Of a stretch of DNA of 64,000 nt, positions 1-64,000 are shown piece after piece. The DNA comes from Chryseobacterium culicis (GTDB lineage Bacteria; Bacteroidota; Bacteroidia; Flavobacteriales; Weeksellaceae). The position numbers and the translations under genes were made by a program. The stretch spans positions 1 through 64,000 of the forward strand of contig NZ_FNWQ01000010.1 of NCBI RefSeq assembly GCF_900108365.1, in the 5' to 3' direction. The notes under the pieces are model-generated. The model searched no databases. It was given only the letters and a program-made list of their open reading frames with translations, and was not told where the DNA came from. Positions within the stretch are counted from its first letter, which is position 1, and each line of letters begins with the position of its first letter.

Positions 1-40
1 CCGATGGTACTGCGAAAGCGGGAGAGTAGGCCGCCGCCAG
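1..40 (+). rRNA. rrf: 5S ribosomal RNA, 3' end (partial)
   Basis: The first 40 bases match the conserved 3' part of bacterial 5S rRNA: a TGGTACTG segment, a GGGAGAGTAGG segment and a GCCGCC end that would pair with the 5' end of the molecule, which lies before the window. The gene therefore enters from the left on the plus strand, and the window begins at the end of an rRNA operon. A strong hairpin terminator follows at 57-90. The exact 3' end is uncertain by a few bases. Confidence 0.85.
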
Positions 41-56
41 TTTTTATTTTATTTTT

Positions 57-90
57 AAAAAACCTTTATCATAACGATAAAGGTTTTTTT
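57..90 (+). terminator. rRNA operon terminator
   Basis: A perfect 14-bp stem (57-70 with 76-89) closes a 5-base loop, and the 3' arm ends in a run of T. It sits 17 bases after the 5S rRNA and is the expected intrinsic terminator of the operon. Confidence 0.9.
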
Positions 91-103
91 GTTTTTATAC
101 CCT

Positions 104-194
104 ATACAATACAGTACAATACATACAGTACAGTACAGTACAGTACAGTACAGTACAGTACAGTACAGTACAGTACAGTACAGTACAGTACTGT
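104..194. repeat. Pentanucleotide tandem repeat (CAGTA)n
   Basis: Thirteen uninterrupted copies of CAGTA run from 126 to 190, preceded by degenerate copies from about 104. The tract ends in CTGTAC, so its last bases form the palindrome GTACAGTACTGTAC. It lies just after the rRNA terminator. Reading frames through it give a repeated VQYST peptide in all frames, which is a product of the repeat and not a gene. Copy number of such a tract is likely to vary between strains. Confidence 0.9.
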
Positions 195-433
195 ACAAGA
201 CGCCGGTTAATGCACGCTCCTTCTGCATATCCTCAATGCGTGTACAGGGAAGTAACTCAATAGCTCTTCAACCAATTACCCAAAATCCTTAACTCAAAGC
301 AATTTTTAATGATCCAAAAAATTTTATACTCAATTTTCAATTAAATTTCACCAGTTGATGAAAAAATAGTATTTTAGAGCAGCGTTATCCGAAAAGCTTA
401 AATAGAGTAGGAAGCAATTAAAACTAAATAACT

Positions 434-631
434 ATGAAAAATCTAGCAAAGATTTCACGAGAGCGTTTAAAATCACTGAATGGGGGCGCAGGACCTGCAT
501 GTCTGGAAGAATTACAATTCAGAATGTGTTATCCTCCTGGATGGCCTAACGGTATCTGCCTGAGCTATTATCAATGTTGTGTGAGACTTGGCGGACCAAT
601 AGAATTTTGCAAAGAAGAATATGGTAAATAA
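434..631 (+). CDS. Orphan double-glycine leader peptide, cysteine-rich (bacteriocin-like)
   Basis: A 65-residue peptide. Residues 1-18 are a leader of the type MKNL..S...L....GG, which in Bacteroidota marks precursors exported and cut after GG by a peptidase-containing ABC transporter. The predicted core (19-65) holds six cysteines (23, 32, 42, 48, 49, 59), many Gly, Pro and aromatic residues, and is almost free of long hydrophobic runs, so disulfide bonds or Cys-based modification are plausible. No transporter, modification enzyme or immunity gene lies within the window near it; neighbours are an rRNA operon and a carboxylase gene. A terminator follows at 661-696, supporting a single-gene transcript. 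Function as bacteriocin or signal is inferred from the leader only. Confidence 0.75.
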   Translation: MKNLAKISRERLKSLNGGAGPACLEELQFRMCYPPGWPNGICLSYYQCCVRLGGPIEFCKEEYGK

Positions 632-660
632 TATGGTTTTTATCTTAAAAATATAAATTA

Positions 661-696
661 AAAAACGGCTATCTCCAATGAAATAGCCGTTTTTAT
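661..696 (+). terminator. Terminator after the leader peptide gene
   Basis: AAAAACGGCTAT (661-672) pairs with ATAGCCGTTTTT (683-694) around a 10-base loop, followed by more T. It also has a run of T on the other strand and may serve the convergent carboxylase gene. Confidence 0.85.
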
Positions 697-719
697 TTTC
701 TCTTCTAGGAATTAGATGA

Positions 720-2348
720 TCATACCTGTATTACTCCTAAATTGAATTTCTCAGTGATTGGAGCATGATTGGCAGCCTCAATCCCCATAGAAATCCATTT
801 TCTTGTATCCGCGGGGTTAATAATTGCATCTGTCCACAATCTTGCGGCGGCATAAGTAGATTCTGTCTGTTTCTGATATTTTTTTGAAATGCTATCCAAA
901 ATTTCGTTGTGTTCTTCTTCAGAGATTTCTTTTCCTTGCTTTTTTAACGTAGACTCCTGAATCTGCGCTAAAACTTTTGCAGCTTGCGCTCCACCCATTA
1001 CGGCCAGATCTGCCCAAGGCCATGCAACAATTAATCTTGGATCATAAGCTTTACCACACATTGCGTAGTTTCCTGCTCCATAGGAATTTCCTGTAATGAT
1101 CGTAAATTTAGGAACAACAGAATTTGAAACTGCATTCACCATTTTGGCTCCATCTTTAATGATTCCTCCATGTTCTGATTTTGATCCTACCATGAACCCG
1201 GTAACGTCCTGCAGGAAGATCAGCGGTATTTTTCTTTGGTTACAGTTCGCAATAAATCGGGTAGCTTTATCTGCAGAATCAGAATAAATTACTCCTCCAA
1301 ACTGCATTTCTCCTTTTCCGCTCTTAACCAGCTTTCTCTGATTGGCCACAATTCCTACAGACCAGCCGTCAACCCTTGCCGTTGCACAGATAATACTTTT
1401 ACCGTAGTCTGGTTTATATTCATCATATTCGGAGTTATCCACAATACATTTGATAATTTCGTAGGTATCATACTGTTCCGCTCTTGAAACGGGCATTATC
1501 CCAAAAATATTTTCAGGATTTTCTTTTGGCGGGAAGCTTTCTATTCTGTCAAATCCTGCTTTCTCAGTACTTCCGATAGATTTCATGATGGTTCTGATCC
1601 TATTCAGAGCATCTTTGTCATCTTTCGCTTTATAATCTGTTACGCCGGAAATTGAGCAGTGTGTAGTAGCTCCCCCCAGTGTTTCATTATCAATACTTTC
1701 TCCAATAGCTGCTTTTACCAGATAACTTCCGGCAAGGAAAATAGAACCTGTTTTGTCCACAATCATAGCTTCGTCACTCATGATAGGTAAATAGGCTCCA
1801 CCAGCTACGCAGCTGCCCATTACGGCAGAAATCTGGATGATTCCCATAGAGCTCATTTTAGCATTATTTCTGAAAATTCTTCCAAAATGTTCTTTATCAG
1901 GAAAAATTTCGTCTTGCATAGGCAGATAAACGCCGGCAGAATCTACCAGATAAATAATAGGAAGTTTGTTTTCCATGGCAATTTCCTGTGCCCGCAGGTT
2001 TTTCTTTCCTGTGATAGGAAACCATGCTCCTGCTTTTACAGAAGCATCATTGGCAACGATAATGCACTGTCTTCCGGAAACGTAGCCAATAACCACTACC
2101 ACTCCTCCGCTAGGACATCCTCCATGCTCTTCATACATCTCATAGCCTGCAAATGCACCTATTTCTATAGAATCTGAATCTTTATCGAGAAGATAATCTA
2201 TTCTTTCTCTTGCTGTCATTTTTCCTTCATCACGAAGTTTTTGAAGCCTCTTCTCACCCCCTCCTTTTTTGATGTCAGTAAGTAGGCGATTTATTTCTGA
2301 TAATTTTAATCTGTTCTGATCTTCTCGTTTATTGAATTCGATGTCCAT
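720..2348 (-). CDS. Acyl-CoA carboxylase carboxyltransferase (beta) subunit, methylcrotonoyl-CoA carboxylase type
   Basis: A 542-residue carboxyltransferase that would move the carboxyl group from carboxybiotin to an acyl-CoA. Length and motifs fit the beta subunit of 3-methylcrotonyl-CoA carboxylase: the N-terminal half carries GSCVAGGAYLPIMSDEA and the C-terminal half GNSYGAGNYAMCGKAYDPR and WPWADLAVMGGAQAAKVL, the glycine-rich stretches that form the two oxyanion holes of the crotonase-fold halves. The likely pathway is leucine breakdown, but propionyl- or geranyl-CoA cannot be excluded from sequence alone. No biotin carboxylase (alpha) subunit is beside it, so the partner must be encoded elsewhere. 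It is transcribed alone, leftward, toward the terminator at 661-696. Confidence 0.88.
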   Translation of the reverse strand: MDIEFNKREDQNRLKLSEINRLLTDIKKGGGEKRLQKLRDEGKMTARERIDYLLDKDSDSIEIGAFAGYEMYEEHGGCPSGGVVVVIGYVSGRQCIIVANDASVKAGAWFPITGKKNLRAQEIAMENKLPIIYLVDSAGVYLPMQDEIFPDKEHFGRIFRNNAKMSSMGIIQISAVMGSCVAGGAYLPIMSDEAMIVDKTGSIFLAGSYLVKAAIGESIDNETLGGATTHCSISGVTDYKAKDDKDALNRIRTIMKSIGSTEKAGFDRIESFPPKENPENIFGIMPVSRAEQYDTYEIIKCIVDNSEYDEYKPDYGKSIICATARVDGWSVGIVANQRKLVKSGKGEMQFGGVIYSDSADKATRFIANCNQRKIPLIFLQDVTGFMVGSKSEHGGIIKDGAKMVNAVSNSVVPKFTIITGNSYGAGNYAMCGKAYDPRLIVAWPWADLAVMGGAQAAKVLAQIQESTLKKQGKEISEEEHNEILDSISKKYQKQTESTYAAARLWTDAIINPADTRKWISMGIEAANHAPITEKFNLGVIQV

Positions 2349-2489
2349 AAAATTTTCAATTTTTTACGCTTAAAGATACTATTTTTATGAGGAATATGGA
2401 TCGGAAGTAAAACAGATGTTTAATTATTTGGTTTTTAGTAAATTGTGAAATTTTTAACTAAAAATTATTTTCAAATAATTTATATTTTT

Positions 2490-2612
2490 TCTAACTTTAC
2501 ATAAGAGTAATGGAGGGTGATAACCTCTGAAAATTACTCTGTTCCTAGTTTATTTTTTTAATAGTTTATTATTTGAAGGCCCTGAAAGTTTAACACATTT
2601 TCAGGGTTTTTT
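2490..2612 (+). ncRNA. Candidate small RNA with 5' stem-loop and intrinsic terminator
   Basis: Between two minus-strand genes lies a plus-strand unit with no convincing ORF. A promoter-like TAACTTTA (2492-2499) is followed by a stem of AGAGTAAT (2504-2511) with ATTACTCT (2533-2540), topped by an inner helix GAGG/CCTC (2513-2516 with 2524-2527) and loop GTGATAA. About 40 A/T-rich bases later a terminator hairpin CCCTGAAA (2580-2587) / TTTCAGGG (2599-2606) ends in TTTTTT. The T run exists only on the plus strand, so the terminator cannot belong to the minus-strand genes. The RNA would be about 110 nt. No known family is recognised. Confidence 0.45.
2580..2612 (+). terminator. Intrinsic terminator of the candidate small RNA
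   Basis: An 8-bp stem (2580-2587 with 2599-2606) with an 11-base loop and six following T. It overlaps the stop codon of the acetyltransferase gene on the other strand. Confidence 0.75.
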
Positions 2613-3152
2613 ATGTTCAGACGGTAAACGCTGGTAATATTTTCTATATTCTACAATATTGAGATCGGTGGTATCGTTTTTATATTTTCTGTATTTTTTT
2701 ACAGGAATGAAGCCAAGTTTTTCCGGAATTTTTTTGCTTGCTATGTTTTCTTCATCCACAGGATATACAATATAGTTAAAAGTAAAATTATTTTCCAGGA
2801 ATTCTATAAGAGTTGTTATGATTTCGGTTCCCAATCCTTTTCCCTGAGAGTCCTTTTTTAACCATAGCCCAAGCTCAGCAGATTCTGCTGTTATATTATG
2901 GATACCGCAACAGCCCACAAAGCTCTTATCAGAATCCACCGCCACCATTACCAGATCTGTATTTTGTGACAAAGTTCTTTTTGATTCTTCAACAAAGTGG
3001 ACTATATCATTCCTGTTGCCTTGTGGGTTAAAAGGCATATATGTGGTGATATCATTGGTGAAATGCTCCAGAATATCATCTATATACAAATCTTGTACAG
3101 GCTGTAAGATTAAATGTTCTGTTTGGATTTCAATATTTGGAGTCAATCTCAT
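2601..3152 (-). CDS. GNAT-family N-acetyltransferase (RimJ/RimL-like)
   Basis: A 183-residue protein of the acetyltransferase_3 (RimJ/RimL) type: an N-terminal segment beginning 'IQTEHLILQPV', central strands with 'LGLWLKKDSQGKGLGTEII' that contain the acetyl-CoA pyrophosphate-binding Q/RGxGxG/A-like loop, and a C-terminal 'ASKKIPEKLGFIPVKKY' segment typical of the fold. It would transfer acetyl from acetyl-CoA to an amine; the acceptor (protein N-terminus or small molecule) cannot be read from the sequence. Transcribed alone; a divergent transporter gene follows 178 bp upstream. Confidence 0.85.
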   Translation of the reverse strand: MRLTPNIEIQTEHLILQPVQDLYIDDILEHFTNDITTYMPFNPQGNRNDIVHFVEESKRTLSQNTDLVMVAVDSDKSFVGCCGIHNITAESAELGLWLKKDSQGKGLGTEIITTLIEFLENNFTFNYIVYPVDEENIASKKIPEKLGFIPVKKYRKYKNDTTDLNIVEYRKYYQRLPSEHKKP

Positions 3153-3265
3153 CTTAATTTTTGATCTTTGGTCTTTTTATTAAATTAATAGAAAAGGTTT
3201 TAAACTGGAAGAAAAACTATTAAAAATTTTATTTTATCATCCATTTATTAACACAAATTTATGTT

Positions 3266-3302
3266 TTTTTGTAAGATTTATAAAAGCGTATTTGTAAATT
3301 TG
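3266..3302 (+). promoter_or_regulatory. Promoter of the EamA transporter gene
   Basis: TAAATTTG at 3295-3302 matches the Bacteroidota -7 element TAnnTTTG, and TTTTTG at 3266-3271 can serve as the -33 element with a 23-bp gap. The start codon follows 28 bp after the -7 box. Confidence 0.65.
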
Positions 3303-3330
3303 CACATTTAAAATTCAAAGCAGATAGGTT

Positions 3331-4209
3331 ATGCATAAATTGGCGCTTTTCAGGTTGCACTTAATCGTATTTTTGTGGGGGTTCACTGCAATTTTAGGAA
3401 AATTGATTCAGGCCAATGCGCAAATCCTGGTATTTTACAGAATGCTTTTTGCTTCCGTTTTTCTTTTCGTATTCATCAGAGTTTTTAAAAAGGAAAGTAT
3501 AAAGGTTAGCAAAAAAATATTCTTTCAGCTGGCTGCTATAGGTTTTGCGATGGCACTCCATTGGTACTGCTTTTTTTATTCTATAAAAGTCTCCAATGTT
3601 TCTATTGCATTAAGCTGTCTTTCATTATCTACTCTTTTTGCTTCTATTTTGGAGCCAATTATCTTCAAAAGGAAGATAGATATTTCCGAAGTGATCATGG
3701 GAGCGGTTATTGTGGCCTGTATACTTTTGATCTTTAAAACAGAATTTCATTTTAAAGAAGGAATTATTTATGGAATTCTATGCGCCATATTTGGAACGAT
3801 ATTCTCTGTTTTTAACGGTAAAATGTTTGGTAAAACAAGCTCTGGTAATATTATTTTTTATGAAATTTTCTGTGGCTGGTTTATTTTAATGTTATTCTAT
3901 CTGTTTTCAGGTCAAATTTTTCAGATGAACGAAATAAACTACAGAGATCTGGCGTTAATATGCTTATTAGCAAGTGTTTTTACTGCATTTCCTATGTTAG
4001 AATCCGTTAATTTAATGAAGTATATATCACCTTTTACTTTAATTTTAACAGTTAATTTAGAACCGGTCTACGGAATTATACTAGCTTTTTTTATCTTTGG
4101 GGAATCAGAACATATGAGCCCTATATTTTATATCGCTTCAGGTGTTATGATACTGGCAATCATTGCAAATGGATTAATAAAAGCCAGAAAAACTAAAAAC
4201 TTAAACTAA
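3331..4209 (+). CDS. EamA/DMT-superfamily transporter
   Basis: A 292-residue integral membrane protein with about ten hydrophobic helices in two repeated halves, as in the drug/metabolite transporter superfamily (EamA domain twice). The opening segment 'HLIVFLWGFTAILGKLI' and second-half 'NLEPVYGIILAFFIFGE' are characteristic of EamA proteins. It probably exports a small metabolite or amino acid across the inner membrane; substrate is not readable. The downstream PorV-like gene begins 13 bp after its stop, so the two are probably co-transcribed, although there is no obvious functional link. Confidence 0.88.
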   Translation: MHKLALFRLHLIVFLWGFTAILGKLIQANAQILVFYRMLFASVFLFVFIRVFKKESIKVSKKIFFQLAAIGFAMALHWYCFFYSIKVSNVSIALSCLSLSTLFASILEPIIFKRKIDISEVIMGAVIVACILLIFKTEFHFKEGIIYGILCAIFGTIFSVFNGKMFGKTSSGNIIFYEIFCGWFILMLFYLFSGQIFQMNEINYRDLALICLLASVFTAFPMLESVNLMKYISPFTLILTVNLEPVYGIILAFFIFGESEHMSPIFYIASGVMILAIIANGLIKARKTKNLN

Positions 4210-4222
4210 GCATCAAATTTAT

Positions 4223-5305
4223 ATGATGAAAAAATATTTTTTACTTGCATTTTTACTGCTGTTTGGGCTGTCTCAATCTCAGATAATCAGGAAATACTCC
4301 AATGAATTTTTAAATATTGGTGCCGGAGCAAGAGGTCTTGCCATGGGAGGAGCAGTAATCACCAATCAGGATGACGTTTACTCTCCAATGTGGAACCCTG
4401 CAGGTTTAATGTCTATTGAAAGAGACTGGCAGGGGGCAGCAATGCACGCAGAATACTTTGAGTCTATTGCTAAATATGACTATCTGGCTTATGCAAAAGT
4501 ACTTGAGGAAGGTGTTTTTGGTGTTTCCGTAGTAAGACTCGGGGTAGATAACATTTTGAATACAACCCAGATGATCGACTCAGAAGGGAATATTGATTAT
4601 GATAAAATCACTAAGTTTTCCCAATCCGATTATGCTGCCATTCTCTCTTATGCATTCCGGCCGGGAGGAAATCCTAAGCTTGATGTAGGGGTGAATGCAA
4701 AGATTGTTTACAGAAATGTGGGTAAATTTGCAAGTGGTTATGGGTTCGGTTTTGATGTCGGAGCTATTTATAAGGCTGATAACGGCTGGAAATTTGGTGG
4801 GATGGTAAGAGATATTACTACTACAGTCAACTTCTGGACGATTAATCAGAAAGAGCTTTCCACTGTTGTAAACGGAGAAGAATTCAACCCTGCGCCTAAG
4901 GACAAGCTGGAACTTACAATGCCTAAGCTTAATGTTGGCGCCAGCAAATTATTTGAAATCAACAGCAGTGTATATGTATTGCCGGAGGCAGGTATTAATG
5001 TAGATTTTGCTAAAACTGCTTCTTTGATTTCCACAGATTTTGCCAGTATCAGTCCTTATGCCGGAGCTGAACTGGGATATCAGAAAATGATTTTTGTGAG
5101 ATTGGGGATCAACAGATTCCAGTCTATTACAGATATAGAAGATCTTAAGAGAAAAGTTTCTTTCCAGCCGAGCGCAGGTCTTGGAATAAGATACAGAGGG
5201 CTTACATTGGATTATGCCATTACGAATTCAGGGATAGGCGGATCTAACTTCTATTCCAATTTCTTCTCATTGAAGCTGGATATGGGAGCATTCAGAAACG
5301 ATTAA
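4223..5305 (+). CDS. PorV/PorQ-family outer membrane protein (type IX secretion-related)
   Basis: A 360-residue secreted protein with signal peptide (residues 1-20, ending SQSQ), followed by 'NIGAGARGLAMGGAVITNQDDVYSPMWNPAGL', which matches the N-terminal signature of the PorV/PorQ (UPF0164) family. The rest alternates hydrophobic and polar residues as in a beta-barrel. In type IX secretion, PorV shuttles cargo from the translocon to the attachment complex. This protein is somewhat shorter than usual PorV and has no known T9SS gene beside it, so it may be a paralogue (sometimes labelled PorV2) and not the principal PorV. A start at the second ATG (4226) is equally possible. Confidence 0.82.
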   Translation: MMKKYFLLAFLLLFGLSQSQIIRKYSNEFLNIGAGARGLAMGGAVITNQDDVYSPMWNPAGLMSIERDWQGAAMHAEYFESIAKYDYLAYAKVLEEGVFGVSVVRLGVDNILNTTQMIDSEGNIDYDKITKFSQSDYAAILSYAFRPGGNPKLDVGVNAKIVYRNVGKFASGYGFGFDVGAIYKADNGWKFGGMVRDITTTVNFWTINQKELSTVVNGEEFNPAPKDKLELTMPKLNVGASKLFEINSSVYVLPEAGINVDFAKTASLISTDFASISPYAGAELGYQKMIFVRLGINRFQSITDIEDLKRKVSFQPSAGLGIRYRGLTLDYAITNSGIGGSNFYSNFFSLKLDMGAFRND

Positions 5306-5315
5306 AATAATAAAA

Positions 5316-6080
5316 ATGAAAAAGGTATCAATGCTGATGTTGGCAGTGTGTTCAACAATAGCTTTTGCACAGAAAGTTTCAGACTACAAATATGTTGCAG
5401 TTCCTGAAAAATTTGAAACATTTAAGGAAGATTATAGCTTGAAAGACCTTTTTAGTAAAGCTATGGCAGGGAAGAAATATATAGCACTTCCTGTTATTAA
5501 GGATAACTGGCCTTCGGATGCTAAAAATAATTACTGTAATGTGGTTACAGCTGATATTCTGAAGGATAAAAGTTTGTTCAAAAATAAACTTATTGTTCAG
5601 TTTAAAGACTGTAATAATAAGATGATTCTGGAAACCAGAGGAAGTTCAAATATCAAAGACTTTGAAGAAGGTTTCCATGACGCTTTGAAACAGGCTTTAA
5701 TAGCAGTGCCCGTATCTAACCCCGTAGCACTATTACCGGCATCTACTAATGTTGTCTCTGATACATCTGCTATAACGGCAAACACTCAGAAGTCATCTCC
5801 TGAGCCTGTTGCAACTGCAGTATCGTCTGAGTCTGGCAATTTCTCAAATGGGAAAGTAAGTCTTCAGAAAATACAGATTGATCCCAGTCAGTTCATTCTG
5901 GCTAAATCTGGTAGTTCAGTTCCCTTTGCAGCCTTCAAAACTACTTCTAAGGATTCTGTCTTTATTGTAAAACTGGATAATGGAAGTACAACAGTAGGGT
6001 ATTTTGAAAACGGGAATATTGTGATTGATATCCCACAGGCGGATGGAAGATATTCAAAAGAAGTATTTGTGGCAAAATAG
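5316..6080 (+). CDS. Secreted protein of unknown function
   Basis: A 254-residue protein with a clear signal peptide (about residues 1-18, ending AFAQ). The N-terminal half (20-135) looks folded, with alternating strands and helices and two cysteines; a low-complexity Ala/Ser/Thr/Pro-rich linker (about 136-180) leads to a C-terminal domain of about 70 residues rich in Val, Ser and Asp. The gene starts 10 bp after the PorV-like gene and ends at a terminator, so it is likely part of the same transcript and may be a periplasmic or outer-membrane partner. No family is recognised. Confidence 0.8.
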   Translation: MKKVSMLMLAVCSTIAFAQKVSDYKYVAVPEKFETFKEDYSLKDLFSKAMAGKKYIALPVIKDNWPSDAKNNYCNVVTADILKDKSLFKNKLIVQFKDCNNKMILETRGSSNIKDFEEGFHDALKQALIAVPVSNPVALLPASTNVVSDTSAITANTQKSSPEPVATAVSSESGNFSNGKVSLQKIQIDPSQFILAKSGSSVPFAAFKTTSKDSVFIVKLDNGSTTVGYFENGNIVIDIPQADGRYSKEVFVAK

Positions 6081-6110
6081 CGGCACGCATTAACAGAAAA
6101 AATAAAATCT

Positions 6111-6139
6111 AAAAGGCTCTTGAAAAAAGAGCCTTTTAT
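6111..6139 (+). terminator. Terminator after the PorV-like operon
   Basis: AAAAGGCTCTT (6111-6121) pairs with AAGAGCCTTTT (6127-6137) around a 5-base loop; 31 bp after the stop codon. Confidence 0.88.
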
Positions 6140-6519
6140 AGTATATATGCTGATGTGTTTTTCATTATTCCGGAAATTTGAAATAGGATTTATCTTTTTA
6201 CAAAGAAAAAATACTATAAAGAAAAAAGAAAATAAGTTCCAGGTGTAGTATAAATGGAATATTAAAAAGATTTACAAATTGAGGATAATTTTCACAGTAT
6301 TATTGTTATTAGTTAATAATACTAATTTATGAAAAAAATACAAATAATAATATTATTTGATAAAATATTTATTTATTTATATTTTTTATTGTCGTATTTC
6401 ATTTTACTTTGAAAAATTGTTGATTTTTTATCCCTTTTGAATGAAATAGAAAATGGCTGTAAAATCCTATGAAAAGTGGATTTTGGTTAAGAAAAAAATA
6501 ACAGTTAGCCCGGCAGTAA
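6140..6519. other. Gene-free A/T-rich stretch between convergent genes
   Basis: About 380 bp, strongly A/T-rich, lying between the 3' ends of the PorV-like operon and uvrC. No ORF of convincing length, no tRNA-like fold, no repeat shared with the rest of the window, and no clear TAnnTTTG box were found. It may be decayed sequence. Confidence 0.6.
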
Positions 6520-8313
6520 TTAATGGGCATTAAAAAACTCCCAAATCACCTTTGCTTTACTTTTTCCTAAAATTTCTTCAAGAGTCTCCAGATTGGCTTC
6601 TTTGATGCGTTTTACAGACTTCAGCTTAGAAAGAAGAAGCTCGATAGTTTTCTCCCCAACCCCCGGAATTTCCTCCAGCTCAGATTTTATAGTAGAGTTT
6701 TTCCTTCTCGTTCTGTGATGCTTTACTCCGAATCGGTGAGCCTCGTCACGCACACGCTGAAGAATCTTTAATGTCTCGGATTTTTTATCCAGGTATAAAG
6801 GTATAGGATCTTCCGGGAAAAAGATTTCCTCCAGTCTTTTCGCGATCCCTACAATGGTAATTTTTCCGTAAAGTCCCAGTAATCTGAGACTTTTTACAGC
6901 TGAAGAAAGCTGTCCTTTTCCACCATCAATAAGAATGAGCTGCGGAAGACTTTCTCCTTCATCAATCATTCTTTTATAACGACGGTAGATAATTTCTTCC
7001 ATGGTTGCGAAATCATTGGGACCTTCCACTGTTTTAGGATGGAAAATTCTGTAATCTGCTTTACTCGGTTTACCGTCTTTGAAAACAACACATGCCGATA
7101 CAGGATTCGTTCCCTGAATATTGGAGTTATCAAATCCCTCAATATGTCTTGGTTCCACAGGCATTCTCAGAAGTTTCTGCATTTCTGCCATAATTCTGTT
7201 GGTGTGTCTTTCAGGATCCACAATCTGGACCTGTTTAAGCTTTTCCAGACGATATTCCTTCGCATTTTTTTCAGAAAGCTCTACAATTCTTTTTTTGTCT
7301 CCTACTTTAGGAACTATCAGTTTCACATTGGGTATTTCTACAGACAAATGGAATGGCAAAAGAACTTCCTTAGAATCGGAAGAAAACTTCTGCCGGATTT
7401 CTATCAAAGCTTCCTCCATAATATCTTCATCTGTTTCTTCAAGAATTTTTTTGATTTCTGTAGTGAAACTTTGAATGATATTCCCATTTCGTATCTTGAA
7501 GAAATTAACATAGGCTGCAGTTTCATCACTGGTCATCCCGAAAACATCCACATCATCAATATTGGGATTGACTACCGTATTTTTGGCCTGATAATCTTCC
7601 AGTATGTCCAGTCTTTCTTTAATGATCTGAGCTTCTTCAAATTTAAGGTTAGATGCCAGTTTCATCATCTGATTGACCAGATAATCTTTGGCTTTCCGGA
7701 AATCTCCTTTGATGATTCCGCGGATGGCATCTATTTTTTCATCATAATCTTGCTTGCTTTCTAAATCTTCACATGGCCCTTCACAATTTTTGATATGATA
7801 TTCCAGGCATACTTTGTATTTTCCGTCTGCTATTTTGGAAGGAGAAAGATTCAGATTGCAGGTTCTGAGTTTGTAAATATGTTTTATGGTGTCCAATAAA
7901 ATCTTTGCAGGACGTACTTTCGCGTAAGGGCCATAATATTCTGATCCATCTTTAATCACATTTCTCGTCAGAAAAATCCTTGGGAAATCTTCATTTTTGA
8001 TGCAGATCCACGGATAAGTTTTATCATCCTTCAGCATGACATTGTAAAACGGCTGATGTTCTTTGATCAGATTGTTTTCCAATAAAAGTGCATCATATTC
8101 ACTGTTTACAATAGTTGTTTCCAGCCTTTGGATTTTACTAACCATTATTTTGATTCGGTATCCGGAAAGATTCTTGTTAAAGTAGGATAGAACCCTCTTT
8201 TTCAGATTTTTTGCTTTCCCAACATACAAAAGCTGTTCATTTTTATCATAATAACGATAAACGCCGGGTTCGGATGGTAAAGTTTTGAGCTGTAGTTCTA
8301 AAGAAGGATTCAT
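6520..8313 (-). CDS. uvrC: UvrABC excinuclease subunit C
   Basis: A 597-residue protein that makes both incisions in nucleotide excision repair. Domains in order: GIY-YIG nuclease (about residues 13-92; 'EPGVYRYYDKNEQLLYVGKAKNL' contains the signature), a Cys-rich segment (about 150-180), a UVR motif that binds UvrB ('LKFEEAQIIKERLDIL'), the RNase H-like 5' nuclease domain ('GFDNSNIQGTNPVSACVVF', 'LILIDGGKGQLSSA'), and C-terminal helix-hairpin-helix repeats ('LEEIPGVGEKTIELL'). Length is normal for the family. A -7 box lies only four bases before the ATG, so its mRNA may be leaderless. Confidence 0.98.
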   Translation of the reverse strand: MNPSLELQLKTLPSEPGVYRYYDKNEQLLYVGKAKNLKKRVLSYFNKNLSGYRIKIMVSKIQRLETTIVNSEYDALLLENNLIKEHQPFYNVMLKDDKTYPWICIKNEDFPRIFLTRNVIKDGSEYYGPYAKVRPAKILLDTIKHIYKLRTCNLNLSPSKIADGKYKVCLEYHIKNCEGPCEDLESKQDYDEKIDAIRGIIKGDFRKAKDYLVNQMMKLASNLKFEEAQIIKERLDILEDYQAKNTVVNPNIDDVDVFGMTSDETAAYVNFFKIRNGNIIQSFTTEIKKILEETDEDIMEEALIEIRQKFSSDSKEVLLPFHLSVEIPNVKLIVPKVGDKKRIVELSEKNAKEYRLEKLKQVQIVDPERHTNRIMAEMQKLLRMPVEPRHIEGFDNSNIQGTNPVSACVVFKDGKPSKADYRIFHPKTVEGPNDFATMEEIIYRRYKRMIDEGESLPQLILIDGGKGQLSSAVKSLRLLGLYGKITIVGIAKRLEEIFFPEDPIPLYLDKKSETLKILQRVRDEAHRFGVKHHRTRRKNSTIKSELEEIPGVGEKTIELLLSKLKSVKRIKEANLETLEEILGKSKAKVIWEFFNAH

Positions 8314-8317
8314 ACAA

Positions 8318-8325
8318 CAAAATTA
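8318..8325 (-). promoter_or_regulatory. Possible -7 element of uvrC
   Basis: On the minus strand TAATTTTG fits TAnnTTTG and ends five bases before the uvrC ATG. If used, transcription would start at or next to the start codon. No clear -33 TTG is seen, so this is tentative. Confidence 0.4.
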
Positions 8326-8354
8326 AGGAAACTTTCCCTATTTAAAAAAAGAAA

Positions 8355-8378
8355 AACCTGCAGATGATTCTACAGGTT
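8355..8378 (-). terminator. Terminator of the 8400-9161 gene
   Basis: Read on the minus strand, AACCTGTAGA and TCTGCAGGTT form a 10-bp stem (one wobble) with a 4-base loop, followed by TTTCTTTTTTT. Confidence 0.85.
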
Positions 8379-8399
8379 CCGGTATTTAGATTGAATGTT

Positions 8400-9161
8400 T
8401 TATCCGTGGTTCATTTCAGTATATTGGTAAATAAGAAAGCTCAAATAGTTCCACTCTACAGAATTTTTCGGATATTTTTTTATGAATTCCGCATTATCTC
8501 CAAATAAAAAATCGTAGTTGTCTTCAAAGTCATCTTTGTGAAGCCATATTACCTTACTGCCTTTCCTTACATAATAGGATTTGATAACACCACCCCCAAA
8601 AGCTGGAGCACCTACAAAGCCTGTAGTAGCTGTTTCTGATGCAAACGGATCGTGATAAACGGAAATAAGCTCATTAAATTCAGGATTAATAACCTGCATT
8701 AAAAAAGCTCTGGGTTCTTTTTTGTTTTTCAAAGAAACAATCTGGTTTTCATAGAGAACAGCATCATCGGTTACCGATTTACTGTATTTCTTGGTACTGT
8801 AATTTCTCATGTTGGAAATAAATTTTGCCGCTTTCATGGACTTTTCAGTCTCAGTAGGATATAAGTACATTTCAGCAATATCTGCTGCAGTAAATTTCAT
8901 AGGCTTTTTGGTATCCACATCTTCTATGGTGATAGAAAGAATTTGCCCTTTCTGCCTTTCCCATGATTTGCTGTAGCCCTGATGTTCCGTATTATCCTTT
9001 AAAATAATGGTAGAAACTTTTTTATCTGTTGCTGTATTAAAGCCTTCGTTAAACAGATAACGGTTCATTTCTTTTCTTTCTTCCTTTGAATATTTTACTT
9101 TCTGTGCAAAAGCAGCTGTACCTGCAACGCATAAAGCAAGCAGTAGAGTTTTCATTCTCAT
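8400..9161 (-). CDS. Secreted protein of unknown function
   Basis: A 253-residue protein with a signal peptide (residues 1-19, ending AFAQ). The mature part begins with a charged helix (KYSKEERKEMNRYLF), then an alternating strand region with 'STIILKDNTEHQGYSKSWERQKGQ', and a Gly-rich turn 'GAPAFGGGVIKSYYVRKGSKVIWLHK' near residue 200. One domain family is not recognised. It is transcribed as a single gene, with its own terminator, between uvrC and the divergent hutH. Confidence 0.8.
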   Translation of the reverse strand: MRMKTLLLALCVAGTAAFAQKVKYSKEERKEMNRYLFNEGFNTATDKKVSTIILKDNTEHQGYSKSWERQKGQILSITIEDVDTKKPMKFTAADIAEMYLYPTETEKSMKAAKFISNMRNYSTKKYSKSVTDDAVLYENQIVSLKNKKEPRAFLMQVINPEFNELISVYHDPFASETATTGFVGAPAFGGGVIKSYYVRKGSKVIWLHKDDFEDNYDFLFGDNAEFIKKYPKNSVEWNYLSFLIYQYTEMNHG

Positions 9162-9291
9162 GTATATTGGTTTTAATTTTCGGGGCTAAAAGTAACAAAT
9201 TAATTCACTTCTTTTTATAAAAATCTACAAGATTGAAATTTAGTTTTTCCAATTATTGTTAAATGCGTAATTTTAAGAAAATTTTTTAGAA

Positions 9292-10779
9292 ATGATATAC
9301 GGGGTAGATGTTTTTACTTTCCATGATGTTCTGGAAATCTGTAAAAAGCCAAATAAAGCGAAACTCAACAAAGCCGCAAAGGAACAAATCTTAAAATCTC
9401 AGAAAAACGTACAGAAAATAGTAGAGTCCGACAGATGTGTTTATGGAATCAATACAGGATTCGGGCCATTATGTGATACCAAAATCTCAGCTGACGAAAC
9501 CGCTCAGTTACAATATAATCTGATTATTTCCCATGCAGTAGGCGTTGGAAAACCTATTGATAAAGAATTCTCCAAAATCATGATGATTGCTAAAGTGCAC
9601 GCACTTTCAAAAGGGTTCTCCGGAGTTTCTCTGGAAGTGATTGAAAGAATGATCGTGATGCTGGAAAAAGATATCATTCCTGTAGTGCCGGAACAAGGGT
9701 CTGTAGGAGCTTCAGGAGACCTTGCCCCGCTGGCACACTTGGTACTGCCTTTACTTGGTTTAGGACAGGTTTGGGAAGGAGATCAGATCTTCGAAACAAT
9801 GGATATTCTGAATAAACATGATCTGGAACCTCTGGCTTTAGGGCCGAAAGAAGGATTAGGATTAATTAACGGAACTCAGTTTATCCTTGCTCATGCCATT
9901 AAAGGACTCGAAAAATTTGAATATTTATTAGATCTTGCAGACATGACGGCTGCCATGAGTCTGGAAGCATACAGAGGTTCTGAAAGCCCCTTCAAAAAAG
10001 AACTTCATGAGATAAGACCTTTTGACGGCAGTAGAAAAGTAGCGGCAAGAATGCTTAAATTTTTAAAAGGATCAGAAAATATGAAAGCTCACGAAGATTG
10101 TGAGAGAGTTCAGGATCCTTACTCTATGAGATGTGTGCCACAGGTTCACGGAGCAAGCAGAAATGCTTTTGAGCACCTTAGAAGTATGGCAGAAACCGAA
10201 TTGAACTCGGTAACGGATAACCCAATTGTATTAAGCTCTGAAGAATCTATCTCAGGTGGAAACTTCCACGGACAGCTGATGGCACTGCCATTAGACTATG
10301 CTACACTGGCGGCTGCAGAATTAGGGAATATTTCAGACAGAAGAAGTTACTTATTATTAGAAGGAAAGTATGGCCTTCCAAGGCTATTGACAGAAAGCTC
10401 CGGACTTAATTCCGGATTTATGATCCCGCAGTATACGTCTGCCGCTTTGGTTACAGAAAACAAAACATTGTGCTTCCCGGCATCAGCAGACTCCATCCCT
10501 ACAAGTTTAGGACAGGAAGATCACGTTTCCATGGGAAGTATCTCCGGAAGAAAATTCAATCAGGTTCTTGGAAACCTCGTCAATATTCTGTCTGTAGAGT
10601 TGATGTTTGCTGCTCAGGGACTGGAATTCAGAAGACCTGCAAAATGCTCTAAAGTGATTGAAGAAAACTTTGCAATACTTCGTACTAAAGTTGCCAAACT
10701 TGAGGATGACAGGCTGATCGGAAAAGATATGCTGGCGATTGCAGAACTGATCAATGAGAGAAAATTTGTGGTGAACTAA
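9292..10779 (+). CDS. hutH: Histidine ammonia-lyase
   Basis: A 495-residue enzyme that removes ammonia from L-histidine to give trans-urocanate. The ASG triad that cyclises into the MIO electrophile is at residues 140-142 (GSVGASGDLAPLAH), and 'YGINTGFGPL' (51-60) supplies the conserved active-site Tyr. Ser80-His81 in 'IISHAVGVG' is the pair associated with histidine rather than tyrosine specificity in this superfamily. Length fits HAL (about 500). No hutU, hutI or hutG is next to it, so the rest of the pathway lies elsewhere or the urocanate has another use. A terminator follows. Confidence 0.93.
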   Translation: MIYGVDVFTFHDVLEICKKPNKAKLNKAAKEQILKSQKNVQKIVESDRCVYGINTGFGPLCDTKISADETAQLQYNLIISHAVGVGKPIDKEFSKIMMIAKVHALSKGFSGVSLEVIERMIVMLEKDIIPVVPEQGSVGASGDLAPLAHLVLPLLGLGQVWEGDQIFETMDILNKHDLEPLALGPKEGLGLINGTQFILAHAIKGLEKFEYLLDLADMTAAMSLEAYRGSESPFKKELHEIRPFDGSRKVAARMLKFLKGSENMKAHEDCERVQDPYSMRCVPQVHGASRNAFEHLRSMAETELNSVTDNPIVLSSEESISGGNFHGQLMALPLDYATLAAAELGNISDRRSYLLLEGKYGLPRLLTESSGLNSGFMIPQYTSAALVTENKTLCFPASADSIPTSLGQEDHVSMGSISGRKFNQVLGNLVNILSVELMFAAQGLEFRRPAKCSKVIEENFAILRTKVAKLEDDRLIGKDMLAIAELINERKFVVN

Positions 10780-10787
10780 TCCCAAGT

Positions 10788-10813
10788 AAAGGCTTCCGAA
10801 AGGGGGCTTTTTT
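10788..10813 (+). terminator. Terminator of hutH
   Basis: AAAGGCTTCC (10788-10797) pairs, with three G-T pairs, with GGGGGCTTT around a GAAA tetraloop, then a T run to 10813. Confidence 0.75.
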
Positions 10814-10863
10814 GTTTACAATCTTTAAATCCTTCAATTTTTAAATCTTTACATTAATTAAAA

Positions 10864-11310
10864 ATGCACATCCTCAGAACAGATTCTACCCATAAAGATT
10901 TTCAGAATCTTGTAAAATCCCTCGATGCCACTTTGTCTGAGCATAATGGAGACCATGATGATTTCTTTGCTCAGTATAATAAAATTGACACGATCAAAAA
11001 CTGTGTTATCGTTTATATTGATGCTGTTCCGGCAGCTTGCGGAGCATTCAAAGCTTTTTCCGAAGATACAATAGAAATAAAAAGAATGTTCACCAATCCG
11101 GAATTCAGGAAAAAAGGACTGGGTTCAGCGATTATAAAGGAACTGGAAAGCTGGGCCGCAGAATTGAATTTTAAAAAGGCGGTTTTAGAAACTTCTCAGG
11201 ATCTGAAAAATGCTATTTCCGTGTACGAAAAAAGCGGATTTTACAGAATACCCAATTATGGACAATACGTTGGAATAGAGCAAAGTGTCTGCTACGAGAA
11301 GATATTGTAA
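10864..11310 (+). CDS. GNAT-family N-acetyltransferase
   Basis: A 148-residue single-domain acetyltransferase. The acetyl-CoA-binding motif is visible as 'FTNPEFRKKGLGSAIIKELESWA' (about 76-98), preceded by the strand 'DTIEIKRMF' and followed by 'KAVLETSQDLKNAISVYEKSGF', the usual motif B. It lacks extra domains, and the acceptor substrate is unknown. It is transcribed in the same direction as hutH but after the hutH terminator. Confidence 0.87.
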   Translation: MHILRTDSTHKDFQNLVKSLDATLSEHNGDHDDFFAQYNKIDTIKNCVIVYIDAVPAACGAFKAFSEDTIEIKRMFTNPEFRKKGLGSAIIKELESWAAELNFKKAVLETSQDLKNAISVYEKSGFYRIPNYGQYVGIEQSVCYEKIL

Positions 11311-11402
11311 TTTAATATTCATGTAATGCTAAATTCATTTTTTTTAAGTTTTTAATTCCCGTTAAAGTGTTATATTGTGGTTCCAACCAAAATAATAACA
11401 TT

Positions 11403-12884
11403 ATGAAAAAAACTGTATTCCTACTGGCAATATTTTTTGCCTTAAACTCCTGCTCCCGAGAAGAACTTCAGAATGAAAATGTAAAAACAGAAATGGCACA
11501 GAAAGATCCACTGACTGCCAAGCAAATCAATGAAAGGATCAATCAGGCTATTAAAACAGATGGCACTTTCAACTGGAAGAATGAATCTGATCACTTTGTA
11601 TGGAGTGCTGTTTTCCGCGGAAACAAAATGGTATCTATCGGCTTTGGAGCTTCTAAAGATGATTTTGACAGAAGTAAATCGCCTAACAGCGGTGATATGG
11701 AAAAAGAAGTCCTTTCTGTCATCAGAAAATATGAAGGAAAGGAAGAAAGAAATTTCCTTCTTCTTTCAGATCAGTATCTTAATCAGATGGATGTGGTGAT
11801 AGAAAATGAAGAAACCATAGCTGCTCTGAGACAAATGAAAAACATCCGGTATGTAGAGCCGGCAGACTATCACTATTTTGAATTTGAAGCGCAATATAAT
11901 GCTGCTGCAAAATCTTCAGGAAGCGGTTCATCAGGTTGTGGCTTTTCCTCAGCAACATTAAATGCAGCAGACTATACATCTACTACGCCCAGTGCAAAAA
12001 TTCCCTGGGCTTTTGCAAAGCATAATATTCCTGATGCATGGAGCTACAGCACAGGTGCTGGCGTTACAATAGGACTTATTGATACAGGCGTTTCTCCTGA
12101 GCAGACTTTACTGGGAGGAAGTTTTAATAATGGTGCTTCTTCAGGAAGAACAATCAGTAAAATCGGAGTGTATAATTCTGACGGATCCGGAGATCAGTGC
12201 GGGCACGGAACAAAAATGGCGTCTGTAATGGCCGCTCCCCGAAATAATGCTGGATTACCGGTAGGAGTTGCCTACAATGCCAGCCTGATCGCTTACAGAG
12301 CCGCAGAAAACGTTGTTCTTGAAACATCAAGCGAGCAGACAGCTGTAAAAACAGCGTTTACAGAACTAGGAAACAATACGAATGTAAAAATCATCTCTAT
12401 GTCGATGGGACATATCTTTTCCGTTGGAAAAATTGAAGACGGAGTTAAATATGCTTACTCTAAAGGAAAACTGATTTTCTGTGCCGGAGGAACTTCTACC
12501 AGCTTTACTAATTTTGTAGGGGTTATTTTCCCTGCATCCATGTCGGAAACTCAAGCCATCACAGGGGTAAAAGAGAATACATCCAATCAGAAATGTGATG
12601 TTTGCCACTCCGGAAGTCAGATCGACTTTACTTTCCAGATGGAGAGACCCTCAGGAAATACGGTTCCTGTATTGAGCTATTATAACGGACAGGCAGATTA
12701 TGTAGGAGGTTCTTCAGTAGCGACGGCAGCTACTGCTGGAATTGCAGCGTTGGTTTGGGCTAAGAATCCGTCATGGACGAGAGAGCAGGTGCTTAACAAA
12801 ATGAGACAGTCTGCCACCTATTATCCCAATGTAAATTCAAGCTACGGCTACGGAAACATCAATGTTCTGAAAGCAGTACAATAA
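11403..12884 (+). CDS. Subtilisin-like S8 serine peptidase, lipoprotein
   Basis: A 493-residue exported protease. An upstream in-frame start at 11367 exists, but the ATG at 11403 begins a proper lipoprotein signal (MKKTVFLL..., lipobox LNSC, Cys17), so 11403 is chosen. Residues about 40-160 look like an inhibitor-type propeptide. The catalytic triad is Asp227 (LIDTG), His268 (GHGT) and Ser438 (GGSSVATA). It ends soon after the peptidase domain and has no type IX C-terminal sorting domain, fitting lipid anchoring instead. A terminator follows, and the next gene is convergent. Confidence 0.9.
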   Translation: MKKTVFLLAIFFALNSCSREELQNENVKTEMAQKDPLTAKQINERINQAIKTDGTFNWKNESDHFVWSAVFRGNKMVSIGFGASKDDFDRSKSPNSGDMEKEVLSVIRKYEGKEERNFLLLSDQYLNQMDVVIENEETIAALRQMKNIRYVEPADYHYFEFEAQYNAAAKSSGSGSSGCGFSSATLNAADYTSTTPSAKIPWAFAKHNIPDAWSYSTGAGVTIGLIDTGVSPEQTLLGGSFNNGASSGRTISKIGVYNSDGSGDQCGHGTKMASVMAAPRNNAGLPVGVAYNASLIAYRAAENVVLETSSEQTAVKTAFTELGNNTNVKIISMSMGHIFSVGKIEDGVKYAYSKGKLIFCAGGTSTSFTNFVGVIFPASMSETQAITGVKENTSNQKCDVCHSGSQIDFTFQMERPSGNTVPVLSYYNGQADYVGGSSVATAATAGIAALVWAKNPSWTREQVLNKMRQSATYYPNVNSSYGYGNINVLKAVQ

Positions 12885-12903
12885 ATATTCATTTCATAAA
12901 AAG

Positions 12904-12938
12904 AAAAGGAAATATCTGTATAAGGTATTTCCTTTTTT
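12904..12938. terminator. Bidirectional terminator between the S8 peptidase and DODA genes
   Basis: AAAAGGAAATA (12904-12914) pairs with TATTTCCTTTT (12926-12936), with T on both strands' 3' sides. The flanking genes converge on it. Confidence 0.85.
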
Positions 12939-12956
12939 ATTTTGAGCATAAAGCAG

Positions 12957-13784
12957 TTATCCGATTCTTACACTCGTCATACTTAATGATCCCCCGATAA
13001 GCTCATCATTGAATAAAGTAAGTTCTTCAGACTGATCTTTTAAGCCTAAAGTATACAATAGAGGCAGATAGTGATCAGGCGTGGGGACTGCATACTGTAG
13101 AAAAGTTCCCTGCTTCTGATAATCAATAATATTCTGAAAATTATCGTCAAGAAGCCAGTTATTGGTCTTTTCTCTTGCTTCTACTGCCCAGTCCCAGCCG
13201 GCACCCACCGTATTGATGTTTTTCCAGTCGATGAGGCGGAGGTTATGCACAATATTTCCGCTTCCAATAATCAGGATCCCTTTTTCGCGGAGCTTATTGA
13301 GTCTTTTGGCCAGATCATAATGATACTGCGGAGGTTTTGTATGATCAATGCTTAGCTGAATGACAGGAATATCCGCATCAGGATACATATGTTTAATCAC
13401 TGACCATGCACCATGGTCAAGACCCCAGCTGTGGTCTTCTTCCACCTCTGCGGGAAGAAGAAGTTCTGCCGTTTCTCTGGCTAATTCCGGACTTCCCGGA
13501 GCAGGATACTGCACATCAAAAAGTGCCTTGGGAAAACCATAAAAATCATGGATGGTTTTTGGCATATCCATAGCCGTTATAAAAGTTCCGTCTGTATACC
13601 AGTGGGCGGAAATACAAAGAATTGCATTCGGTTTAGGAATTTCTGAAGCTGCTTTCCGGAAACCCTGTACAAACTGATTCTCTTCAATGGCATTCATAGG
13701 ATAACCATGTCCAAGAAATAAAACAGGCATTCTTGGGGTGCTTTTAAAACTGTTGCTTATGTTTTGAAGATCGTTGAGGTTCAT
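12957..13784 (-). CDS. ygiD: 4,5-DOPA dioxygenase extradiol-like protein
   Basis: A 275-residue member of the class III extradiol ring-cleavage dioxygenases of the YgiD/DODA type. Metal-binding and family motifs seen are 'LFLGHGYPMNAIE' near the N-terminus, 'ISAHWYTDG' , 'DHGAWSVIKHMYPDADIPV' and 'SGNIVHNLRLIDW'. These enzymes open catechol rings such as L-DOPA with a non-heme metal (zinc was found in the E. coli protein's structure). The physiological substrate in a flavobacterium is not known. Single gene, convergent with the S8 peptidase. Confidence 0.9.
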   Translation of the reverse strand: MNLNDLQNISNSFKSTPRMPVLFLGHGYPMNAIEENQFVQGFRKAASEIPKPNAILCISAHWYTDGTFITAMDMPKTIHDFYGFPKALFDVQYPAPGSPELARETAELLLPAEVEEDHSWGLDHGAWSVIKHMYPDADIPVIQLSIDHTKPPQYHYDLAKRLNKLREKGILIIGSGNIVHNLRLIDWKNINTVGAGWDWAVEAREKTNNWLLDDNFQNIIDYQKQGTFLQYAVPTPDHYLPLLYTLGLKDQSEELTLFNDELIGGSLSMTSVRIG

Positions 13785-13869
13785 ACAGATAAATATTGAA
13801 GATCATAAAAAATAAAAGGTCCAAGGCTTTTAGACAAATCCCTGAACCTTTTGTAATATATGTTATTTA

Positions 13870-14382
13870 CTATGCCTGTTTTACAAACTGTAATTCACCA
13901 GCTACTTTTACATCATCACTCACCATTACACCACCTGCTTCAAGCGCTGCATTCCAGTTTAATCCGAAATCTTTTCTGCTGATTTTTCCTTCAAAAGAGA
14001 AGCCTGCTTTGGTATTTCCCCAAGGGTCTACATTAATTCCTCCGAAGTCTACATCAAGATTAACAGGTTTTGTAATTCCGTTGATGGTAAGATTTCCAAC
14101 GATAGAATTATTTAAAGCCTGAGATTCAAATGTGATGGTAGGATGTACTTCAGCATTGAAGAATTCTGCAGATTTTAAGTGGTTATCTCTGTCTGTATTG
14201 TTGGTGAATACAGAATCCGTCTGGATGGTTGCAGTTGTTTTTGCATTTGCAAAAAATTCATCTTCAGAGTCTATTTCTGCGGTGAAAGTTCTGAAACTTC
14301 CTTTAACGTTAGAGATCATCATGTGTTTTACTTTGAAAGTAATTTCACTATGCGTAGGGTCTAAAATCCATTTTGTTGCCAT
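13870..14382 (-). CDS. YceI-family protein, cytoplasmic form
   Basis: A 170-residue YceI domain beginning 'TKWILDPTHSEITFKVKHMMISNVKGSF' and containing 'SAEFFNAEVHPTITFES', the hallmark segments of the lipocalin-like YceI fold, which in structures holds a polyisoprenoid-type lipid. There is no signal peptide, unlike many periplasmic YceI proteins, so this copy should stay in the cytoplasm. Its own promoter is visible upstream. Biological role in Bacteroidota is not established. Confidence 0.92.
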   Translation of the reverse strand: MATKWILDPTHSEITFKVKHMMISNVKGSFRTFTAEIDSEDEFFANAKTTATIQTDSVFTNNTDRDNHLKSAEFFNAEVHPTITFESQALNNSIVGNLTINGITKPVNLDVDFGGINVDPWGNTKAGFSFEGKISRKDFGLNWNAALEAGGVMVSDDVKVAGELQFVKQA

Positions 14383-14416
14383 TGTATTTTATATTTTTTG
14401 TTTGTTATTGATAATG

Positions 14417-14443
14417 CAAATTTAGGATAGAGAGCATATACAA
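14417..14443 (-). promoter_or_regulatory. Promoter of the YceI gene
   Basis: On the minus strand TTG (14443-14441) is followed after 16 bp by TAAATTTG (14424-14417), close to the Bacteroidota TTG/TAnnTTTG layout. The ATG is 34 bp further on. Confidence 0.65.
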
Positions 14444-14479
14444 GTCATTGATATAGGATAAGAAATAAGTTTTTGGGTA

Positions 14480-14578
14480 AATTGTCAATTTTGCTTCACA
14501 AGTGAATGGTGAATACCATAGCTTTTCAACAACTAAAAATTGACAAGCGCAGCAGATTGATTATTCACAATTGACTTA
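14480..14578. repeat. Dispersed repeat family B, copy 1
   Basis: About 100 bp that is clearly related to 32831-32930. Both copies begin with AATTGTCAAT, contain TTTGCTTC.CAAAGTGAAT-like and AAGCG.AGC segments and end with ATTCACAATTGACTT. The ends are inverted relative to each other (GTCAAT.GTGAAT), so each copy is an imperfect palindrome. It occupies the 328-bp gap between the divergent YceI and S9 peptidase genes. Confidence 0.75.
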
Positions 14579-14683
14579 TTCTAAAATTCTACTATTAAGG
14601 TAAGGAATAATTTCTTTTAACGTATGAATTTCATTTTATGAATGTTTTAATTTAACATTTCTTAACGATTGGTTTTTATTTCT

Positions 14684-14691
14684 TATTTTTG
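14684..14691 (+). promoter_or_regulatory. -7 element of the S9 peptidase gene
   Basis: TATTTTTG matches TAnnTTTG and ends 19 bp before the ATG at 14711. It lies downstream of the alternative in-frame start at 14669, which argues against that start. Confidence 0.55.
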
Positions 14692-14710
14692 GTGGATTCA
14701 ATTTTATACA

Positions 14711-16849
14711 ATGAGACTACATAAATTTTCTTTATTGATGCTGGTTTTAGGCAGTTCTGCATTTGCCCAGACCCAAAAGTTTACCATGGCAGAGGCTGTA
14801 AATGGAATGAGAACCAACCTTGCTGTGAAAAATATTTCTCAGTTTTCATGGGCTGCAGACGGAAAATCATATATCCAGGCAGTGAAAGGCGGTTATCTGA
14901 TCACAGATCTCAAAACCAACAAACAGGATACTCTGATCTCGTTGAATCAACTGAACAGAAACCTTTCCAATGCTAAGCTTAAAGCTGTTCCTCCCATTAA
15001 ATTTACAGGAAATACCAAGGGATACTTTACTACCGATGGTAAAATGTCATGGATCGAGAAATCAGGAAATGACTGGAAGGTTAAAAATACGGCAACAATT
15101 GATAAAGATGCTGCGAATGTGAAAATGTTTGGTGACGGTGAAACTTTCGCCTTTACCGCAAAGAATAATTTATTTGTAAACAGAAACGGAAAAACCATTG
15201 CTGTAACCAACGAAACCAATGAAAATATCATCAGCGGACAGGCGGTTCACAGAAATGAATTCGGTATTGATACGGGAATTTTTCCTGCTCCCAACTCTGA
15301 AAGTGTAGCATTCTATAAAATGGATCAGAGCATGGTAGCAGATTACCCGATCATCGACTGGTCTGTAACCCCTGCTGTAAACCACAATATCAAATACCCA
15401 ATGGCCGGGCAGACTTCCCATCAGGTAACATTAGGGGTTTTCAATATCAAAACCCAATCTACTGTGTTCTTAAAAGTGGAGGGAGAAAAAGATCAATATC
15501 TGACGGCCGTTACATGGAGCCCGGATTCAAAATACATCTTTGTAGGAGTTCTGAACAGAGGCCAGAATCATATGAAGATGAATCAGTATGATGCTGCTAC
15601 AGGAGAATTGGTGAAAACTTTATTTGAAGAAACAGACAGTAAATACGTAGAGCCACAGCATCCGCTTACTTTTTTCCCTAATTCTAATACAGACTTCATA
15701 TGGCAGAGCCAGAGAACGGGCTACAATCATTTGTTTCACTACAGCCTTGAAAAAGGACTGATATCTCAAATCACAAAAGGGGACTGGCTGGTAACCGATA
15801 TCTTAGGATTCAATGAAAAGAAAAAGGAAATCTATTTTACTTCTACAAAAGAAACTCCTTTAGAAAGACATTTATATAGAATCAACTGGACCAACTTCAA
15901 GATGCAAAAGCTGGATGATGCAGAAGGTATGCACATTGGAACATTGAGCAGTGATGGAAACTATCTTTATGATGCATACAGCAATGCCAATTCACCGAGA
16001 GTGGCCAACATTATCAATACAGCGAACTTAAAAACTACGAATATCCTGACTTCTGAAAATCCATTAAAGAATTACCAGAGACCGGAAATTAAAAACGTTA
16101 CACTAAAAGCAGATGACGGAACTCCTTTGTACGGAAAGATCATTCTTCCTACAAATTTTGATCCGAATAAAAAATACCCAACTATTGTTTATCTGTATAA
16201 CGGACCCCACTTACAGCTGATCACCAACAGTTTTCCGGCATCAGGAAATCTATGGTATGAATACATGGCTCAGAACGGTTACGTTATTTTTACCATGGAC
16301 GGAAGAGGTTCTTCTAACCGTGGACTGAAATTCGAGCAGGCGGTATTCAGAAATCTGGGAACTACAGAAATGAATGACCAGATGAAAGGAGTAGAGTACT
16401 TAAAGTCACTTCCTTATGTAGATGGAGACAAAATGGGAATCCATGGATGGAGTTTCGGCGGATTTATGACAACCAGCTTCATGCTCCGTAAACCGGATGT
16501 ATTTAAAGTAGGAGTAGCAGGAGGGCCGGTAATCGACTGGAGCATGTACGAGATCATGTACGGAGAAAGATATATGGATACTCCTCAGGAAAATCCGCAG
16601 GGATATGCAACGGCTAATCTTCTGGATAAAGTGCAAAACCTGAAAGGGAAATTACTGATGATCCATGGAGCTCAGGATGATGTCGTAGTATGGCAGCATT
16701 CTATTAAATTTATTAAGTCTGCTGTGGATAACGGCGTTCAGCTGGATTATTTTACGTATCCGGGACATCCGCATAACGTGATCGGGAAAGACAGAGTTCA
16801 CCTGATGCAGAAAATCACAGATTATTTTGATCTGTATCTGAAGAAATAA
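14711..16849 (+). CDS. Prolyl oligopeptidase-family (S9) dipeptidyl peptidase IV-like protease
   Basis: A 712-residue periplasmic serine protease. The signal peptide (MRLHKFSLLMLVLGSSAFAQ) fixes the start at 14711; a longer frame from 14669 would precede the promoter. The N-terminal 440 residues form the beta-propeller with DPP4-type segments ('EFGIDTGIFPAPNSESVAFYKMD', 'QPLTFFPNS'-like 'HPLTFFPNS'), and the C-terminal part is the alpha/beta hydrolase with Ser581 (GWSFGG), Asp656/657 (GAQDD) and His688 (GHPHN). Such enzymes release X-Pro dipeptides during peptide feeding. Monocistronic, with terminator. Confidence 0.92.
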   Translation: MRLHKFSLLMLVLGSSAFAQTQKFTMAEAVNGMRTNLAVKNISQFSWAADGKSYIQAVKGGYLITDLKTNKQDTLISLNQLNRNLSNAKLKAVPPIKFTGNTKGYFTTDGKMSWIEKSGNDWKVKNTATIDKDAANVKMFGDGETFAFTAKNNLFVNRNGKTIAVTNETNENIISGQAVHRNEFGIDTGIFPAPNSESVAFYKMDQSMVADYPIIDWSVTPAVNHNIKYPMAGQTSHQVTLGVFNIKTQSTVFLKVEGEKDQYLTAVTWSPDSKYIFVGVLNRGQNHMKMNQYDAATGELVKTLFEETDSKYVEPQHPLTFFPNSNTDFIWQSQRTGYNHLFHYSLEKGLISQITKGDWLVTDILGFNEKKKEIYFTSTKETPLERHLYRINWTNFKMQKLDDAEGMHIGTLSSDGNYLYDAYSNANSPRVANIINTANLKTTNILTSENPLKNYQRPEIKNVTLKADDGTPLYGKIILPTNFDPNKKYPTIVYLYNGPHLQLITNSFPASGNLWYEYMAQNGYVIFTMDGRGSSNRGLKFEQAVFRNLGTTEMNDQMKGVEYLKSLPYVDGDKMGIHGWSFGGFMTTSFMLRKPDVFKVGVAGGPVIDWSMYEIMYGERYMDTPQENPQGYATANLLDKVQNLKGKLLMIHGAQDDVVVWQHSIKFIKSAVDNGVQLDYFTYPGHPHNVIGKDRVHLMQKITDYFDLYLKK

Positions 16850-16855
16850 TAATAC

Positions 16856-16886
16856 AATCCAGTCTAGCTTTAGGCTGGATTTTTTG
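16856..16886 (+). terminator. Terminator of the S9 peptidase gene
   Basis: An 11-bp stem (AATCCAGTCTA with TAGGCTGGATT, 16856-16866 with 16871-16881) around GCTT, followed by TTTTT; 7 bp after the stop codon. Confidence 0.87.
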
Positions 16887-16914
16887 TTTCGCTAAAAAGG
16901 ATTAGGATTTTTTG

Positions 16915-17090
16915 AAAACGCAAAGGCGCAGAGTGTATTGAATAGAGCATATTTTAAGACTCAAGGATTTTATCTGCGATAAAATTGTACAGTTCTAATA
17001 CTATATGTACAAATCTTTGCTGAAAATCTTTGATTTTCTTGCATCTTAAAACAGTATAAATATAAAAAATCCTTGCGCCCTTACGTTATC
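16915..17090. repeat. Long inverted-repeat element (family D)
   Basis: The gap before the flavin monooxygenase gene has terminal inverted segments: ACGCAAAGGCGCAG at about 16918-16931 and TTGCGCCCTTACGTT at 17073-17087, which is its imperfect reverse complement. An inner pair, CAAGGATTTTAT near 16963 and ATAAAAAATCCTTG near 17061-17074, is also inverted. No ORF is inside. The 'aaaacgcaaaggcgca' end resembles a repeat seen widely in Chryseobacterium genomes, from memory and not checked. Confidence 0.6.
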
Positions 17091-17165
17091 CAACAAAAAA
17101 ATCCTCAGTATTCAACAGCCCTTCCGATCTTAACAAACATCAATGTTTTTGATTTTGCATAGTGG

Positions 17166-17173
17166 TACTTTTG
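17166..17173 (+). promoter_or_regulatory. -7 element of the LLM oxidoreductase gene
   Basis: TACTTTTG matches TAnnTTTG and lies 19 bp before the ATG. T-rich TTTTTG just upstream could be a -33 element but the gap (14 bp) is short. Confidence 0.55.
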
Positions 17174-17192
17174 TAGTACTAAAATCAACAAT

Positions 17193-18218
17193 ATGGAATT
17201 AGGAATAGGAATGTTCGGAGATCTGGCTTTAGACCCGTCTACCGGAAAATATAAAGATGCAGGAATCAAAATCCGTGAAATACTGGATCAGGTAAAATTC
17301 ATGGATGAGGTAGGAATTGATGTTTTCGCAATGGGAGAACACCACCGTCCGGATTATGCTGTTTCCTCTCCGGAGATCGTTTTGGCAGCAGCAGCAAGCA
17401 TTACCAAAAATATAAAGCTGGCCAGTGGAGTGACTGTTTTAAGTTCTTCTGAACCGGTAAAAGTATATGAAGATTTTTCAACACTGGATCTTATTTCAGA
17501 CGGAAGAGCAGAGATATTCGTGGGACGCGGAAGTTTCATTGAATCATTTCCCCTCTACGGTTATTCGCTGAATGATTATGAACAATTATTTGACGAAAAA
17601 TTAGAATTATTGCTGAAAATCAATTCAGAAGAAAATGTAAGCTGGTCTGGAAAGCTTCGTGCTCCGATGCAGAATCAGACCGTTTATCCAAGGGCAAAAA
17701 ATGACGGTAAACTTTCAATCTGGAGAGCTGTTGGAGGAACTCCCCAGTCTGTTTTGAGTGCAGCACAGCTTGGAATGCCTTTAGTGGTAGCTATCATTGG
17801 AGGAATGCCAATCCAGTTTAGAAATCTGATCGAGTTCTATAAGCAGGAATACCAGAAAGCAGGGCACGATGTTTCGAAAATGCAGATTGCGATTCATTCG
17901 CATACTTTTGTAAGTGATGACCAACAAGTAGTGGATGGATATTTCCATAATTATAAATCCCAGATGGATAGGATAGGAGCATCCAGAGGATGGGCACCTT
18001 ACACAAAAGCTCAGTATGAGGGCGGAAGAAGCAAAGACGGAGCATTGTTTATAGGAAGTCCGGCAGAAGTAGCCGATAAAATTGCTTACATGAAAGAAAT
18101 TTTCGGAATTACAAGATTTATCGGACACATGGATGTGGGGGATCCTGCCCGTGATGTGATGATGAAGTCTATAGAATTGTTTGGAAATGAAGTGAAGCCT
18201 GTTATAAAAGGGCTGTAA
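17193..18218 (+). CDS. LLM-class flavin-dependent oxidoreductase
   Basis: A 341-residue bacterial luciferase-like (TIM-barrel, FMN/F420-type) oxidoreductase. Family features are the opening strand 'MELGIGMFGDLALDP', 'GIDVFAMGEHHRPDYAVSSPEIVLAAAA', 'KLASGVTVLSSSEPVKVYEDFSTLDLISDGRAEIFVGRGSF' and 'LFIGSPAEVADKIAYM'. It most resembles the subgroup of small LLM monooxygenases with the GEHH.PDY motif. The substrate is unknown. A 10-bp-stem terminator follows, shared with the convergent sbcC. Confidence 0.88.
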   Translation: MELGIGMFGDLALDPSTGKYKDAGIKIREILDQVKFMDEVGIDVFAMGEHHRPDYAVSSPEIVLAAAASITKNIKLASGVTVLSSSEPVKVYEDFSTLDLISDGRAEIFVGRGSFIESFPLYGYSLNDYEQLFDEKLELLLKINSEENVSWSGKLRAPMQNQTVYPRAKNDGKLSIWRAVGGTPQSVLSAAQLGMPLVVAIIGGMPIQFRNLIEFYKQEYQKAGHDVSKMQIAIHSHTFVSDDQQVVDGYFHNYKSQMDRIGASRGWAPYTKAQYEGGRSKDGALFIGSPAEVADKIAYMKEIFGITRFIGHMDVGDPARDVMMKSIELFGNEVKPVIKGL

Positions 18219-18239
18219 AAACAGAAGTTTATGAGGAGC

Positions 18240-18270
18240 AAAAGCCACAGAGAGATCTTTGTGGCTTTTG
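18240..18270. terminator. Bidirectional terminator between LLM oxidoreductase and sbcC
   Basis: AAAAGCCACA (18240-18249) pairs perfectly with TGTGGCTTTT (18260-18269) around a 10-base loop; A/T ends give T runs on both strands. Confidence 0.85.
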
Positions 18271-18289
18271 TTGTTTATATGTAATATCA

Positions 18290-21200
18290 TTAAACAATTT
18301 CAATCAGACTGCCTCTTTCCTCGTCTTTAATAATGTTGAGTGCTGTGGGGATTTTTTCTTTCAGCTCTTCAACGTGCGAAATAATTCCTACAATCCTGTT
18401 TTCTTTCATCAGGCTGGTGAGCGTTTCAAATACAATATTTACAGATTCCGTATCCTGGGTACCGAAACCTTCATCTATGAAGAAGAAGTTTTTATCTGCC
18501 TGCGCATTGGCCTGAACACTTTCTGCGAGCGCTAAAGCAAGGCTCAGAGATACCTGAAATGCCTGTCCTCCCGAAAGTGTTTTTACATTTCTGCTCTTTC
18601 CCTCGTTGAGATAATCTATGATTTCAAAATCGTTATTTTCATTGAGCTGAAGGCTCAGCTGATTTCTTGTCATGCGGTGAAAACGTACATTGGCATGATC
18701 ACAAAGCTGTCTCAAATAAATAGACGAAACGTATTGTACAAAACCTGCTCCTTTAAATAGGTTTATCATAATCTTTAAATTTTCCGAACGTTTCTGCAAT
18801 TTTACAAGCTCTTTTAAAAGAGTCTCTTTCTTCACAAACTCTTTTTCCAGTCTGTCTATTTCTGCAATTTTAGTCACTACAGAATCACTGATTTTTTTCT
18901 GTTCAGTTTGCGCTTCAAGAAATTGCTGCTCAGCCAGAGAAAACTGCTCATTATCAAATGAAAGCCCTTTAAGCTTGAGCTCGAGCTCTCCGATGAACTT
19001 TTTTAAAGCTTCAAATTCTACTTTAAAATTCTGAATTTTGGCTCTTACTAATTCAACATTGATTTCCTGAAGTAAAATATTCTCCACTTCTTTAAATTCA
19101 CTGAAATTTTGATCAGCCAAAGCCTTCGCCACCGCGCCTTCATTATCAGAAATTTCTTTTTCCAGTTCTGTAATCTGTTTCTCAGACTGACTGACAATGG
19201 TTTTTTGCTCTGCTAATTTTGGAGAAAGAATTTTTTCCTGTTCCAATGCCTTTTGATAATTTGCCTCAATTTCTTTATTAGATTGTACCAGCTTTTGATA
19301 GGTTTCTTCAATCTCAGCTTTTTCTTTCTGGATGTATAAATTCCAATCCAGAATCTTAAGGCCGGAACGGCTGATATTGATCTGTTCCTCCTTTGAAACT
19401 TCTTCCAGACGGAATGCTTCCAGAGCGCTCTTATACTTTTCCAAAGTTTTGGTTTCCCTTTCCAGATTATCTCGTTCCAAAGCAATATTCCGCTCAGTTT
19501 CTTCAATCTTTTTTTCTAAAGTAAATGAGTACGCCCGTTTTTTTTCAAACTCCTCTTCCTGATCTGGTGAAAATGTTTTCCAGTTGAATTTCTGAATATG
19601 ATCTTCAATACTTTTCTGAATCTGAGCCGTAATTTTCTGCTCAGAAAGAAGCTGCTCTTCAAAGATTTTTTTACGGTCCAGGATTTTTTCAACCTCTGCT
19701 TCCTTCCTTTGAATAGCAGTTATTTCCTGTTCTAAAGATGTTATTTTCTCCTGAATTTCCTGCAGCTCAGCATTCACATCATGAAATTCCACAATATGCG
19801 GATGTTCCTGAGATCCGCAAAGAGGGCAGTTCTCACCGTCATGAAGTTCGCTGGCGAAACGGGAAAGTTCTTTTTGAATTTTAAGATGATCGAGCTTCTG
19901 GGAAAGTTCCTTTTTCTTAGTTTCTAAAGTTTCTTTTATAATCCTGAAATCTTCTTTATAATTTTCGGTATAAACAAATGGCTTTAATTGTTCTTCAATT
20001 TCTCCAATCTGCTTTTGATGTTTCTCGATCTTTTCGGTTTGTTCCTGAAGTGATTTTTTTAAATTCCTTTGCTGAATAAACCAGCTGCTCACTTCGGAAA
20101 GCAAAGAAGAATCAAGTTTCTGTTCTTTTAAAGTATTAATCTGTGCAGAGAATTCATTAATGGCCTTTTGAATTTTCTCTTTATGAAGATCTACTTCTTT
20201 TACTTTCTCGGAGCCTTTTTGAGTTCTTTCATTCAGAATTTTGATTTCCTCGGAAAATCCGATCATTTGAAGGATAAGGCTTACATCATTTTCCTGAATT
20301 CTGGATTGCTCCAAAGCTTTAAACTGAGGTTCAAGAGCTGAGAGCCTTTCTTTTACGAGATTAAAAGCTTTTTCAGTTTCCTGCCGGTTTTTGATCTGTT
20401 GTTCTTTCTCATCTTGCTTGACCGAAATCTCTTTTGAAAGCTTATTTTTTTCAACAATTAATGGGTTGAATAGCCTGAAAACACGGTCATACAATATCGC
20501 CTGTACTTCCAGAGCATCCATTTGAGACTTTTCCTGAGAAAGTATTTCGAATTTTTCTTTATTCTGCTGTAAACTGTTAAAGTCGCTTTTTAAACTTTTC
20601 AGCTGTTGATAAACCTGGGAAACCTTCTCCAGCTTTTCATTGGATTCAGAGAGCAGTTTCTGTTCTTCTGTCAGCTGTTCTTTCTGGAGTGTGATTTTCT
20701 CTTCATTGATCTCTTCAAATCCTTTTAACTGTCCTTCAAGCTGGTCCAGTTCGGATCTGTTTTTTGTATTGAGTGCAGCAACATTATTTTGAAGATCAAA
20801 TTTCTGAAGGTTAAAGATCTCCTTCATCATATTCGTTCTTTCTGCAGCGCCCAATTCAAGGAATTCTTTGAACTGACCCTGCGGAATTATGATTGTCCTT
20901 TTGAAGTTGGAATAGCTTAACCCGATAATGGATTCTGCATTTGAATGGTCTAAAGGAATCCATTGGCCATTAATATTTTCATAAAATGTAACAGCATTTG
21001 GTTTTACCTCTTCGAATTTCTTGGAATTTCGCTTAAAATCGCGGGTAGCACGGAAAAGCTTATTCTCGTAATTCACAAAATCAAATTCAATGTAAGAGCT
21101 GTTTGACTTTAAATTCATCATGTTGTAAGCTCTTTTGTCACGCATGTTCAGACGTTCCGTTTCGCCGTATAAAGCAAACGAAATAGCTTCAAGAACAGAA

Positions 21201-21325
21201 GACTTTCCGGAGCCCACCGCACCGAAAATTCCAAACAGCCCGGCTTCAGTAAGATTCCTGAAATCAATAGTCTGGCGTTCTTTGTACGAATAAAGTCCTT
21301 CGATCGTTAATTGAACAGGGATCAT
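18290..21325 (-). CDS. sbcC: Exonuclease SbcCD, ATPase subunit C
   Basis: A 1011-residue SMC-like ATPase. The N-terminal half-site has Walker A 'FGAVGSGKSSVLEAISFALYG'; two long coiled coils flank a zinc hook with CPLC at residues 500-503; the C-terminal half-site has the ABC signature 'KTLSGGQAFQVSLSLALALAES' and Walker B 'NFFFIDEGFGTQD'. With SbcD it forms the bacterial Mre11-Rad50 machine that opens DNA hairpins and processes double-strand ends. The start codon lies 3 bp after the sbcD stop, so the two are one operon. Full length for the family. Confidence 0.96.
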   Translation of the reverse strand: MIPVQLTIEGLYSYKERQTIDFRNLTEAGLFGIFGAVGSGKSSVLEAISFALYGETERLNMRDKRAYNMMNLKSNSSYIEFDFVNYENKLFRATRDFKRNSKKFEEVKPNAVTFYENINGQWIPLDHSNAESIIGLSYSNFKRTIIIPQGQFKEFLELGAAERTNMMKEIFNLQKFDLQNNVAALNTKNRSELDQLEGQLKGFEEINEEKITLQKEQLTEEQKLLSESNEKLEKVSQVYQQLKSLKSDFNSLQQNKEKFEILSQEKSQMDALEVQAILYDRVFRLFNPLIVEKNKLSKEISVKQDEKEQQIKNRQETEKAFNLVKERLSALEPQFKALEQSRIQENDVSLILQMIGFSEEIKILNERTQKGSEKVKEVDLHKEKIQKAINEFSAQINTLKEQKLDSSLLSEVSSWFIQQRNLKKSLQEQTEKIEKHQKQIGEIEEQLKPFVYTENYKEDFRIIKETLETKKKELSQKLDHLKIQKELSRFASELHDGENCPLCGSQEHPHIVEFHDVNAELQEIQEKITSLEQEITAIQRKEAEVEKILDRKKIFEEQLLSEQKITAQIQKSIEDHIQKFNWKTFSPDQEEEFEKKRAYSFTLEKKIEETERNIALERDNLERETKTLEKYKSALEAFRLEEVSKEEQINISRSGLKILDWNLYIQKEKAEIEETYQKLVQSNKEIEANYQKALEQEKILSPKLAEQKTIVSQSEKQITELEKEISDNEGAVAKALADQNFSEFKEVENILLQEINVELVRAKIQNFKVEFEALKKFIGELELKLKGLSFDNEQFSLAEQQFLEAQTEQKKISDSVVTKIAEIDRLEKEFVKKETLLKELVKLQKRSENLKIMINLFKGAGFVQYVSSIYLRQLCDHANVRFHRMTRNQLSLQLNENNDFEIIDYLNEGKSRNVKTLSGGQAFQVSLSLALALAESVQANAQADKNFFFIDEGFGTQDTESVNIVFETLTSLMKENRIVGIISHVEELKEKIPTALNIIKDEERGSLIEIV

Positions 21326-21328
21326 GGC

Positions 21329-22534
21329 TTACGCATTTAAAATTTCGTTAAACAAATTCATCAGTTCCTCATTGGCTTCCTGACCGCCATTTTTAGATTT
21401 AAAATAATCTTTGAATAAAACATCAATATCCTGACTCAAATTAATTTCACGGGTTTGATTCTCGCCCAATTCAAGATTTCTGATTTTGGGAATAAGATGA
21501 ACAATTCCGTTATGAGACTGATAAATCAACCTTCTTTCGTCAGCTGTTAAGAAAGTTTCGCTTTCCAGTGTAAGTTCAATAAATGTATTTGGATTTTCAC
21601 TCATCCATTGAACGGCGTCATCAATGGAAGTAAATGTTTTCCTTACTAAAGCTCTTCCGCCAGACAGTACTTTTTTCTCATAGATAACTGCTTTTCCAGG
21701 CTCTGCATCAATAATGGAAACATACTTCGTCTGTCCGGCTTCACTGAAGCTGTAGCATAAGGGAGAAGAGGAATACACAACGGGTTTTTCTTTTGTTCCA
21801 ATGTTCTGAAAACCATGGAGATGGCCTAATGCCGTATACTGAATCTGCTCAGGAATACTGTCTGAAAAAATCAGGTCTGCATTGCCTATTTTAATAGGCT
21901 TTTCTCCTTCCGGTTCTTCCAGGATTTCTGAACCCCTTTTGTTCATATATAAATGAGCGGTAAGAAGATTCACTCCGGCGTTATCACAAAACTGATCAGC
22001 AAGGTTTTTCCAGTTCTGGGAAAGCACTTTGTTAATTTCTTCCTCCTTATTTTCTCCAAAATATTCTTTTAAGCGGATCTCATTCGCGAAAGGAGTATGA
22101 AGTACACGGACCGGAAAATCTATTCCTTCAATTTCAAGTTCAATAAAACCTTCTTTTGAGTGGGTAATGCTGAAATGTTCTGTTCCAAAAGGAGTGATTT
22201 CAGCTTTTGGATGTCCTATCAAAATAATTCCGCACTCTCTTGCCAGAGGATCCGGAGCATTAATTAAGCTGGGAGAATCATGATTACCCGAAATAGCAAT
22301 TACCGGACGTTTCCCATTCAGGGATAAACGTTTTAAGGTTTTATAAAAAAGTTCAGCAGACTCTACACTTGGATTGAAATTATCAAAAAGATCTCCGGCA
22401 ATTAAAACCAAATTAACATTTTGTTCATCAGCAATGTGAACAATTTCATTCATAACAAGAGCCTGTTCTTCCAGTCTTGAAAAACGGTCGAGGCGTTTAC
22501 CCAAATGCCAGTCGGCTGTATGCAGAATTTTCAT
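21329..22534 (-). CDS. sbcD: Exonuclease SbcCD, nuclease subunit D
   Basis: A 401-residue Mre11-type nuclease. All calcineurin-like phosphoesterase motifs are present: 'HTADWHLGKRL' (N-terminal Asp-x-His), 'LIAGDLFDN', 'AISGNHDSP', 'LLTAHLYM' and 'ALGHLHG'. The C-terminal part (about 270-401) is the capping and SbcC-binding region. It is the first gene of the sbcDC operon, and a tiny basic ORF lies 47 bp upstream on the same strand. Confidence 0.96.
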   Translation of the reverse strand: MKILHTADWHLGKRLDRFSRLEEQALVMNEIVHIADEQNVNLVLIAGDLFDNFNPSVESAELFYKTLKRLSLNGKRPVIAISGNHDSPSLINAPDPLARECGIILIGHPKAEITPFGTEHFSITHSKEGFIELEIEGIDFPVRVLHTPFANEIRLKEYFGENKEEEINKVLSQNWKNLADQFCDNAGVNLLTAHLYMNKRGSEILEEPEGEKPIKIGNADLIFSDSIPEQIQYTALGHLHGFQNIGTKEKPVVYSSSPLCYSFSEAGQTKYVSIIDAEPGKAVIYEKKVLSGGRALVRKTFTSIDDAVQWMSENPNTFIELTLESETFLTADERRLIYQSHNGIVHLIPKIRNLELGENQTREINLSQDIDVLFKDYFKSKNGGQEANEELMNLFNEILNA

Positions 22535-22581
22535 AAAAAGTTGATCTTTGTTTACAGTAAATAGATAAAATTACAACGGAT

Positions 22582-22734
22582 TTATCGCTCATTATCAGTT
22601 TCCTTTGCTTTAAAATCCTCTAAAATTTGTTTTAAGCGTGCTTTTCTTTCTACCTCGGCATTTTGTATTTTCCGTTTTTTCTGATCGATCTTCTTTTTAT
22701 TTTTTTTTCGGTTTGCATCATTATTTTTACTCAT
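22582..22734 (-). CDS. Small lysine/arginine-rich protein (50 aa)
   Basis: An ATG at 22734-22732 opens a 50-codon frame ending in TAA. The predicted product begins MSKNNDANRKKNKKK, has a central helix-forming stretch (KKRKIQNAEVERKARLKQIL) and an acidic end. About 40% of residues are Lys or Arg, so it may bind nucleic acid or the ribosome. It precedes sbcD on the same strand with a 47-bp gap and might be the first gene of that operon. Low complexity makes the coding call only moderately safe, but similar small basic ORFs are common in Flavobacteriia. Confidence 0.55.
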   Translation of the reverse strand: MSKNNDANRKKNKKKIDQKKRKIQNAEVERKARLKQILEDFKAKETDNER

Positions 22735-22838
22735 ATTTATCGGTAAGAAATAGCTTCCTCAAAAATAAGAAACAAAAAGGAAGAAGGGGGGTGGATTTCC
22801 ATATAAACTTATAATAAATTAATTTAGCAAAAAAAAAG

Positions 22839-23093
22839 ATGGAACAACAGTCCAAAGATCCTCTGCATGGAAAAAGGCTGGATGCTATTCTTGAAGAGCT
22901 GGTAGAATACTACGAAGGTTTTGAAAGACTAGGCGAACAGATCAATATAAAATGCTTTACAGATAACCCCAGTATAAATTCTTCCCTGAAGTTTTTAAGG
23001 AAAACCCCCTGGGCAAGAACTAAAGTAGAAAGTCTCTACCTCTTTATGCTGAGACAGAAAAAAAGAGATGAGGGCAGAAGCAATAAAGGGTAG
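22839..23093 (+). CDS. VF530-family (DUF2132) DNA-binding protein
   Basis: An 84-residue protein that matches the VF530/DUF2132 family over its whole length: 'DPLHGKRLDAILEELVEYYEGFERLGEQI' then 'CFTDNPSINSSLKFLRKTPWARTKVESLYL'. The Vibrio founding member is an all-helical protein proposed to bind DNA. Divergent from sbcDC and its small upstream ORF. Role unknown. Confidence 0.88.
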   Translation: MEQQSKDPLHGKRLDAILEELVEYYEGFERLGEQINIKCFTDNPSINSSLKFLRKTPWARTKVESLYLFMLRQKKRDEGRSNKG

Positions 23094-23196
23094 AAGTTCC
23101 TGAATCATTATAGAATTCGTTTAAAGTATAAAGAAGATCTGTTTTTCTTTATGTCTTTCATAGTTTCCTTCTTCCATCCCACAGCTTACGGGCTCA

Positions 23197-23224
23197 TTGA
23201 ATCATTTCAAAAATAGTATATTTG
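23197..23224 (+). promoter_or_regulatory. Promoter of the FKBP isomerase gene
   Basis: TTG (23197-23199) and TATATTTG (23217-23224), 17 bp apart, match the flavobacterial consensus well. The ATG is 42 bp downstream. Confidence 0.7.
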
Positions 23225-23266
23225 TAACATTAATCGTGAAACAAAATCACGAAAAAAAGAAAAAAT

Positions 23267-23767
23267 ATGACAATTGAAAACAATCACGTTGTAGCTGTAA
23301 AGTATATACTTCACACTATCGAACCAGATGGAAGTAAGATTCTTGTAGAAGAAACAACAACAGAAAATCCGCTTACATTTTTGTATGGTGTGGGGATGAT
23401 GATTCCTAAATTTGAACAGAATATCCTTGGTTTGAAAGCTGGAGATAAAGCTGCTTTTACGATTCAGCCTGAAGAAGCTTATGGTGAAAGACAACCGGAT
23501 GCTATCGCTCAACTACCAGTGGAAATGTTCAACGAATCAGGTCTTCCGCCTGTAGGAGCTATTTTACCGCTATCTGACAACCAGGGGAATAATTTCCAGG
23601 CTTTTGTAGTAGAAATTACTCCGGAAGTGGTAGTAGCAGATCTTAACCATCCTATGGCGGGTAAAGTTTTAGATTTCCAGGTGGAAGTTCTAAACACTCG
23701 TCCGGCAACAGAAGAAGAGTTGGCACATGGCCACGCTCACGGAATTGATGGAAACGAATCTCACTAA
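23267..23767 (+). CDS. FKBP-type peptidyl-prolyl isomerase, SlyD-like
   Basis: A 166-residue cytoplasmic isomerase/chaperone. The FKBP part is split by an inserted IF domain as in SlyD: 'NPLTFLYGVGMMIPKFEQNILGLKAGDKAAFTIQPEEAYGE' (34-75), then the insert, then 'DLNHPMAGKVLDFQVEVL'. The C-terminus has only three or four histidines (HGHAHG...), a much reduced version of the metal-binding tail of E. coli SlyD, so nickel delivery is doubtful. Own promoter and own terminator. Confidence 0.92.
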   Translation: MTIENNHVVAVKYILHTIEPDGSKILVEETTTENPLTFLYGVGMMIPKFEQNILGLKAGDKAAFTIQPEEAYGERQPDAIAQLPVEMFNESGLPPVGAILPLSDNQGNNFQAFVVEITPEVVVADLNHPMAGKVLDFQVEVLNTRPATEEELAHGHAHGIDGNESH

Positions 23768-23810
23768 AAAATAATGTAAAGTTCGTTTTTACGGACATTT
23801 TTTAGATAAA

Positions 23811-23846
23811 AAATAAGCCGCAGATACTTCTGTGGCTTATTTTTAT
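23811..23846 (+). terminator. Terminator of the FKBP isomerase gene
   Basis: AAATAAGCCGCAG (23811-23823) pairs with CTGTGGCTTATTT (23830-23842) around a 6-base loop, then T. Confidence 0.88.
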
Positions 23847-23878
23847 TTATGTGGCTACATTAGGTGTTGAATGCTTGG

Positions 23879-23932
23879 CATTCCCCTCGGTGGCGAAAAT
23901 TCAAAGAATTTTTGACGGGATGGTTCTATACG
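23879..23932 (-). repeat. Dispersed repeat family C, copy 1
   Basis: On the minus strand this reads CCCGTCAAAAATTC, TTTGAATTTTCGCCACC and GAGGGGAAT, the same order as 48512-48560 on the plus strand. The middle, AAAATTC TTT GAATTTT, is itself an inverted repeat. The copy in family C at 48512 has a few extra bases before GAGGGGAAT. Confidence 0.85.
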
Positions 23933-23970
23933 CAAAGCATTACTCCACAATATATTCCTCAACAGCTTTC

Positions 23971-24348
23971 CTAATCCAAAAACTCCCCTGAAACATAATA
24001 CCAGCGCTCATGCATTTTCTGAAAAACAGAAAACTCATGATGAATCTGCTGGTGACCATCCTGATCGGTATAATAAGCCTTAAATTCCACATGATTTAAA
24101 GCCGGAGTTCGGATAATTTCCAGTTTTGTCCACTGATTAATTTCTCCCCATTCCTGAAGCTCTTTCTTGCTGTGGAATTTTCTTTTTCCGGGGAGAGTTG
24201 TCTCCATCAGATATTCACCATTCGGGATGGCAAAAGCAGAAAATCGGGAACGCATTAGTGCTTCAGCGGTAGGAGCATGGTTTTCTCCGGTATGATAAGG
24301 TTTACAGCATTCTTCGTAAGATTTTCCTGAACAGCATGGACAGTTCAT
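23971..24348 (-). CDS. YchJ-family SEC-C metal-binding protein
   Basis: A 125-residue YchJ-like protein. The N-terminus is an SEC-C zinc motif (CPCCSGKSYEECCKPYH), followed by 'APTAEALMRSRFSAFAIPNGEYLMETTLP' and the NTF2-like fold characteristic of YchJ, with the final 'ERWYYVSGEF'. Zinc binding is expected from SECA-type motifs; biochemical function is not known. A -7 box is visible upstream. Confidence 0.92.
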   Translation of the reverse strand: MNCPCCSGKSYEECCKPYHTGENHAPTAEALMRSRFSAFAIPNGEYLMETTLPGKRKFHSKKELQEWGEINQWTKLEIIRTPALNHVEFKAYYTDQDGHQQIHHEFSVFQKMHERWYYVSGEFLD

Positions 24349-24373
24349 ATATGGTATTTTAAATTTTGAATTG

Positions 24374-24381
24374 CAAAAATA
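24374..24381 (-). promoter_or_regulatory. -7 element of the YchJ gene
   Basis: Minus strand TATTTTTG fits TAnnTTTG, 25 bp before the ATG. No clear -33 box. Confidence 0.5.
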
Positions 24382-24456
24382 ATGAATCTCATTAGAAACG
24401 GCCTTCTGTATATTTGAATTTTATAATGGCATTAATATGCTGAATGATAATATCTT

Positions 24457-24520
24457 CAATAGGAACGGGCTTTAGCCCGTTCAAAATAAACAAACAAAAT
24501 CCATCGGCTTCAGCCGAAAC
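24457..24520. repeat. Dispersed repeat family A, copy 1 (double hairpin)
   Basis: Two short palindromes in a row: AACGGGC TTTA GCCCGTT (24464-24481) and TCGGCTTCAGCCGA (24504-24518), separated by about 22 A-rich bases. The same arrangement and the same left flank (CAATAGG) recur at 48447-48508, and the first hairpin also at 48344-48361. A REP-like element. Confidence 0.85.
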
Positions 24521-24551
24521 ATAGAAAATTTTATTTATCACAAATAGGTAT

Positions 24552-24584
24552 AAAAAAAGAAGCACTCTAATTAAAGAATGCTTC
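24552..24584 (-). terminator. Terminator of the M3 peptidase gene
   Basis: On the minus strand GAAGCATTCT and AGAGTGCTTC form a 10-bp stem with one wobble around TTAATT, followed by TTTTTTT. Confidence 0.87.
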
Positions 24585-24592
24585 CTGTTGAT

Positions 24593-26734
24593 TTATTTTA
24601 TAAACCCTCTGTTTCTCAATAAAGGCTTGATATCCGGATCATGTCCCGTAAAATCTCTGAATGCCTGATTCAGGTCCACAGAATTTCCTACAGAAAGAAT
24701 ATATTTTCTGAAACGGTCACCATTTTCTCTGGTTAACCCTCCGTTTTTACTGATCCATTCCCAAGCATCATTATCCAATGTTTCGGACCACAGATAAGCG
24801 TAGTATCCTGCAGAATATCCACCGCCCCAGATGTGGGCAAAGTATGGAGTGTGGTATCTTGGAGGTACCGTTGCCAGATTGAATCCATGGCTGGCTAAAG
24901 ACTGCTTCTCAAAATCCAGAACCGGAATAAACTGACTCTCATTGCTTACGGTATGCCAATCCATATCAAGTTCAGCAGCAGACACCAGTTCAGTAGTCAT
25001 GTAACCCTGATTAAAAGTGGATGCTTTTTTAATTTTATCTACCAAAGCCTGAGGAATAGGCTGTTTTGTTTCATAATGTACAGCGTAATTTTTCAGAACA
25101 ACTGGATCCAAAGCCCAGTGCTCGTTGATCTGAGATGGGAATTCCACAAAGTCTCTCGGTACGTTTGTTCCTGAAAGTGAAGGGTATTTCTGGCTGGCAA
25201 ACATCCCGTGAATAGAGTGTCCAAATTCATGGAAGATAGTGGAAACATCATCATAACTGATTAATGAAGGCTTCCCCGGAGCCGGTTTCTGATAATTGTA
25301 GCAGTTGACGATAACAGGTTTTGTTCCTAATAAATAAGACTGCTCAACAAAATTACTCATCCATGCTCCACCGTTTTTAGAATCTCTGGTATAGAAATCC
25401 AGATAGTAGATTGCGATAGATTTTCCGTCATGATCGAAAACCTCATAGGTTACTACATCCGGATGGTAAACAGGAAGATCAGTTCTCTTTTTGAATGTCA
25501 GTCCGTAGAATTTTTCAGCGGCGAAGAAAACTCCTTTTTCAAGAACGGTTGTGATTTCGAAATAAGGCTTTATCTGGCTCTCGTCAAGATCGAATTTAGC
25601 TTTTCTTACCTGCTCGGCATAGAAATTCCAGTCCCATGGCTCTACTTTGAAGCCTCCTTTTTGCTGGTCAATTAGATCCTGAATATCTTTTGCCTCACGT
25701 CTTGCCGTTTCTACTGCCGGAGTGGCAATCTGATTCATCAGTTTAGTAGCTGCCTCAGGAGTTTTTGCCATCTGATCCTGCAGTTTCCATTCAGCAAAGT
25801 TTTTCTTGCCTAAAATCTGCGCTTTCTTCAGTCTTAGTTTCGCCAATTGTTCAATGGTTGATCTGGTATCGTTGGCATCTCCTTTTTCAGCTCTTGTCCA
25901 TGAAGCTTTGAACAGCTTTTCTCTGGTGGCTCTGTTTTTTAAATTTTGAAGAAGAGGCTGTTGTGTCGTGTTTTGTAAGGCCAGAAGATATTTTCCCGGT
26001 TGTCCGGCCGTCTTAGCATCAGAAGCTGCTGCTGCAATCTCATCTGCAGAAAGTCCGTCCAGTTCCTTTGCATCAGAGAAAAATACACCTCCCTGCTTTC
26101 TTGCTTCCAGTAATTTATTAGAATATTGGGTAGAAAGAGATGCTAACTCCTGATTGATCTGCTTTAGTTTTTCTTTATCAGCCGCGGAAAGGTTAGCTCC
26201 GGCAATTTCAAAATTCTGCTTATAATATTGTAAAAGTCTTTTGCTTTCAGAATCAAGACCGTCTTCCCTGATGGATTGTATTCTTTTATAAAGATTTTCA
26301 TTCAGGTACAGTTTATCAGAATGAGCAGCAAATATAGGAGCATATTCTTCATCCAAAGCCTGTAAGGTAGGATTGGTATTTGCACCGGTAAGGTTAGAAA
26401 AAACAATTTGAGCCCTTCTCAATACTTCACCGCTTTTTTCCAATGCAACGATGGTATTTTCAAATGTAGGAGCGGCAGGATTGTTCGCAATTTTTATGAT
26501 TTCAGCTTCATGCTGCTTTAAACCAAAGTCGAAAGCAGGTTTGAAATGCTCATTTTTAATTTTGTCAAACTCCGGAGCTTCGTACTGAAGCTTGCTTTTC
26601 TTCATAAACGGATTGGAAGATAAAGAGGGATCAGGTGCAGGAAGCTCCTGTTGAATATCGGTCTGTTTCATTGTAGTACAAGATTGATTGAACGCCAAGG
26701 CAGAAATTAATAATACCGATGAAATATTCTTCAT
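24593..26734 (-). CDS. dcp: M3-family metallopeptidase, peptidyl-dipeptidase Dcp-like, lipoprotein
   Basis: A 713-residue zinc peptidase. The HEFGH motif is at residues 502-506 (IFHEFGHSIHGMF), with the third ligand in the following helix region ('FVEFPSQINEHWALDP'). The N-terminal helical lid of oligopeptidase A/Dcp ('EAPEFDKIKNEHFKPAFDFGLKQHEAEI') is complete. The first 19 residues form a lipoprotein signal (FNQSC), so unlike E. coli Dcp it is predicted to be exported and membrane-anchored, removing C-terminal dipeptides from peptides in the periplasm. Single gene with its own terminator. Confidence 0.93.
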   Translation of the reverse strand: MKNISSVLLISALAFNQSCTTMKQTDIQQELPAPDPSLSSNPFMKKSKLQYEAPEFDKIKNEHFKPAFDFGLKQHEAEIIKIANNPAAPTFENTIVALEKSGEVLRRAQIVFSNLTGANTNPTLQALDEEYAPIFAAHSDKLYLNENLYKRIQSIREDGLDSESKRLLQYYKQNFEIAGANLSAADKEKLKQINQELASLSTQYSNKLLEARKQGGVFFSDAKELDGLSADEIAAAASDAKTAGQPGKYLLALQNTTQQPLLQNLKNRATREKLFKASWTRAEKGDANDTRSTIEQLAKLRLKKAQILGKKNFAEWKLQDQMAKTPEAATKLMNQIATPAVETARREAKDIQDLIDQQKGGFKVEPWDWNFYAEQVRKAKFDLDESQIKPYFEITTVLEKGVFFAAEKFYGLTFKKRTDLPVYHPDVVTYEVFDHDGKSIAIYYLDFYTRDSKNGGAWMSNFVEQSYLLGTKPVIVNCYNYQKPAPGKPSLISYDDVSTIFHEFGHSIHGMFASQKYPSLSGTNVPRDFVEFPSQINEHWALDPVVLKNYAVHYETKQPIPQALVDKIKKASTFNQGYMTTELVSAAELDMDWHTVSNESQFIPVLDFEKQSLASHGFNLATVPPRYHTPYFAHIWGGGYSAGYYAYLWSETLDNDAWEWISKNGGLTRENGDRFRKYILSVGNSVDLNQAFRDFTGHDPDIKPLLRNRGFIK

Positions 26735-26989
26735 AAATATAGTTGTTATTAAAGCATAAAGATATTAAAAACTTGTATCATAAAATCTATTTTCGGAGAC
26801 GTATTTACTGAAATGATATGCTGTATGTTTTAGAGTTACTAAGTTAAGTCTGTTAGATACAGAAAGGTATTGTAAAAAATCAGTACGCCAGGCTCTTGCA
26901 GTATTTTTAAATGTAATGTAATATTTTTTATAAATTAGTTGTTATTTAATTAAAGAAATCAACAAAAATAATTAACAAAAGAAATAAGC

Positions 26990-27817
26990 ATGAAAACAAG
27001 TACTTTATTTATTTTTTCAGCCTTAGTGGCATTAGCCTCATGTAATGATAAACATGAGAACAGAAATAGAGAGGGAGACAGAGACAGAAGTAATTGGGTA
27101 GAGAAAGTGGTAAGCAAGGAAAGCGGACCGATCCAGCATAAAGAATTTAGCGGAGATTTTGATGAAATCCAGGTTTCACAGGCAATTGAGGCTGAGGTCA
27201 TAAAATCTGATAATGAAAAAGTGGTTATCTCAGCTCCACAAAATATTATAGATGAGATTCTTGTGGATAATGATGGCGGAAGGCTTCATATTCATTATAA
27301 GCCTGGTATCAGAGTGATGAATATCAGCAAAGTAACTGCAAAAATTTACACCAAAGACTTTAAGAAACTTCTTGCTGATTCGGCAGCGAGAATTATCATA
27401 AAAGATAAATTCACTCAGGAAAAAACAGATGTGGAAGTATCAAGTGCAGGAAGTATATCCGGGGATCTGGAGGCAAATGATATGGATATCAACATCAGCA
27501 GCAGCAGTAGTTTTGATGGCAAAATATGGGCCGTAAACCTTGATGTTGAATCTTCATCAGGATCCACGCTAGATATCTCAGGAAAAGCAAAAAAGGCTGA
27601 CATCAGTGCTTCTTCAGGCAGCAGTGTCTCAGCTAAAGGTGTGATTGCTGATGAGGTAGAGGCAGATGCTTCCAGTGGTGCAAGTATTCATATCAGTGCT
27701 GTTTCCAGTGTGAAAGCAGGTGCTTCTTCAGGTGGAAGTGTGGATATCTCTAAAAAAGGAGAACTTAAGAATGTAAGTAAAGACGAAAGCAGCGGCGGAA
27801 GCGTAAACATCCAATAA
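26990..27817 (+). CDS. Lipoprotein with GIN (DUF2807) beta-helix domain
   Basis: A 275-residue lipoprotein (lipobox ALASC, Cys19), with a charged Arg/Asp/Glu-rich linker (20-40) and then a putative auto-transporter adhesin 'head GIN' domain: 'FDEIQVSQAIEAEVIKSDNEKVVISAPQNI' followed by repeated strands ending in SSG(G/S)S turns from about 150 to 272. These domains form right-handed beta-helices on the surface or in the periplasm of Bacteroidota. The name adhesin is historical and function is not shown. Convergent with the Kef-like gene, one base between their ends. Confidence 0.88.
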   Translation: MKTSTLFIFSALVALASCNDKHENRNREGDRDRSNWVEKVVSKESGPIQHKEFSGDFDEIQVSQAIEAEVIKSDNEKVVISAPQNIIDEILVDNDGGRLHIHYKPGIRVMNISKVTAKIYTKDFKKLLADSAARIIIKDKFTQEKTDVEVSSAGSISGDLEANDMDINISSSSSFDGKIWAVNLDVESSSGSTLDISGKAKKADISASSGSSVSAKGVIADEVEADASSGASIHISAVSSVKAGASSGGSVDISKKGELKNVSKDESSGGSVNIQ

Positions 27818-27818
27818 A

Positions 27819-29708
27819 CTAATCCTGGGATTCTTCCTCATCTTCCTCATCGGCGGATGAGGAGCCTTCCCAGTTTTTATTATCGAAATTAAGATTATCG
27901 TACGCTAATAATTCCTCCTCCCGCTGGAGGATTTCTTTTGTGGTAAACAGCGTGATATCATCATCATTTTCTTTCATCCTGGCCAGCTTTCTGACAGAAG
28001 CTTTATCTATCGCCATAAATCTTTGTCCCAGGCGTCTCGCTGCGTATTTCCTCATCCCTGTTTCGTGCAGTACATCAACCGCCATATCCACTGCCGTTCC
28101 TAATGTTTCACGGTAAATATGATTGATTCCGTTGTTAAGATAATCATACGCATCAATTCTGTTTTTCGCTCTTACAAAAATTTTCACATCAGGATAGTGT
28201 TCACGGACGAGTTCTGCTATGAATTTGTTGTCATCCGGATCATCCAGACACAAAACCAGAATTTCAGCATCTTCAATTCCGGCGGCCCTTAAGATGGGTA
28301 TTCTTGTCGCATCACCATAATATACTTTAAAACCATAGCTTCTGAGCAGCTTTACACGGTCTGAATCACGGTCCAGAACGGTAGCCGGTATTTTATTGGC
28401 TTTTAAAAGACGCCCCACTGTACTTCCAAAATGCCCAAAACCTACAATAATAATTTTCTTTTGGGAAACATTACTGTCGAGAATGTTGAAATCATGCTCT
28501 TCTTCAGGAATTTCTTTAATGAATTTTGGAGTAATAAACTTCTCGTTAATGATCAGAAGAATGGGAGTGATACACATGGTAATGGCAGTAACGGCCATCA
28601 TTTGTGCATTCATTTCAGGCCCTAAAAGATAGAGATCCGATGCATAATTGAGGAGTACAAATGCAAACTCTCCCACCTGGGAAAGAGCAAACGCATAAAA
28701 AAGACTTTGAGAAGTATCTATCCTGAAAAACTTTCCTATAGTGTATAAAACCGCAAATTTTACAGCCAGCACAGCAAAAACGGTACTGAAAATAAATAAT
28801 GGATCTTTCTGAATCACATTAAAATTGATAGTTGATCCCACACTGACGAAGAAAACGGCTAACAGCAATCCCTTGAAAGGATCAATCTGGGCTTCCAGTT
28901 CATGACGGAATTCACTGTTGGCAAGCATTACCCCAGCAAGAAAGGCTCCCAATGCAGGAGAAAGTCCAATGACCACCATTAACTCCGAAACCCCTATAAC
29001 CAGGAATAGGGAGGAGGCAGTCAACAGTTCCGTCATTCCGGATTTGGAAACATAACGCAGGAAAGGAACAAAGACATATCTGCCCAGCAAAATAAGTAAA
29101 GCTACTCCGAAAATTACTGTCCCGGCCTGAAGCCATTCCGGAAGTTTCTGGATCAGGATCTGAATTTCGTTATCATGATGTTGGGCCTTATAATTAGCTA
29201 CAATAGGAAGTATGGCCAATATAGGGATCACAGAAATATCCTGAAACAGCAGGGTAGAGAAGGAGGCTTCTCCGGCAGTTGTTTTCAGATTGTTTTTTTC
29301 CTGTAAAGTCTGCAGAACAATTGCTGTAGAGGAAAGAGCGAAACACATGGCAATGGTGATGGCTTTATCCAGTCTCCAGCCTACACTTATAAATATTAAG
29401 AACAGCAGCAGAATCGTAAGTGCCATCTGAGAAAGACCCAGGCCCATTATCTTTTTACGCATTTCCCAGAATTTCCGGGGTTCAAGCTCTAAACCTACAA
29501 GAAATAAAAGCATGATCACCCCAAACTCACTGGCATGCATGATATCATTTACATTGTTTCCCGTAAGCTTAAGTGCATAAGGTCCAATGATAATTCCTCC
29601 TAAAATATAACCGATTACAGAACTCAACCCGAATTTTCTGGCTAATGGAACCATAATAATGGCCACACCCAGAAAAATTAATGTGTTCATCGCTAAGCTG
29701 GATTCCAT
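27819..29708 (-). CDS. Kef-type monovalent cation:proton antiporter (CPA2) with RCK domain
   Basis: A 629-residue inner membrane protein. Residues about 1-385 hold some 12 membrane helices of the CPA2 family ('SSVIGYILGGIIIGP', 'EFGVIMLLFLVGLELEPR', 'FALSSTAIVLQTLQEKN'); residues about 410-530 are a TrkA-N/RCK domain with the nucleotide motif GFGHFGSTVGRLL and the expected Asp after the second strand (VLDRD). The acidic tail (590-629) is Glu/Asp-rich. This is the layout of KefB/KefC, K+ efflux systems gated by glutathione adducts. The gene just upstream encodes a KefG/KefF-like partner, which strengthens the call. Confidence 0.92.
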   Translation of the reverse strand: MESSLAMNTLIFLGVAIIMVPLARKFGLSSVIGYILGGIIIGPYALKLTGNNVNDIMHASEFGVIMLLFLVGLELEPRKFWEMRKKIMGLGLSQMALTILLLFLIFISVGWRLDKAITIAMCFALSSTAIVLQTLQEKNNLKTTAGEASFSTLLFQDISVIPILAILPIVANYKAQHHDNEIQILIQKLPEWLQAGTVIFGVALLILLGRYVFVPFLRYVSKSGMTELLTASSLFLVIGVSELMVVIGLSPALGAFLAGVMLANSEFRHELEAQIDPFKGLLLAVFFVSVGSTINFNVIQKDPLFIFSTVFAVLAVKFAVLYTIGKFFRIDTSQSLFYAFALSQVGEFAFVLLNYASDLYLLGPEMNAQMMAVTAITMCITPILLIINEKFITPKFIKEIPEEEHDFNILDSNVSQKKIIIVGFGHFGSTVGRLLKANKIPATVLDRDSDRVKLLRSYGFKVYYGDATRIPILRAAGIEDAEILVLCLDDPDDNKFIAELVREHYPDVKIFVRAKNRIDAYDYLNNGINHIYRETLGTAVDMAVDVLHETGMRKYAARRLGQRFMAIDKASVRKLARMKENDDDITLFTTKEILQREEELLAYDNLNFDNKNWEGSSSADEEDEEESQD

Positions 29709-29711
29709 ATG

Positions 29712-30233
29712 CTATTGATTAAGTAGTTCTGTAAATTCTTTTTTGTGTAAAATGATTTCTTTTTTAGAAAGCTTATTGGCTTCATATACGATTTTAATAT
29801 GCCGGATATCTGCTTTAAAAACCTTTAAGGAGACAATCAGGCCGCTGATGAGTTCTTCCACGGTATACTGATAGGTTCCGGTTTTACTGAAAGACCTTTC
29901 TTTGCCGCCAGTCGTAACCAGAATATAAACTTCTTTTCCTTCAAGAGGATTTTCTTCCCCTTCTTTAAGCCAGTCTCTGTCAAAAACTTCGTCAATCCAT
30001 AATCTGAGAAGAGGGGGCATTCCGAACCATATCAGGGGGAATTGAAAAACAAACCGGTCATAATTTTTAAGACGTTTTCTTTCCCGGAAAGCAGCAATGT
30101 GAAAGTCAGGGTACTCTTCGTAAAGATCTCTCAGGGTATAATGCTGGTGGCGAACGTAGAAATTGATGAGCTCTACATTCGAATTGGAGTGCTCCAGATA
30201 AGGGTGTGCAAATACTACCAGCGTCTTCTTCAT
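29712..30233 (-). CDS. NAD(P)H-dependent oxidoreductase, KefF/KefG-like ancillary subunit
   Basis: A 173-residue flavodoxin-fold protein: 'TLVVFAHPYLEHSNSNVELI' (phosphate loop), 'DRFVFQFPLIWFGMPPLLRLWIDEVF' and 'VYILVTTGGKERSFSKTGTYQYTVEELI' are typical of the Kef ancillary quinone oxidoreductases. It lies 3 bp upstream of the antiporter gene on the same strand, the same pairing as kefG-kefB and kefF-kefC of enterobacteria. It is expected to bind the antiporter and activate it, and to reduce quinones. Confidence 0.9.
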   Translation of the reverse strand: MKKTLVVFAHPYLEHSNSNVELINFYVRHQHYTLRDLYEEYPDFHIAAFRERKRLKNYDRFVFQFPLIWFGMPPLLRLWIDEVFDRDWLKEGEENPLEGKEVYILVTTGGKERSFSKTGTYQYTVEELISGLIVSLKVFKADIRHIKIVYEANKLSKKEIILHKKEFTELLNQ

Positions 30234-30375
30234 AATCCTGTTTTCAGTAAATATAAGAAAAAAATATTGAATAAAAGGAGTGTTTTAGGAGGTTTTGTTA
30301 ATTTTTTGGCATCTAAACTTCGGTTTACCAGTAAGAAAAGTTAAAAAAATGATGTTATTTTAGCTTTTTAAATAA

Positions 30376-30404
30376 AAAAATCAGATCGTGATGATCTGAT
30401 TTTC
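30376..30404 (-). terminator. Terminator of the lemA-TPM operon
   Basis: AAAATCAGATC (30377-30387) and GATCTGATTTT (30393-30403) form an 11-bp stem around GTGAT; A/T ends give T on the minus strand. Confidence 0.85.
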
Positions 30405-30432
30405 TATATTATTCGTGAAATAACCTGTTCGT

Positions 30433-31242
30433 TTACCAGCCGCCAGATGCGCCGCCACCTCCGAAACTTCCTCCACCTCCGAAGCCTCCAAAACCTCCGC
30501 CGCCGGAACTTCCACCGCCGAAGCCTCCTCCTCCGAAGCTGCCCGGGAATGGGAAGAAACCGCCAGGATAATTTCTGCGCCCTCTTCTGGTAATGATCAC
30601 ATCATCGTCATCATCATTATTTCCGCCGCGACCGCCTCCTCTGTTACCAAAAAGGATCGCAATGATGATAAAAATAATAAAAGCAATGATGAGAACTTTA
30701 AAAGCGCTTCCATTACCGGAAGGTGCCGTAGTGGCTTCAGGTTTGAATTTCCCCTGAACAGCCTCCATTATCGCTGAGGTACCCCCATTGATTCCTTCAT
30801 ACCAAAGTCCCTTTTTGAAATTCGGGGTAACAATATAATCTAAAATCTGTCCGGCTACTGAAGCGGTCAGATATTGCTCTACAGCACGTCCCTGCTGGAT
30901 AGACATCGTTCTGTCTTCAGTTGCGATGAGGAAAACCACTCCGTTATCCACCCCTTTTTTTCCAATTTTCCATTTCTCACCAAACATGGTTGCCAGAAAG
31001 TTTACATCTTCTCCTTTGGTAGAGCGGATGATCACTACTTCAATTTCCGTTGAGGTAGAATCTGCAAATTTGATGAGTTTGTTATTAAGCGCATCTTTTT
31101 CCTGCTGAGAAAGCAAGCCTGCTTCATCAAAGACAGGGTAAAGAACTGCTGGTTTTTCGGGAATGGTGTATTGTGCTGATACAAAAGTGTAAAAGCAAAG
31201 CAGTAAAAATGAAAGTACTATTTTAAGAGAACGTAATTTCAT
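30433..31242 (-). CDS. TPM-domain membrane protein with glycine-rich tail
   Basis: A 269-residue exported protein: signal peptide (about 1-23), TPM domain (about 28-150; 'VFDEAGLLSQQEKDALNNKLIKFADSTSTEIEVVII', 'VDNGVVFLIATEDRTMSIQQGRAVEQYLT'), one membrane helix (about 180-200), a short Asp cluster (NNDDDDDV), and a tail made almost wholly of Gly, Ser and Phe. TPM proteins sit beside LemA in many bacteria, as here, and are thought to help membrane-linked folding or turnover. It overlaps the upstream TPM gene by 20 bp. Confidence 0.9.
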   Translation of the reverse strand: MKLRSLKIVLSFLLLCFYTFVSAQYTIPEKPAVLYPVFDEAGLLSQQEKDALNNKLIKFADSTSTEIEVVIIRSTKGEDVNFLATMFGEKWKIGKKGVDNGVVFLIATEDRTMSIQQGRAVEQYLTASVAGQILDYIVTPNFKKGLWYEGINGGTSAIMEAVQGKFKPEATTAPSGNGSAFKVLIIAFIIFIIIAILFGNRGGGRGGNNDDDDDVIITRRGRRNYPGGFFPFPGSFGGGGFGGGSSGGGGFGGFGGGGSFGGGGASGGW

Positions 31243-31651
31243 TCGAGAGTTGGTTTGGGTTTTCTCCTTCTACAGGAAAATGTTTTTTGAGTTCCAGACC
31301 TGTTTCCAGGATGGCACTTTTCAGCGCCTTATAATAATTTCCTTTGGCAAATTCAGCGGTGATATAATCATGAAGATGATCCCAGTAAGACTGTTTCACT
31401 TTTTCATGAATTCCAATATCTCCAATGATGGTAAGATATTTCTGTTCGAAATTCACGTGGAAAAGCACTGCGTTTCTTTCAGCAGTTTTATCCATATCAA
31501 GCTTCTTGAAAACATCAAATGCAGTTTTAGCATCACGGGTTTCTGTATTGGAATCAATATGCACCCTGATTTCTCCTGTAGAATGATCTTCCGCAGACTG
31601 AATCGCTTCCACAAGGGAAGCGATCTGTTGATTTGTTAGGAAATTACCCAT
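31223..31651 (-). CDS. TPM-domain protein, soluble
   Basis: A 142-residue TPM domain without signal peptide or membrane helix: 'QIASLVEAIQSAEDHSTGEIRVHIDSNTE', 'ERNAVLFHVNFEQKYLTIIGDIGIHEKV'. It is placed between lemA and the membrane-bound TPM gene, 2 bp after lemA, and overlaps the following gene by 20 bp, so all three are surely co-transcribed. Activity unknown. Confidence 0.9.
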   Translation of the reverse strand: MGNFLTNQQIASLVEAIQSAEDHSTGEIRVHIDSNTETRDAKTAFDVFKKLDMDKTAERNAVLFHVNFEQKYLTIIGDIGIHEKVKQSYWDHLHDYITAEFAKGNYYKALKSAILETGLELKKHFPVEGENPNQLSNEITFS

Positions 31652-31653
31652 TA

Positions 31654-32259
31654 TTATTTAAATACTTCAGGGGCTTTCTGAGCTCCTGCATCAGCTTTGA
31701 AATAAGGTTTTTCTTTAAAGTTGGTAAAATTCGCCAGAATATTATTCGGGAAGGTCTTGATAGAAGTGTTGTAATCCTTTGCAGCGTCATTGTAATAAAC
31801 AGTTTCAGTTCTGATGCTGTTTTCAATAGCAGTGTACTCTCTCTGGAAGTTGATATACTGCTGGTCTGCTTTTAAGTTAGGATAAGACTCTACTACAGCC
31901 ATCAATCTGCTTAAAGCTCCGGAAAGCTCACCCTGTGCAGCCTGAAACTTAGCAAGGTCTGCTTCAGTCATATTTGTAGGATCAATGTTGATAGAAGTTG
32001 CTTTAGAACGTGCTTCTACAACCTGAGTTAAGGTTTCCTGCTCGAATTTTGAATAGGATTTTACCGTTCTTTCCAGGTTAGGAATAAGGTTCGCTCTTTT
32101 CTGATAAACCGTTTCTACATTGGACCATTTTGCGTTGACAGTCTGTTCTTTGTCTACAAAGCTGTTATATCCGCTTTTCCCCCAGAAGAACAGAACAGCC
32201 AAAATGATAAGGAGGGCAATACCGATCGTTCCGGCACCCAAACATCCTTTATTTTTCAT
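31654..32259 (-). CDS. lemA: LemA-family protein
   Basis: A 201-residue protein with an N-terminal membrane anchor (about 6-27), followed by the antiparallel helical LemA domain: 'GYNSFVDKEQTVNAKWSNVETVYQKRANLIPNLERTVKSY' and 'LKADQQYINFQREYTAIENSIRTETVYYNDAAKDYN' are the signature segments. First gene of the lemA-TPM-TPM operon. LemA function is not well defined; the association with TPM proteins is a recurrent one. Confidence 0.94.
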   Translation of the reverse strand: MKNKGCLGAGTIGIALLIILAVLFFWGKSGYNSFVDKEQTVNAKWSNVETVYQKRANLIPNLERTVKSYSKFEQETLTQVVEARSKATSINIDPTNMTEADLAKFQAAQGELSGALSRLMAVVESYPNLKADQQYINFQREYTAIENSIRTETVYYNDAAKDYNTSIKTFPNNILANFTNFKEKPYFKADAGAQKAPEVFK

Positions 32260-32290
32260 AGTTTATTTTTTTTAAATTTTTTGTGCTAAC

Positions 32291-32318
32291 CAAATATACA
32301 AATTATGTGCTAATTTTG
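32291..32318. promoter_or_regulatory. Divergent promoters of lemA and folA
   Basis: On the minus strand TATATTTG (32298-32291) faces lemA; on the plus strand TAATTTTG (32311-32318) faces folA, 15 bp before its ATG. The two -7 boxes are 12 bp apart, back to back, so the two polymerases would compete. Confidence 0.6.
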
Positions 32319-32333
32319 TGAAAAATTATTTGA

Positions 32334-32831
32334 ATGACAACAATAGTGGTGGCAATGGGAGAGAATAATGAAATTGGTTTTGAAAATCAGTTGCTTTGGC
32401 ATCTTCCCAAAGATTTGAAACATTTTAAAGATATTACTTCAGGACATCCGGTTATTATGGGCAGAAAAACCTATGAAAGCATTGGGAAAGCTCTTCCGAA
32501 CCGTACTAACATTGTTGTGTCAAGAAAGAAAGACTGGTTTGAGGAAGGAATTCTTATTGTTGGAAGCATTAAGGAAGCATTGAAGTTTGCTAAAAAAATT
32601 GACGAAGAAGTTTTCGTGATAGGTGGCGGAAATATTTATGAGCAGACAATGGATGCCGTAGATAAACTGGAAGTTACCTTAGTGAAAGCAGATCTTGAAG
32701 CGGATACATTTTTTCCGAAAATAGATCCGAAAATCTGGAAAAAAACAAACGAAATCTGCCATGAAAAAGATGAGAAGAATGGCTATGATTTCTGTTTTCA
32801 GACGTTTGAAAGAATTAAAAAAGAAGCATAA
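32334..32831 (+). CDS. folA: Dihydrofolate reductase
   Basis: A 165-residue DHFR that makes tetrahydrofolate with NADPH. Family features: 'IVVAMGENNEIGFENQLLWHLPKDLKHFK' with the folate-contacting residues, 'HPVIMGRKTYESIGKALPNR' (NADPH and folate site), 'EVFVIGGGNIYEQTM' (glycine-rich cofactor loop). The acidic active-site residue that is Asp27 in E. coli corresponds to the Asp in HLPKDLKHF. Length is typical. Confidence 0.96.
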   Translation: MTTIVVAMGENNEIGFENQLLWHLPKDLKHFKDITSGHPVIMGRKTYESIGKALPNRTNIVVSRKKDWFEEGILIVGSIKEALKFAKKIDEEVFVIGGGNIYEQTMDAVDKLEVTLVKADLEADTFFPKIDPKIWKKTNEICHEKDEKNGYDFCFQTFERIKKEA

Positions 32832-32930
32832 TTGTCAATAGTGAATTTTTGCTTCGCAAAGTGAATCGTGAATTTCTCACAGGGACAAAAATTAAAAAGC
32901 GTAGCGAATTGACCATTCACAATTGACTTT
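32831..32930. repeat. Dispersed repeat family B, copy 2
   Basis: Related over its length to 14480-14578. It starts AATTGTCAATAGTGAAT and ends ATTCACAATTGACTT, which are inverted copies of each other, and includes TTTGCTTCGCAAAGTGAAT. It fills the gap between folA and the next gene. Confidence 0.78.
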
Positions 32931-32954
32931 TTGAACTTTAAGACCTAAATTTAT

Positions 32955-32962
32955 TATCTTTG
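32955..32962 (+). promoter_or_regulatory. -7 element of the 32981 gene
   Basis: TATCTTTG fits TAnnTTTG, 18 bp before the ATG. Confidence 0.55.
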
Positions 32963-32980
32963 CACTTCTAAAATTTAATA

Positions 32981-33550
32981 ATGAATAAATACATAAAAAT
33001 TGCAGTAGCAGCAGTTCTTATCCTGTTAGGACTTTATATGATGATTTTCACAAGAAATCTGGGATGGGGAATTGTTGTTTTTCTTTTGGCTGCATTTCCC
33101 ATTTTACTGTTCTTTAAAAATGAATATATTCTGCTGGCATTCTGGCAATTGAGAAAACAAAATATGGAGAAAGCTGGTGAATGGCTGGCGAAAATTACAG
33201 ATTATAAAGGACAGCTTCATAAAACCCAATATGGATATTTCCATTATTTATCAGGATTGACACAAGCTCAGGATCACCCTGCAAAAGTAGAACCTTTTAT
33301 GAAAAAAGCTCTGGAATATGGTTTAAACATGAAGCATGACAGAGCAATGGCGACTTTAAATCTTGCCGCCGCAGCCATCTCTAAAGGAAGAAAACAGGAA
33401 GGGCAGAAGCTGCTGGAAGAAGCAAAAAGGCTTGACAGCGCAGGAATGATGACAGACCAGATCAAAATGATGAAAGATCAGTTGAAAATGCCAACCATGC
33501 AGAAGCATATGCATAATCCTAATATGAGAAACAGAGGAAAATTCTTCTAA
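32981..33550 (+). CDS. Membrane-anchored TPR-like protein of unknown function
   Basis: A 189-residue protein with two hydrophobic helices at the N-terminus (about 5-23 and 28-46), then a soluble helical part (60-160) whose 'LAFWQLRKQNMEKAGEWLAKI', 'GYFHYLSGLTQAQDHPAKVEPFMKKALEYG' and 'ATLNLAAAAISKGRKQEGQKLLEEAKRLD' look like three tetratricopeptide-type helix pairs. The C-terminus is Met-, His- and Asn-rich. TPRs suggest a scaffold facing the cytoplasm or periplasm; nothing more is recognised. Confidence 0.82.
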   Translation: MNKYIKIAVAAVLILLGLYMMIFTRNLGWGIVVFLLAAFPILLFFKNEYILLAFWQLRKQNMEKAGEWLAKITDYKGQLHKTQYGYFHYLSGLTQAQDHPAKVEPFMKKALEYGLNMKHDRAMATLNLAAAAISKGRKQEGQKLLEEAKRLDSAGMMTDQIKMMKDQLKMPTMQKHMHNPNMRNRGKFF

Positions 33551-33569
33551 TCCGAAAAAATAAAATTCA

Positions 33570-33598
33570 AAAAGTACCTGAACAAGGTACTTTTTTTA
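33570..33598 (+). terminator. Terminator after the TPR-like gene
   Basis: AAAAGTACCT (33570-33579) pairs with AGGTACTTTT (33585-33594), followed by TTT. Confidence 0.86.
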
Positions 33599-33614
33599 TA
33601 TCCGTACTATAATT

Positions 33615-34247
33615 TTACATTTCCGAATTCTGATCATATCCATAGAATTTAGGCATCTGCCAGTGGTATTTTACAGCAAATGTCCTGATGGCAACGATGA
33701 GTAAAATAGTAAAGATTTGTATAAATGTATATGACAGTGTCGTATATCTGGTCATCAACAAAAATGCTGAACCTCCCAATATACAGGCTGTAGCATAAAT
33801 TTCTTTCCTGAAAATCAAGGGGATCCTGTTGAGCAGGATATCCCGGATAATTCCTCCGAAACAGCCCGTAATGGTGCCTAATGCAATACAGATCATAGGA
33901 TGGATTCCTGCATTTAATCCCTTCTGAACGCCGATAATGGTAAATAATCCAAGCCCGAAGCTGTCGAAAATAAATAAGGTGACCTTAAAGTTTTTTTCCA
34001 GAGATTTGAAAATCATTGAAAAAATACTGGTTACGAGAATCAGGGCACACATCAGAAGGTCGTGCATCCAGAATACGGGAATATCCAGCAATAGATCTCT
34101 TACCGTTCCTCCACCTACAGAAGTTACAAATGCAATAATAAGAACCCCGAACGGATCAAGCCGTTTCTGCATCGCTGCGAAACTTCCGGACATGGAAAAG
34201 GCAATGGTCCCCAGGACTTCTATTGCAAAATTGAACTGTTCGTGCAT
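33615..34247 (-). CDS. Trimeric intracellular cation (TRIC) channel family protein
   Basis: A 210-residue membrane protein (UPF0126/YadS, TRIC family) built from two repeats of three helices plus one. Each repeat has its glycine motif: 'LDPFGVLIIAFVTSVGGGTVRDLLL' in the first and 'IHPMICIALGTITGCFGGIIRDILLNRIPLIFRKEIYA' in the second. Prokaryotic TRIC proteins form K+-permeable trimers. Single gene, convergent with the TPR-like gene. Confidence 0.92.
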   Translation of the reverse strand: MHEQFNFAIEVLGTIAFSMSGSFAAMQKRLDPFGVLIIAFVTSVGGGTVRDLLLDIPVFWMHDLLMCALILVTSIFSMIFKSLEKNFKVTLFIFDSFGLGLFTIIGVQKGLNAGIHPMICIALGTITGCFGGIIRDILLNRIPLIFRKEIYATACILGGSAFLLMTRYTTLSYTFIQIFTILLIVAIRTFAVKYHWQMPKFYGYDQNSEM

Positions 34248-34256
34248 ATATTATGA

Positions 34257-34290
34257 ATGATAAGTAATGAGCAATGAGTAATAAAAATTA
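34257..34290. repeat. Left arm of the inverted repeat around the pseudogene
   Basis: AAGTAATGAGCAATGAGTAAT here is matched, in reverse complement, by the right arm at about 34656-34696 (minus strand GAGTAATGAGCAATAAGT followed by a further partial copy). Together they bracket the decayed gene at 34329-34667. Confidence 0.65.
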
Positions 34291-34328
34291 TGCCATTTAA
34301 ATTTGAGATAATTTAAACTTATATGTGG

Positions 34329-34667
34329 TCATAACTTTACGGGTTCTTCGCATTCTGCTTTTAAATGTAAAATTTTTTCCGGATTTACATATTCTAATTC
34401 TTCAATAATTTTTCAAGCCAAAGTTGAGCTTCATCAATTTCTTCGACAACTATGCACATTAGCAAATTTTTCTTTCTCAGATCTTGCTCTGGATACTGCC
34501 CGATAATTGGCTGCTACAGAAGTTGCGGATCTGATAATTTGTTTTTTTATTATTGAAATATCATCCGAAAAAGGTAATGAAGAAAGTGTTTTAATGATAG
34601 CAATGGAAAAGCTTTTGGTCCTTTCCCTGAAAATCTGGTTAAAATCTGCTCTATCAAAATTACTCGT
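34329..34667 (-). pseudogene. Decayed four-helix-bundle protein gene (S23/intervening-sequence-protein type)
   Basis: On the minus strand a frame without start runs from 34667: the first codons read ACG AGT AAT TTT GAT, where a living copy would have ATG. It gives 'SNFDRADFNQIFRERTKSFSIAI', then 'IIKKQIIRSATSVAANYRAVSRARSEKEKFAN', the signature of the four helix bundle family (RS.TSVAAN.R...RARS..EF). The frame is then lost; a second frame gives 'CIVVEEIDEAQLWLEKLL' and a third 'EELEYVNPEKILHLKAECEEPVKL' before TGA. A lost start and two frameshifts mean the gene is dead. Inverted repeats flank it. Confidence 0.82.
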
Positions 34668-34696
34668 TACTTATGACTTATTGCTCATTACTCATA
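34656..34696. repeat. Right arm of the inverted repeat around the pseudogene
   Basis: Reads ATTACTCGTTACTTATGACTT then ATTGCTCATTACTCAT on the plus strand; the second part is the near-exact inverse of the left arm at 34257-34290. Two tandem imperfect copies are present on this side, and the gene's start lies within the arm. Confidence 0.65.
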
Positions 34697-34697
34697 T

Positions 34698-35162
34698 TTA
34701 TCTCTCCACTCTCACAGAGTCCGGAACCATCAGCTCATATTCGCCGCCGTGATTGATCACTTCTCTTACAATGCTGCTGCTGATGAAAGATTTTCCTGAA
34801 GAGGTCAGTAAAAATACGGTTTCCAGTTTTTTGTGCGCTAACGTTCTGTTGGTATGGGCAATCGCTTTTTCGAATTCAAAATCGGCAGGGTTTCTCAGTC
34901 CACGGATAATGTACTGAGCATTTTTTTCAAAGCAGTAATCTACCGTTAAGCCTTCGAATGAGTCTACTTCCACATTGGGGAATTCTGCCACTGAATTTTG
35001 AATGAATTCCATCCTTTTTTCAAGAGGAAACATATATTTCTTTTGAGAATTCTGCCCGATCGCAATAATTAATTTATCAAACAGCGGCGCCGCTCTTTCT
35101 ATAATGTCGTAATGTCCCAAGGTAATAGGATCAAATGATCCAGGGAAAACAGCAATTTTCAT
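34698..35162 (-). CDS. coaD: Phosphopantetheine adenylyltransferase
   Basis: A 154-residue nucleotidyltransferase for the fourth step of CoA synthesis (ATP + 4'-phosphopantetheine to dephospho-CoA). The N-terminal 'AVFPGSFDPITLGHYDIIERA' contains the T/HxGH motif (TLGH), 'FEGLTVDYCFEKNAQYIIRGLRNPADFEFEKAIAHTNRTL' is the substrate-binding core, and 'SGKSFISSSIVREVINHGG' is the ISSxxxR-type ATP motif. Third gene of the ddl operon (3-bp gap to the preceding gene). Confidence 0.97.
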   Translation of the reverse strand: MKIAVFPGSFDPITLGHYDIIERAAPLFDKLIIAIGQNSQKKYMFPLEKRMEFIQNSVAEFPNVEVDSFEGLTVDYCFEKNAQYIIRGLRNPADFEFEKAIAHTNRTLAHKKLETVFLLTSSGKSFISSSIVREVINHGGEYELMVPDSVRVER

Positions 35163-35165
35163 ATT

Positions 35166-35615
35166 CTAGTTGTTTTCGTTTGATTTTTCGTAAAACAGCC
35201 TTAGGTTTTCAATATTGAGGCTGCAGTTGTTATTTAGAACCTGATTGGAAGACAGATTTAAAATCAAATCATTTCTTCCTATAATTTTTGAATTTTTGTA
35301 AACTTTGTCAATGGGATGAAACTTAATCTTACTTTCAAAAACTCCACTTTCATTTTTCTTGATAATTCCTGAAAACAAGATTTTGTTGTCCAGAGAACTG
35401 ATTTCAAAATAATTGGGAACTGTTTCATTATCAATGATAACATCGTTTTTTTTAATGTAATTGAAACACTTCTGATCATTAAGATAAACAGTAGCAGCAT
35501 CAAATTTAACGCTTTGGGGTTCAGCCGAATTCTTAGGCAGTTGTAATTCAAGAGTTTTGTAGTTCTGTGCAAACGCCAAAGAAGAAACAAATAATGAAAT
35601 AGTAAGAAACTTCAT
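35166..35615 (-). CDS. Secreted protein of unknown function
   Basis: A 149-residue protein with a short signal peptide (residues 1-16, ending AFAQ) and a mainly beta mature region with two cysteines in its second half ('DQKCFNYIK', 'NNCSLNIENLRLFYE'). It stands between ddl and coaD with 7- and 3-bp gaps, so it is co-transcribed with them, but nothing in its sequence links it to peptidoglycan or CoA. No family recognised. Confidence 0.78.
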   Translation of the reverse strand: MKFLTISLFVSSLAFAQNYKTLELQLPKNSAEPQSVKFDAATVYLNDQKCFNYIKKNDVIIDNETVPNYFEISSLDNKILFSGIIKKNESGVFESKIKFHPIDKVYKNSKIIGRNDLILNLSSNQVLNNNCSLNIENLRLFYEKSNENN

Positions 35616-35622
35616 GATTTGA

Positions 35623-36612
35623 TTACTTATTAAGTGCTTTTTCTACTTCATTTCCACAAAGATCCATAATGGAAATTCCATAATGTCTTGCCTGCTGAGG
35701 AAGAATACTTGCAGGAGAGAACCCCGGATTGGTATTCATTTCAAGCATATAAGGGATTCCGTTCATCAGGATAAATTCACTTCTTGAAAAACCGCTCATT
35801 CCTAATGAATTGTAGGCTCTTTTGGCAATTTCTTCCACTCTTTTTGTGGTTTCTTCGTCAATTCTTGCCGGGGTAATTTCTTCAGAAGCGCCTTCGTACT
35901 TCGCTTCATAATCAAAGAACTCATTGGTAGGAACAATTTCTGTAATTCCTAAGACGATGGTTTCCCCTTTAAAATCAATAACTCCTACAGAAACTTCCAT
36001 CCCGTCCAGGAAACTTTCGATCAGTATTTCACTATCTTCTTTGAAAGCAATTTCAGTAGCGGCAATCAGTTCAGCTTTTTCTTTTACCTTGGAAATTCCC
36101 AGAGAAGATCCTGATTGGTTAGGTTTAACAAATAAAGGAAGGTTAAGTTCAGACACAATCTCGTCTACATTGATATCTTCTCCTTTTCTTAGATAAATGC
36201 TTTTTGCAGAAGGGATTCCATATTTTGATAAAACAGCAAGAGTATCTTTTTTATTGAAGGTAAGGGCGCTTTGGTAAAAATCGCATCCTGTGTATTTTTG
36301 GCCGATAGCGTCCCAATATGCCTGAAGTATTCCGTTTTCTCCCGGAGTTCCGTGGATGATATTGAAGCAGACATCAAATTGTAAGGTTTCTCCATTATCT
36401 AAAGTCACAGAAAAATCTCCTCTGTTGATGGCATATTTTTGATCATTTTCACCTAAAAAATACCATTCATCTTTAAGCACTACTACTTTATATACGTCAT
36501 AGAGATTTCTGTCCAAAGAATCATAAATCAATTGTCCGCTTTTTAAAGAAACGACATATTCATCAGAATAGCCTCCCATTACTACGGCAACACTTTTTTT
36601 ATTCATAACCAT
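35623..36612 (-). CDS. ddl: D-alanine--D-alanine ligase
   Basis: A 329-residue ATP-grasp ligase that makes the D-Ala-D-Ala dipeptide for peptidoglycan. Motifs: 'VVMGGYSDEYVVSLKSGQLI' (N-terminal substrate loop), 'NIIHGTPGENGILQAYWDAIGQKYTGCD', 'LPLFVKPNQSGSSLGISKV' (ATP-binding loop) and 'YMLEMNTNPGFSPASILPQQARHYG' (metal and D-Ala site). An ATG at 36606 may be the true start instead of 36612. First gene of ddl-hypothetical-coaD, divergent from the PASTA gene. Confidence 0.96.
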   Translation of the reverse strand: MVMNKKSVAVVMGGYSDEYVVSLKSGQLIYDSLDRNLYDVYKVVVLKDEWYFLGENDQKYAINRGDFSVTLDNGETLQFDVCFNIIHGTPGENGILQAYWDAIGQKYTGCDFYQSALTFNKKDTLAVLSKYGIPSAKSIYLRKGEDINVDEIVSELNLPLFVKPNQSGSSLGISKVKEKAELIAATEIAFKEDSEILIESFLDGMEVSVGVIDFKGETIVLGITEIVPTNEFFDYEAKYEGASEEITPARIDEETTKRVEEIAKRAYNSLGMSGFSRSEFILMNGIPYMLEMNTNPGFSPASILPQQARHYGISIMDLCGNEVEKALNK

Positions 36613-36729
36613 ATAGTATCAATTAAGGCAAATTTAATCATTTTATACAATGCAATATGGGAAATCGGCAAATTTTAAAATCAAAAGTGAATTGTGTTAA
36701 ATAAAAAGTCCATTCTAAAATTATTAGCT

Positions 36730-36737
36730 ATATTTGC
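36730..36737 (+). promoter_or_regulatory. -7 element of the PASTA gene
   Basis: TATATTTG is a perfect TAnnTTTG box. It lies inside the longer reading frame that begins with GTG at 36694, which is the main reason to place the start at ATG 36763, 26 bp after this box. Confidence 0.6.
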
Positions 36738-36762
36738 GGTTATAATTAAAGTATTTTTAAGT

Positions 36763-37851
36763 ATGCTTAAATCACTTTTCAATTGGAAAGTTTTACTGAA
36801 TTTAGTAGTAGCCATCGGTATTTTCGTAGGCCTTGTATGGCTTACATTTCGCTGGTTGGAGTACCATACTAATCACGGTCAGGAAATTCCTGTTCCCAAT
36901 ATTGTAAATAAATCGGTGCATGATGCCGTTAAAATATTAGATGATACAGGGCTTGAATATGAAGTAGACAGTGCCAATTATGACCCGAAATACAGACCGT
37001 TCCAGGTGTTAATGGTATATCCTGCACCAGGTTCCCGTGTAAAAGACGGAAGAACTGTAACGCTTAAAGTAAACCCGAGAACATGGGCGCCTATTGCTGT
37101 ACCGAATGTTATCAATAAATATTCAGGACTGGCATTCCAGAGGCTGGACCAGGTAGGTCTGAAGATTGGAGATACCATCTATGAACCAAGCATTCAGAAA
37201 GATGCTCTTTTAAGAATATTGTATAAAGGAAATGCAGTGAACCCGGGAACCCGTTTACCTAGATTCTCCATCATTGATGTGGTAGTAGGTTCCGGCCCGA
37301 TGAGAAATATATCTATTCCTAATGTAGTAGGGCTTACGGTAAAAGAGGCAAGAGCTGTTATTACCAAAAGCATGTTTGAAGTAGGTTTGGTGGAGCATGA
37401 GGACGGAAGTAAAGATGAATCTGATATTATCTATTATCAGGATCCTGCTTCCGGAGATGTTCGTGATCAGGGAATGCAGATAGACCTTTGGGCAAGTAGG
37501 AAAACTCCGGCAGAGCTGAGAGGTAAGATTGAACAGCTGAATTCTATCTACAGAATGAAAGTGGATACATCACTTCCTCCGGTACGATATGAAGAAGTAA
37601 ACACGGAGCCTAGCTACGAAGCTCCTCCGGTTCAAGCTCCAGCGCCTAGAAGAGAAATTCCGAAACCTGAAGTTCCGAAAACAGAGACTTCCAGGCCTCA
37701 AACTACAGCTTCTAAACCTGCAGGTCAGGGAACAGAGAAGCCTAAAACTTCCAGTACTCCTGCTACAGGAAATACAGCAAAGCCGGCTGCTGCTGCAACT
37801 ACCCAACAGCCTGCTCAAAAGCCGAAGGCTAAAAAGGTAGTCGTAGAATAA
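36763..37851 (+). CDS. PASTA-domain membrane protein (no kinase domain)
   Basis: A 362-residue single-pass protein: short cytoplasmic start (MLKSLFNWK), membrane helix (about 10-32), then three PASTA domains facing the periplasm, opening with 'EIPVPNIVNKSVHDAVKIL', 'IAVPNVINKYSGLAFQRL' and 'ISIPNVVGLTVKEARAVI'. The last ~75 residues are a Pro/Ala/Thr/Lys-rich tail. PASTA domains bind muropeptides or muropeptide-like ligands in kinases and PBPs of Gram-positives, but this protein has no kinase or transpeptidase domain. Divergent from ddl and upstream of the RluD-like gene, with an intervening terminator. Start chosen from the promoter position. Confidence 0.9.
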   Translation: MLKSLFNWKVLLNLVVAIGIFVGLVWLTFRWLEYHTNHGQEIPVPNIVNKSVHDAVKILDDTGLEYEVDSANYDPKYRPFQVLMVYPAPGSRVKDGRTVTLKVNPRTWAPIAVPNVINKYSGLAFQRLDQVGLKIGDTIYEPSIQKDALLRILYKGNAVNPGTRLPRFSIIDVVVGSGPMRNISIPNVVGLTVKEARAVITKSMFEVGLVEHEDGSKDESDIIYYQDPASGDVRDQGMQIDLWASRKTPAELRGKIEQLNSIYRMKVDTSLPPVRYEEVNTEPSYEAPPVQAPAPRREIPKPEVPKTETSRPQTTASKPAGQGTEKPKTSSTPATGNTAKPAAAATTQQPAQKPKAKKVVVE

Positions 37852-37874
37852 GATCAGATTAATAGCAAAAATAC

Positions 37875-37906
37875 AGGCTTCAACTCTAACATGTTGAAGC
37901 CTTTTG
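37875..37906 (+). terminator. Hairpin between PASTA and RluD-like genes
   Basis: AGGCTTCAAC (37875-37884) and GTTGAAGCCT (37893-37902) form a perfect 10-bp stem, but only four T follow. It may be a partial terminator or attenuator, because the next gene starts only 19 bp later and has no obvious own promoter. Confidence 0.65.
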
Positions 37907-37924
37907 TGTAAAAAATATAAAACA

Positions 37925-38998
37925 ATGTCAGAAGATAACGAAGATTTTTTAGATGAAGAATTATTAGATTCAAACAGTATTGAAAACATAGATATTGACG
38001 AGGAAAATAAAGGATTGTACGAGCATCTTAATATCACTGTAGACAGCAAGCAGGAACCTTTAAGAATTGATAAGTTCCTTCTGATCTACAGACAGAATTC
38101 TTCAAGAAATAAAATTTCCCAGACCTGCAGAGCCGGAAACGTTATCGTGAATGGTACTGCGGTGAAACAGAACTATCGTGTAAAGCCGGGAGATCAGATC
38201 TCTGTACTGCTTACCCATCCTCCGAGAGAGAATGTTATAATTCCTCAGGATATCCCGGTGAATATCGTTTATGAAGACGATGATCTTGTAGTAGTGGATA
38301 AGGAAGCAGGGATGGTTGTCCACCCCGGATTTGGAAACTGGGACGGGACACTGGTGAATGCGCTTGCTTTCCATTTTGAAAAGAATGGTGAAAAATCTGA
38401 TCTTGACAGGGTAGGGCTTGTTCACAGAATAGATAAAGATACCTCCGGCCTGCTGGTGATTGCCAAAAATGAATATGCATTGAGCTTTCTGGCCAAACAA
38501 TTCTTTAACCGTACTACCAGGAGATTATACTGGGCTTTTGTATGGGGGAATATGCAGGATGATGAAGGTACGATAAGAGGTCACATCGGAAGGCATCCTA
38601 AGAACAGAATGCAGATGTCCGTTTATGAAGACGGAAGCCAGGGAAAACATGCTGTGACGCATTATAAAGTTCTTGAGAGATTCAAATACATGACCTGGGT
38701 GGAATGTAAGCTTGAGACCGGAAGAACGCATCAGATCAGAGCCCACTTCAGACACATCGGGCATACATTGTTTAATGACGAAAGATATGAAGGACACACC
38801 CCTCTAAGAGGAGTAAATCTTCCGAAATATAAACAATTCATAAAAAATGTTTTCGAGATTTTGCCAAGACATGCCCTTCATGCCCATACCCTCGGATTTA
38901 TACACCCGACAACAAAAAAGGAATTATATTTTGAGAGCCCAATGCCCAAAGATATGGCGGATGCTGTAAAAAAATGGAGAAATTATTTAGAAAACTAA
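37925..38998 (+). CDS. RluA/RluD-family 23S rRNA pseudouridine synthase
   Basis: A 357-residue enzyme. After an acidic N-terminal extension (1-40; Asp/Glu-rich) comes an S4 RNA-binding domain ('LRIDKFLLIYRQNSSRNKISQTCRAGNVIVNG'), then the catalytic domain with 'GLVHRIDKDTSGLLVIAK', whose Asp in HRIDKDTSG is the nucleophile, and 'ECKLETGRTHQIRAHFRHIGH'. With an S4 domain it most resembles RluD (positions 1911/1915/1917 in E. coli) rather than RluA. A frame from 37904 is longer but begins inside the hairpin stem; ATG 37925 is chosen. Confidence 0.93.
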   Translation: MSEDNEDFLDEELLDSNSIENIDIDEENKGLYEHLNITVDSKQEPLRIDKFLLIYRQNSSRNKISQTCRAGNVIVNGTAVKQNYRVKPGDQISVLLTHPPRENVIIPQDIPVNIVYEDDDLVVVDKEAGMVVHPGFGNWDGTLVNALAFHFEKNGEKSDLDRVGLVHRIDKDTSGLLVIAKNEYALSFLAKQFFNRTTRRLYWAFVWGNMQDDEGTIRGHIGRHPKNRMQMSVYEDGSQGKHAVTHYKVLERFKYMTWVECKLETGRTHQIRAHFRHIGHTLFNDERYEGHTPLRGVNLPKYKQFIKNVFEILPRHALHAHTLGFIHPTTKKELYFESPMPKDMADAVKKWRNYLEN

Positions 38999-39018
38999 AA
39001 ATATATTGAGAATTTTTT

Positions 39019-39026
39019 TATATTTG
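39019..39026 (+). promoter_or_regulatory. -7 element of the PorP/SprF gene
   Basis: TATATTTG, 23 bp before ATG 39050. An alternative in-frame start at 39032 would leave almost no leader. Confidence 0.58.
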
Positions 39027-39049
39027 TTGAATTGAAATCAAGATTTGTT

Positions 39050-40000
39050 ATGAGAAAACTATATGCTATCGTATGTTTAGCTCTTTTGTCAAATGCATAC
39101 AAAGCACAAGAATCACTACCATACTATCAGCAATATCTTTTGGATGGTGAGTTCCTGTTCAACCCAGCTCAATACGGAAAGACAGATTACGTACAGCTCA
39201 ACGCCAACTATCAACAACAATTTTCAAAGTTCAACAACTCTCCGAATGTACAGTCAATCGGGATTAATGCGAATATCTTTGATAGAGTAGGTGCTGGTAT
39301 TTCTGTATTCAGAGATAGTAACGGACCTATTTCTGCAGGGGGAATTACAGCGGGTGCTTCATATTTTATTCCTCTAAGTAGTGAAGGAGACAGAAAAGAC
39401 CAGTTCTCTTTCGGTACAAGTGTTAACTTTTATAACATGAACTTTGATTATTCAAAAATCAATACTGAAGAAGGAGGTGATCCATTATTAAGAGGTGAAG
39501 AAAGTAATATCTTCATGGTATATGCCAACTTTGGTTTGGCGGCAACCTACAGAGGATTATTCGGGGGTGTTTCCGTAAATGATATTGCATTAAGCAATGA
39601 TGCTTCTATCGTAAACAACTACGAGCCTTCTCCAATTAAATTCTTCTTAAACTTAGGATATAACTGGAACATTGCTGATAATATTACCATTGCACCATCA
39701 GCATTGATCAACCTTAATACCAACTCAACGAGAATGATCGACTGGAACCTAATGGCGACTTTCTCTAATGAGATCAATGCATTCTCTTTCGGGGTAAGCT
39801 ACAGAACAGTTCAGAACAGATTTGATAACCAGAACCTGAGCATTTCTCCCATTGTAAAAGTAAGATTCAACAAATTCATGATCGGAGCTACCTATAACCT
39901 TGGATTGTCTGACATCCAGAGTTATGGAGGAAACAGCTTCATGATTGGTCTTGGTTATAACTTTGACAATTTCATTAATGCGAGAGGATTTAGATACTAA
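39050..40000 (+). CDS. PorP/SprF-family type IX secretion membrane protein
   Basis: A 316-residue outer membrane beta-barrel. The signal peptide (about 1-18) is followed by 'SLPYYQQYLLDGEFLFNPAQYGKTDYVQLNANYQQQF', the N-terminal signature of PorP/SprF proteins, and by alternating strands up to 'GGNSFMIGLGYNFDNFINARGFRY'. In gliding flavobacteria, SprF helps display the adhesin SprB; orphans of this family usually partner with a large neighbouring surface protein. No such adhesin gene is adjacent here, so its partner is not clear. Own promoter; terminator at 40024-40051. Confidence 0.88.
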   Translation: MRKLYAIVCLALLSNAYKAQESLPYYQQYLLDGEFLFNPAQYGKTDYVQLNANYQQQFSKFNNSPNVQSIGINANIFDRVGAGISVFRDSNGPISAGGITAGASYFIPLSSEGDRKDQFSFGTSVNFYNMNFDYSKINTEEGGDPLLRGEESNIFMVYANFGLAATYRGLFGGVSVNDIALSNDASIVNNYEPSPIKFFLNLGYNWNIADNITIAPSALINLNTNSTRMIDWNLMATFSNEINAFSFGVSYRTVQNRFDNQNLSISPIVKVRFNKFMIGATYNLGLSDIQSYGGNSFMIGLGYNFDNFINARGFRY

Positions 40001-40023
40001 TTCATTTAATTTAAATAAATTTG

Positions 40024-40051
40024 AGCTCTGAAATTTTTCAGAGCTTTTTTT
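40024..40051 (+). terminator. Terminator between PorP/SprF and hemW
   Basis: AGCTCTGAAA (40024-40033) pairs with TTTCAGAGCT (40036-40045), followed by TTTTTT directly before the hemW start. Confidence 0.85.
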
Positions 40052-41176
40052 ATGATATACCTTCATATTCCGTTCTGTAAACAAAAATGCAGCTATTGTA
40101 ACTTTCACTTTTCCACATCCCTGAATTTTAAGGATGAAATGCTTCGTGCCATGAAGACTGAAATACAATTGAGAAAAGATGAATTACAGAATAAAAACCT
40201 GAAATCCCTGTATTTTGGAGGCGGAACTCCTTCCATTCTTTCTGTAGATGAAATCAACGCTTTAATAGATGAAGTTTTAAAATACTTCAGCTTTGAAAGA
40301 GATATTGAAGTCACCCTGGAAGCAAACCCTGATGATCTGGATAAGAACTTCTTAAAACAACTGGCCGGAACACCGGTAAACAGGCTCTCTATTGGTACTC
40401 AAAGCTTTTTTGAAGAAGATTTAAAGCTCATGAACCGAGCGCATAATGCTTCTCAGGCAGAAAGCTCCATCAAACGGGCTCAGGATTTTGGTTTTGAAAA
40501 TCTGAGTATCGACCTCATTTATGGTTCACCCACATCCAATCTTGAGATATGGAAAGAAAATCTTCATAAAACGATGGCTTTGGAAATACCTCATATCTCT
40601 TCATATGCTTTGACGGTAGAATCCAAAACTGCTTTGGAAAACTGGATTTCAAAGGGAAAAGTGAAAAGTCCTAAAGAAGAAGAGCAGAACAGAGAATTCT
40701 ACTATTTATCAGATTTTTTAAAAGGTAATGGCTTTGAACACTATGAAGTCTCCAATTTTGCAAAACCCGGTTTCTATTCACGCCACAATTCCGCGTATTG
40801 GAAATACCAGGAATATCTTGGAATAGGACCTTCAGCACATTCTTATAACGGATTTGATGTCAGAAGCTGGAACGTAGCCAATAATCAGCAGTACATTAAA
40901 AAGCTTAATGATAAATTATTAGCTAAAGAGGAAGAAATTCTTTCCAAGGAAGACCAGTTTAATGAAATGATTATGATTGGTCTGCGTACCATTTGGGGCA
41001 TAGATTTGGAAAGTTTAAAAAACAAATTTTCAGACAGAATGTTAGAGCACTTTCAGAGAGAAATCAAATCTAAAATGGAAGAAGGTATTTTAATCATTGA
41101 AAATGACTATTTGAAAATTCCTGAGAAGCATTGGTTTATGGCCGATGGAATTGCCTCGGATTTGTTTATCATTTAG
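40052..41176 (+). CDS. hemW: Radical SAM heme chaperone HemW
   Basis: A 374-residue radical SAM protein. The cluster motif is 'HIPFCKQKCSYCNF' (CxxxCxxC followed by the extra aromatic residue usual in HemW/HemN), then 'LKSLYFGGGTPSIL', 'LTVEANPDDL'-like 'VTLEANPDDLDKNF', 'RLSIGTQSF' and 'GLDLIYGSPT'-like 'SIDLIYGSPTSN'. The C-terminal 'EDQFNEMIMIGLRTIWGIDL' is the HemN_C domain. Length and motifs distinguish it from the larger coproporphyrinogen dehydrogenase HemN; HemW carries heme to respiratory enzymes. Confidence 0.93.
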   Translation: MIYLHIPFCKQKCSYCNFHFSTSLNFKDEMLRAMKTEIQLRKDELQNKNLKSLYFGGGTPSILSVDEINALIDEVLKYFSFERDIEVTLEANPDDLDKNFLKQLAGTPVNRLSIGTQSFFEEDLKLMNRAHNASQAESSIKRAQDFGFENLSIDLIYGSPTSNLEIWKENLHKTMALEIPHISSYALTVESKTALENWISKGKVKSPKEEEQNREFYYLSDFLKGNGFEHYEVSNFAKPGFYSRHNSAYWKYQEYLGIGPSAHSYNGFDVRSWNVANNQQYIKKLNDKLLAKEEEILSKEDQFNEMIMIGLRTIWGIDLESLKNKFSDRMLEHFQREIKSKMEEGILIIENDYLKIPEKHWFMADGIASDLFII

Positions 41177-41199
41177 ATTGGAAGTGAGGAGTGGGAAGC

Positions 41200-41250
41200 A
41201 GGAAGAGTTGTTTGTGAAAAACTTCCGGCATCCAGCATCCAGCATCCAAC
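41200..41250. repeat. Short tandem repeat and flanking inverted segment before murI
   Basis: GCATCCA is repeated three times in tandem (about 41228-41248). The upstream 'GGGAAGCAGGAAGAG' and 'AACTTCCGGCATCC' look like degenerate inverted partners. A similar kind of purine/pyrimidine repeat is common in flavobacterial intergenic DNA. No function is visible. Confidence 0.45.
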
Positions 41251-41258
41251 AAATTCAC

Positions 41259-41266
41259 TATTTTTG
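41259..41266 (+). promoter_or_regulatory. -7 element of murI
   Basis: TATTTTTG matches TAnnTTTG. It overlaps the TTG at 41264, which rules out that longer start and points to TTG 41285. Confidence 0.55.
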
Positions 41267-41284
41267 TATAAAATTTCAACTCAT

Positions 41285-42115
41285 TTGAAAACTAAAAAAC
41301 AAGATTATTCACATCTTTCACCAAGCCAGCCTATCGGAATTTTCGATAGCGGAGTGGGAGGTCTTACCGTTGCCAAAGAAATCAAAAGACTGCTGCCTAA
41401 CGAAGATCTGATTTATTTTGGAGATACAAAGCATCTTCCTTACGGAGAAAAATCCAAGGAAGCAATTATTGAATATTCTACAAAAATCACCAATTTTCTG
41501 CTGGAACAGAACTGCAAAGCGATTGTAATTGCCTGTAATACGGCAACCGCTAATGCTTTGAACGAAGTAATGCAGTCCGTTGCTGGAAAAGTACCTGTAA
41601 TAGACGTTATTAATCCGGTTGCTGAAAAAGTATCCTATGAAATTCATACGAATGTAGGCGTAATTGCTACCAAGGCAACAGTGAATTCAGGACTGTACAA
41701 AAAGAGCATCAGAAAGCATAATAAATGGATTAAAGTGGATGAGCTGGCAACACCTTTATTGGTTCCTGCCATTGAAGAAGGATTCAAAAATCATCCGATA
41801 ACCCATGCCATTATTTATAATTATTTGAGCAATAACAAATTAAAAAATATTGAAACGCTGATTCTGGGATGTACCCATTATCCTCTTTTAATAGACGAAA
41901 TCAAGCAGTATTACGGAAACAGAGTCCGTGTGATTGATTCCCCGAATATTGTAGCCAATCATCTGAAGATCATTCTTGATAAGTACAATCTCTTACATGA
42001 TCATAATCCAAAACCGAATTACCATTTCTATCTTTCGGATATTACCAAGAATTTTGAGAAAATATCCAAGAAATTCTTCGGGAAAACCATTGATTTGGAA
42101 TTGAAAGTACTATAA
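41285..42115 (+). CDS. murI: Glutamate racemase
   Basis: A 276-residue racemase supplying D-glutamate for peptidoglycan. The two catalytic cysteines are in 'IVIACNTATANAL' and 'LILGCTHYPLL'; the N-terminal 'PIGIFDSGVGGLTVAKEI' and 'IYFGDTKHLPYGEKS' are the substrate-binding segments. The frame could open at TTG 41264, but this lies within the promoter's -7 box. There is no ATG before the conserved IFDSG, so a TTG start at 41285 (MKTKKQDYSHLS...) is proposed. Own promoter and terminator. Confidence 0.94.
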   Translation: MKTKKQDYSHLSPSQPIGIFDSGVGGLTVAKEIKRLLPNEDLIYFGDTKHLPYGEKSKEAIIEYSTKITNFLLEQNCKAIVIACNTATANALNEVMQSVAGKVPVIDVINPVAEKVSYEIHTNVGVIATKATVNSGLYKKSIRKHNKWIKVDELATPLLVPAIEEGFKNHPITHAIIYNYLSNNKLKNIETLILGCTHYPLLIDEIKQYYGNRVRVIDSPNIVANHLKIILDKYNLLHDHNPKPNYHFYLSDITKNFEKISKKFFGKTIDLELKVL

Positions 42116-42117
42116 AT

Positions 42118-42148
42118 AAAAAGTCTGCTATTTAGAGCAGACTTTTTA
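42118..42148 (+). terminator. Terminator of murI
   Basis: AAAAAGTCTGCT (42118-42129) pairs with AGCAGACTTTTT (42136-42147) around a 6-base loop, two bases after the stop codon. Confidence 0.88.
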
Positions 42149-42191
42149 TTTGTGTTCCTGGTGAAGTAACTGGTGGAATTCGTATTTACAA

Positions 42192-42791
42192 TTAAGCTTC
42201 CACAATTACTTTTTCAGCATTCAGCCTTTTTTTAGGATTGAACTTCGGCTGGTTTGTATCTGCTTCATCTCTTTCTCCGATGGCTACGGCAAATAGTGTC
42301 TCATATTTTTCATTGTTCAGAACAGCATCGTATTTTTCAGGTTCAATACCTTCCATTGGAGTAGAGTCTATTCCCATTGCTGCACAGGCAGACAAAAGAA
42401 CTCCTAATGATAAATATACCTGATGACCAAGCCATGATTTTATTGCTTCTTCTCCCTTAGGTTTTACCATAGTCCGGTAATAATTAACAGCGCCTTCCGG
42501 AAGGTTTTCTTCAATTTGTTTTTCAAAGTTTTCTATGTTTCTGATCACTTGAAAAACAATTACATGACTACTATCCAATACTTTTTCTTTATTAAAATAA
42601 GACTTGTCACCCAATTGCTTTTTCAGCTCCGGATCATTCACGAAAATAAAATTCCAGGGCTGGCTGTTGATGGAAGAAGGGCTTAAATTTAAAATTTGCT
42701 GAAGTTCTGCAATGTGTTCTTCACTTATTTTTCCCTGTGGGTTATACTTTTTTACAGTATACCTGTTTTTCATTTTGTCTAAAAAATTCAT
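42192..42791 (-). CDS. Nitroreductase-family NAD(P)H oxidoreductase
   Basis: A 199-residue FMN-dependent oxidoreductase close to NfsB in length. Features: 'RYTVKKYNPQGKISEEHIAELQQILNLSPSSINSQPWNFIFV' (FMN-binding N-terminus), 'VYLSLGVLLSACAAMGIDSTPMEGIEPEKYDAVL' and 'TLFAVAIGERDEAD'. It would reduce quinones, nitroaromatics or related electrophiles. It is divergent from an HxlR-type regulator with an 84-bp shared promoter region that holds a perfect 18-bp inverted repeat, so it is very probably controlled by that regulator. Confidence 0.92.
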   Translation of the reverse strand: MNFLDKMKNRYTVKKYNPQGKISEEHIAELQQILNLSPSSINSQPWNFIFVNDPELKKQLGDKSYFNKEKVLDSSHVIVFQVIRNIENFEKQIEENLPEGAVNYYRTMVKPKGEEAIKSWLGHQVYLSLGVLLSACAAMGIDSTPMEGIEPEKYDAVLNNEKYETLFAVAIGERDEADTNQPKFNPKKRLNAEKVIVEA

Positions 42792-42793
42792 AA

Positions 42794-42811
42794 TTTTATA
42801 CTATCATTTTT
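42794..42811. promoter_or_regulatory. Operator arm, nitroreductase side
   Basis: TTTTATACTATCATTTTT, the exact reverse complement of 42858-42875. It starts two bases from the nitroreductase ATG and directly follows the predicted minus-strand transcription start, so a bound regulator would block the polymerase. The half-site is itself not palindromic. Confidence 0.75.
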
Positions 42812-42818
42812 ATAGTTA

Positions 42819-42846
42819 CAAAAGTAATTTAAGTTTAGTAACTTTG
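42819..42846. promoter_or_regulatory. Divergent promoters of the nitroreductase and HxlR genes
   Basis: Minus strand TACTTTTG (42826-42819) and plus strand TAACTTTG (42839-42846) both fit TAnnTTTG. They face away from each other, 12 bp apart, and sit symmetrically between the two operator arms. Confidence 0.7.
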
Positions 42847-42857
42847 CAATAACGGTA

Positions 42858-42875
42858 AAAAATGATAGTATAAAA
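42858..42875. promoter_or_regulatory. Operator arm, HxlR side
   Basis: AAAAATGATAGTATAAAA, the exact reverse complement of 42794-42811, ending on the base before the regulator's ATG and starting about five bases after its predicted transcription start. Confidence 0.75.
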
Positions 42876-43223
42876 ATGTATACCATAGATAATAAATCAT
42901 ACCCCTGCTGTACCAGCGTTACGATGAAGTTTATCGGCGGAAAATGGAAGGCAGTAATTTTGCACCACCTTATTGGCGGAGCTAAACGATATAACGAGAT
43001 AAGAAAATCAATTCCGACGATTACGGAAAGAACATTAAGCTTGCAGCTGAAGCAGCTGGAAGAAGATGGAGTTGTTGATCGAAAGGTTTATACTGAAAAA
43101 CCTCCTTTAGTGGTGGAATATGAATTAACAGACTTTGGGAAGACTTTATTACCTGTTTTGGAAGCGATCACAAAATGGGGTGAAGAATCTCCGGTGATTT
43201 CAAAAAAAATAATCAGGAATTAG
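42876..43223 (+). CDS. HxlR-family winged-helix regulator
   Basis: A 115-residue HxlR-type repressor. The N-terminal 'YPCCTSVTMKFIGGKWKAVILHHLIGGAKRYNEIRKSIPTITERTLSLQLKQLEEDGVV' is the family's wHTH with its usual cysteine pair near the N-terminus, a candidate redox or electrophile sensor as in YodB and QorR. The last part 'YELTDFGKTLLPVLEAITKWGEE' is the dimer helix. Divergent from the nitroreductase gene it probably controls. Its 3' end overlaps the rsmD 3' end by 4 bp (convergent). Confidence 0.93.
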   Translation: MYTIDNKSYPCCTSVTMKFIGGKWKAVILHHLIGGAKRYNEIRKSIPTITERTLSLQLKQLEEDGVVDRKVYTEKPPLVVEYELTDFGKTLLPVLEAITKWGEESPVISKKIIRN

Positions 43224-43792
43224 AGTTCCTGATTATCTTCTTTATTCGGTTCAAAAAAACTGAAACTTACGTTTCCGTATTTTCTGGTGTCTATTAAATT
43301 CGGGTGATCAAACTTCATACGGCTTTGATGTTCCACAATAAGAACTCCGTTTTCTTTCAGGTATTTATTGTTTAATACCAGAGAGATCAGTTCATGATAC
43401 TTTTTCTCTTCCATTTCGAAAGGAGCATCAGAGAAAACAATCTCAAAAGACTTTTTATTTCTGAATTTTTTAAGCCAGTCAAATACATCTCCCCTCTGCA
43501 CATTTACCTGAAGCGCCATATCAAGTTCAGCCGCCGTAGAATTGATAAAAGCCGTGTGCTTTGGATTCATTTCCACAGAAGTAATATTCTGACATCCTCT
43601 GGAAGCAAACTCCAGAGTGATAGAGCCAATTCCTGCAAAAAGATCAAGCACGGAGACGGACTGCATATCGTATTTATTTTCCAGAATGCTGAATAACGCT
43701 TCCTTCGCAAAATCGGTCGTAGGTCTTACTTCAAAGTTTTTAGGAGCGGCAATTTTTTTGGCTTTCCATTTGCCTGATATGATTCTGAACAT
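43220..43792 (-). CDS. rsmD: 16S rRNA (guanine966-N2)-methyltransferase RsmD
   Basis: A 190-residue SAM-dependent methyltransferase. Motif I is 'SVLDLFAGIGSITLEFASRG', motif II 'NITSVEMNPKH', and motif IV 'EIVFSDAPFEMEEKK', where the usual DPPY is replaced by SDAPF, a variant known in Bacteroidota RsmD. The N-terminal 'RIISGKWKAKKIAAPKNFEVRPTTDFAKEALFSIL' is the family signature. Together with the DUF3822 gene upstream it forms a pair often seen in this phylum. Convergent overlap with hxlR. Confidence 0.9.
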   Translation of the reverse strand: MFRIISGKWKAKKIAAPKNFEVRPTTDFAKEALFSILENKYDMQSVSVLDLFAGIGSITLEFASRGCQNITSVEMNPKHTAFINSTAAELDMALQVNVQRGDVFDWLKKFRNKKSFEIVFSDAPFEMEEKKYHELISLVLNNKYLKENGVLIVEHQSRMKFDHPNLIDTRKYGNVSFSFFEPNKEDNQEL

Positions 43793-43869
43793 ATTTTTGT
43801 TAGGGTTTAGGTCATAGATGATAGTTGGCAGGCGAATGGGTTTTGATCCTGTTACCTGCGTACTGCAAT

Positions 43870-44586
43870 CTAATTAAGTATAAAATTCTTGTTAGGAATA
43901 TTGTCAAAAACAATTTTCAGGTTTTTAACAAACTTCTGAAGTTCGGAAATGAAGGTTTCATTTTCCGTAGTTTCTCCGTAAGCATAAAAGCTGGTTTCAT
44001 TAATGCCGAAACCTATTTTGCTCAATGTAAACATGATGAAATAAAGAAAATCTACTTCAGAGTTCACATCCAGGTTATTATAAAGAATGATTTTTTTATT
44101 GTCAATGGCAAAAAACTCACACTGATTATGATAAAGATTGATATGAATTTCTTTAGCGGCTTTATTGCTGATCGAACTTAAAAATTTTTCTCCGGAGAAA
44201 TTGAAATGCACCGGTATGGCAAGCTCTTTTATTTTCTTGTAATAGCTTTTCGGGAACGTATAATAAAACTGAATATTGAATTTTTTGTTAATAGAGAGCA
44301 TCAGTTCTTCATGTTCTTTATCTGCAGGAGCATTGAAAGCTATCAGATCAAATCCTGCCTCATGCTCAGAAAAACCTTCCGGCATCAGGGTAAAATGATT
44401 GAATGCTGAAATCACCTGGATTTCTTCGTAGCGCTGTTTAATAAGAACTTCGTCCAGCTTTTGCTCGATGAGGTTGGCTGGTGTCTCTTCAGTAACGAAA
44501 TAAGACTTTTCCTCCAGAATGCTTTTGTTTTTAACAATCTGATAGATTAATCCGTCTTTGGTAAAAAGTAAATTAAGTACGTTCAT
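43870..44586 (-). CDS. DUF3822-family protein
   Basis: A 238-residue cytoplasmic protein of the Bacteroidota family DUF3822, beginning 'MNVLNLLFTKDGLIYQIV' and ending in a C-terminal half with several short strands ('KIILYNNLDVNSEVDFLYFIMFTLSKIGF'). No signal peptide, membrane helix or catalytic motif is visible. It stands 77 bp upstream of rsmD on the same strand, and this pairing recurs in relatives from memory, suggesting a link to ribosome assembly or DNA modification that has not been shown. Confidence 0.82.
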   Translation of the reverse strand: MNVLNLLFTKDGLIYQIVKNKSILEEKSYFVTEETPANLIEQKLDEVLIKQRYEEIQVISAFNHFTLMPEGFSEHEAGFDLIAFNAPADKEHEELMLSINKKFNIQFYYTFPKSYYKKIKELAIPVHFNFSGEKFLSSISNKAAKEIHINLYHNQCEFFAIDNKKIILYNNLDVNSEVDFLYFIMFTLSKIGFGINETSFYAYGETTENETFISELQKFVKNLKIVFDNIPNKNFILN

Positions 44587-44604
44587 ATTTCAATTCCTGC
44601 AAAT

Positions 44605-45099
44605 TTAGTGAAATTCTACCATTACCGCACCCGATTGATGGTGAAGTATTTCCTTATTATAAAAATCAATATTGACCTGGCTTTCCAAAACCTCCCAAAC
44701 CATCCTCTGCAAAGTGCCGTCACCAATGCCGTGAACAATTTCCAGCCTCTTCAGATTATGCTTTCTGCAAAACCCGATCACTTCAATCAGTTTTTCCTTT
44801 TGTATAAACAGTCTTTCAAAACTGTCATAGTCATTGGGATTTTTTACCAAATTATGAAAATGAAGGTCTAAAACCAAATGGTTTCTCTGATGTTTTCTGG
44901 AAATATTTTTTTGGGGCTCCGGTTTTCTTACCACTTTGATATTTTCATAAAGATCAGCGTCTTTAGGAACCAGTTTTTCTTTTGGATATTGATGAGTAAA
45001 GCCATATTCATCTTTAAAAACGACAATATTTCCCCTCACGGAAGTAATTACTCCGCTTAGATCCTCATCTACCACCGAAACCTTATCGCCGACTTTCAT
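44605..45099 (-). CDS. Smr-domain protein
   Basis: A 164-residue protein. The N-terminal ~60 residues form a small beta domain ('VGDKVSVVDEDLSGVITSVRGNIVVFKDEYGF') like the KOW/tudor-type domain found before Smr in DUF2027 proteins. The C-terminal Smr domain has LDLHFHNL (the LDLHG-like motif, with HFH) and 'LEIVHGIGDGTLQRMVWEVL' (the HGxG motif). Smr domains nick or cut nucleic acids in MutS2 and in eukaryotic no-go decay. Shorter than typical DUF2027 (about 340 aa). Own promoter. Confidence 0.88.
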   Translation of the reverse strand: MKVGDKVSVVDEDLSGVITSVRGNIVVFKDEYGFTHQYPKEKLVPKDADLYENIKVVRKPEPQKNISRKHQRNHLVLDLHFHNLVKNPNDYDSFERLFIQKEKLIEVIGFCRKHNLKRLEIVHGIGDGTLQRMVWEVLESQVNIDFYNKEILHHQSGAVMVEFH

Positions 45100-45133
45100 A
45101 TATTTTAAGAATTGCCTGAAAAATTATTGGTGC

Positions 45134-45166
45134 AAAGGTAAAAACTAAAATCTATAGAAGACAACT
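45134..45166 (-). promoter_or_regulatory. Promoter of the Smr gene
   Basis: Minus strand TTG (45166-45164), 22-bp gap, TACCTTTG (45141-45134): close to the flavobacterial layout. ATG follows 34 bp downstream. Confidence 0.6.
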
Positions 45167-45216
45167 CCTTTATCCTGAAACTCGAAAACGCTCCGGCTTT
45201 GATAGAATTTCATCCA

Positions 45217-45714
45217 TCAAACTCTGGGGCCTAGTTCAATTACTTCCAGATCTTTGATTTCCTCACCGTCTACTACAAAGCGCATCATAGTTCTCACCTT
45301 ATGCCATCCCTGTTTTCCGCAAGCACCGGGATTCAGATGGAGAAGGCTGTTTTTCTCATCATACATGGCTTTCAAAATATGAGAATGCCCAGAAATAAAT
45401 AATTTCGGCGCTTTCTCTGCAATTTCTTTTTTGGTAAGGGGGGTATATTTTCCGGGATAGCCGCCAATGTGGATCATCAGAACTTCCAGCTTTTCACAAA
45501 AAAAACGGTTTACTTCCGGAAATTCTGCCTGGATTTTAGCATTATCAATATTTCCGTACACACCCTTCAGCGGTTTTATTTTTTCAAGCTGTTCAATCAC
45601 ATCCAGACTTCCGAAATCTCCACAGTGCCAAACTTCATCGGCCTGAGAAGCATATTCCAGAATTCTGTCATCTATGTAAGAATGCGAGTCGGAAAGAAGA
45701 AGAACTTTTGTCAT
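45217..45714 (-). CDS. YfcE/MJ0936-family metallophosphoesterase
   Basis: A 165-residue phosphodiesterase with the complete motif set of the small YfcE-like group: 'LLSDSHSYIDD' (DxH), 'VWHCGDFGS' (GD), 'VYGNIDNAKI' (GNxD instead of GNHD), 'LFISGHSH' (GHSH) and 'HLNPGACGKQGW'. Two metal ions are expected. The substrate is unknown (members cleave bis-pNPP or cyclic nucleotides in vitro). Its ATG overlaps the preceding gene's stop by one base (TAATG), implying coupled translation. Confidence 0.92.
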   Translation of the reverse strand: MTKVLLLSDSHSYIDDRILEYASQADEVWHCGDFGSLDVIEQLEKIKPLKGVYGNIDNAKIQAEFPEVNRFFCEKLEVLMIHIGGYPGKYTPLTKKEIAEKAPKLFISGHSHILKAMYDEKNSLLHLNPGACGKQGWHKVRTMMRFVVDGEEIKDLEVIELGPRV

Positions 45715-46163
45715 TATCTAAGGGTTCTTTCAGTAATATTTTCGTGGTATTTATCTTTGAATACAGCTACACGTTCCGTATTTACTTCCCCGTCATGATT
45801 AAGTACTCTTTCTTTCAACAGCCATTTTATAAGCTTTTCCATTCCTTTTCTGGAATTCATGAAATTGGAGATTTTGCCCAGATCAGTAGATTCTACTTTG
45901 GTTTTTTCGGTGAGAAAATTCAGGATAAAGTAATCATCACTTACGTATCTTGGGGTTTCATTATCCATATACCGGTAAAGAAGAATTTCCTCATCATCCT
46001 TCATGGAAAAAAATGAATATTGTGCCACATTGATTTTTTCAGCTTTCAGGATCTGTTTACCATCCAGTAGAACCTTATCATCTTTAATGGTTACCTCCTG
46101 AGAAAAGTATACATTAAAGCTTATTATCAGAAAGAAGAAAGTCAATAATCTGTTTATTGCCAT
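45714..46163 (-). CDS. Secreted protein of unknown function
   Basis: A 149-residue protein with a signal peptide (about 1-21, ending YFSQ). The mature part opens with 'EVTIKDDKVLLDGKQILKAEKIN', a beta hairpin repeated in style in many Bacteroidota secreted proteins, followed by helices 'KISNFMNSRKGMEKLIKWLLKERVL'. It is translationally coupled to the downstream phosphoesterase (TAATG). Not recognised. Confidence 0.78.
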   Translation of the reverse strand: MAINRLLTFFFLIISFNVYFSQEVTIKDDKVLLDGKQILKAEKINVAQYSFFSMKDDEEILLYRYMDNETPRYVSDDYFILNFLTEKTKVESTDLGKISNFMNSRKGMEKLIKWLLKERVLNHDGEVNTERVAVFKDKYHENITERTLR

Positions 46164-46186
46164 TTTTACTGTTATTTTTAAGATTG

Positions 46187-46194
46187 CAAATATA
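46187..46194 (-). promoter_or_regulatory. -7 element of the 46163 gene
   Basis: Minus strand TATATTTG matches TAnnTTTG, 23 bp before the ATG. Confidence 0.55.
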
Positions 46195-46222
46195 AAGAAG
46201 CGATGACCAAATCACGGAAATC

Positions 46223-46687
46223 TTACTCAGAGATATTTCTTGTTTTCCTGATAGAATCCAGTTTCTTTTCAATATCCGCACTGAAAACCTTTTTTAATTT
46301 CAGCTGATTCTCCGTAAGTTTTGAAATAACAAAAGTACCGGTCATGTTAGTATTGTAAGGGAAAACTAAGGTGACTGTAGAATCTGAAGCCTTTTTCCAG
46401 CTTCCGATGTAGCGGTCTGGTTTTTCATTTTTGGTAACAGGCTCTTCCAAAGCATCATATTTCAAAGTAGATTTAATAAGGTTTCCAGTAATTTTTCCAT
46501 TTTTCTGAAATCTGATTCCTTCTTTTCTTGCCTCAAAACCATCCTTCTTTTCGTAGGTATAGATATAGGTGTCCATTTTATCAAGGTTCCAGGTCTGCAA
46601 AAGCAAAGGATTGGCAGTTCTGTCCTGAGCTTTGACAGCACAGGCCGCGAAAAGAGAGAAAATACAGATACAAATAGGCTTTTTCAT
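46223..46687 (-). CDS. Secreted lipocalin-like protein (hypothetical)
   Basis: A 154-residue protein with signal peptide (about 1-20, ending VKAQ). The pattern 'LLQTWNLDKMDTYIY', 'IRFQKNGKITG' and 'YIGSWKKASDSTVTLVF', with later 'FVISKLTENQLKLKKVF', resembles lipocalin-like domain proteins of Bacteroidota (W near the first strand, repeated strand pairs). That is a fold guess from pattern only. Divergent from the serine hydrolase gene, with a 15-bp palindrome between. Confidence 0.75.
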   Translation of the reverse strand: MKKPICICIFSLFAACAVKAQDRTANPLLLQTWNLDKMDTYIYTYEKKDGFEARKEGIRFQKNGKITGNLIKSTLKYDALEEPVTKNEKPDRYIGSWKKASDSTVTLVFPYNTNMTGTFVISKLTENQLKLKKVFSADIEKKLDSIRKTRNISE

Positions 46688-46712
46688 GAATACAACTGAT
46701 TTATTCTAAAGT

Positions 46713-46727
46713 TTTAGCACTGCTAAA
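46713..46727. promoter_or_regulatory. 15-bp palindrome in a divergent intergenic region
   Basis: TTTAGCA C TGCTAAA is a perfect inverted repeat with 7-bp arms, lying between the lipocalin-like gene (ATG 46687) and the serine hydrolase gene (ATG 46775), upstream of the latter's -7 box. It has the look of a dimeric regulator site; no T run follows. Confidence 0.4.
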
Positions 46728-46748
46728 TGAGCATCACTTAATATTTAG

Positions 46749-46756
46749 TAAATTTG
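46749..46756 (+). promoter_or_regulatory. -7 element of the serine hydrolase gene
   Basis: TAAATTTG fits TAnnTTTG and lies 18 bp before the ATG, giving a leader of about 12 bases. Confidence 0.58.
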
Positions 46757-46774
46757 GGAAAATTAAAATAAACA

Positions 46775-48319
46775 ATGAAACAGAAACTTTCTTTTTTCAT
46801 TTTTCTTTTGACCGTAGGATTGGCCAATGCACAGGTTGAAGAGAAAAAACTGGATGAGCTGATCCAGAATACCCTGAAAACCTTTGATGTACCGGGAATG
46901 TCCGTGGGGATTGTAAAAGACGGGAAAATGATCTATTCCAAGGGATTTGGTGTACGCTCTCTTACAACGAAACAGCCTATGGATGATAATACATTAGTGG
47001 GTATTGCTTCCAATTCTAAAGGTTTTACATGTACAGCACTGGCCATCTTAGCAGACGAAGGCAAGCTGAACTGGGATGATAAAGTTTCAAAATATATTCC
47101 TGAGTTCCAGATGTATGATCCGTACGTTTCTCAAAATGTAACCATCAAAGACCTTATAACCCACCGAGCCGGATTAGGACTTGGGCAGGGAGATCTGATG
47201 TTCTTTCCGGAAGGAGGAAGCATGACGGTGAATGATATTGTCCGCAATGTGAGATATCTGAAACCGGAAAATCCTTTCAGAACAAAATTAGATTATAACA
47301 ATATCATGTTTATTGTTGCCGGAGAAGTGATTCACAGAGTTTCCGGATTAAGCTGGGCAGAGTTTATTGAACAAAGAATCATGAAGCCTGTAGGAATGAC
47401 TTCCAGTTTCGGAAGTTACAACAGAGCAAAGGCTGTAGCCAATAAAATTGATGCACATGCACCGGTAGACGGAAAAGCAATTGCTGTTCCTCATGACTGG
47501 AACGAAACAGCCAATGCAGCAGGGGGAATCATGAGTAATATCAAAGATATGACCACCTGGGCAGAGTGTCTGTTGAATAATTTCACTACGAAAGACGGTA
47601 AAAAATTAGTTTCTGATAAGAATGCACAACAGCTTTGGAGCCTTCAGATTCCAGACAGAGTAGCAGCGAAAAATCCATATGATACAAGTTTTTACGGATA
47701 TGGATTAGGCTGGTTCTTAAGTGATGTGAAAGGCCACAAACAGGTACAGCATACCGGTGGATTGATAGGAACGGTTACGCAGTTTACCTTAATTCCGGAT
47801 ATGAAGCTGGGAATTGTTGTATTAACCAACCAGCAGTCAGGAGCAGCTTTCAACACCATTACCAATACCGTAAAAGATTCTTACCTGGGGATAGCAGATA
47901 GAAACTGGCTGAAAACGTATGGCGACAGAATGTCTAAAATGGAAGCTGAATTCAGCAAACAGAAGAAAGATGCTTTTTCAAAATCCGAAGCTTTTAAGAA
48001 AGAAAAATCTCTTCAGCCCAAGGCAGAACAGTTCACCGGAATATATAATGATGCATGGTTTGGCGATGTAGAAGTTGCTCAGCAGGGAAATACCTACAGA
48101 ATTTCTTGTAAAAACTCTCCAAGATTAAAAGGAGAATTGCTGCCATATTCCAATAATTCCTTCATTATCAAGTGGGATGACAGGAGTTATGATGCAGATG
48201 CCTATATCATTTTCAGTTATGACGAAAACGGAAAAGCAGAATCAGCAAAATTAAAAGCTATTTCTGACGTAACGGATTTCAGTTTTGATTTTGATGATCT
48301 GGATTTGAAAAGAAAATAA
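46775..48319 (+). CDS. Serine hydrolase, beta-lactamase class C/penicillin-binding-protein fold
   Basis: A 514-residue exported protein (signal peptide about 1-19, ending NAQ). It has the SxxK motif as SNSK in 'GIASNSKGFTCTALAIL', YxN as 'DYNNIMFIVAGEV', and the third motif as HTGG in 'VQHTGGLIGTVTQFTLIPD'. The C-terminal ~110 residues form a beta domain of the DUF3471 type ('AEQFTGIYNDAWFGDVEVAQQGNTYRI'). Such proteins are usually D-amino-peptidases or esterases, not true beta-lactamases. Followed by the family A hairpin at 48344, which has nine T after it and may act as the terminator. Confidence 0.9.
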   Translation: MKQKLSFFIFLLTVGLANAQVEEKKLDELIQNTLKTFDVPGMSVGIVKDGKMIYSKGFGVRSLTTKQPMDDNTLVGIASNSKGFTCTALAILADEGKLNWDDKVSKYIPEFQMYDPYVSQNVTIKDLITHRAGLGLGQGDLMFFPEGGSMTVNDIVRNVRYLKPENPFRTKLDYNNIMFIVAGEVIHRVSGLSWAEFIEQRIMKPVGMTSSFGSYNRAKAVANKIDAHAPVDGKAIAVPHDWNETANAAGGIMSNIKDMTTWAECLLNNFTTKDGKKLVSDKNAQQLWSLQIPDRVAAKNPYDTSFYGYGLGWFLSDVKGHKQVQHTGGLIGTVTQFTLIPDMKLGIVVLTNQQSGAAFNTITNTVKDSYLGIADRNWLKTYGDRMSKMEAEFSKQKKDAFSKSEAFKKEKSLQPKAEQFTGIYNDAWFGDVEVAQQGNTYRISCKNSPRLKGELLPYSNNSFIIKWDDRSYDADAYIIFSYDENGKAESAKLKAISDVTDFSFDFDDLDLKRK

Positions 48320-48343
48320 TACTATCGAAAAATATTCATTGAG

Positions 48344-48369
48344 AACGGGCTTTAGCCCGTTTTTTTTTT
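48344..48369 (+). repeat. Family A hairpin used as terminator
   Basis: AACGGGC TTTA GCCCGTT (48344-48361) with a run of T to 48369. It is the first half of the family A element and stands 25 bp after the serine hydrolase stop, so it probably doubles as that gene's terminator. Confidence 0.8.
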
Positions 48370-48446
48370 AAAGTACGAATGCCACTAATTTACTCACAGA
48401 TAACACTAATTTTAATGATCATTGAAAATTAGAACTGAAATAATTC

Positions 48447-48508
48447 AATAGGAACGGGCTTTAGCACGTTTTTTCATGTTTACAACGATAGTGGCTTTAG
48501 CGGAAAGA
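48447..48508. repeat. Dispersed repeat family A, copy 2 (double hairpin)
   Basis: CAATAGG followed by AACGGGCTTTAGCACGTT (48453-48470, one mismatch in the stem) and, after about 20 bases, the second palindrome around GTGGCTTTAGCGG (48490-48503). Same order as 24457-24520. It runs directly into family C copy 2. Confidence 0.8.
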
Positions 48509-48511
48509 CTA

Positions 48512-48560
48512 CCCCGTCAAAAATTCTTTGAATTTTCGCCACCCCTCCGGATGAGGGGAA
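48512..48560 (+). repeat. Dispersed repeat family C, copy 2
   Basis: CCCGTCAAAAATTC, TTTGAATTTTCGCCACC and GAGGGGAAT, as at 23879-23932 on the other strand; CCTCCGGATGAGG here is an extra small palindrome. Confidence 0.85.
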
Positions 48561-48587
48561 TATGCAGTCGGTAATGGAAATACGGGT

Positions 48588-49481
48588 TTATGGTACCAGA
48601 TTCAGATCCTGATGGGCTAAAGTACGCTCTGTATCTAGGTGTTGTTTTTCAAAGAAATTCTTTAGTTCAAGAAGTCTTTTTTTATGATCATAGCGGATGC
48701 TCGAATTCAGTTTTCTCTGGCAAAGAGAACAGGCCCTGGCCAGGTGATAATCCGTTTCCGATAATGAATTGGTTCCGTTCATTACGCAGTTGGCATTCAG
48801 GCAGTGGCTGATTCCGAACATATGACCAATTTCATGTGAACTTATTTTTATTAATCTTAAAAGACTTTCATTAAAATTTGAATCGGTTAAATGGCCATCG
48901 GCAAACCTGTATATTGAAGTAACGCCTACACCATCTTTATAAGAGGCCAATCCGAAAATGTAATTCCATTCCGGTCTGGGAAAAAGATCTTTCTCTGTAA
49001 TTCCCATCAGAACTACAGCATCTGCAGGCTTTCTTTTCATGAGGATACTGTCCAGCACATATCCTGCAAGAATCTGTTCCTGTCCTTCTTTTGAGATTCT
49101 CTTCACTTTTTCAGGAAAGACCGTATGAGGTAGAGCTGGCAGTATTTTTGTTTCGAGCTGGTAATATATTTTCAGGTACTCTCTGGTAAGTGCTATTTCT
49201 TTTTTCTGAAGATCATCAAATGTCCCTATCGGCTGAAGATAAATGGTGTTCTTTCCCGGCTCAGGCTTTATTTTTCTTAATTTCTGAAAATCTTCAAAGG
49301 TCTGGAAGTGTTCATCATGGTTGTACCGCCAGCTTCCGGGTTTTGGTAAAGAAGAAAGTTTTATATCATTCTTTGCGATAGATTCAATGTAAGTTTTATT
49401 CTGTTTCTGGCAGGAGAAAAGAAGAATAAGGAGTGTGGCATAAAAAAATAAGGAACTGAAGTTATATTTTCCCCGGCTCAT
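48588..49481 (-). CDS. Archaemetzincin-family metalloprotease, lipoprotein
   Basis: A 297-residue zinc protease of the archaemetzincin (M54) family: HEIGHMFGISHC (HExxHxxGxxH plus Cys), then 'NANCVMNGTNS' (the CxMN motif) and 'ARACSLCQRKL' (CxxC), exactly the four-cysteine arrangement of AMZ proteins. The N-terminus from ATG 49481 is a lipoprotein signal (LLFSCQ), so it is exported; archaeal and human AMZ lack this. A longer frame from 49532 would read back into sixA; the overlap from 49481 is 20 bp. Substrate unknown. Confidence 0.9.
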   Translation of the reverse strand: MSRGKYNFSSLFFYATLLILLFSCQKQNKTYIESIAKNDIKLSSLPKPGSWRYNHDEHFQTFEDFQKLRKIKPEPGKNTIYLQPIGTFDDLQKKEIALTREYLKIYYQLETKILPALPHTVFPEKVKRISKEGQEQILAGYVLDSILMKRKPADAVVLMGITEKDLFPRPEWNYIFGLASYKDGVGVTSIYRFADGHLTDSNFNESLLRLIKISSHEIGHMFGISHCLNANCVMNGTNSLSETDYHLARACSLCQRKLNSSIRYDHKKRLLELKNFFEKQHLDTERTLAHQDLNLVP

Positions 49482-49938
49482 AAAAGAACAGCAGTTTCTT
49501 TTTAGCACCGTCGAACTCGGACCATGATTCACAGTCTACTTCAAAACCGGCTACTCCGCAGGTGGGGAAATGGAAAATATCTTCCGAAATGGAATTGGCA
49601 AAATTGGAAATTCCGTTGTTATGAGAGAAGAAAGCAACCGAATTCAGATTGTCATCCAGATCATAAATTACAGATTCAAAACTTCTTTCCGAGGGATTGT
49701 ATAATTTTTCATCAGTAGAACAGTTCAACTGATAGGTCTGATTAAAAATTTTGCAGGTATTCAATGCACGTACCGCGGGGCTGGACACAAAATGATCAAT
49801 GGAAATGTTATTGTTTTTCAGGAATCTGGACATGTGCATAGCATCCTCCAAACCTTTGTCTGCCAATGGTCTGTCAAAGTCCTCCGTTTCCTCAGGCCAG
49901 TCGCTTTTTGCATGTCTTACGAGGATGAGTTTCTTCAT
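49462..49938 (-). CDS. sixA: SixA-like histidine phosphatase
   Basis: A 158-residue member of the histidine phosphatase (phosphoglycerate mutase-like) superfamily. The RHA motif is residues 8-10 (LILVRHAKSDWP), 'DFDRPLADKGLEDAMHMSRFL' and 'IDHFVSSPAVRALNTCKIF' are the SixA pattern, and the second His is in 'AFFSHNNGISNF'. SixA dephosphorylates phosphohistidine on ArcB or Npr in E. coli; targets here unknown. Its stop overlaps the archaemetzincin start by 20 bp, so the two are one operon. Confidence 0.9.
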   Translation of the reverse strand: MKKLILVRHAKSDWPEETEDFDRPLADKGLEDAMHMSRFLKNNNISIDHFVSSPAVRALNTCKIFNQTYQLNCSTDEKLYNPSERSFESVIYDLDDNLNSVAFFSHNNGISNFANSISEDIFHFPTCGVAGFEVDCESWSEFDGAKKKLLFFYEPGKI

Positions 49939-50038
49939 ATAATTGTTTTTTGGAAGATTAAAATTATAAAAAAAATAATGGAATAAAACATGATTTATAT
50001 AAAAAAACTGCGTTATGAATAAAATCAGTAAATTTTAC

Positions 50039-50046
50039 TAAATTTG
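50039..50046 (+). promoter_or_regulatory. -7 element of ruvX-def
   Basis: TAAATTTG matches TAnnTTTG and ends only seven bases before the ruvX ATG (50054), so the mRNA would be leaderless or nearly so. Confidence 0.55.
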
Positions 50047-50053
50047 CAGACTT

Positions 50054-50470
50054 ATGGGACAAATCCTTGCAATAGACTACGGAAAAGCTCGTTGTGGTAT
50101 CGCTGCAACGGATGATATGCAGATTATAGCCAGTGGACTGGAGACTGTAGAGAATCGTTCTCTGATGGATTTTTTAAAAAAATATTTCGGAGAAAATAAG
50201 GTAGATGAAGTAGTAATCGGACTTCCCATAGATTTGAAAGGAAATGTTTCGGAAGTAGAAACGGATATATTAAAATTCATAGAAGAATTTAAAAAAGAAT
50301 TTTCAGATATTGCGGTTCATCGTTTTGACGAAAGATTTACTTCCAAAATGGCCTCATTTTTTATTTCACAAAGTGGAAAAAACAAAAAAAAGAGGCAGGA
50401 GAAAGGATTAATAGATAAAGTAAGTGCAACTATCATATTGCAGAATTTTTTAGAACAAAGAGTAAGATGA
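50054..50470 (+). CDS. ruvX: Holliday junction resolvase-like RuvX (YqgF)
   Basis: A 138-residue YqgF/RuvX protein: 'ILAIDYGKARCGIAATDDM' (first Asp of the RNase H-like active site), 'VIGLPIDLKGNVSE', 'AVHRFDERFTSKMA' (second acidic residues) and 'IDKVSATIILQNFLE' (last Asp). Family members act in rRNA end processing and possibly recombination. The stop overlaps the def start by four bases (ATGA), so translation is coupled. Confidence 0.95.
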   Translation: MGQILAIDYGKARCGIAATDDMQIIASGLETVENRSLMDFLKKYFGENKVDEVVIGLPIDLKGNVSEVETDILKFIEEFKKEFSDIAVHRFDERFTSKMASFFISQSGKNKKKRQEKGLIDKVSATIILQNFLEQRVR

Positions 50471-51039
50471 TTTTACCAATAAGAGCTTTTGGGGATCCTG
50501 TTTTGAGAAAAGTAGGAAAAGATATAGACAAAGACTATCCCGAATTACAGGAACTGATTGATAATATGTTCGAAACCATGTACAGCGCAAATGGCATAGG
50601 TCTTGCAGCGCCTCAGATTGGTTTGGACATACGTCTGTTTGTAATAGATGTGACGCCTCTTGCAGAAGATGAGGATTATGAAGATATTAAGGATGAGCTG
50701 GCAGAGTTCAAAAAAGTATTCATCAATGCACAGATTCTTGAGGAATCCGGTGAAGAATGGAAGTTCAATGAAGGATGTCTTTCTATTCCGGATGTAAGAG
50801 AAGATGTGAAAAGAAAAGGAACAATCGTGATAGAATATTATGACGAAAATTTTGTGAAACATACAGAAACTTTTTCCGATATTAGAGCCCGCGTAATTCA
50901 GCATGAATATGACCATATTGAAGGCGTTTTATTTACTGATCACCTGAGTGCTTTGAAAAAGAAACTGGTAAAAGGTAAACTGACAAAAATCTCTCAAGGT
51001 GACGTAAGCATCGGTTACAAAATGAGATTTCCAAAGTAA
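50467..51039 (+). CDS. def: Peptide deformylase
   Basis: A 190-residue metal hydrolase that removes formyl from nascent Met. The three motifs are GIGLAAPQIG ('NGIGLAAPQIGLDIRLFVID'), EGCLSIPDV (metal Cys) and QHEYDHIEG (both metal His and catalytic Glu). 'GCLS.P' with Leu marks the type 1 class. Slightly longer than E. coli Def because of an acidic insert after residue 60 (AEDEDYEDIKDE). Coupled to ruvX. Confidence 0.97.
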   Translation: MILPIRAFGDPVLRKVGKDIDKDYPELQELIDNMFETMYSANGIGLAAPQIGLDIRLFVIDVTPLAEDEDYEDIKDELAEFKKVFINAQILEESGEEWKFNEGCLSIPDVREDVKRKGTIVIEYYDENFVKHTETFSDIRARVIQHEYDHIEGVLFTDHLSALKKKLVKGKLTKISQGDVSIGYKMRFPK

Positions 51040-51115
51040 TTTAAACAAGGATTAAAAAAGAATAATAAAAAGCAAAAAGCCAGTGCTGATTGCAGAATTT
51101 ACAAAAAATAAAATT

Positions 51116-51673
51116 ATGCTGTTAGAAAAAATAATTTCAATTTCTGGAAAACCAGGACTTTTCAAATTAGTTTCTCAATTAAGAAACGGATTCATCATTG
51201 AAGATGTTACCACCAAGAAGAAGGTAAGCATTGGAAACTCAAGCCAGGTAAGCTTACTGGATAATATTGCTATGTTTACATTTGAGAAAGAAGTTCCTTT
51301 GTTTGAAGTATTTGAAAATATTGCTAAAAACAACGACTATAAGGAAACGATTTCTCACAAATCTTCTGATGCAGATTTGAAAGACTTCATGCTAGCATCT
51401 CTTCCTAATTATGATACAGAAAGAGTATATTCTTCTGATATCAAAAAATTGGCACAATGGTATAACATCCTTCATAAAGCAGGATATATTACTCCTGAAA
51501 GTTTTGTGAAAGCAGAGCCTGAAACACTGGAAGGTGAGCCTGCAGCAGAGGAAGTAAGCATCGAAAAAGAAACTAAGAAAGCTCCAAAAGCTGAAAAACC
51601 GGCAACTCCCAAAGTGAAAGCTACTTCAGCGGCTAAGTCTGCTCCAAAAAGCACACACAGAAAACAAGGATAA
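51116..51673 (+). CDS. DUF5606-family protein with Lys/Ala/Pro-rich tail
   Basis: A 185-residue protein of the Bacteroidota family DUF5606. The N-terminal ~125 residues are folded ('LLEKIISISGKPGLFKLVSQLRNGFIIEDV' then 'TFEKEVPLFEVFENIAKNNDY'); the last ~55 are a Lys/Ala/Pro/Thr-rich disordered tail ending KSTHRKQG, of the type that binds RNA or ribosomes. GTG 51083 gives a longer frame, but ATG 51116 starts at the conserved part. Following def in the same direction. Function unknown; a terminator follows. Confidence 0.85.
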   Translation: MLLEKIISISGKPGLFKLVSQLRNGFIIEDVTTKKKVSIGNSSQVSLLDNIAMFTFEKEVPLFEVFENIAKNNDYKETISHKSSDADLKDFMLASLPNYDTERVYSSDIKKLAQWYNILHKAGYITPESFVKAEPETLEGEPAAEEVSIEKETKKAPKAEKPATPKVKATSAAKSAPKSTHRKQG

Positions 51674-51698
51674 TTCATCTCTGAATTCAAAATACAAA

Positions 51699-51729
51699 CC
51701 TTGTCTGGAATTTCCGGACAGGGTTTTTT
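51699..51729 (+). terminator. Terminator after the DUF5606 gene
   Basis: CCTTGTCTGG (51699-51708) pairs with CCGGACAGGG (51714-51723) with two wobbles, followed by TTTTTT. Confidence 0.85.
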
Positions 51730-51859
51730 GTTTTTCCGGATGGCAGATCAGAGCTGGCAGGGATTAGGGCTAAATCAATAGTAAATCCCGAATCTCTTCA
51801 CCTGTATCGCATATTCCCAACTTTCCCTCCAACCACTACCACAAACCCAAAATATCCCT

Positions 51860-51867
51860 TACATTTG
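51860..51867 (+). promoter_or_regulatory. -7 element of mazG
   Basis: TACATTTG fits TAnnTTTG, 25 bp before ATG 51893. The longer frame starting with TTG at 51875 would begin at the transcription start, so 51893 is preferred. Confidence 0.58.
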
Positions 51868-51892
51868 TATAAGATTGAATTTCCCATTACTT

Positions 51893-52660
51893 ATGAATAC
51901 GAAACAGGAGAAACTAGAGGCATTTGGAAGGTTACTTGATATTATGGATGATCTGCGAGAGAAATGTCCCTGGGATCAGAAACAAACGTTAGAATCTCTT
52001 CGTCACCTTACCCTTGAAGAGACCTATGAGCTTTCAGATGCTATTTTGCAGAATGACTTACAGGAAATAAAAAAAGAATTGGGTGATGTGCTGCTGCATC
52101 TGGTTTTTTATGCTAAAATAGGTTCAGAAAAAGAAAGTTTTGATATCGCTGATGTGATCAATTCTTTAAATGAAAAGCTGATTTTCCGCCATCCCCATAT
52201 CTATGGAGATGTTGAAGTGAAGGATGAAGAAGAAGTGAAGCAGAATTGGGAGAAATTAAAACTAAAGGAAGGAAATAAATCCATTTTGGGAGGAGTGCCG
52301 AAAAGCCTGCCGAGTTTAGTAAAAGCCTATAGAATTCAGGATAAAGTAAAAGGAATAGGTTTTGAATTTCATAATGCAGAAGATGCATGGAAAAAGGTGG
52401 ATGAAGAGATCCAGGAGTTCCATGCTGAGACAGATTTGGATAAGAAAGAACAGGAACTTGGTGATGTATTTTTCTCCCTGATCAATTACGCAAGAATTTC
52501 AGGAATTAATCCGGATTCAGCCCTGGAAAGAACCAACCTGAAATTTATTTCAAGGTTTCAGAAGATGGAAAAACTTGCCGGGCAGCAGGATCTGAAGCTG
52601 GCAGATATGTCTCTGGAAGAAATGGATGTTCTCTGGGAACAGGCAAAAAAGCTCTCTTAA
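51893..52660 (+). CDS. mazG: Nucleoside triphosphate pyrophosphohydrolase MazG
   Basis: A 255-residue house-cleaning pyrophosphatase with two MazG domains. In the first, 'KCPWDQKQTLESLRHLTLEETYELSDAI' and 'IKKELGDVLLHLVFYAKIG' carry the EExxE...ExxD metal motifs and 'LNEKLIFRHPHIYGD' the usual extension; the second ('KKVDEEIQEFHAE', 'EQELGDVFFSLINYARISGINPDSALERTNLKFISRF') keeps the same acidic residues. It hydrolyses NTPs to NMP and PPi, including damaged nucleotides. Single gene. Confidence 0.95.
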   Translation: MNTKQEKLEAFGRLLDIMDDLREKCPWDQKQTLESLRHLTLEETYELSDAILQNDLQEIKKELGDVLLHLVFYAKIGSEKESFDIADVINSLNEKLIFRHPHIYGDVEVKDEEEVKQNWEKLKLKEGNKSILGGVPKSLPSLVKAYRIQDKVKGIGFEFHNAEDAWKKVDEEIQEFHAETDLDKKEQELGDVFFSLINYARISGINPDSALERTNLKFISRFQKMEKLAGQQDLKLADMSLEEMDVLWEQAKKLS

Positions 52661-52715
52661 TTCTGATTGGAACAATTAATGCTTCTTATATTCCGTTAAA
52701 AAAATAAAAATAAAT

Positions 52716-53588
52716 ATGCTACGCTTTCTTATTTTACCTGCTTTGCTTTTATTGAGCTGTAATCCAAAAGCCCAGAATTCTTCAACCAATGAAAATGAAC
52801 TGAAGGTTCAGTTTTCTCTTCCTAAAAAGCTGAAGGAAGTTTCCGGAATTACTTTATCCAAGGATAAGAATACTATTTGGCTGATTGAAGACCGAGGGAA
52901 TAAGAACGCAATATACGGAGTCAGCAGTAATGGGGATCTGGTAGCCAAAATTCCTGTTGAGAATGCTGAAAATACGGACTGGGAAGATATCATTTCAGAT
53001 ACTCAGGGAAATATATATATAGGAGATTTTGGAAATAATGACAATAACAGGCAGGATCTGGCTATCTTAAAAACAGATCTGAAAGATAATAAGCAAACCG
53101 TAACAAAAGTTATACAGACAACGAAATTCCATTATCAGGGACAGACGGAGTTTCCTCCCAAGAAATCCAACCTGTTATACGACTGTGAAGCTTTTGTAGA
53201 AATGAATGGAAATTTCTATCTGTTCACCAAAAACAGAAGCAAGGGTTTTGACGGAACTTTTCTTGTTTTTCAGGTACCCAATAAAGAAGGGAATTTTGAA
53301 GCAAAATTAATAGGTACATTAAAGCTGGATGGAGGCTATAACGATGCTGCGATTACTTCTGCCACCATCAACAGTACAAAAGATAAAATTGTTTTGCTGA
53401 CCCACAAAAATGTCCATGTTCTTACCGGATTTACGGCCAGCAATTTCAGTGATGCAAAAATTGAGAAAATACCATTGAATCATAATTCTCAGAAAGAAGC
53501 CATTGTTTTTCTTGATGATAAAACATTAATGATCGCAGACGAGAAAGCTAAGGATGAAGGGGGCAATGTATATACTTTTTCACTTTAA
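52716..53588 (+). CDS. Lipoprotein, predicted beta-propeller
   Basis: A 290-residue lipoprotein (LLLLSCNPKAQ, Cys15). The mature part shows repeated four-strand blades: 'KEVSGITLSKDKNTIWLIEDRGNKNAIYGV', 'DWEDIISDTQGNIYIGDFGNNDNNRQDLAI', 'LYDCEAFVEMNGNFYLFTKNRS', 'KDKIVLLTHKNVHVLTGF' and 'KEAIVFLDDKTLMIADEKAKDEGG'. The 'DxEDI..D..GNIYIGDFGNN' pattern resembles the esterase-like/phytase-like propellers and SdiA-regulated family of Bacteroidota. No catalytic motif is certain. Monocistronic with terminator. Confidence 0.82.
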   Translation: MLRFLILPALLLLSCNPKAQNSSTNENELKVQFSLPKKLKEVSGITLSKDKNTIWLIEDRGNKNAIYGVSSNGDLVAKIPVENAENTDWEDIISDTQGNIYIGDFGNNDNNRQDLAILKTDLKDNKQTVTKVIQTTKFHYQGQTEFPPKKSNLLYDCEAFVEMNGNFYLFTKNRSKGFDGTFLVFQVPNKEGNFEAKLIGTLKLDGGYNDAAITSATINSTKDKIVLLTHKNVHVLTGFTASNFSDAKIEKIPLNHNSQKEAIVFLDDKTLMIADEKAKDEGGNVYTFSL

Positions 53589-53610
53589 AGAATAAATCAC
53601 AATACCATTC

Positions 53611-53642
53611 AAAACCCACAGAATTATTCTGTGGGTTTTTAA
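53611..53642. terminator. Bidirectional terminator
   Basis: AAAACCCACAGAA (53611-53623) and TTCTGTGGGTTTT (53627-53639) form a 13-bp stem around TTA between convergent genes. Confidence 0.88.
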
Positions 53643-53681
53643 GATATATGAATGTAATTAAAGTGATTGACAAATTATAGG

Positions 53682-54401
53682 TTACGGAGTAAGATATGAG
53701 ATATGAATGTTACCACTCGATAATCTGAAATCCTGGGTATACCGGCAGCGTATTCTGAAGGTCTCACCCGTATTGAAAAAGTTAATGGATGAAAGGTTAT
53801 GATTAAGACCTATAGTGCGCTCACCGTGGCCTGTAGATATTCCTGCCAATGTGGTCTGCGCCGGAGAAACTTTCTGTATGTATGAATTAGCAGTTCCGGC
53901 AGTCTGCCCCGAAGGATTCAGGCTAAGATCGTAGGTGGCGTACGGTACAATATTATAAAATCCTGGTTTTACGACAGTGAAAAGACCGGTTGTCGTATTA
54001 TACGTTAAATATGCGGTATCAATCTTATTGCTCACATTGAAGACATAAGTTTGTGAATAACTTTCATGGGTACTGACCGGGGTAGAATGAGTGCCTGTAT
54101 AACTTCCGCTTGCCGGGCTTATGTCTGTTTTATTTCCTACAAAGACCACCTTTAAAAAATTTTCAGATTCTATTGTTTTCCAGACCGGAGCATTTCCAAC
54201 CCCGTTAGACATTAATACTTCGCCTTTGTTTCCGGAATTCCCCTTTGTTTTGTCATCTCCCCCTACATTCAGGTCTTTCACTACCTGAAGAGAGCCGTTG
54301 ACATGTAAGGTATTTTGGGGGGTAGGAGTTTTAATCCCTATTTGTGCACTTAAGGGTATGGATATGACAAATAATGCCATATATAATAGCTTTTTTTTCA
54401 T
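53682..54401 (-). CDS. Secreted modular protein, C1q/TNF-like or tail-fibre-like C-terminus
   Basis: A 239-residue protein with a signal peptide (about 1-20, ending SLSAQ). After it, 'IGIKTPTPQNTLHVNGSLQVVKDLNVGGDD' and 'GEVLMSNGVGNAPVWKT' are the N-terminal modules typical of many Chryseobacterium surface proteins (also found in phage tail-fibre needle domains), followed by a ~130-residue beta-rich domain ending 'SSGNIHISYLTP'. The fold of the C-terminal domain resembles C1q/TNF-like sandwiches by its 'GFYNIVPYATYDLSL' segment; this is an inference. Probably trimeric and surface-exposed. Confidence 0.78.
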   Translation of the reverse strand: MKKKLLYMALFVISIPLSAQIGIKTPTPQNTLHVNGSLQVVKDLNVGGDDKTKGNSGNKGEVLMSNGVGNAPVWKTIESENFLKVVFVGNKTDISPASGSYTGTHSTPVSTHESYSQTYVFNVSNKIDTAYLTYNTTTGLFTVVKPGFYNIVPYATYDLSLNPSGQTAGTANSYIQKVSPAQTTLAGISTGHGERTIGLNHNLSSINFFNTGETFRIRCRYTQDFRLSSGNIHISYLTP

Positions 54402-54425
54402 CTAATTGTTGATTTTTTGTTGACA

Positions 54426-54433
54426 CAAATATA
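54426..54433 (-). promoter_or_regulatory. -7 element of the 54401 gene
   Basis: Minus strand TATATTTG, 24 bp before the ATG. A clear -33 box is not seen. Confidence 0.55.
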
Positions 54434-54511
54434 AACTGTTTTAAAAATGTCTGTTTTTTAAAGAATTGATAAACATATAAGGCTATGGATGATATTGACG
54501 TATATAGCTGA

Positions 54512-54541
54512 AAATATGGCTTTTATTTAAAAGCCATATTT
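54512..54541. terminator. Possible terminator after the phosphoesterase-barrel gene
   Basis: AAATATGGCTTTT (54512-54524) and AAAAGCCATATTT (54529-54541) form a perfect 13-bp stem around ATTT, 165 bp after the large gene. The T runs are inside the stem rather than after it. Apart from this and the promoter at 54426, the 304-bp gap is A/T-rich and empty. Confidence 0.5.
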
Positions 54542-54705
54542 GTTTTATTGATGAAAAATGTTAGCTGAAAATGAGAATTATTAAATTCAATTAAAATGTG
54601 TTTTTTTTCGAATAATTTATTTTTAATTAGTTTAATTCTTTGATTTTCAATGATTTAAAATTATGATTTCAGTTGTGTAAATTTGAGTTGTCTTTAAAAG
54701 GCACG

Positions 54706-57700
54706 TTAAAACTTCATTCCTACTCCGGCAGAAACTCTTCCTCCATCCGAACCATAGAAATAATTCAGCCTTGCTGACATCATTTCTACAATACTCAGCC
54801 ATACGCCGGCACCGGCAGACTGATGCCATTTTCTTGAATTTTCAGTATCATTCCATACACGGCCGATATCGTAGCCGATAAGAATTCCCATATTGGCTGG
54901 CGCTATATTATTTCTTATTCTTCCAAAATCCCAACGTATTTCGGAATTATTGGTGAAATAGGATCTCCCGGCAAATCTTTCATTTCTGAAAGCCCTCATC
55001 CCATTGTTGCCCCCGATAGCTGCCGCCTGATAAAATTCAAAATTATTATTGTTAATCCACATTACGTTACTGGAATTGGCAAATACAAATTTTCCTTTCT
55101 TGTCAATCCTGTGGTCAACAGCTAATTTCCCTTTTACGGTTACGAAGTTTTTATTAAAATCTGAAAGAGTCGCTTTCCAGTCTGCATTAAGCATAAATTC
55201 AAGTCCTAGAGTAGGGAAGGCCGCATTATCGGCATTTTTATAACCAAAGGTATAATTCGCCCCTACAAACTGCTGGCTGTTAAATACACCTGGTCTCACA
55301 TCCGGAGACTGATTAATGAAGCGGTCTGCTTTTCTCTGTACTTTGTTATCTTCAAAAGTCAGCTGAAACTGGTGGCTGAGGTTCATCCAGCTTTTCTTAT
55401 AGAGGGAAGGTGCAAAATTGAACTTGGAAATTCGGGCCCTGTTGTATTCCCTTTCTGTATTTTCCTTGTCATACTCACTTTCATTGGAAAGGCCAAAGAA
55501 GTTTTGAGAGAACCTTGGGGTGGTATAAAATGCATCAATATTGAAATCCCATCCTGATATCGCTTTTTTAAATACTCCTTTATAGGTAAGACTGAATCCT
55601 GCAGTAGCTGTATAAAAATTTGCCTTCAGGCTGTGTTTTTGAGTGAACGGATCACGAATGAAATTATTCACCGTGTAATTAGCCAGAACGCCTACAATAA
55701 CTCCATCATCCGGGTTGTAATCCAGATTGGGATATCCTGCAACGGAATTATATTTCGGATGCTTGTAATTGTAACTGTTGATATCGTAATCGTCCGTAAT
55801 ATTTCGGGTTGCATTTCCGGAATTATACGTGTTTTTCTGAGATTTGAAATCATAAATTTTCACTTTTCGTCCATCCGCAACATTGTAGGTATCATGATTA
55901 TATCCACCAATAAGCCTGATGGTCATTTTAGGATTTCCGCTTCCCGTTACTACATAGGTATCATCATCTTCCAGCCCGTAGATCCAAAGCTCTTTTGTTT
56001 TCGAGTCATGGTAGGTTTTTTCAAAAACAAGTTCGTTCTTATCTTTATCCTTGCCCAGCTTATATTGCTGTACCAGTACGGAATGCCCATTTTTCGTAAT
56101 AACGAATTTATCAGGCTTCACAGTTCCTGCCAGTGGTACTTTCTTCTGCAGAACATCATAATACTGACTGGCATAGTTCACAAGCTTTGCTTTTCTTGCT
56201 TTCAGTTTTCTCTGAATTTCTGCAATGGTTTCGTCCTGTACTTCTTTCGGAAGATTATGGAAGGCATCATCAATATCTGCATCAGTCAAATGTTCCTGAA
56301 TATATTTTGCCTGTGCTTCCCATTCACTCTGGTCTGCTCCTTTTAAGAAAACAAGATCCATCGGGTAAGGTTCCATGGCAAGCCACTTTACGCTGCTTAT
56401 TTCTTCTGTAAAGGTTTTCATATGACGAATGGCCGGAACATTCATAATAATTTTAAATGCTGCACCGTCATATTTACTGAATGCCTGATCTCTGTCTTTA
56501 GGAATAGGTTTGTAGACTATTTTGTCACCTACTTCATATTCTGCCCATTTCCACTGATCAGAGTGCCTGTCCCAGTCACCGATAAGCATATCAAATAATC
56601 TTGCTCTGATGTAGGATTCTCTGTCAACAGAATATGTATCGCTTTTGTTGAGGTTTTTTAATACATCGTCTGTAGAAACAATGTCTTTAGCATGATCAAG
56701 GTATGCTAATGTTTTCGGATCTGAAGAAAAGCGTTCTTCTATCATATACATCTCATCTCCGTAATCTTCGTTATATCTTCCTAAAGCCTGCTGCTTAGGA
56801 ATATAATACAGCTTTGGATTGCTATGGAAAATATTCAGCTTTTCCGACATATTTCCTATGGTAAATGGAGTAAACGGATGATTGGTGGTATAAAAATCCA
56901 GCAGGAACTTTTCAGGGAAAGTATCAGCCAGTTCTTCTCCTAATGTACTTTTCTGGAAAGCCATATTATTAAGAAAGCGGATCGCGCTTTTTTTCACTCC
57001 GCGCATTACAAATTCCTGTCCGTCAGCAGATTTTAGTCGTAAACTGTTAGACTGGTTTCCACCGCCCTCTCTGAAAGGGATATATCCGCCATTCAGTTCT
57101 GAAAGATTGGCGGTAGGAGCTTCAATCGGGATTCCATAATATTTCCGGTAGTGATCTCCCCACAGCCATCTGTAAAATTTTCTTTTTTCGGTAAGCTGTA
57201 CCGGATAAATGGTTGATGAAAATGTAGCCGGAAAAGAATTCGGAAAATTGTTGATGAATACATCCGGTTTGGAAATCACAGAAATATGAGTCAGTTTTTG
57301 AAGCTGTGCGTCTTTAGTTGAAAAATATTCAACATCGGTACTTTCGTCTTTTCTGAAATTTAGAACGGCAAAACCGCTGCCTCCGTAAGAAAAGTCGGTT
57401 TTTTCCACAATGGTAGACGGATCTGTTTTAGAGCCTGCGCCGCTGATGATCTGTCTTATATTTCCTTCTTCATGATACTGCAGATTATGATCATGTCCGG
57501 AAACGAAAATGATATTTTCCTTATCCTGAACAATACTTTTCAGCCGGTTGGCCAGATCTGCATAATGCTGATTATTGATGTCTTCCGGGCTCGCTCCGGA
57601 AGAACTTCGTAATATATTGGCTACACTGGCAATTACCGGAACAGGAACTTTACTGTTGAAGGGATAAAGATGTGATTTTGCAGCAGTAAAGCCAGCGTGT

Positions 57701-58422
57701 GTTCCACTGCTGATGATAGGATGGTGTAGCGCCACAATAATTCTTTTGCCCTGATTTTTAATGATCAGATCTTTAAATTCTGTAAAAAAATCTTCACGCG
57801 TTTTGATGTTGCAGTTTTTATTAATACCCGGATAATTATCCCAATTCGCAATTACCCACTCGGTATCAATAGCAATGAGCTTTATATCTTTAGAAACATT
57901 AATATCATCAATAGGGCAACCGTTTTTAGGCAGAAACGCTTTTTTATCGTCAAGGTATTTTTTTACCAGTCCTTCCTGGGTGTTCAATCCTTCCAGACCA
58001 CTGTACCAGTCGTGGTTTCCGGGGATGACTAACGTTTTGCCTTTGAAATTTTTGGTTATAGCCAGCTGATTTTCAAGTTTTTGTTTAGCCGTTGTATACC
58101 CGCTATCTGTTTCTTTCGGCATGCCGTTCGGATAGATATTATCTCCAAGAAAGATCAGCATAGAATTACTGTCGGCAGAATCCAGTTTACTTTTCAGTAA
58201 ATTCAGTGTTTTTTGTGCCTGAGGTTCATCTGAGTTTCCTGCATCTCCAATCAGGAAGAGTTTAAAATCACTATCAGATTTTATTTCGGAATCTTTTACT
58301 TCAAATAAGTTTTTGCCCTTTTGTACGTTATAGGTAGCACAGGAATAAAGCACTCCTGCAGACATTACCGTTCGAAGAACAATAGAAGTATTTTTTAGAT
58401 GAGTTTTAAAGGATAAATTCAT
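54706..58422 (-). CDS. Metallophosphoesterase fused to an outer membrane beta-barrel, lipoprotein
   Basis: A 1238-residue exported protein. N-terminus: a signal with lipobox LYSC (Cys28). Residues about 52-370 are a calcineurin-like phosphoesterase: LIGDAG (Asp60), FLGDN (Asp94), GNHDW (136-140), LHHPIISSG and GHDHN near 315. Residues about 450-860 are a conserved middle region with no recognised domain ('RDQAFSKYDGAAFKI', 'WIYGLEDDDTYVVTG'). The last ~330 residues alternate as beta-strands, with Omp85/surface-antigen-like segments ('AAIGGNNGMRAFRNERFAGRSYFTNNSEIRWDFGRI', 'NMGILIGYDIGRVW') and a C-terminal phenylalanine (GVGMKF) fitting a beta-signal. Starts 26 bp from a divergent HD-PycTM gene. 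Confidence 0.88.
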   Translation of the reverse strand: MNLSFKTHLKNTSIVLRTVMSAGVLYSCATYNVQKGKNLFEVKDSEIKSDSDFKLFLIGDAGNSDEPQAQKTLNLLKSKLDSADSNSMLIFLGDNIYPNGMPKETDSGYTTAKQKLENQLAITKNFKGKTLVIPGNHDWYSGLEGLNTQEGLVKKYLDDKKAFLPKNGCPIDDINVSKDIKLIAIDTEWVIANWDNYPGINKNCNIKTREDFFTEFKDLIIKNQGKRIIVALHHPIISSGTHAGFTAAKSHLYPFNSKVPVPVIASVANILRSSSGASPEDINNQHYADLANRLKSIVQDKENIIFVSGHDHNLQYHEEGNIRQIISGAGSKTDPSTIVEKTDFSYGGSGFAVLNFRKDESTDVEYFSTKDAQLQKLTHISVISKPDVFINNFPNSFPATFSSTIYPVQLTEKRKFYRWLWGDHYRKYYGIPIEAPTANLSELNGGYIPFREGGGNQSNSLRLKSADGQEFVMRGVKKSAIRFLNNMAFQKSTLGEELADTFPEKFLLDFYTTNHPFTPFTIGNMSEKLNIFHSNPKLYYIPKQQALGRYNEDYGDEMYMIEERFSSDPKTLAYLDHAKDIVSTDDVLKNLNKSDTYSVDRESYIRARLFDMLIGDWDRHSDQWKWAEYEVGDKIVYKPIPKDRDQAFSKYDGAAFKIIMNVPAIRHMKTFTEEISSVKWLAMEPYPMDLVFLKGADQSEWEAQAKYIQEHLTDADIDDAFHNLPKEVQDETIAEIQRKLKARKAKLVNYASQYYDVLQKKVPLAGTVKPDKFVITKNGHSVLVQQYKLGKDKDKNELVFEKTYHDSKTKELWIYGLEDDDTYVVTGSGNPKMTIRLIGGYNHDTYNVADGRKVKIYDFKSQKNTYNSGNATRNITDDYDINSYNYKHPKYNSVAGYPNLDYNPDDGVIVGVLANYTVNNFIRDPFTQKHSLKANFYTATAGFSLTYKGVFKKAISGWDFNIDAFYTTPRFSQNFFGLSNESEYDKENTEREYNRARISKFNFAPSLYKKSWMNLSHQFQLTFEDNKVQRKADRFINQSPDVRPGVFNSQQFVGANYTFGYKNADNAAFPTLGLEFMLNADWKATLSDFNKNFVTVKGKLAVDHRIDKKGKFVFANSSNVMWINNNNFEFYQAAAIGGNNGMRAFRNERFAGRSYFTNNSEIRWDFGRIRNNIAPANMGILIGYDIGRVWNDTENSRKWHQSAGAGVWLSIVEMMSARLNYFYGSDGGRVSAGVGMKF

Positions 58423-58448
58423 AAATTTACATTAACAAAATTTCAGGG

Positions 58449-59624
58449 ATGAGCATTTTACAAAAAGCTAAAAATTATGTTGAAATCTTATTCAAAGATA
58501 AGTTATCTTCAGTATATTTTTATCATAATTTTATCCATACTGCCTACACCGTGAATAAGGCAGAGGAAATCATGAAAAATACTCCTGTTTCTGAAGAGGA
58601 TCAGGAGAAAGTACTCGTTGCATTATGGTTTCATGATACGGGGTATATAGAATGTGCTCTGAACCATGAAGAGAGGAGTGTGGAGGTGATGAAAGCTTTT
58701 TTACACCAGGAAAATTACCCGGAAAACTACATTGCCGATGTTGAAAAACTGATTCTGGCTACCAAAATTCATTACGAACCTCAGAATTTACTGGAGAAAA
58801 TTGTAAAAGATGCTGATTTCAGCCATTTTGCAGGCCATGATTACAGTGACATTTCCGATGCTTTGAGAAAAGAGTGGGAACTGACCAACGTAAGGTGTTT
58901 TTCCAACGAAGAATGGAATGCCGGAAATCTTGATATGCTGAAAAATAAGCATACTTTTTATACCGACTACGCCAAAGAAAACTGGGAGCCGCTGAAAAAA
59001 AAGAACATCAAAAAGATCGAAAAGAAGCTGGAAAAAGAAGAAGAGAAAAAAGAAAATAAAAAGGAAAGCGCAGAAGGAAAAAAAGAGAAAGAAAAATCTG
59101 ACAGAAGCGTAGATACTTTATTCAGGGTAACATTGAATAACCATACAAGGCTAAGTGATATTGCAGACAGCAAAGCCAATATTCTTTTATCGGTAAATGC
59201 AATTATCATTTCAGTATGTCTTTCTGTCTTGGTACCCAAGCTCGATGCTCCTAAGAATTCCCATTTGATTCTTCCGAGTTTTATCTTGTTGCTTTCAAGT
59301 GTACTCACCATTATATTTGCCATCTTATCCACCAAACCTAATGTGACAAAAACTACATTTACCTCACAGGACATTACGAACCGGAAAGTAAATCTTCTTT
59401 TCTTCGGAAACTTTCAGCAGATGCTGTTTGATGACTATCATAATGCCATGAAAGACCTGATCAAAGACAGAGATTATATCTACGATTCTATGGTGAAAGA
59501 TCTCTATTATCTGGGGAAGGTTCTTAACAGAAAATACAAGCTTTTATCTATTACCTACAAAATTTTTATGGCTGGGATTATTATTTCCGTGCTTTCGTTT
59601 GGGGCTGCATTTCTTAGTCTTTAG
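58449..59624 (+). CDS. HD-domain protein fused to a Pycsar effector (PycTM/DUF5706) membrane domain
   Basis: A 391-residue protein in three parts. Residues about 1-150 are an HD domain with the expected ligands: YHNFIHT (His26 or His30), WFHDTGY (His62-Asp63) and KDADF (Asp121 or Asp123). Residues about 182-218 are a charged Lys/Glu coil. Residues about 222-391 match the Pycsar effector family (PF18967, earlier DUF5706): 'RVTLNNHTRLSDIADSKANILLSVNAIIISV' then membrane helices at about 243-262, 272-294 and 368-390. PycTM in Pycsar responds to cCMP or cUMP by damaging the membrane. No cyclase gene is in this window. Start at ATG 58449 fits a conserved N-terminus and leaves 26 bp to the divergent gene. 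Confidence 0.87.
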   Translation: MSILQKAKNYVEILFKDKLSSVYFYHNFIHTAYTVNKAEEIMKNTPVSEEDQEKVLVALWFHDTGYIECALNHEERSVEVMKAFLHQENYPENYIADVEKLILATKIHYEPQNLLEKIVKDADFSHFAGHDYSDISDALRKEWELTNVRCFSNEEWNAGNLDMLKNKHTFYTDYAKENWEPLKKKNIKKIEKKLEKEEEKKENKKESAEGKKEKEKSDRSVDTLFRVTLNNHTRLSDIADSKANILLSVNAIIISVCLSVLVPKLDAPKNSHLILPSFILLLSSVLTIIFAILSTKPNVTKTTFTSQDITNRKVNLLFFGNFQQMLFDDYHNAMKDLIKDRDYIYDSMVKDLYYLGKVLNRKYKLLSITYKIFMAGIIISVLSFGAAFLSL

Positions 59625-59736
59625 TAAGACAAACATCCATTCGTAAATAAAGCCTGAATTTGATTGTAGAGCTTATGATATTTTAAACCGGTTTTTTCAT
59701 AATGAAAAAATCAGATCATTGCTGTCGTCTAATTAT

Positions 59737-62049
59737 TTATTCCTGCGGAAGCGTAAAAGAAACCCTCAGTGCCAGCAGTCCTGTTATTCCCTGAAGATCC
59801 TCTACCCGTAAGAATTCTATATCATGCTGCAGGACCCCTTTTTTCTGCAGTTTGGAAATATAGTCGAGGTATTCTTTCTGGTTTTCCATTCCGAAATAGA
59901 CGATGGTAATTTTTCCGGGAGCCGTGATGCGTTCTGAAGAATCTTTGATGTGCGCTTTATCAAGGCGTTTTTTGATGATCTCATAATAAGAATTATAAGC
60001 GCCGTCTACATCAAAACGTTTTTCATCCATTCTGAAGCGGATGTCTATTTTCTCATTATAAACGAAAATCAGTGAAGCAATATCCAGCGGTACCGGAAGA
60101 TTTTTTTTAAACGACTGAAATTCAAGTTCCATTTTACAAATGGTTTTCAGCTGCCAGTATCTCAGTTTGTGGACAACTTTTGAGGTATAATGAAGTTCAG
60201 GTGCGATGGTAGAACCAATGTACAGATTATGCTCTACACCATCAGACTTAAATCTTTCGTAATAATGTGGGAAAATTTCCTGTGCCTTTATCTGGCTTTC
60301 ATCCAGCAGATCGGCCAGTTTACGGTTGACAAGCGTAATAGAATCATCAAGATTCTTTCTGTGATGATAAAATAAATCAGTAGGAGTGAAGACATGTGAA
60401 AAATAATCCTTGATCTTCGTTTTAATTTCCCTGGATGTTTTTATTTCCAGTTTTCCCTGCAGAAAAGGATGAATTTCTTCCCTTAACAGCCGTTGAAACC
60501 GTTGTTCTGTATCAGCTTTAATTTCGTTATTCAGCTCATTTTCAAAAATATCCAATGCCAGCAGAAATTTTTCTGAGTCGGAATTGGTGAGTGTAAAAAT
60601 CTCATTCAGCCATTCAATCTGCTGATTAAGATCCTGCAGCATCAGATTATATCGTTTTTCCGAAGAAGAACGAATATCTGAAACCCCAAACAGCGGAGTA
60701 AGGTTTTTAAACGAAATCTGCTTTAATGTATATATTTTCTTACCAAGTGATGCCGTAAAATATTTTTCAGCTTCGTTTCTGAATTTCCATACCACGCTGT
60801 CGTGAATAGTAGTGTATTCACGCTGGATGATGGCTTCTATCTGATAGTTTTTCTCAAAGTAAAACCTGTTCAGGGAGAAAAGTATCATATCAGTAAAGAA
60901 CTCAAGCTTTTTAAGCTTCAAACCATTGAAACTCCCCGCAACAGGCGAGGTAAATTCCATAATGGCAAGAAGTTCACCGTCTTTCATGATAGGAATTACC
61001 ATAAAACTGTTGACATTATTATCCTTTAAAATGCTAAATGAAGGAAGCTGCTTTACGCTCTCATCCAGATTATTAACATTGGAAACAACTATGGGCTTTG
61101 AATTATGATTTAAGTTATTGAATGTACTTTTTCTTGTCTCTTCGTCAAATGCATTGATCCAGAAATCCAGGATATGATTTGTCAGAAGGCTCTCATAAAT
61201 CGGAAGATTATCCAGTTTCTGTTCTTTTTTATTAAAAGTCATCAGCCCGAAACTCAGTTCCGAAACATCGAAATAAGATTTGAAAATTTCCGTAAGATTT
61301 TCATTGGGATTCAGATCTTCAGGATCAATTTCTATCATGCTTGATTTCAGGTCAGAAAGTGCAACTTCAGAGGTGCAGTCTACGAGAGAGATGATCGTAA
61401 ACCCTTTCAGTATCCAGGACTGCGAAGGGAAATATTTTTTCCACAGCTTAAAATCATCCAGGTTTTCCAAAAGCATATCCAAAACATCATCAGATGGAAT
61501 TTTAGCATCTTCCGTTGGGGTTATTTCTGTAAAATCTGAATTGACGGTAATTTTGTAATGCTTCATGATTCCCTGTTTATTGGGAATATCATAATAGAAC
61601 GGGATGGTACTTTTAATGTCTTTTTTAAAGTAGCTCTGAAGAATCAGGCAGCAGCAGAAAACATAAAACTCATTATCTGTAATGTTCCTGAGTTCTATTT
61701 CGAAGTCTTTTCCGGCATCTTTAAGAATGTCTTTAAACCTTTCCGTATAATTGAATGTGATATTGGAAAGCGGTATGCTTGCCGCTTTTATTTCGTTTCT
61801 GGTAAGGCCTGTCGGGAAAAGATCTGCAAGAAGAAGTCTGATGAGGTCTTCGTGCTGCTCCAGAAAATTGGTATCCTGAAAGCCCTCTTTAAGCTCTTTA
61901 AAATTTCTGGTGCTCTCAATCAGGGACTCTGCATAGTTGGCTCTGTATTCCAATCTGTCATTATACCGGATATGTTCCAGAACATCCAAATATTTTTTGA
62001 ATGATATGTAAACTTGAAAAGGGGAGTCTTTTTTATACAGATTAGCCAA
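59737..62049 (-). CDS. Large GAF-domain protein of unknown function
   Basis: A 770-residue cytoplasmic protein. A GAF domain at about 285-400 is the only recognisable one ('LTNHILDFWINAFDEETRK', 'KPIVVSNVNNL', 'VNSFMVIPIMKDGELLAIMEFTSPVAGSFN'). Before it, a ~260-residue helical/beta region; after it, a long helical stretch (about 410-650) and a C-terminal beta-alpha domain. No signal peptide, membrane helix, kinase, cyclase or EAL/GGDEF motif was found. It is convergent with the HD-PycTM gene (112 bp between ends). Long GAF proteins of this form occur across Bacteroidota, from memory, with no assigned role. Confidence 0.82.
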   Translation of the reverse strand: MANLYKKDSPFQVYISFKKYLDVLEHIRYNDRLEYRANYAESLIESTRNFKELKEGFQDTNFLEQHEDLIRLLLADLFPTGLTRNEIKAASIPLSNITFNYTERFKDILKDAGKDFEIELRNITDNEFYVFCCCLILQSYFKKDIKSTIPFYYDIPNKQGIMKHYKITVNSDFTEITPTEDAKIPSDDVLDMLLENLDDFKLWKKYFPSQSWILKGFTIISLVDCTSEVALSDLKSSMIEIDPEDLNPNENLTEIFKSYFDVSELSFGLMTFNKKEQKLDNLPIYESLLTNHILDFWINAFDEETRKSTFNNLNHNSKPIVVSNVNNLDESVKQLPSFSILKDNNVNSFMVIPIMKDGELLAIMEFTSPVAGSFNGLKLKKLEFFTDMILFSLNRFYFEKNYQIEAIIQREYTTIHDSVVWKFRNEAEKYFTASLGKKIYTLKQISFKNLTPLFGVSDIRSSSEKRYNLMLQDLNQQIEWLNEIFTLTNSDSEKFLLALDIFENELNNEIKADTEQRFQRLLREEIHPFLQGKLEIKTSREIKTKIKDYFSHVFTPTDLFYHHRKNLDDSITLVNRKLADLLDESQIKAQEIFPHYYERFKSDGVEHNLYIGSTIAPELHYTSKVVHKLRYWQLKTICKMELEFQSFKKNLPVPLDIASLIFVYNEKIDIRFRMDEKRFDVDGAYNSYYEIIKKRLDKAHIKDSSERITAPGKITIVYFGMENQKEYLDYISKLQKKGVLQHDIEFLRVEDLQGITGLLALRVSFTLPQE

Positions 62050-62235
62050 GCGCTGGAAATTTAGAGTAAAGTTATGAAAAAAGCGGAATATTGCCCGTCT
62101 GAAATTTTTATTTTATTGCACATAATTCACAGGATATTTGGGAAAATTCTGCAATGTATTTAGTAATTTTTTGCTGTTATCCGGAAAGCAGAATTGCGGC
62201 ATTACTGATTAATGAATTCCAGCACTTTCAAAAAT

Positions 62236-62264
62236 AAAAAAGCACAACTGAAAGTTGTGCTTTT
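62236..62264 (-). terminator. Terminator of the nuo operon end
   Basis: AAAAAGCACAACT (62236-62249) and AGTTGTGCTTTT (62253-62264) form a 12-bp stem around GAA, 20 bp after the nuoN stop. Read on the minus strand it ends in T. Confidence 0.87.
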
Positions 62265-62283
62265 GATATTGTAAATTCAGATG

Positions 62284-63663
62284 TTACAATCCGAACATTC
62301 TTGCAAACATATCCGGGAATACCCCAAGAATAACAATTAAAACAATAACAACTACTCCAATAATGTTATAAGTAAGTGTTACTTTTTCTGATGATTTGAA
62401 TGTTGATTCTTTGAAGAAGAACATTGCAATGATCAGTCTTAAATAATAAGCAATGGATAACGCAGAACCTAATACTGCTACCAATACTAAGAAAGCGGCA
62501 CCGTTCATAGCCTGGGAGAATAAAGCAAATTTCCCCATGAAACCGGCAGTTAACGGAACTCCAGCCATTGAAAGCATAGAGATTGTTGCAGCTGTTGCTA
62601 ATAAAGGTTCAGTTTTCGCCAATCCTTTAAAGGCTCCGAAAGAAGTTTCTCTCTTTAATTTCTCTACCCAGATCAGACACATGAAAACACCTACGGTAGA
62701 TAAAGAATATGCAAATAAGTAAAATGCCAAATTATAGGTAGAAAGGCTTGTCATTCCGAAGAATACCAATCCGATATATCCTGCGTGGGATACTGAAGAG
62801 TAAGCCAGCATTCTTTTTGCATTCGTCTGAGCAAGACTCATAACGTTTGCTAAAAGTAATGTAATGATTAAGAATACTCCCAGAACATTAATCCATTCAT
62901 GAGTAACCCCGGCAAAACCAAGCGTCATCAGTCTGAACAGGGCAAAAAATCCGGAGATCTTTACCACACTCGCCATAAAAGCTGTGATCAGTGAAGGAGA
63001 ACCTGCATATACATCAGGGCTCCACATGTGGAAAGGTGCTAAAGCTACTTTGAATGCCAATGCACAAAGAATCAGTAATACTCCTAAAATGAACATTACA
63101 TTTCCGGAATTAGCTACTCCGAAATCATGAATCTTGTAAAGATCAAAACTTCCTGCACTTCCATAGATGAACGCTATACCAAACAGTAAGAAACCTGTTG
63201 CAAAGGCACCCATAAGGAAATATTTAATAGAAGCTTCGTTAGATCTCAGATCAGTTTTGTTAGCTCCTGCCATTACATACAATGGAATAGAAAGGATTTC
63301 AACACCTAAGAACATCGTCACTAAGTTCTGATATCCGAAAAGGATGATCCCTCCACATAATGCAAATAGCATCAGTGCATATAATTCTGACTGGTGGCTT
63401 CTGTGGTTGCTGAACGCAAAACCTCCCAGGAAGAATAATAATAAAGTTGTTACGATTGATATTTTAGTGAATAATGCGGTATTGCCACTGTACTCATACA
63501 TATGCTTGTAATGGTCGAAGAACGAACATTCCGGCATAAAACTTACATACAATGCAATGATTAATCCCAAAATCCCAATGTATCTTGCGAATTTTCCTTG
63601 TTCAAAAACTCCTGAAAATAACGCAATAACTGCCGTTAGGAAAACAATAATTAAAACACTCAT
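62284..63663 (-). CDS. nuoN: NADH-quinone oxidoreductase subunit N
   Basis: A 459-residue inner membrane subunit of complex I with about 14 hydrophobic helices. Characteristic antiporter-like segments are 'FLGVEILSIPLYVMAGANKTDLRSNEASIKYFLMGAFATGFLLFGIAFIYG' (with the conserved Glu and Lys of TM5 and TM7), 'LAFKVALAPFHMWSPDVYAGSP' and 'LAYSSVSHAGYIGL'. It translocates protons as one of three Mrp-related subunits. It is the last gene of the nuo operon, directly after nuoM with 16 bp between, and a terminator follows. Confidence 0.95.
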   Translation of the reverse strand: MSVLIIVFLTAVIALFSGVFEQGKFARYIGILGLIIALYVSFMPECSFFDHYKHMYEYSGNTALFTKISIVTTLLLFFLGGFAFSNHRSHQSELYALMLFALCGGIILFGYQNLVTMFLGVEILSIPLYVMAGANKTDLRSNEASIKYFLMGAFATGFLLFGIAFIYGSAGSFDLYKIHDFGVANSGNVMFILGVLLILCALAFKVALAPFHMWSPDVYAGSPSLITAFMASVVKISGFFALFRLMTLGFAGVTHEWINVLGVFLIITLLLANVMSLAQTNAKRMLAYSSVSHAGYIGLVFFGMTSLSTYNLAFYLFAYSLSTVGVFMCLIWVEKLKRETSFGAFKGLAKTEPLLATAATISMLSMAGVPLTAGFMGKFALFSQAMNGAAFLVLVAVLGSALSIAYYLRLIIAMFFFKESTFKSSEKVTLTYNIIGVVVIVLIVILGVFPDMFARMFGL

Positions 63664-63679
63664 CTCTTAAAATATCAAA

Positions 63680-64000
63680 TTAACTTACCATTGATTGGTA
63701 GATAAACTTCACCGAACTACTCACCATGTCGATTACCGGTTGTGGGAAAATACCCAGTAAAATCACAAAAACCGCTAAACTTGCCAATACAGAAAATTCT
63801 ACTCCTGATAAATCTTTTGCTGTACTTAAAACCGCTGCATCTCCTTCTCCGAACATTGCTTTTCCGTAGAATCTCAATAAATACACCGCACAAAGAATTA
63901 CCGTAAGACCAGCAATTACTGCTGCTGTTCCGTTAAAATCATATACAGATTTCAACAAAATAAATTCTCCGATGAATCCATTCGTTAATGGAACTCCCAT
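63680..64000 (-). CDS. nuoM: NADH-quinone oxidoreductase subunit M, C-terminal part (partial)
   Basis: The frame enters from the right edge of the window; 106 residues are visible, starting in the middle of the conserved 'GVPLTNGFIGEFILLKSVYDF' (the LPxxxGFxGEF region) of NuoM and ending in two more membrane helices (FVILLGIFPQPV). The true start lies beyond the window. Sixteen bases separate it from nuoN in the order expected for the nuo operon. The call depends on position and this short segment, but the match is good. Confidence 0.9.
   Translation of the reverse strand: MGVPLTNGFIGEFILLKSVYDFNGTAAVIAGLTVILCAVYLLRFYGKAMFGEGDAAVLSTAKDLSGVEFSVLASLAVFVILLGIFPQPVIDMVSSSVKFIYQSMVS

Follow-up and report, generated by a model that had tools for sequence, protein, structure and literature searches.

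In enterobacteria, the small RNA (sRNA) GcvB uses a highly conserved, exposed linker between hairpins to recognise enhancer-like sequences close to many start codons; it is G/U-rich, about 200 nt long and Hfq-dependent. The RNA described here is A/U-rich and about 110 nt long, and the comparison with GcvB is an analogy only. The nearest described systems found were FopS/GibS of Bacteroides thetaiotaomicron and Rfp18 of Flavobacterium psychrophilum, both of which differ from it in copy number or architecture. FopS and GibS are short RNAs that pair with translation starts through their seeds; in FopS, one and the same RNA both binds protein and pairs, and the Bacteroides protein RbpB binds single-stranded parts of sRNAs (PMC11697453). 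The RNA studied here comes from the same phylum and resembles them in its intrinsic terminator and in a conserved, apparently single-stranded putative seed. Unlike FopS, for which the same paper gives 14 paralogs and a seed at the 5' end, it was represented in its own genome by one match to the DNA query and one to the covariance model R1, not by a multicopy family, and its conserved stretch lies between two hairpins. Rfp18 affects protease mRNA levels and, like the present RNA, is a conserved intergenic sRNA of a flavobacterium; it differs in that its pairing region is predicted in a third stem-loop, a distinction drawn from its description only (PMC9723704).

A further RNA of similar size, about 110 nt, is 6S-Flavo (RF01685). 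Its covariance model gave no match at the locus, and the only 6S-Flavo match reported in the genome (C16:122734-122837) fell short of the cut-off of 85 with 44.4 bits. No Rfam 15 family reached its threshold in the sRNA region; the one match at the gathering threshold within the 64,000-nt stretch of Chryseobacterium culicis DNA that was analysed (the window) lay elsewhere. Between 2350 and 2750, seven weak matches were obtained at E <= 10, all below their own thresholds, and FopS and GibS were not among them (the release may or may not include FopS). No description of the RNA was found in the open-licence literature searched, passages of the review PMC9029176 included, and four linker strings had no match there. 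As far as could be searched, the sRNA family is undescribed.

Organization of the predicted sRNA locus

The features of the locus are as follows (positions in the window).

720-2348, minus strand: carboxyl-transferase gene (Pfam Carboxyl_trans, 1.3e-144), which we take to encode a pccB-like acyl-CoA carboxylase beta subunit; divergent, constant neighbour
2443-2458, strand unassigned: upstream element TTnTGAAATnTTTAAC; 11/16 columns invariant in 90 loci, mean majority frequency 0.953
2492-2499, plus strand: -7 box; TAACTTTA in 81, TAATTTTA in 8 and TAAATTTA in 1 of 90 loci
2500-2612, plus strand: predicted sRNA; found in 172/173 genus genomes, model R1 E = 3.1e-23 in its own genome
2504-2540, plus strand: two-level 5' stem-loop, variable in sequence, kept in structure
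2542-2577, plus strand: A/U-rich linker TTCCTAGTTTATTTTTTTAATAGTTTATTATTTGAA with two copies of TAGTTTATT, the proposed pairing or protein-binding region
2575-2612, plus strand: intrinsic terminator; stem 2575-2589/2597-2611, T run 2607-2612
2601-3152, minus strand: GNAT acetyltransferase gene, a variable insertion downstream of the sRNA, present in 8/60 genus loci examined
3331-4209, plus strand: EamA transporter gene, the usual but not constant downstream gene

A preliminary description of this DNA had put forward a plus-strand sRNA candidate of about 110 nt at 2490-2612, comprising a promoter-like sequence, a two-level stem-loop and an intrinsic terminator with a T run on the plus strand only, between two minus-strand genes. 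Each of these features was recovered. The flanking carboxylase and GNAT genes are both on the minus strand, and the GNAT stop codon (2601-2603) sits within the 3' arm of the terminator. The promoter-like sequence is TAACTTTA, presumably the -7 box of a Bacteroidota promoter of the TAnnTTTG type, and the box is kept across the 90 genus loci aligned, with 7/8 columns invariant. The stem-loop has a lower stem at 2504-2511/2533-2540 and an upper stem at 2512-2516/2524-2528, as proposed. Six T close the terminator on the plus strand, and the minus-strand stem is followed by CCTTCAAATAA, without a T run. The further statement that no reading frame of more than about seven codons starts in the element held for ATG, whereas a GTG frame of 14 codons begins at 2517.

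The overall layout is a Bacteroidota-type promoter box, a two-level 5' hairpin, a 36-nt A/U-rich linker and an intrinsic terminator. Read from the -7 box, the 5' end of the transcript would lie near 2504, and its 3' end within the T run. The element has a promoter of its own, as judged by motif and conservation only, its own terminator and no protein-coding frame, and it is independent of its neighbours in that the downstream gene varies and the upstream gene is divergent. The minimum free energy (MFE) of 2490-2612 was -32.8 kcal/mol (z -3.76), and 1 of 200 dinucleotide shuffles was equally stable. A simple scan for sigma-70 and terminator consensus sequences listed neither the sRNA promoter nor the terminator, and the case for the sRNA therefore rests on comparison. 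As it is conserved, the element is not a product of chance. Covariation, the kept promoter box and a synteny that argues against a leader all support the candidate, and the stretch very probably makes a short regulatory RNA belonging to a real sRNA family of a known kind, as far as comparison of sequences can tell.

Upstream of the -7 box, the -33 region is weak (TTTC at 2469-2472 in the window, mostly TTTT among relatives, by eye); the -7 box itself is less clear in several other genera. The upstream element TTnTGAAATnTTTAAC at 2443-2458 may be an activator site. By eye, TTTAAC or TTAACA was seen at a similar distance upstream in several other genera, and in its own genome the element had 35 matches with at most one mismatch, compared with 14 for the backwards control. 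No regulon was recognised among the contexts of the 30 matches inspected in that genome. A palindrome, ATGTTAA-n6-TTAACAT, was observed upstream of the sRNA in the genus labelled g5 (L130-L132), other genera having mainly the TTTAAC half.

Conservation of the linker

The linker at 2542-2577 is the most striking part of the sRNA and had been absent from the preliminary description. Conservation was scored in an alignment of 90 genus loci, including the window's own, out of 172 matches: the best 30, and 60 chosen lower-scoring ones among the matches listed. All 36 of the 36 linker columns were invariant, and the exact string was present in 90/90 loci. In a 600-nt piece of the adjacent carboxylase gene (50 of the 90 loci), invariance was seen at 7/200 third positions and 257/400 first and second positions, and just downstream of the sRNA at 0/60 columns. 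Because 36/36 columns are fixed as against 7/200 third positions in the neighbour, the constraint on the linker is, on this alignment, tighter than that on the neighbouring protein and unlike coding constraint.

In the MFE structure of the window, the linker was mostly unpaired. RNAalifold placed a weak hairpin of eight never-varying pairs inside it, so that "single-stranded" is a reading of the MFE structure and not a certainty. Among 34 other-genus loci, some of them found via the core TTTAATAGTTTATTATTTGA itself, that core was present in 25 and the exact linker in 9. The linker was clearly altered at the syntenic place in the Kaistella-type genome G291 (L149). Diverged forms of the sRNA were also seen by eye upstream of the carboxylase gene in g7, without the linker end, and in g9, with only parts kept (L317, L319 and L320).

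Hairpin structure and covariation

Across the same 90 genus loci, 3/38 columns were invariant in the 5' hairpin region and 22/35 in the terminator. When the distinct 5' domains were folded singly, 80/80 gave one hairpin with an interior loop or bulge, and the larger unpaired stretch was on the 3' side in 74 of these. With 46 non-redundant genus sequences, RNAalifold, unaided, predicted the upper stem and the terminator; the lower stem was not predicted. In view of this omission and of the self-pairing of the linker in the RNAalifold result, the structure was supplied by hand for the covariation count on these 46 sequences. Double-change cells then numbered 44, compared with 20.0 ± 3.1 after shuffling (0/500 shuffles as many). 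Nine pairs had double changes (4/500 shuffles), and further pair types reached 23/500. In the hand-given structure, 92.6% of cells paired, which fell to 61-65% when partners were slid by one column.

Double changes were found in 5/5 pairs of the upper stem. The lower stem, in which the preliminary description had looked to compensatory changes as a check, bore this out in part: double changes occurred in 3/7 pairs, whereas its two innermost pairs failed in 32 and 18 of the 46 sequences. For a cross-genus count, 65 sequences drawn from several genera were aligned to the model, a procedure that favours the structure. In this fitted alignment there were 216 double-change cells compared with 63.0 ± 10.6, and double changes occurred in 7/7 pairs of the lower stem and 7/14 pairs of the terminator, in which 99.3% of cells paired. 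Between genera, the 5' hairpin was swapped altogether for another. On these counts, the hairpins change with compensation.

Distribution within the Weeksellaceae

The genus matches were obtained by BLAST with the 123 bases of the element, and G104 was the sole genome without one. The match in G137 was marginal (E 3.7e-4) and received no support from model R1, and that in G156 was cut by a contig end. A carboxylase query had no match in G104, G137 or G156, and a gap in the draft assemblies is therefore the likely cause in all three. Positions 1-40 of the window resemble what we take to be the 3' end of a 5S rRNA gene, although no 5S rRNA was among the Rfam results there; such a gene would explain why the locus often lies near contig ends in drafts. 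A second DNA match was seen in 13 genus genomes (e.g. G001, G013 and G058); these matches may be paralogs or chance terminator matches, and in G013, G033, G035 and G155 model R1 gave just one match.

Beyond the genus, homologs with a looser linker were found beside the same carboxylase gene in Kaistella, in Elizabethkingia and in other members of the family. The genera in which the sRNA was found with carboxylase synteny are those labelled g1, g26, g23, g5, g12, g24, g4 and g11. The g23 loci were identical to those of Elizabethkingia occulta and E. miricola over the 90 nt upstream of the linker core. Model R1 matched 41 of 296 genomes of the order, 38 of them in its own family (label f1), which we take to be the Weeksellaceae, and three marginally in two other families. 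These three (G422, G456 and G471, E 6e-4 to 9e-4) were rejected, as their loci contained no carboxylase or EamA gene; by eye, the 400 nt upstream of their carboxylase genes were likewise without the element, and no validated homolog was found outside the family.

Of 36 hand-chosen genomes, 30 matched R1 with E <= 0.05, though several of these matches were weak and had no synteny. L152-L154 were rejected for lack of synteny, and L150 contains a linker-like stretch, but no carboxylase gene was found in its genome (G210). Scanning named genomes with a pattern yielded 20 records (8 Kaistella, 6 labelled Chryseobacterium, 3 Elizabethkingia, 1 Amniculibacterium and 2 MAGs with no family given), which do not amount to a census because the pattern required a form of the terminator that is absent from the window's own genus. 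Inspection by eye of the 400 nt upstream of the carboxylase gene revealed no element in 13 other genera of the family or in seven genomes of four other families. The sRNA thus appears to be conserved in part of one bacterial family, the Weeksellaceae.

Candidate targets of the linker

Pairing of real and shuffled linkers was compared at 825 starts in 1.07 Mb of the 4.9-Mb genome. No bulk excess was found, mean pairing being -9.70 compared with -9.49 ± 0.38 for shuffled linkers (16/60 shuffles as low). The far tail showed a slight excess, with 16 starts at <= -17 compared with 9.8 ± 4.7 (4/60 shuffles as many). Near-complements of the linker were not enriched genome-wide (28 matches, including the sRNA gene itself, compared with 36 for the control). 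Around -14 to -10, the starts of this genome are rich in A, which gives a U-rich linker broad affinity for them. The sequence AAACTATG was no general start context, occurring at 9/825 starts compared with about 7 expected from base frequencies. In 21 genomes, AAATAATAAACT with an ATG within 28 nt gave 109 matches compared with 62 for the backwards control, overlapping matches being counted repeatedly and many lying in one conserved coding sequence.

Among candidate targets, the best lead is the start of hppA, encoding a membrane pyrophosphatase, although it was chosen post hoc and cannot be the sole target. In the window's own genome (z -2.41), the hppA start carries AAATAATAAACTATG, with 14 contiguous nucleotides complementary to the linker, part of the start codon included. 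Over 22 other linker-bearing genomes, the mean hppA duplex was -13.1 compared with -9.14 ± 1.27 for shuffled linkers (2/300 as low). No signal was seen in three genomes scored as non-bearing (77/300), one of which, G182, carries the diverged homolog L162. Four neighbour genes used for comparison (starts sampled: 30/119, 8/8, 30/88 and 30/81) also gave no signal (z -0.12, +1.38, -0.53 and +0.70). The hppA match was partly lost in several Kaistella-type genomes, and the pyrophosphatase was not found in 2/2 Elizabethkingia-type genomes that keep the sRNA. Because the gene was chosen post hoc, the genomes are related and the Elizabethkingia-type genomes keep the sRNA without the pyrophosphatase, hppA is not an established target. 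AAATAATAAACTATG occurred in 10/21 genomes: at hppA in six (G000, G058, G066, G073, G079 and G113), at another gene in G012, and also in G024, G055 and G101. The gene start in G012 (L341, G012:C1:2825065-2825079) belongs to a protein whose N-terminus, in our assessment, presumably resembles SusC-like transporters.

Proposed mode of action

The element at 2500-2612 on the plus strand is probably a free-standing, trans-acting sRNA whose linker pairs with A-rich starts, an RRM protein perhaps binding to it. Transcription of such an sRNA would start at a promoter of its own, run divergently to the carboxylase gene and stop at a terminator of its own. The 5' hairpin and the terminator would serve as structural caps, free to drift in sequence, and the 36-nt linker with its two TAGTTTATT repeats would be the working part. 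By base-pairing with several mRNAs at their A-rich translation starts (motif AAUAAACU(A)), the linker would block initiation, in analogy to the action of GibS and FopS in Bacteroides, and it may in addition serve as the binding site of an RRM protein. Proteins with an RRM_1 domain were found in 9/9 linker-bearing genomes tested (G178 and G180 counted by their diverged forms) and in 4/8 genomes without the linker, relatedness being ignored in this comparison of 17 genomes.

It is possible, if rather unlikely, that the linker of a stand-alone sRNA is mainly a protein-binding site, which would titrate or recruit an RNA-binding protein such as an RRM_1 protein rather than pair with mRNA. Repeated protein sites would fit the invariance over 36 nt with its repeated TAGTTTATT, and the lack of a bulk excess of mRNA pairing and the RRM_1 proteins of every linker-bearing genome tested point in the same direction, as does the binding of single-stranded sRNA parts by RbpB. 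This has to be set against the RRM_1 proteins in half of the genomes without the linker and the example of FopS, in which both functions are combined (PMC11697453). An unlikely further possibility is an Hfq-less, family-wide global regulator in which the 36 nt are fixed within the genus as a multi-target seed together with an RRM docking site, its dose being set via a conserved upstream activator site. In such a regulator, the whole linker would be fixed because it is at once a seed, with TAGTTTATT repeats that match A-rich starts, and a docking site. To our knowledge, Hfq is absent.

Gene neighbourhood and remaining alternatives

In those genus loci that were measured, the linker core lay 200-212 nt from the carboxylase start; in other genera the distance was 175-229 nt. 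On the downstream side, the arrangement is less regular. The EamA gene lies on the same strand as the sRNA in 59/60 genus loci, with its start 77-1112 nt from the terminator (77-264 nt in 39 of them), and 1200 nt away in L173; it was not found in the stretches of g5 and g24 that were read, the linker core being retained nonetheless. If the element were a cis-acting leader or attenuator of the EamA gene, the usual presence of that gene downstream would be accounted for, but the element has no fixed sense position upstream of that gene, a minus-strand GNAT gene intervenes in 8/60 loci and in the window, and the near-constant distance is to the carboxylase gene instead. As this distance is kept and the downstream gene varies, the element is no simple leader, a reading that is disfavoured and very unlikely.

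The interval 2613-3330 and its relatives vary strongly, other insertions or none being seen in the loci without GNAT. On the far side of the carboxylase gene, an Rfam DUF805b RNA (RF02914, 40.5 bits) was observed at 379-413 on the plus strand, just upstream of a 65-aa peptide gene (434-631, plus strand) whose product is a member of the Chryseobacterium "bacteriocin-like protein" leader family (NF047798). About 19 tandem TACAG pentamers, with 93% matches, lie ahead of the peptide gene at 105-197.

A conserved DNA element, or a regulatory region shared with the carboxylase gene, might keep a near-constant distance to the carboxylase start, but helix compensation and a strand-specific T run are signatures of RNA, and the linker, which lies past the sRNA's own promoter, begins at a distance of 194 nt from that start; this makes an element other than an RNA gene highly improbable. 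That a small protein is encoded is extremely improbable, for although one linker frame is open, an ATG is present in just 24/90 transcripts with no conserved start seen (with ATG, GTG or TTG starts, a frame of more than 14 codons occurs in 17/90 relatives, some maybe running off the end), all 36 linker columns are fixed, third positions included, and the length of the U run differs between genera, shifting the frame.

Implications

That 36 linker letters are fixed while neighbouring synonymous sites are scrambled represents very strong constraint. As a probable free-standing, trans-acting sRNA, the element would be a concrete, small and deletable gene for RNA regulation in Chryseobacterium and its relatives, and the diverged forms L317, L319, L320 and L149 would be useful for finding its essential part. 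It may thereby offer an entry point into RNA regulation where very little is known, and would permit a test of whether RRM proteins and sRNAs are used together in Bacteroidota outside the gut.
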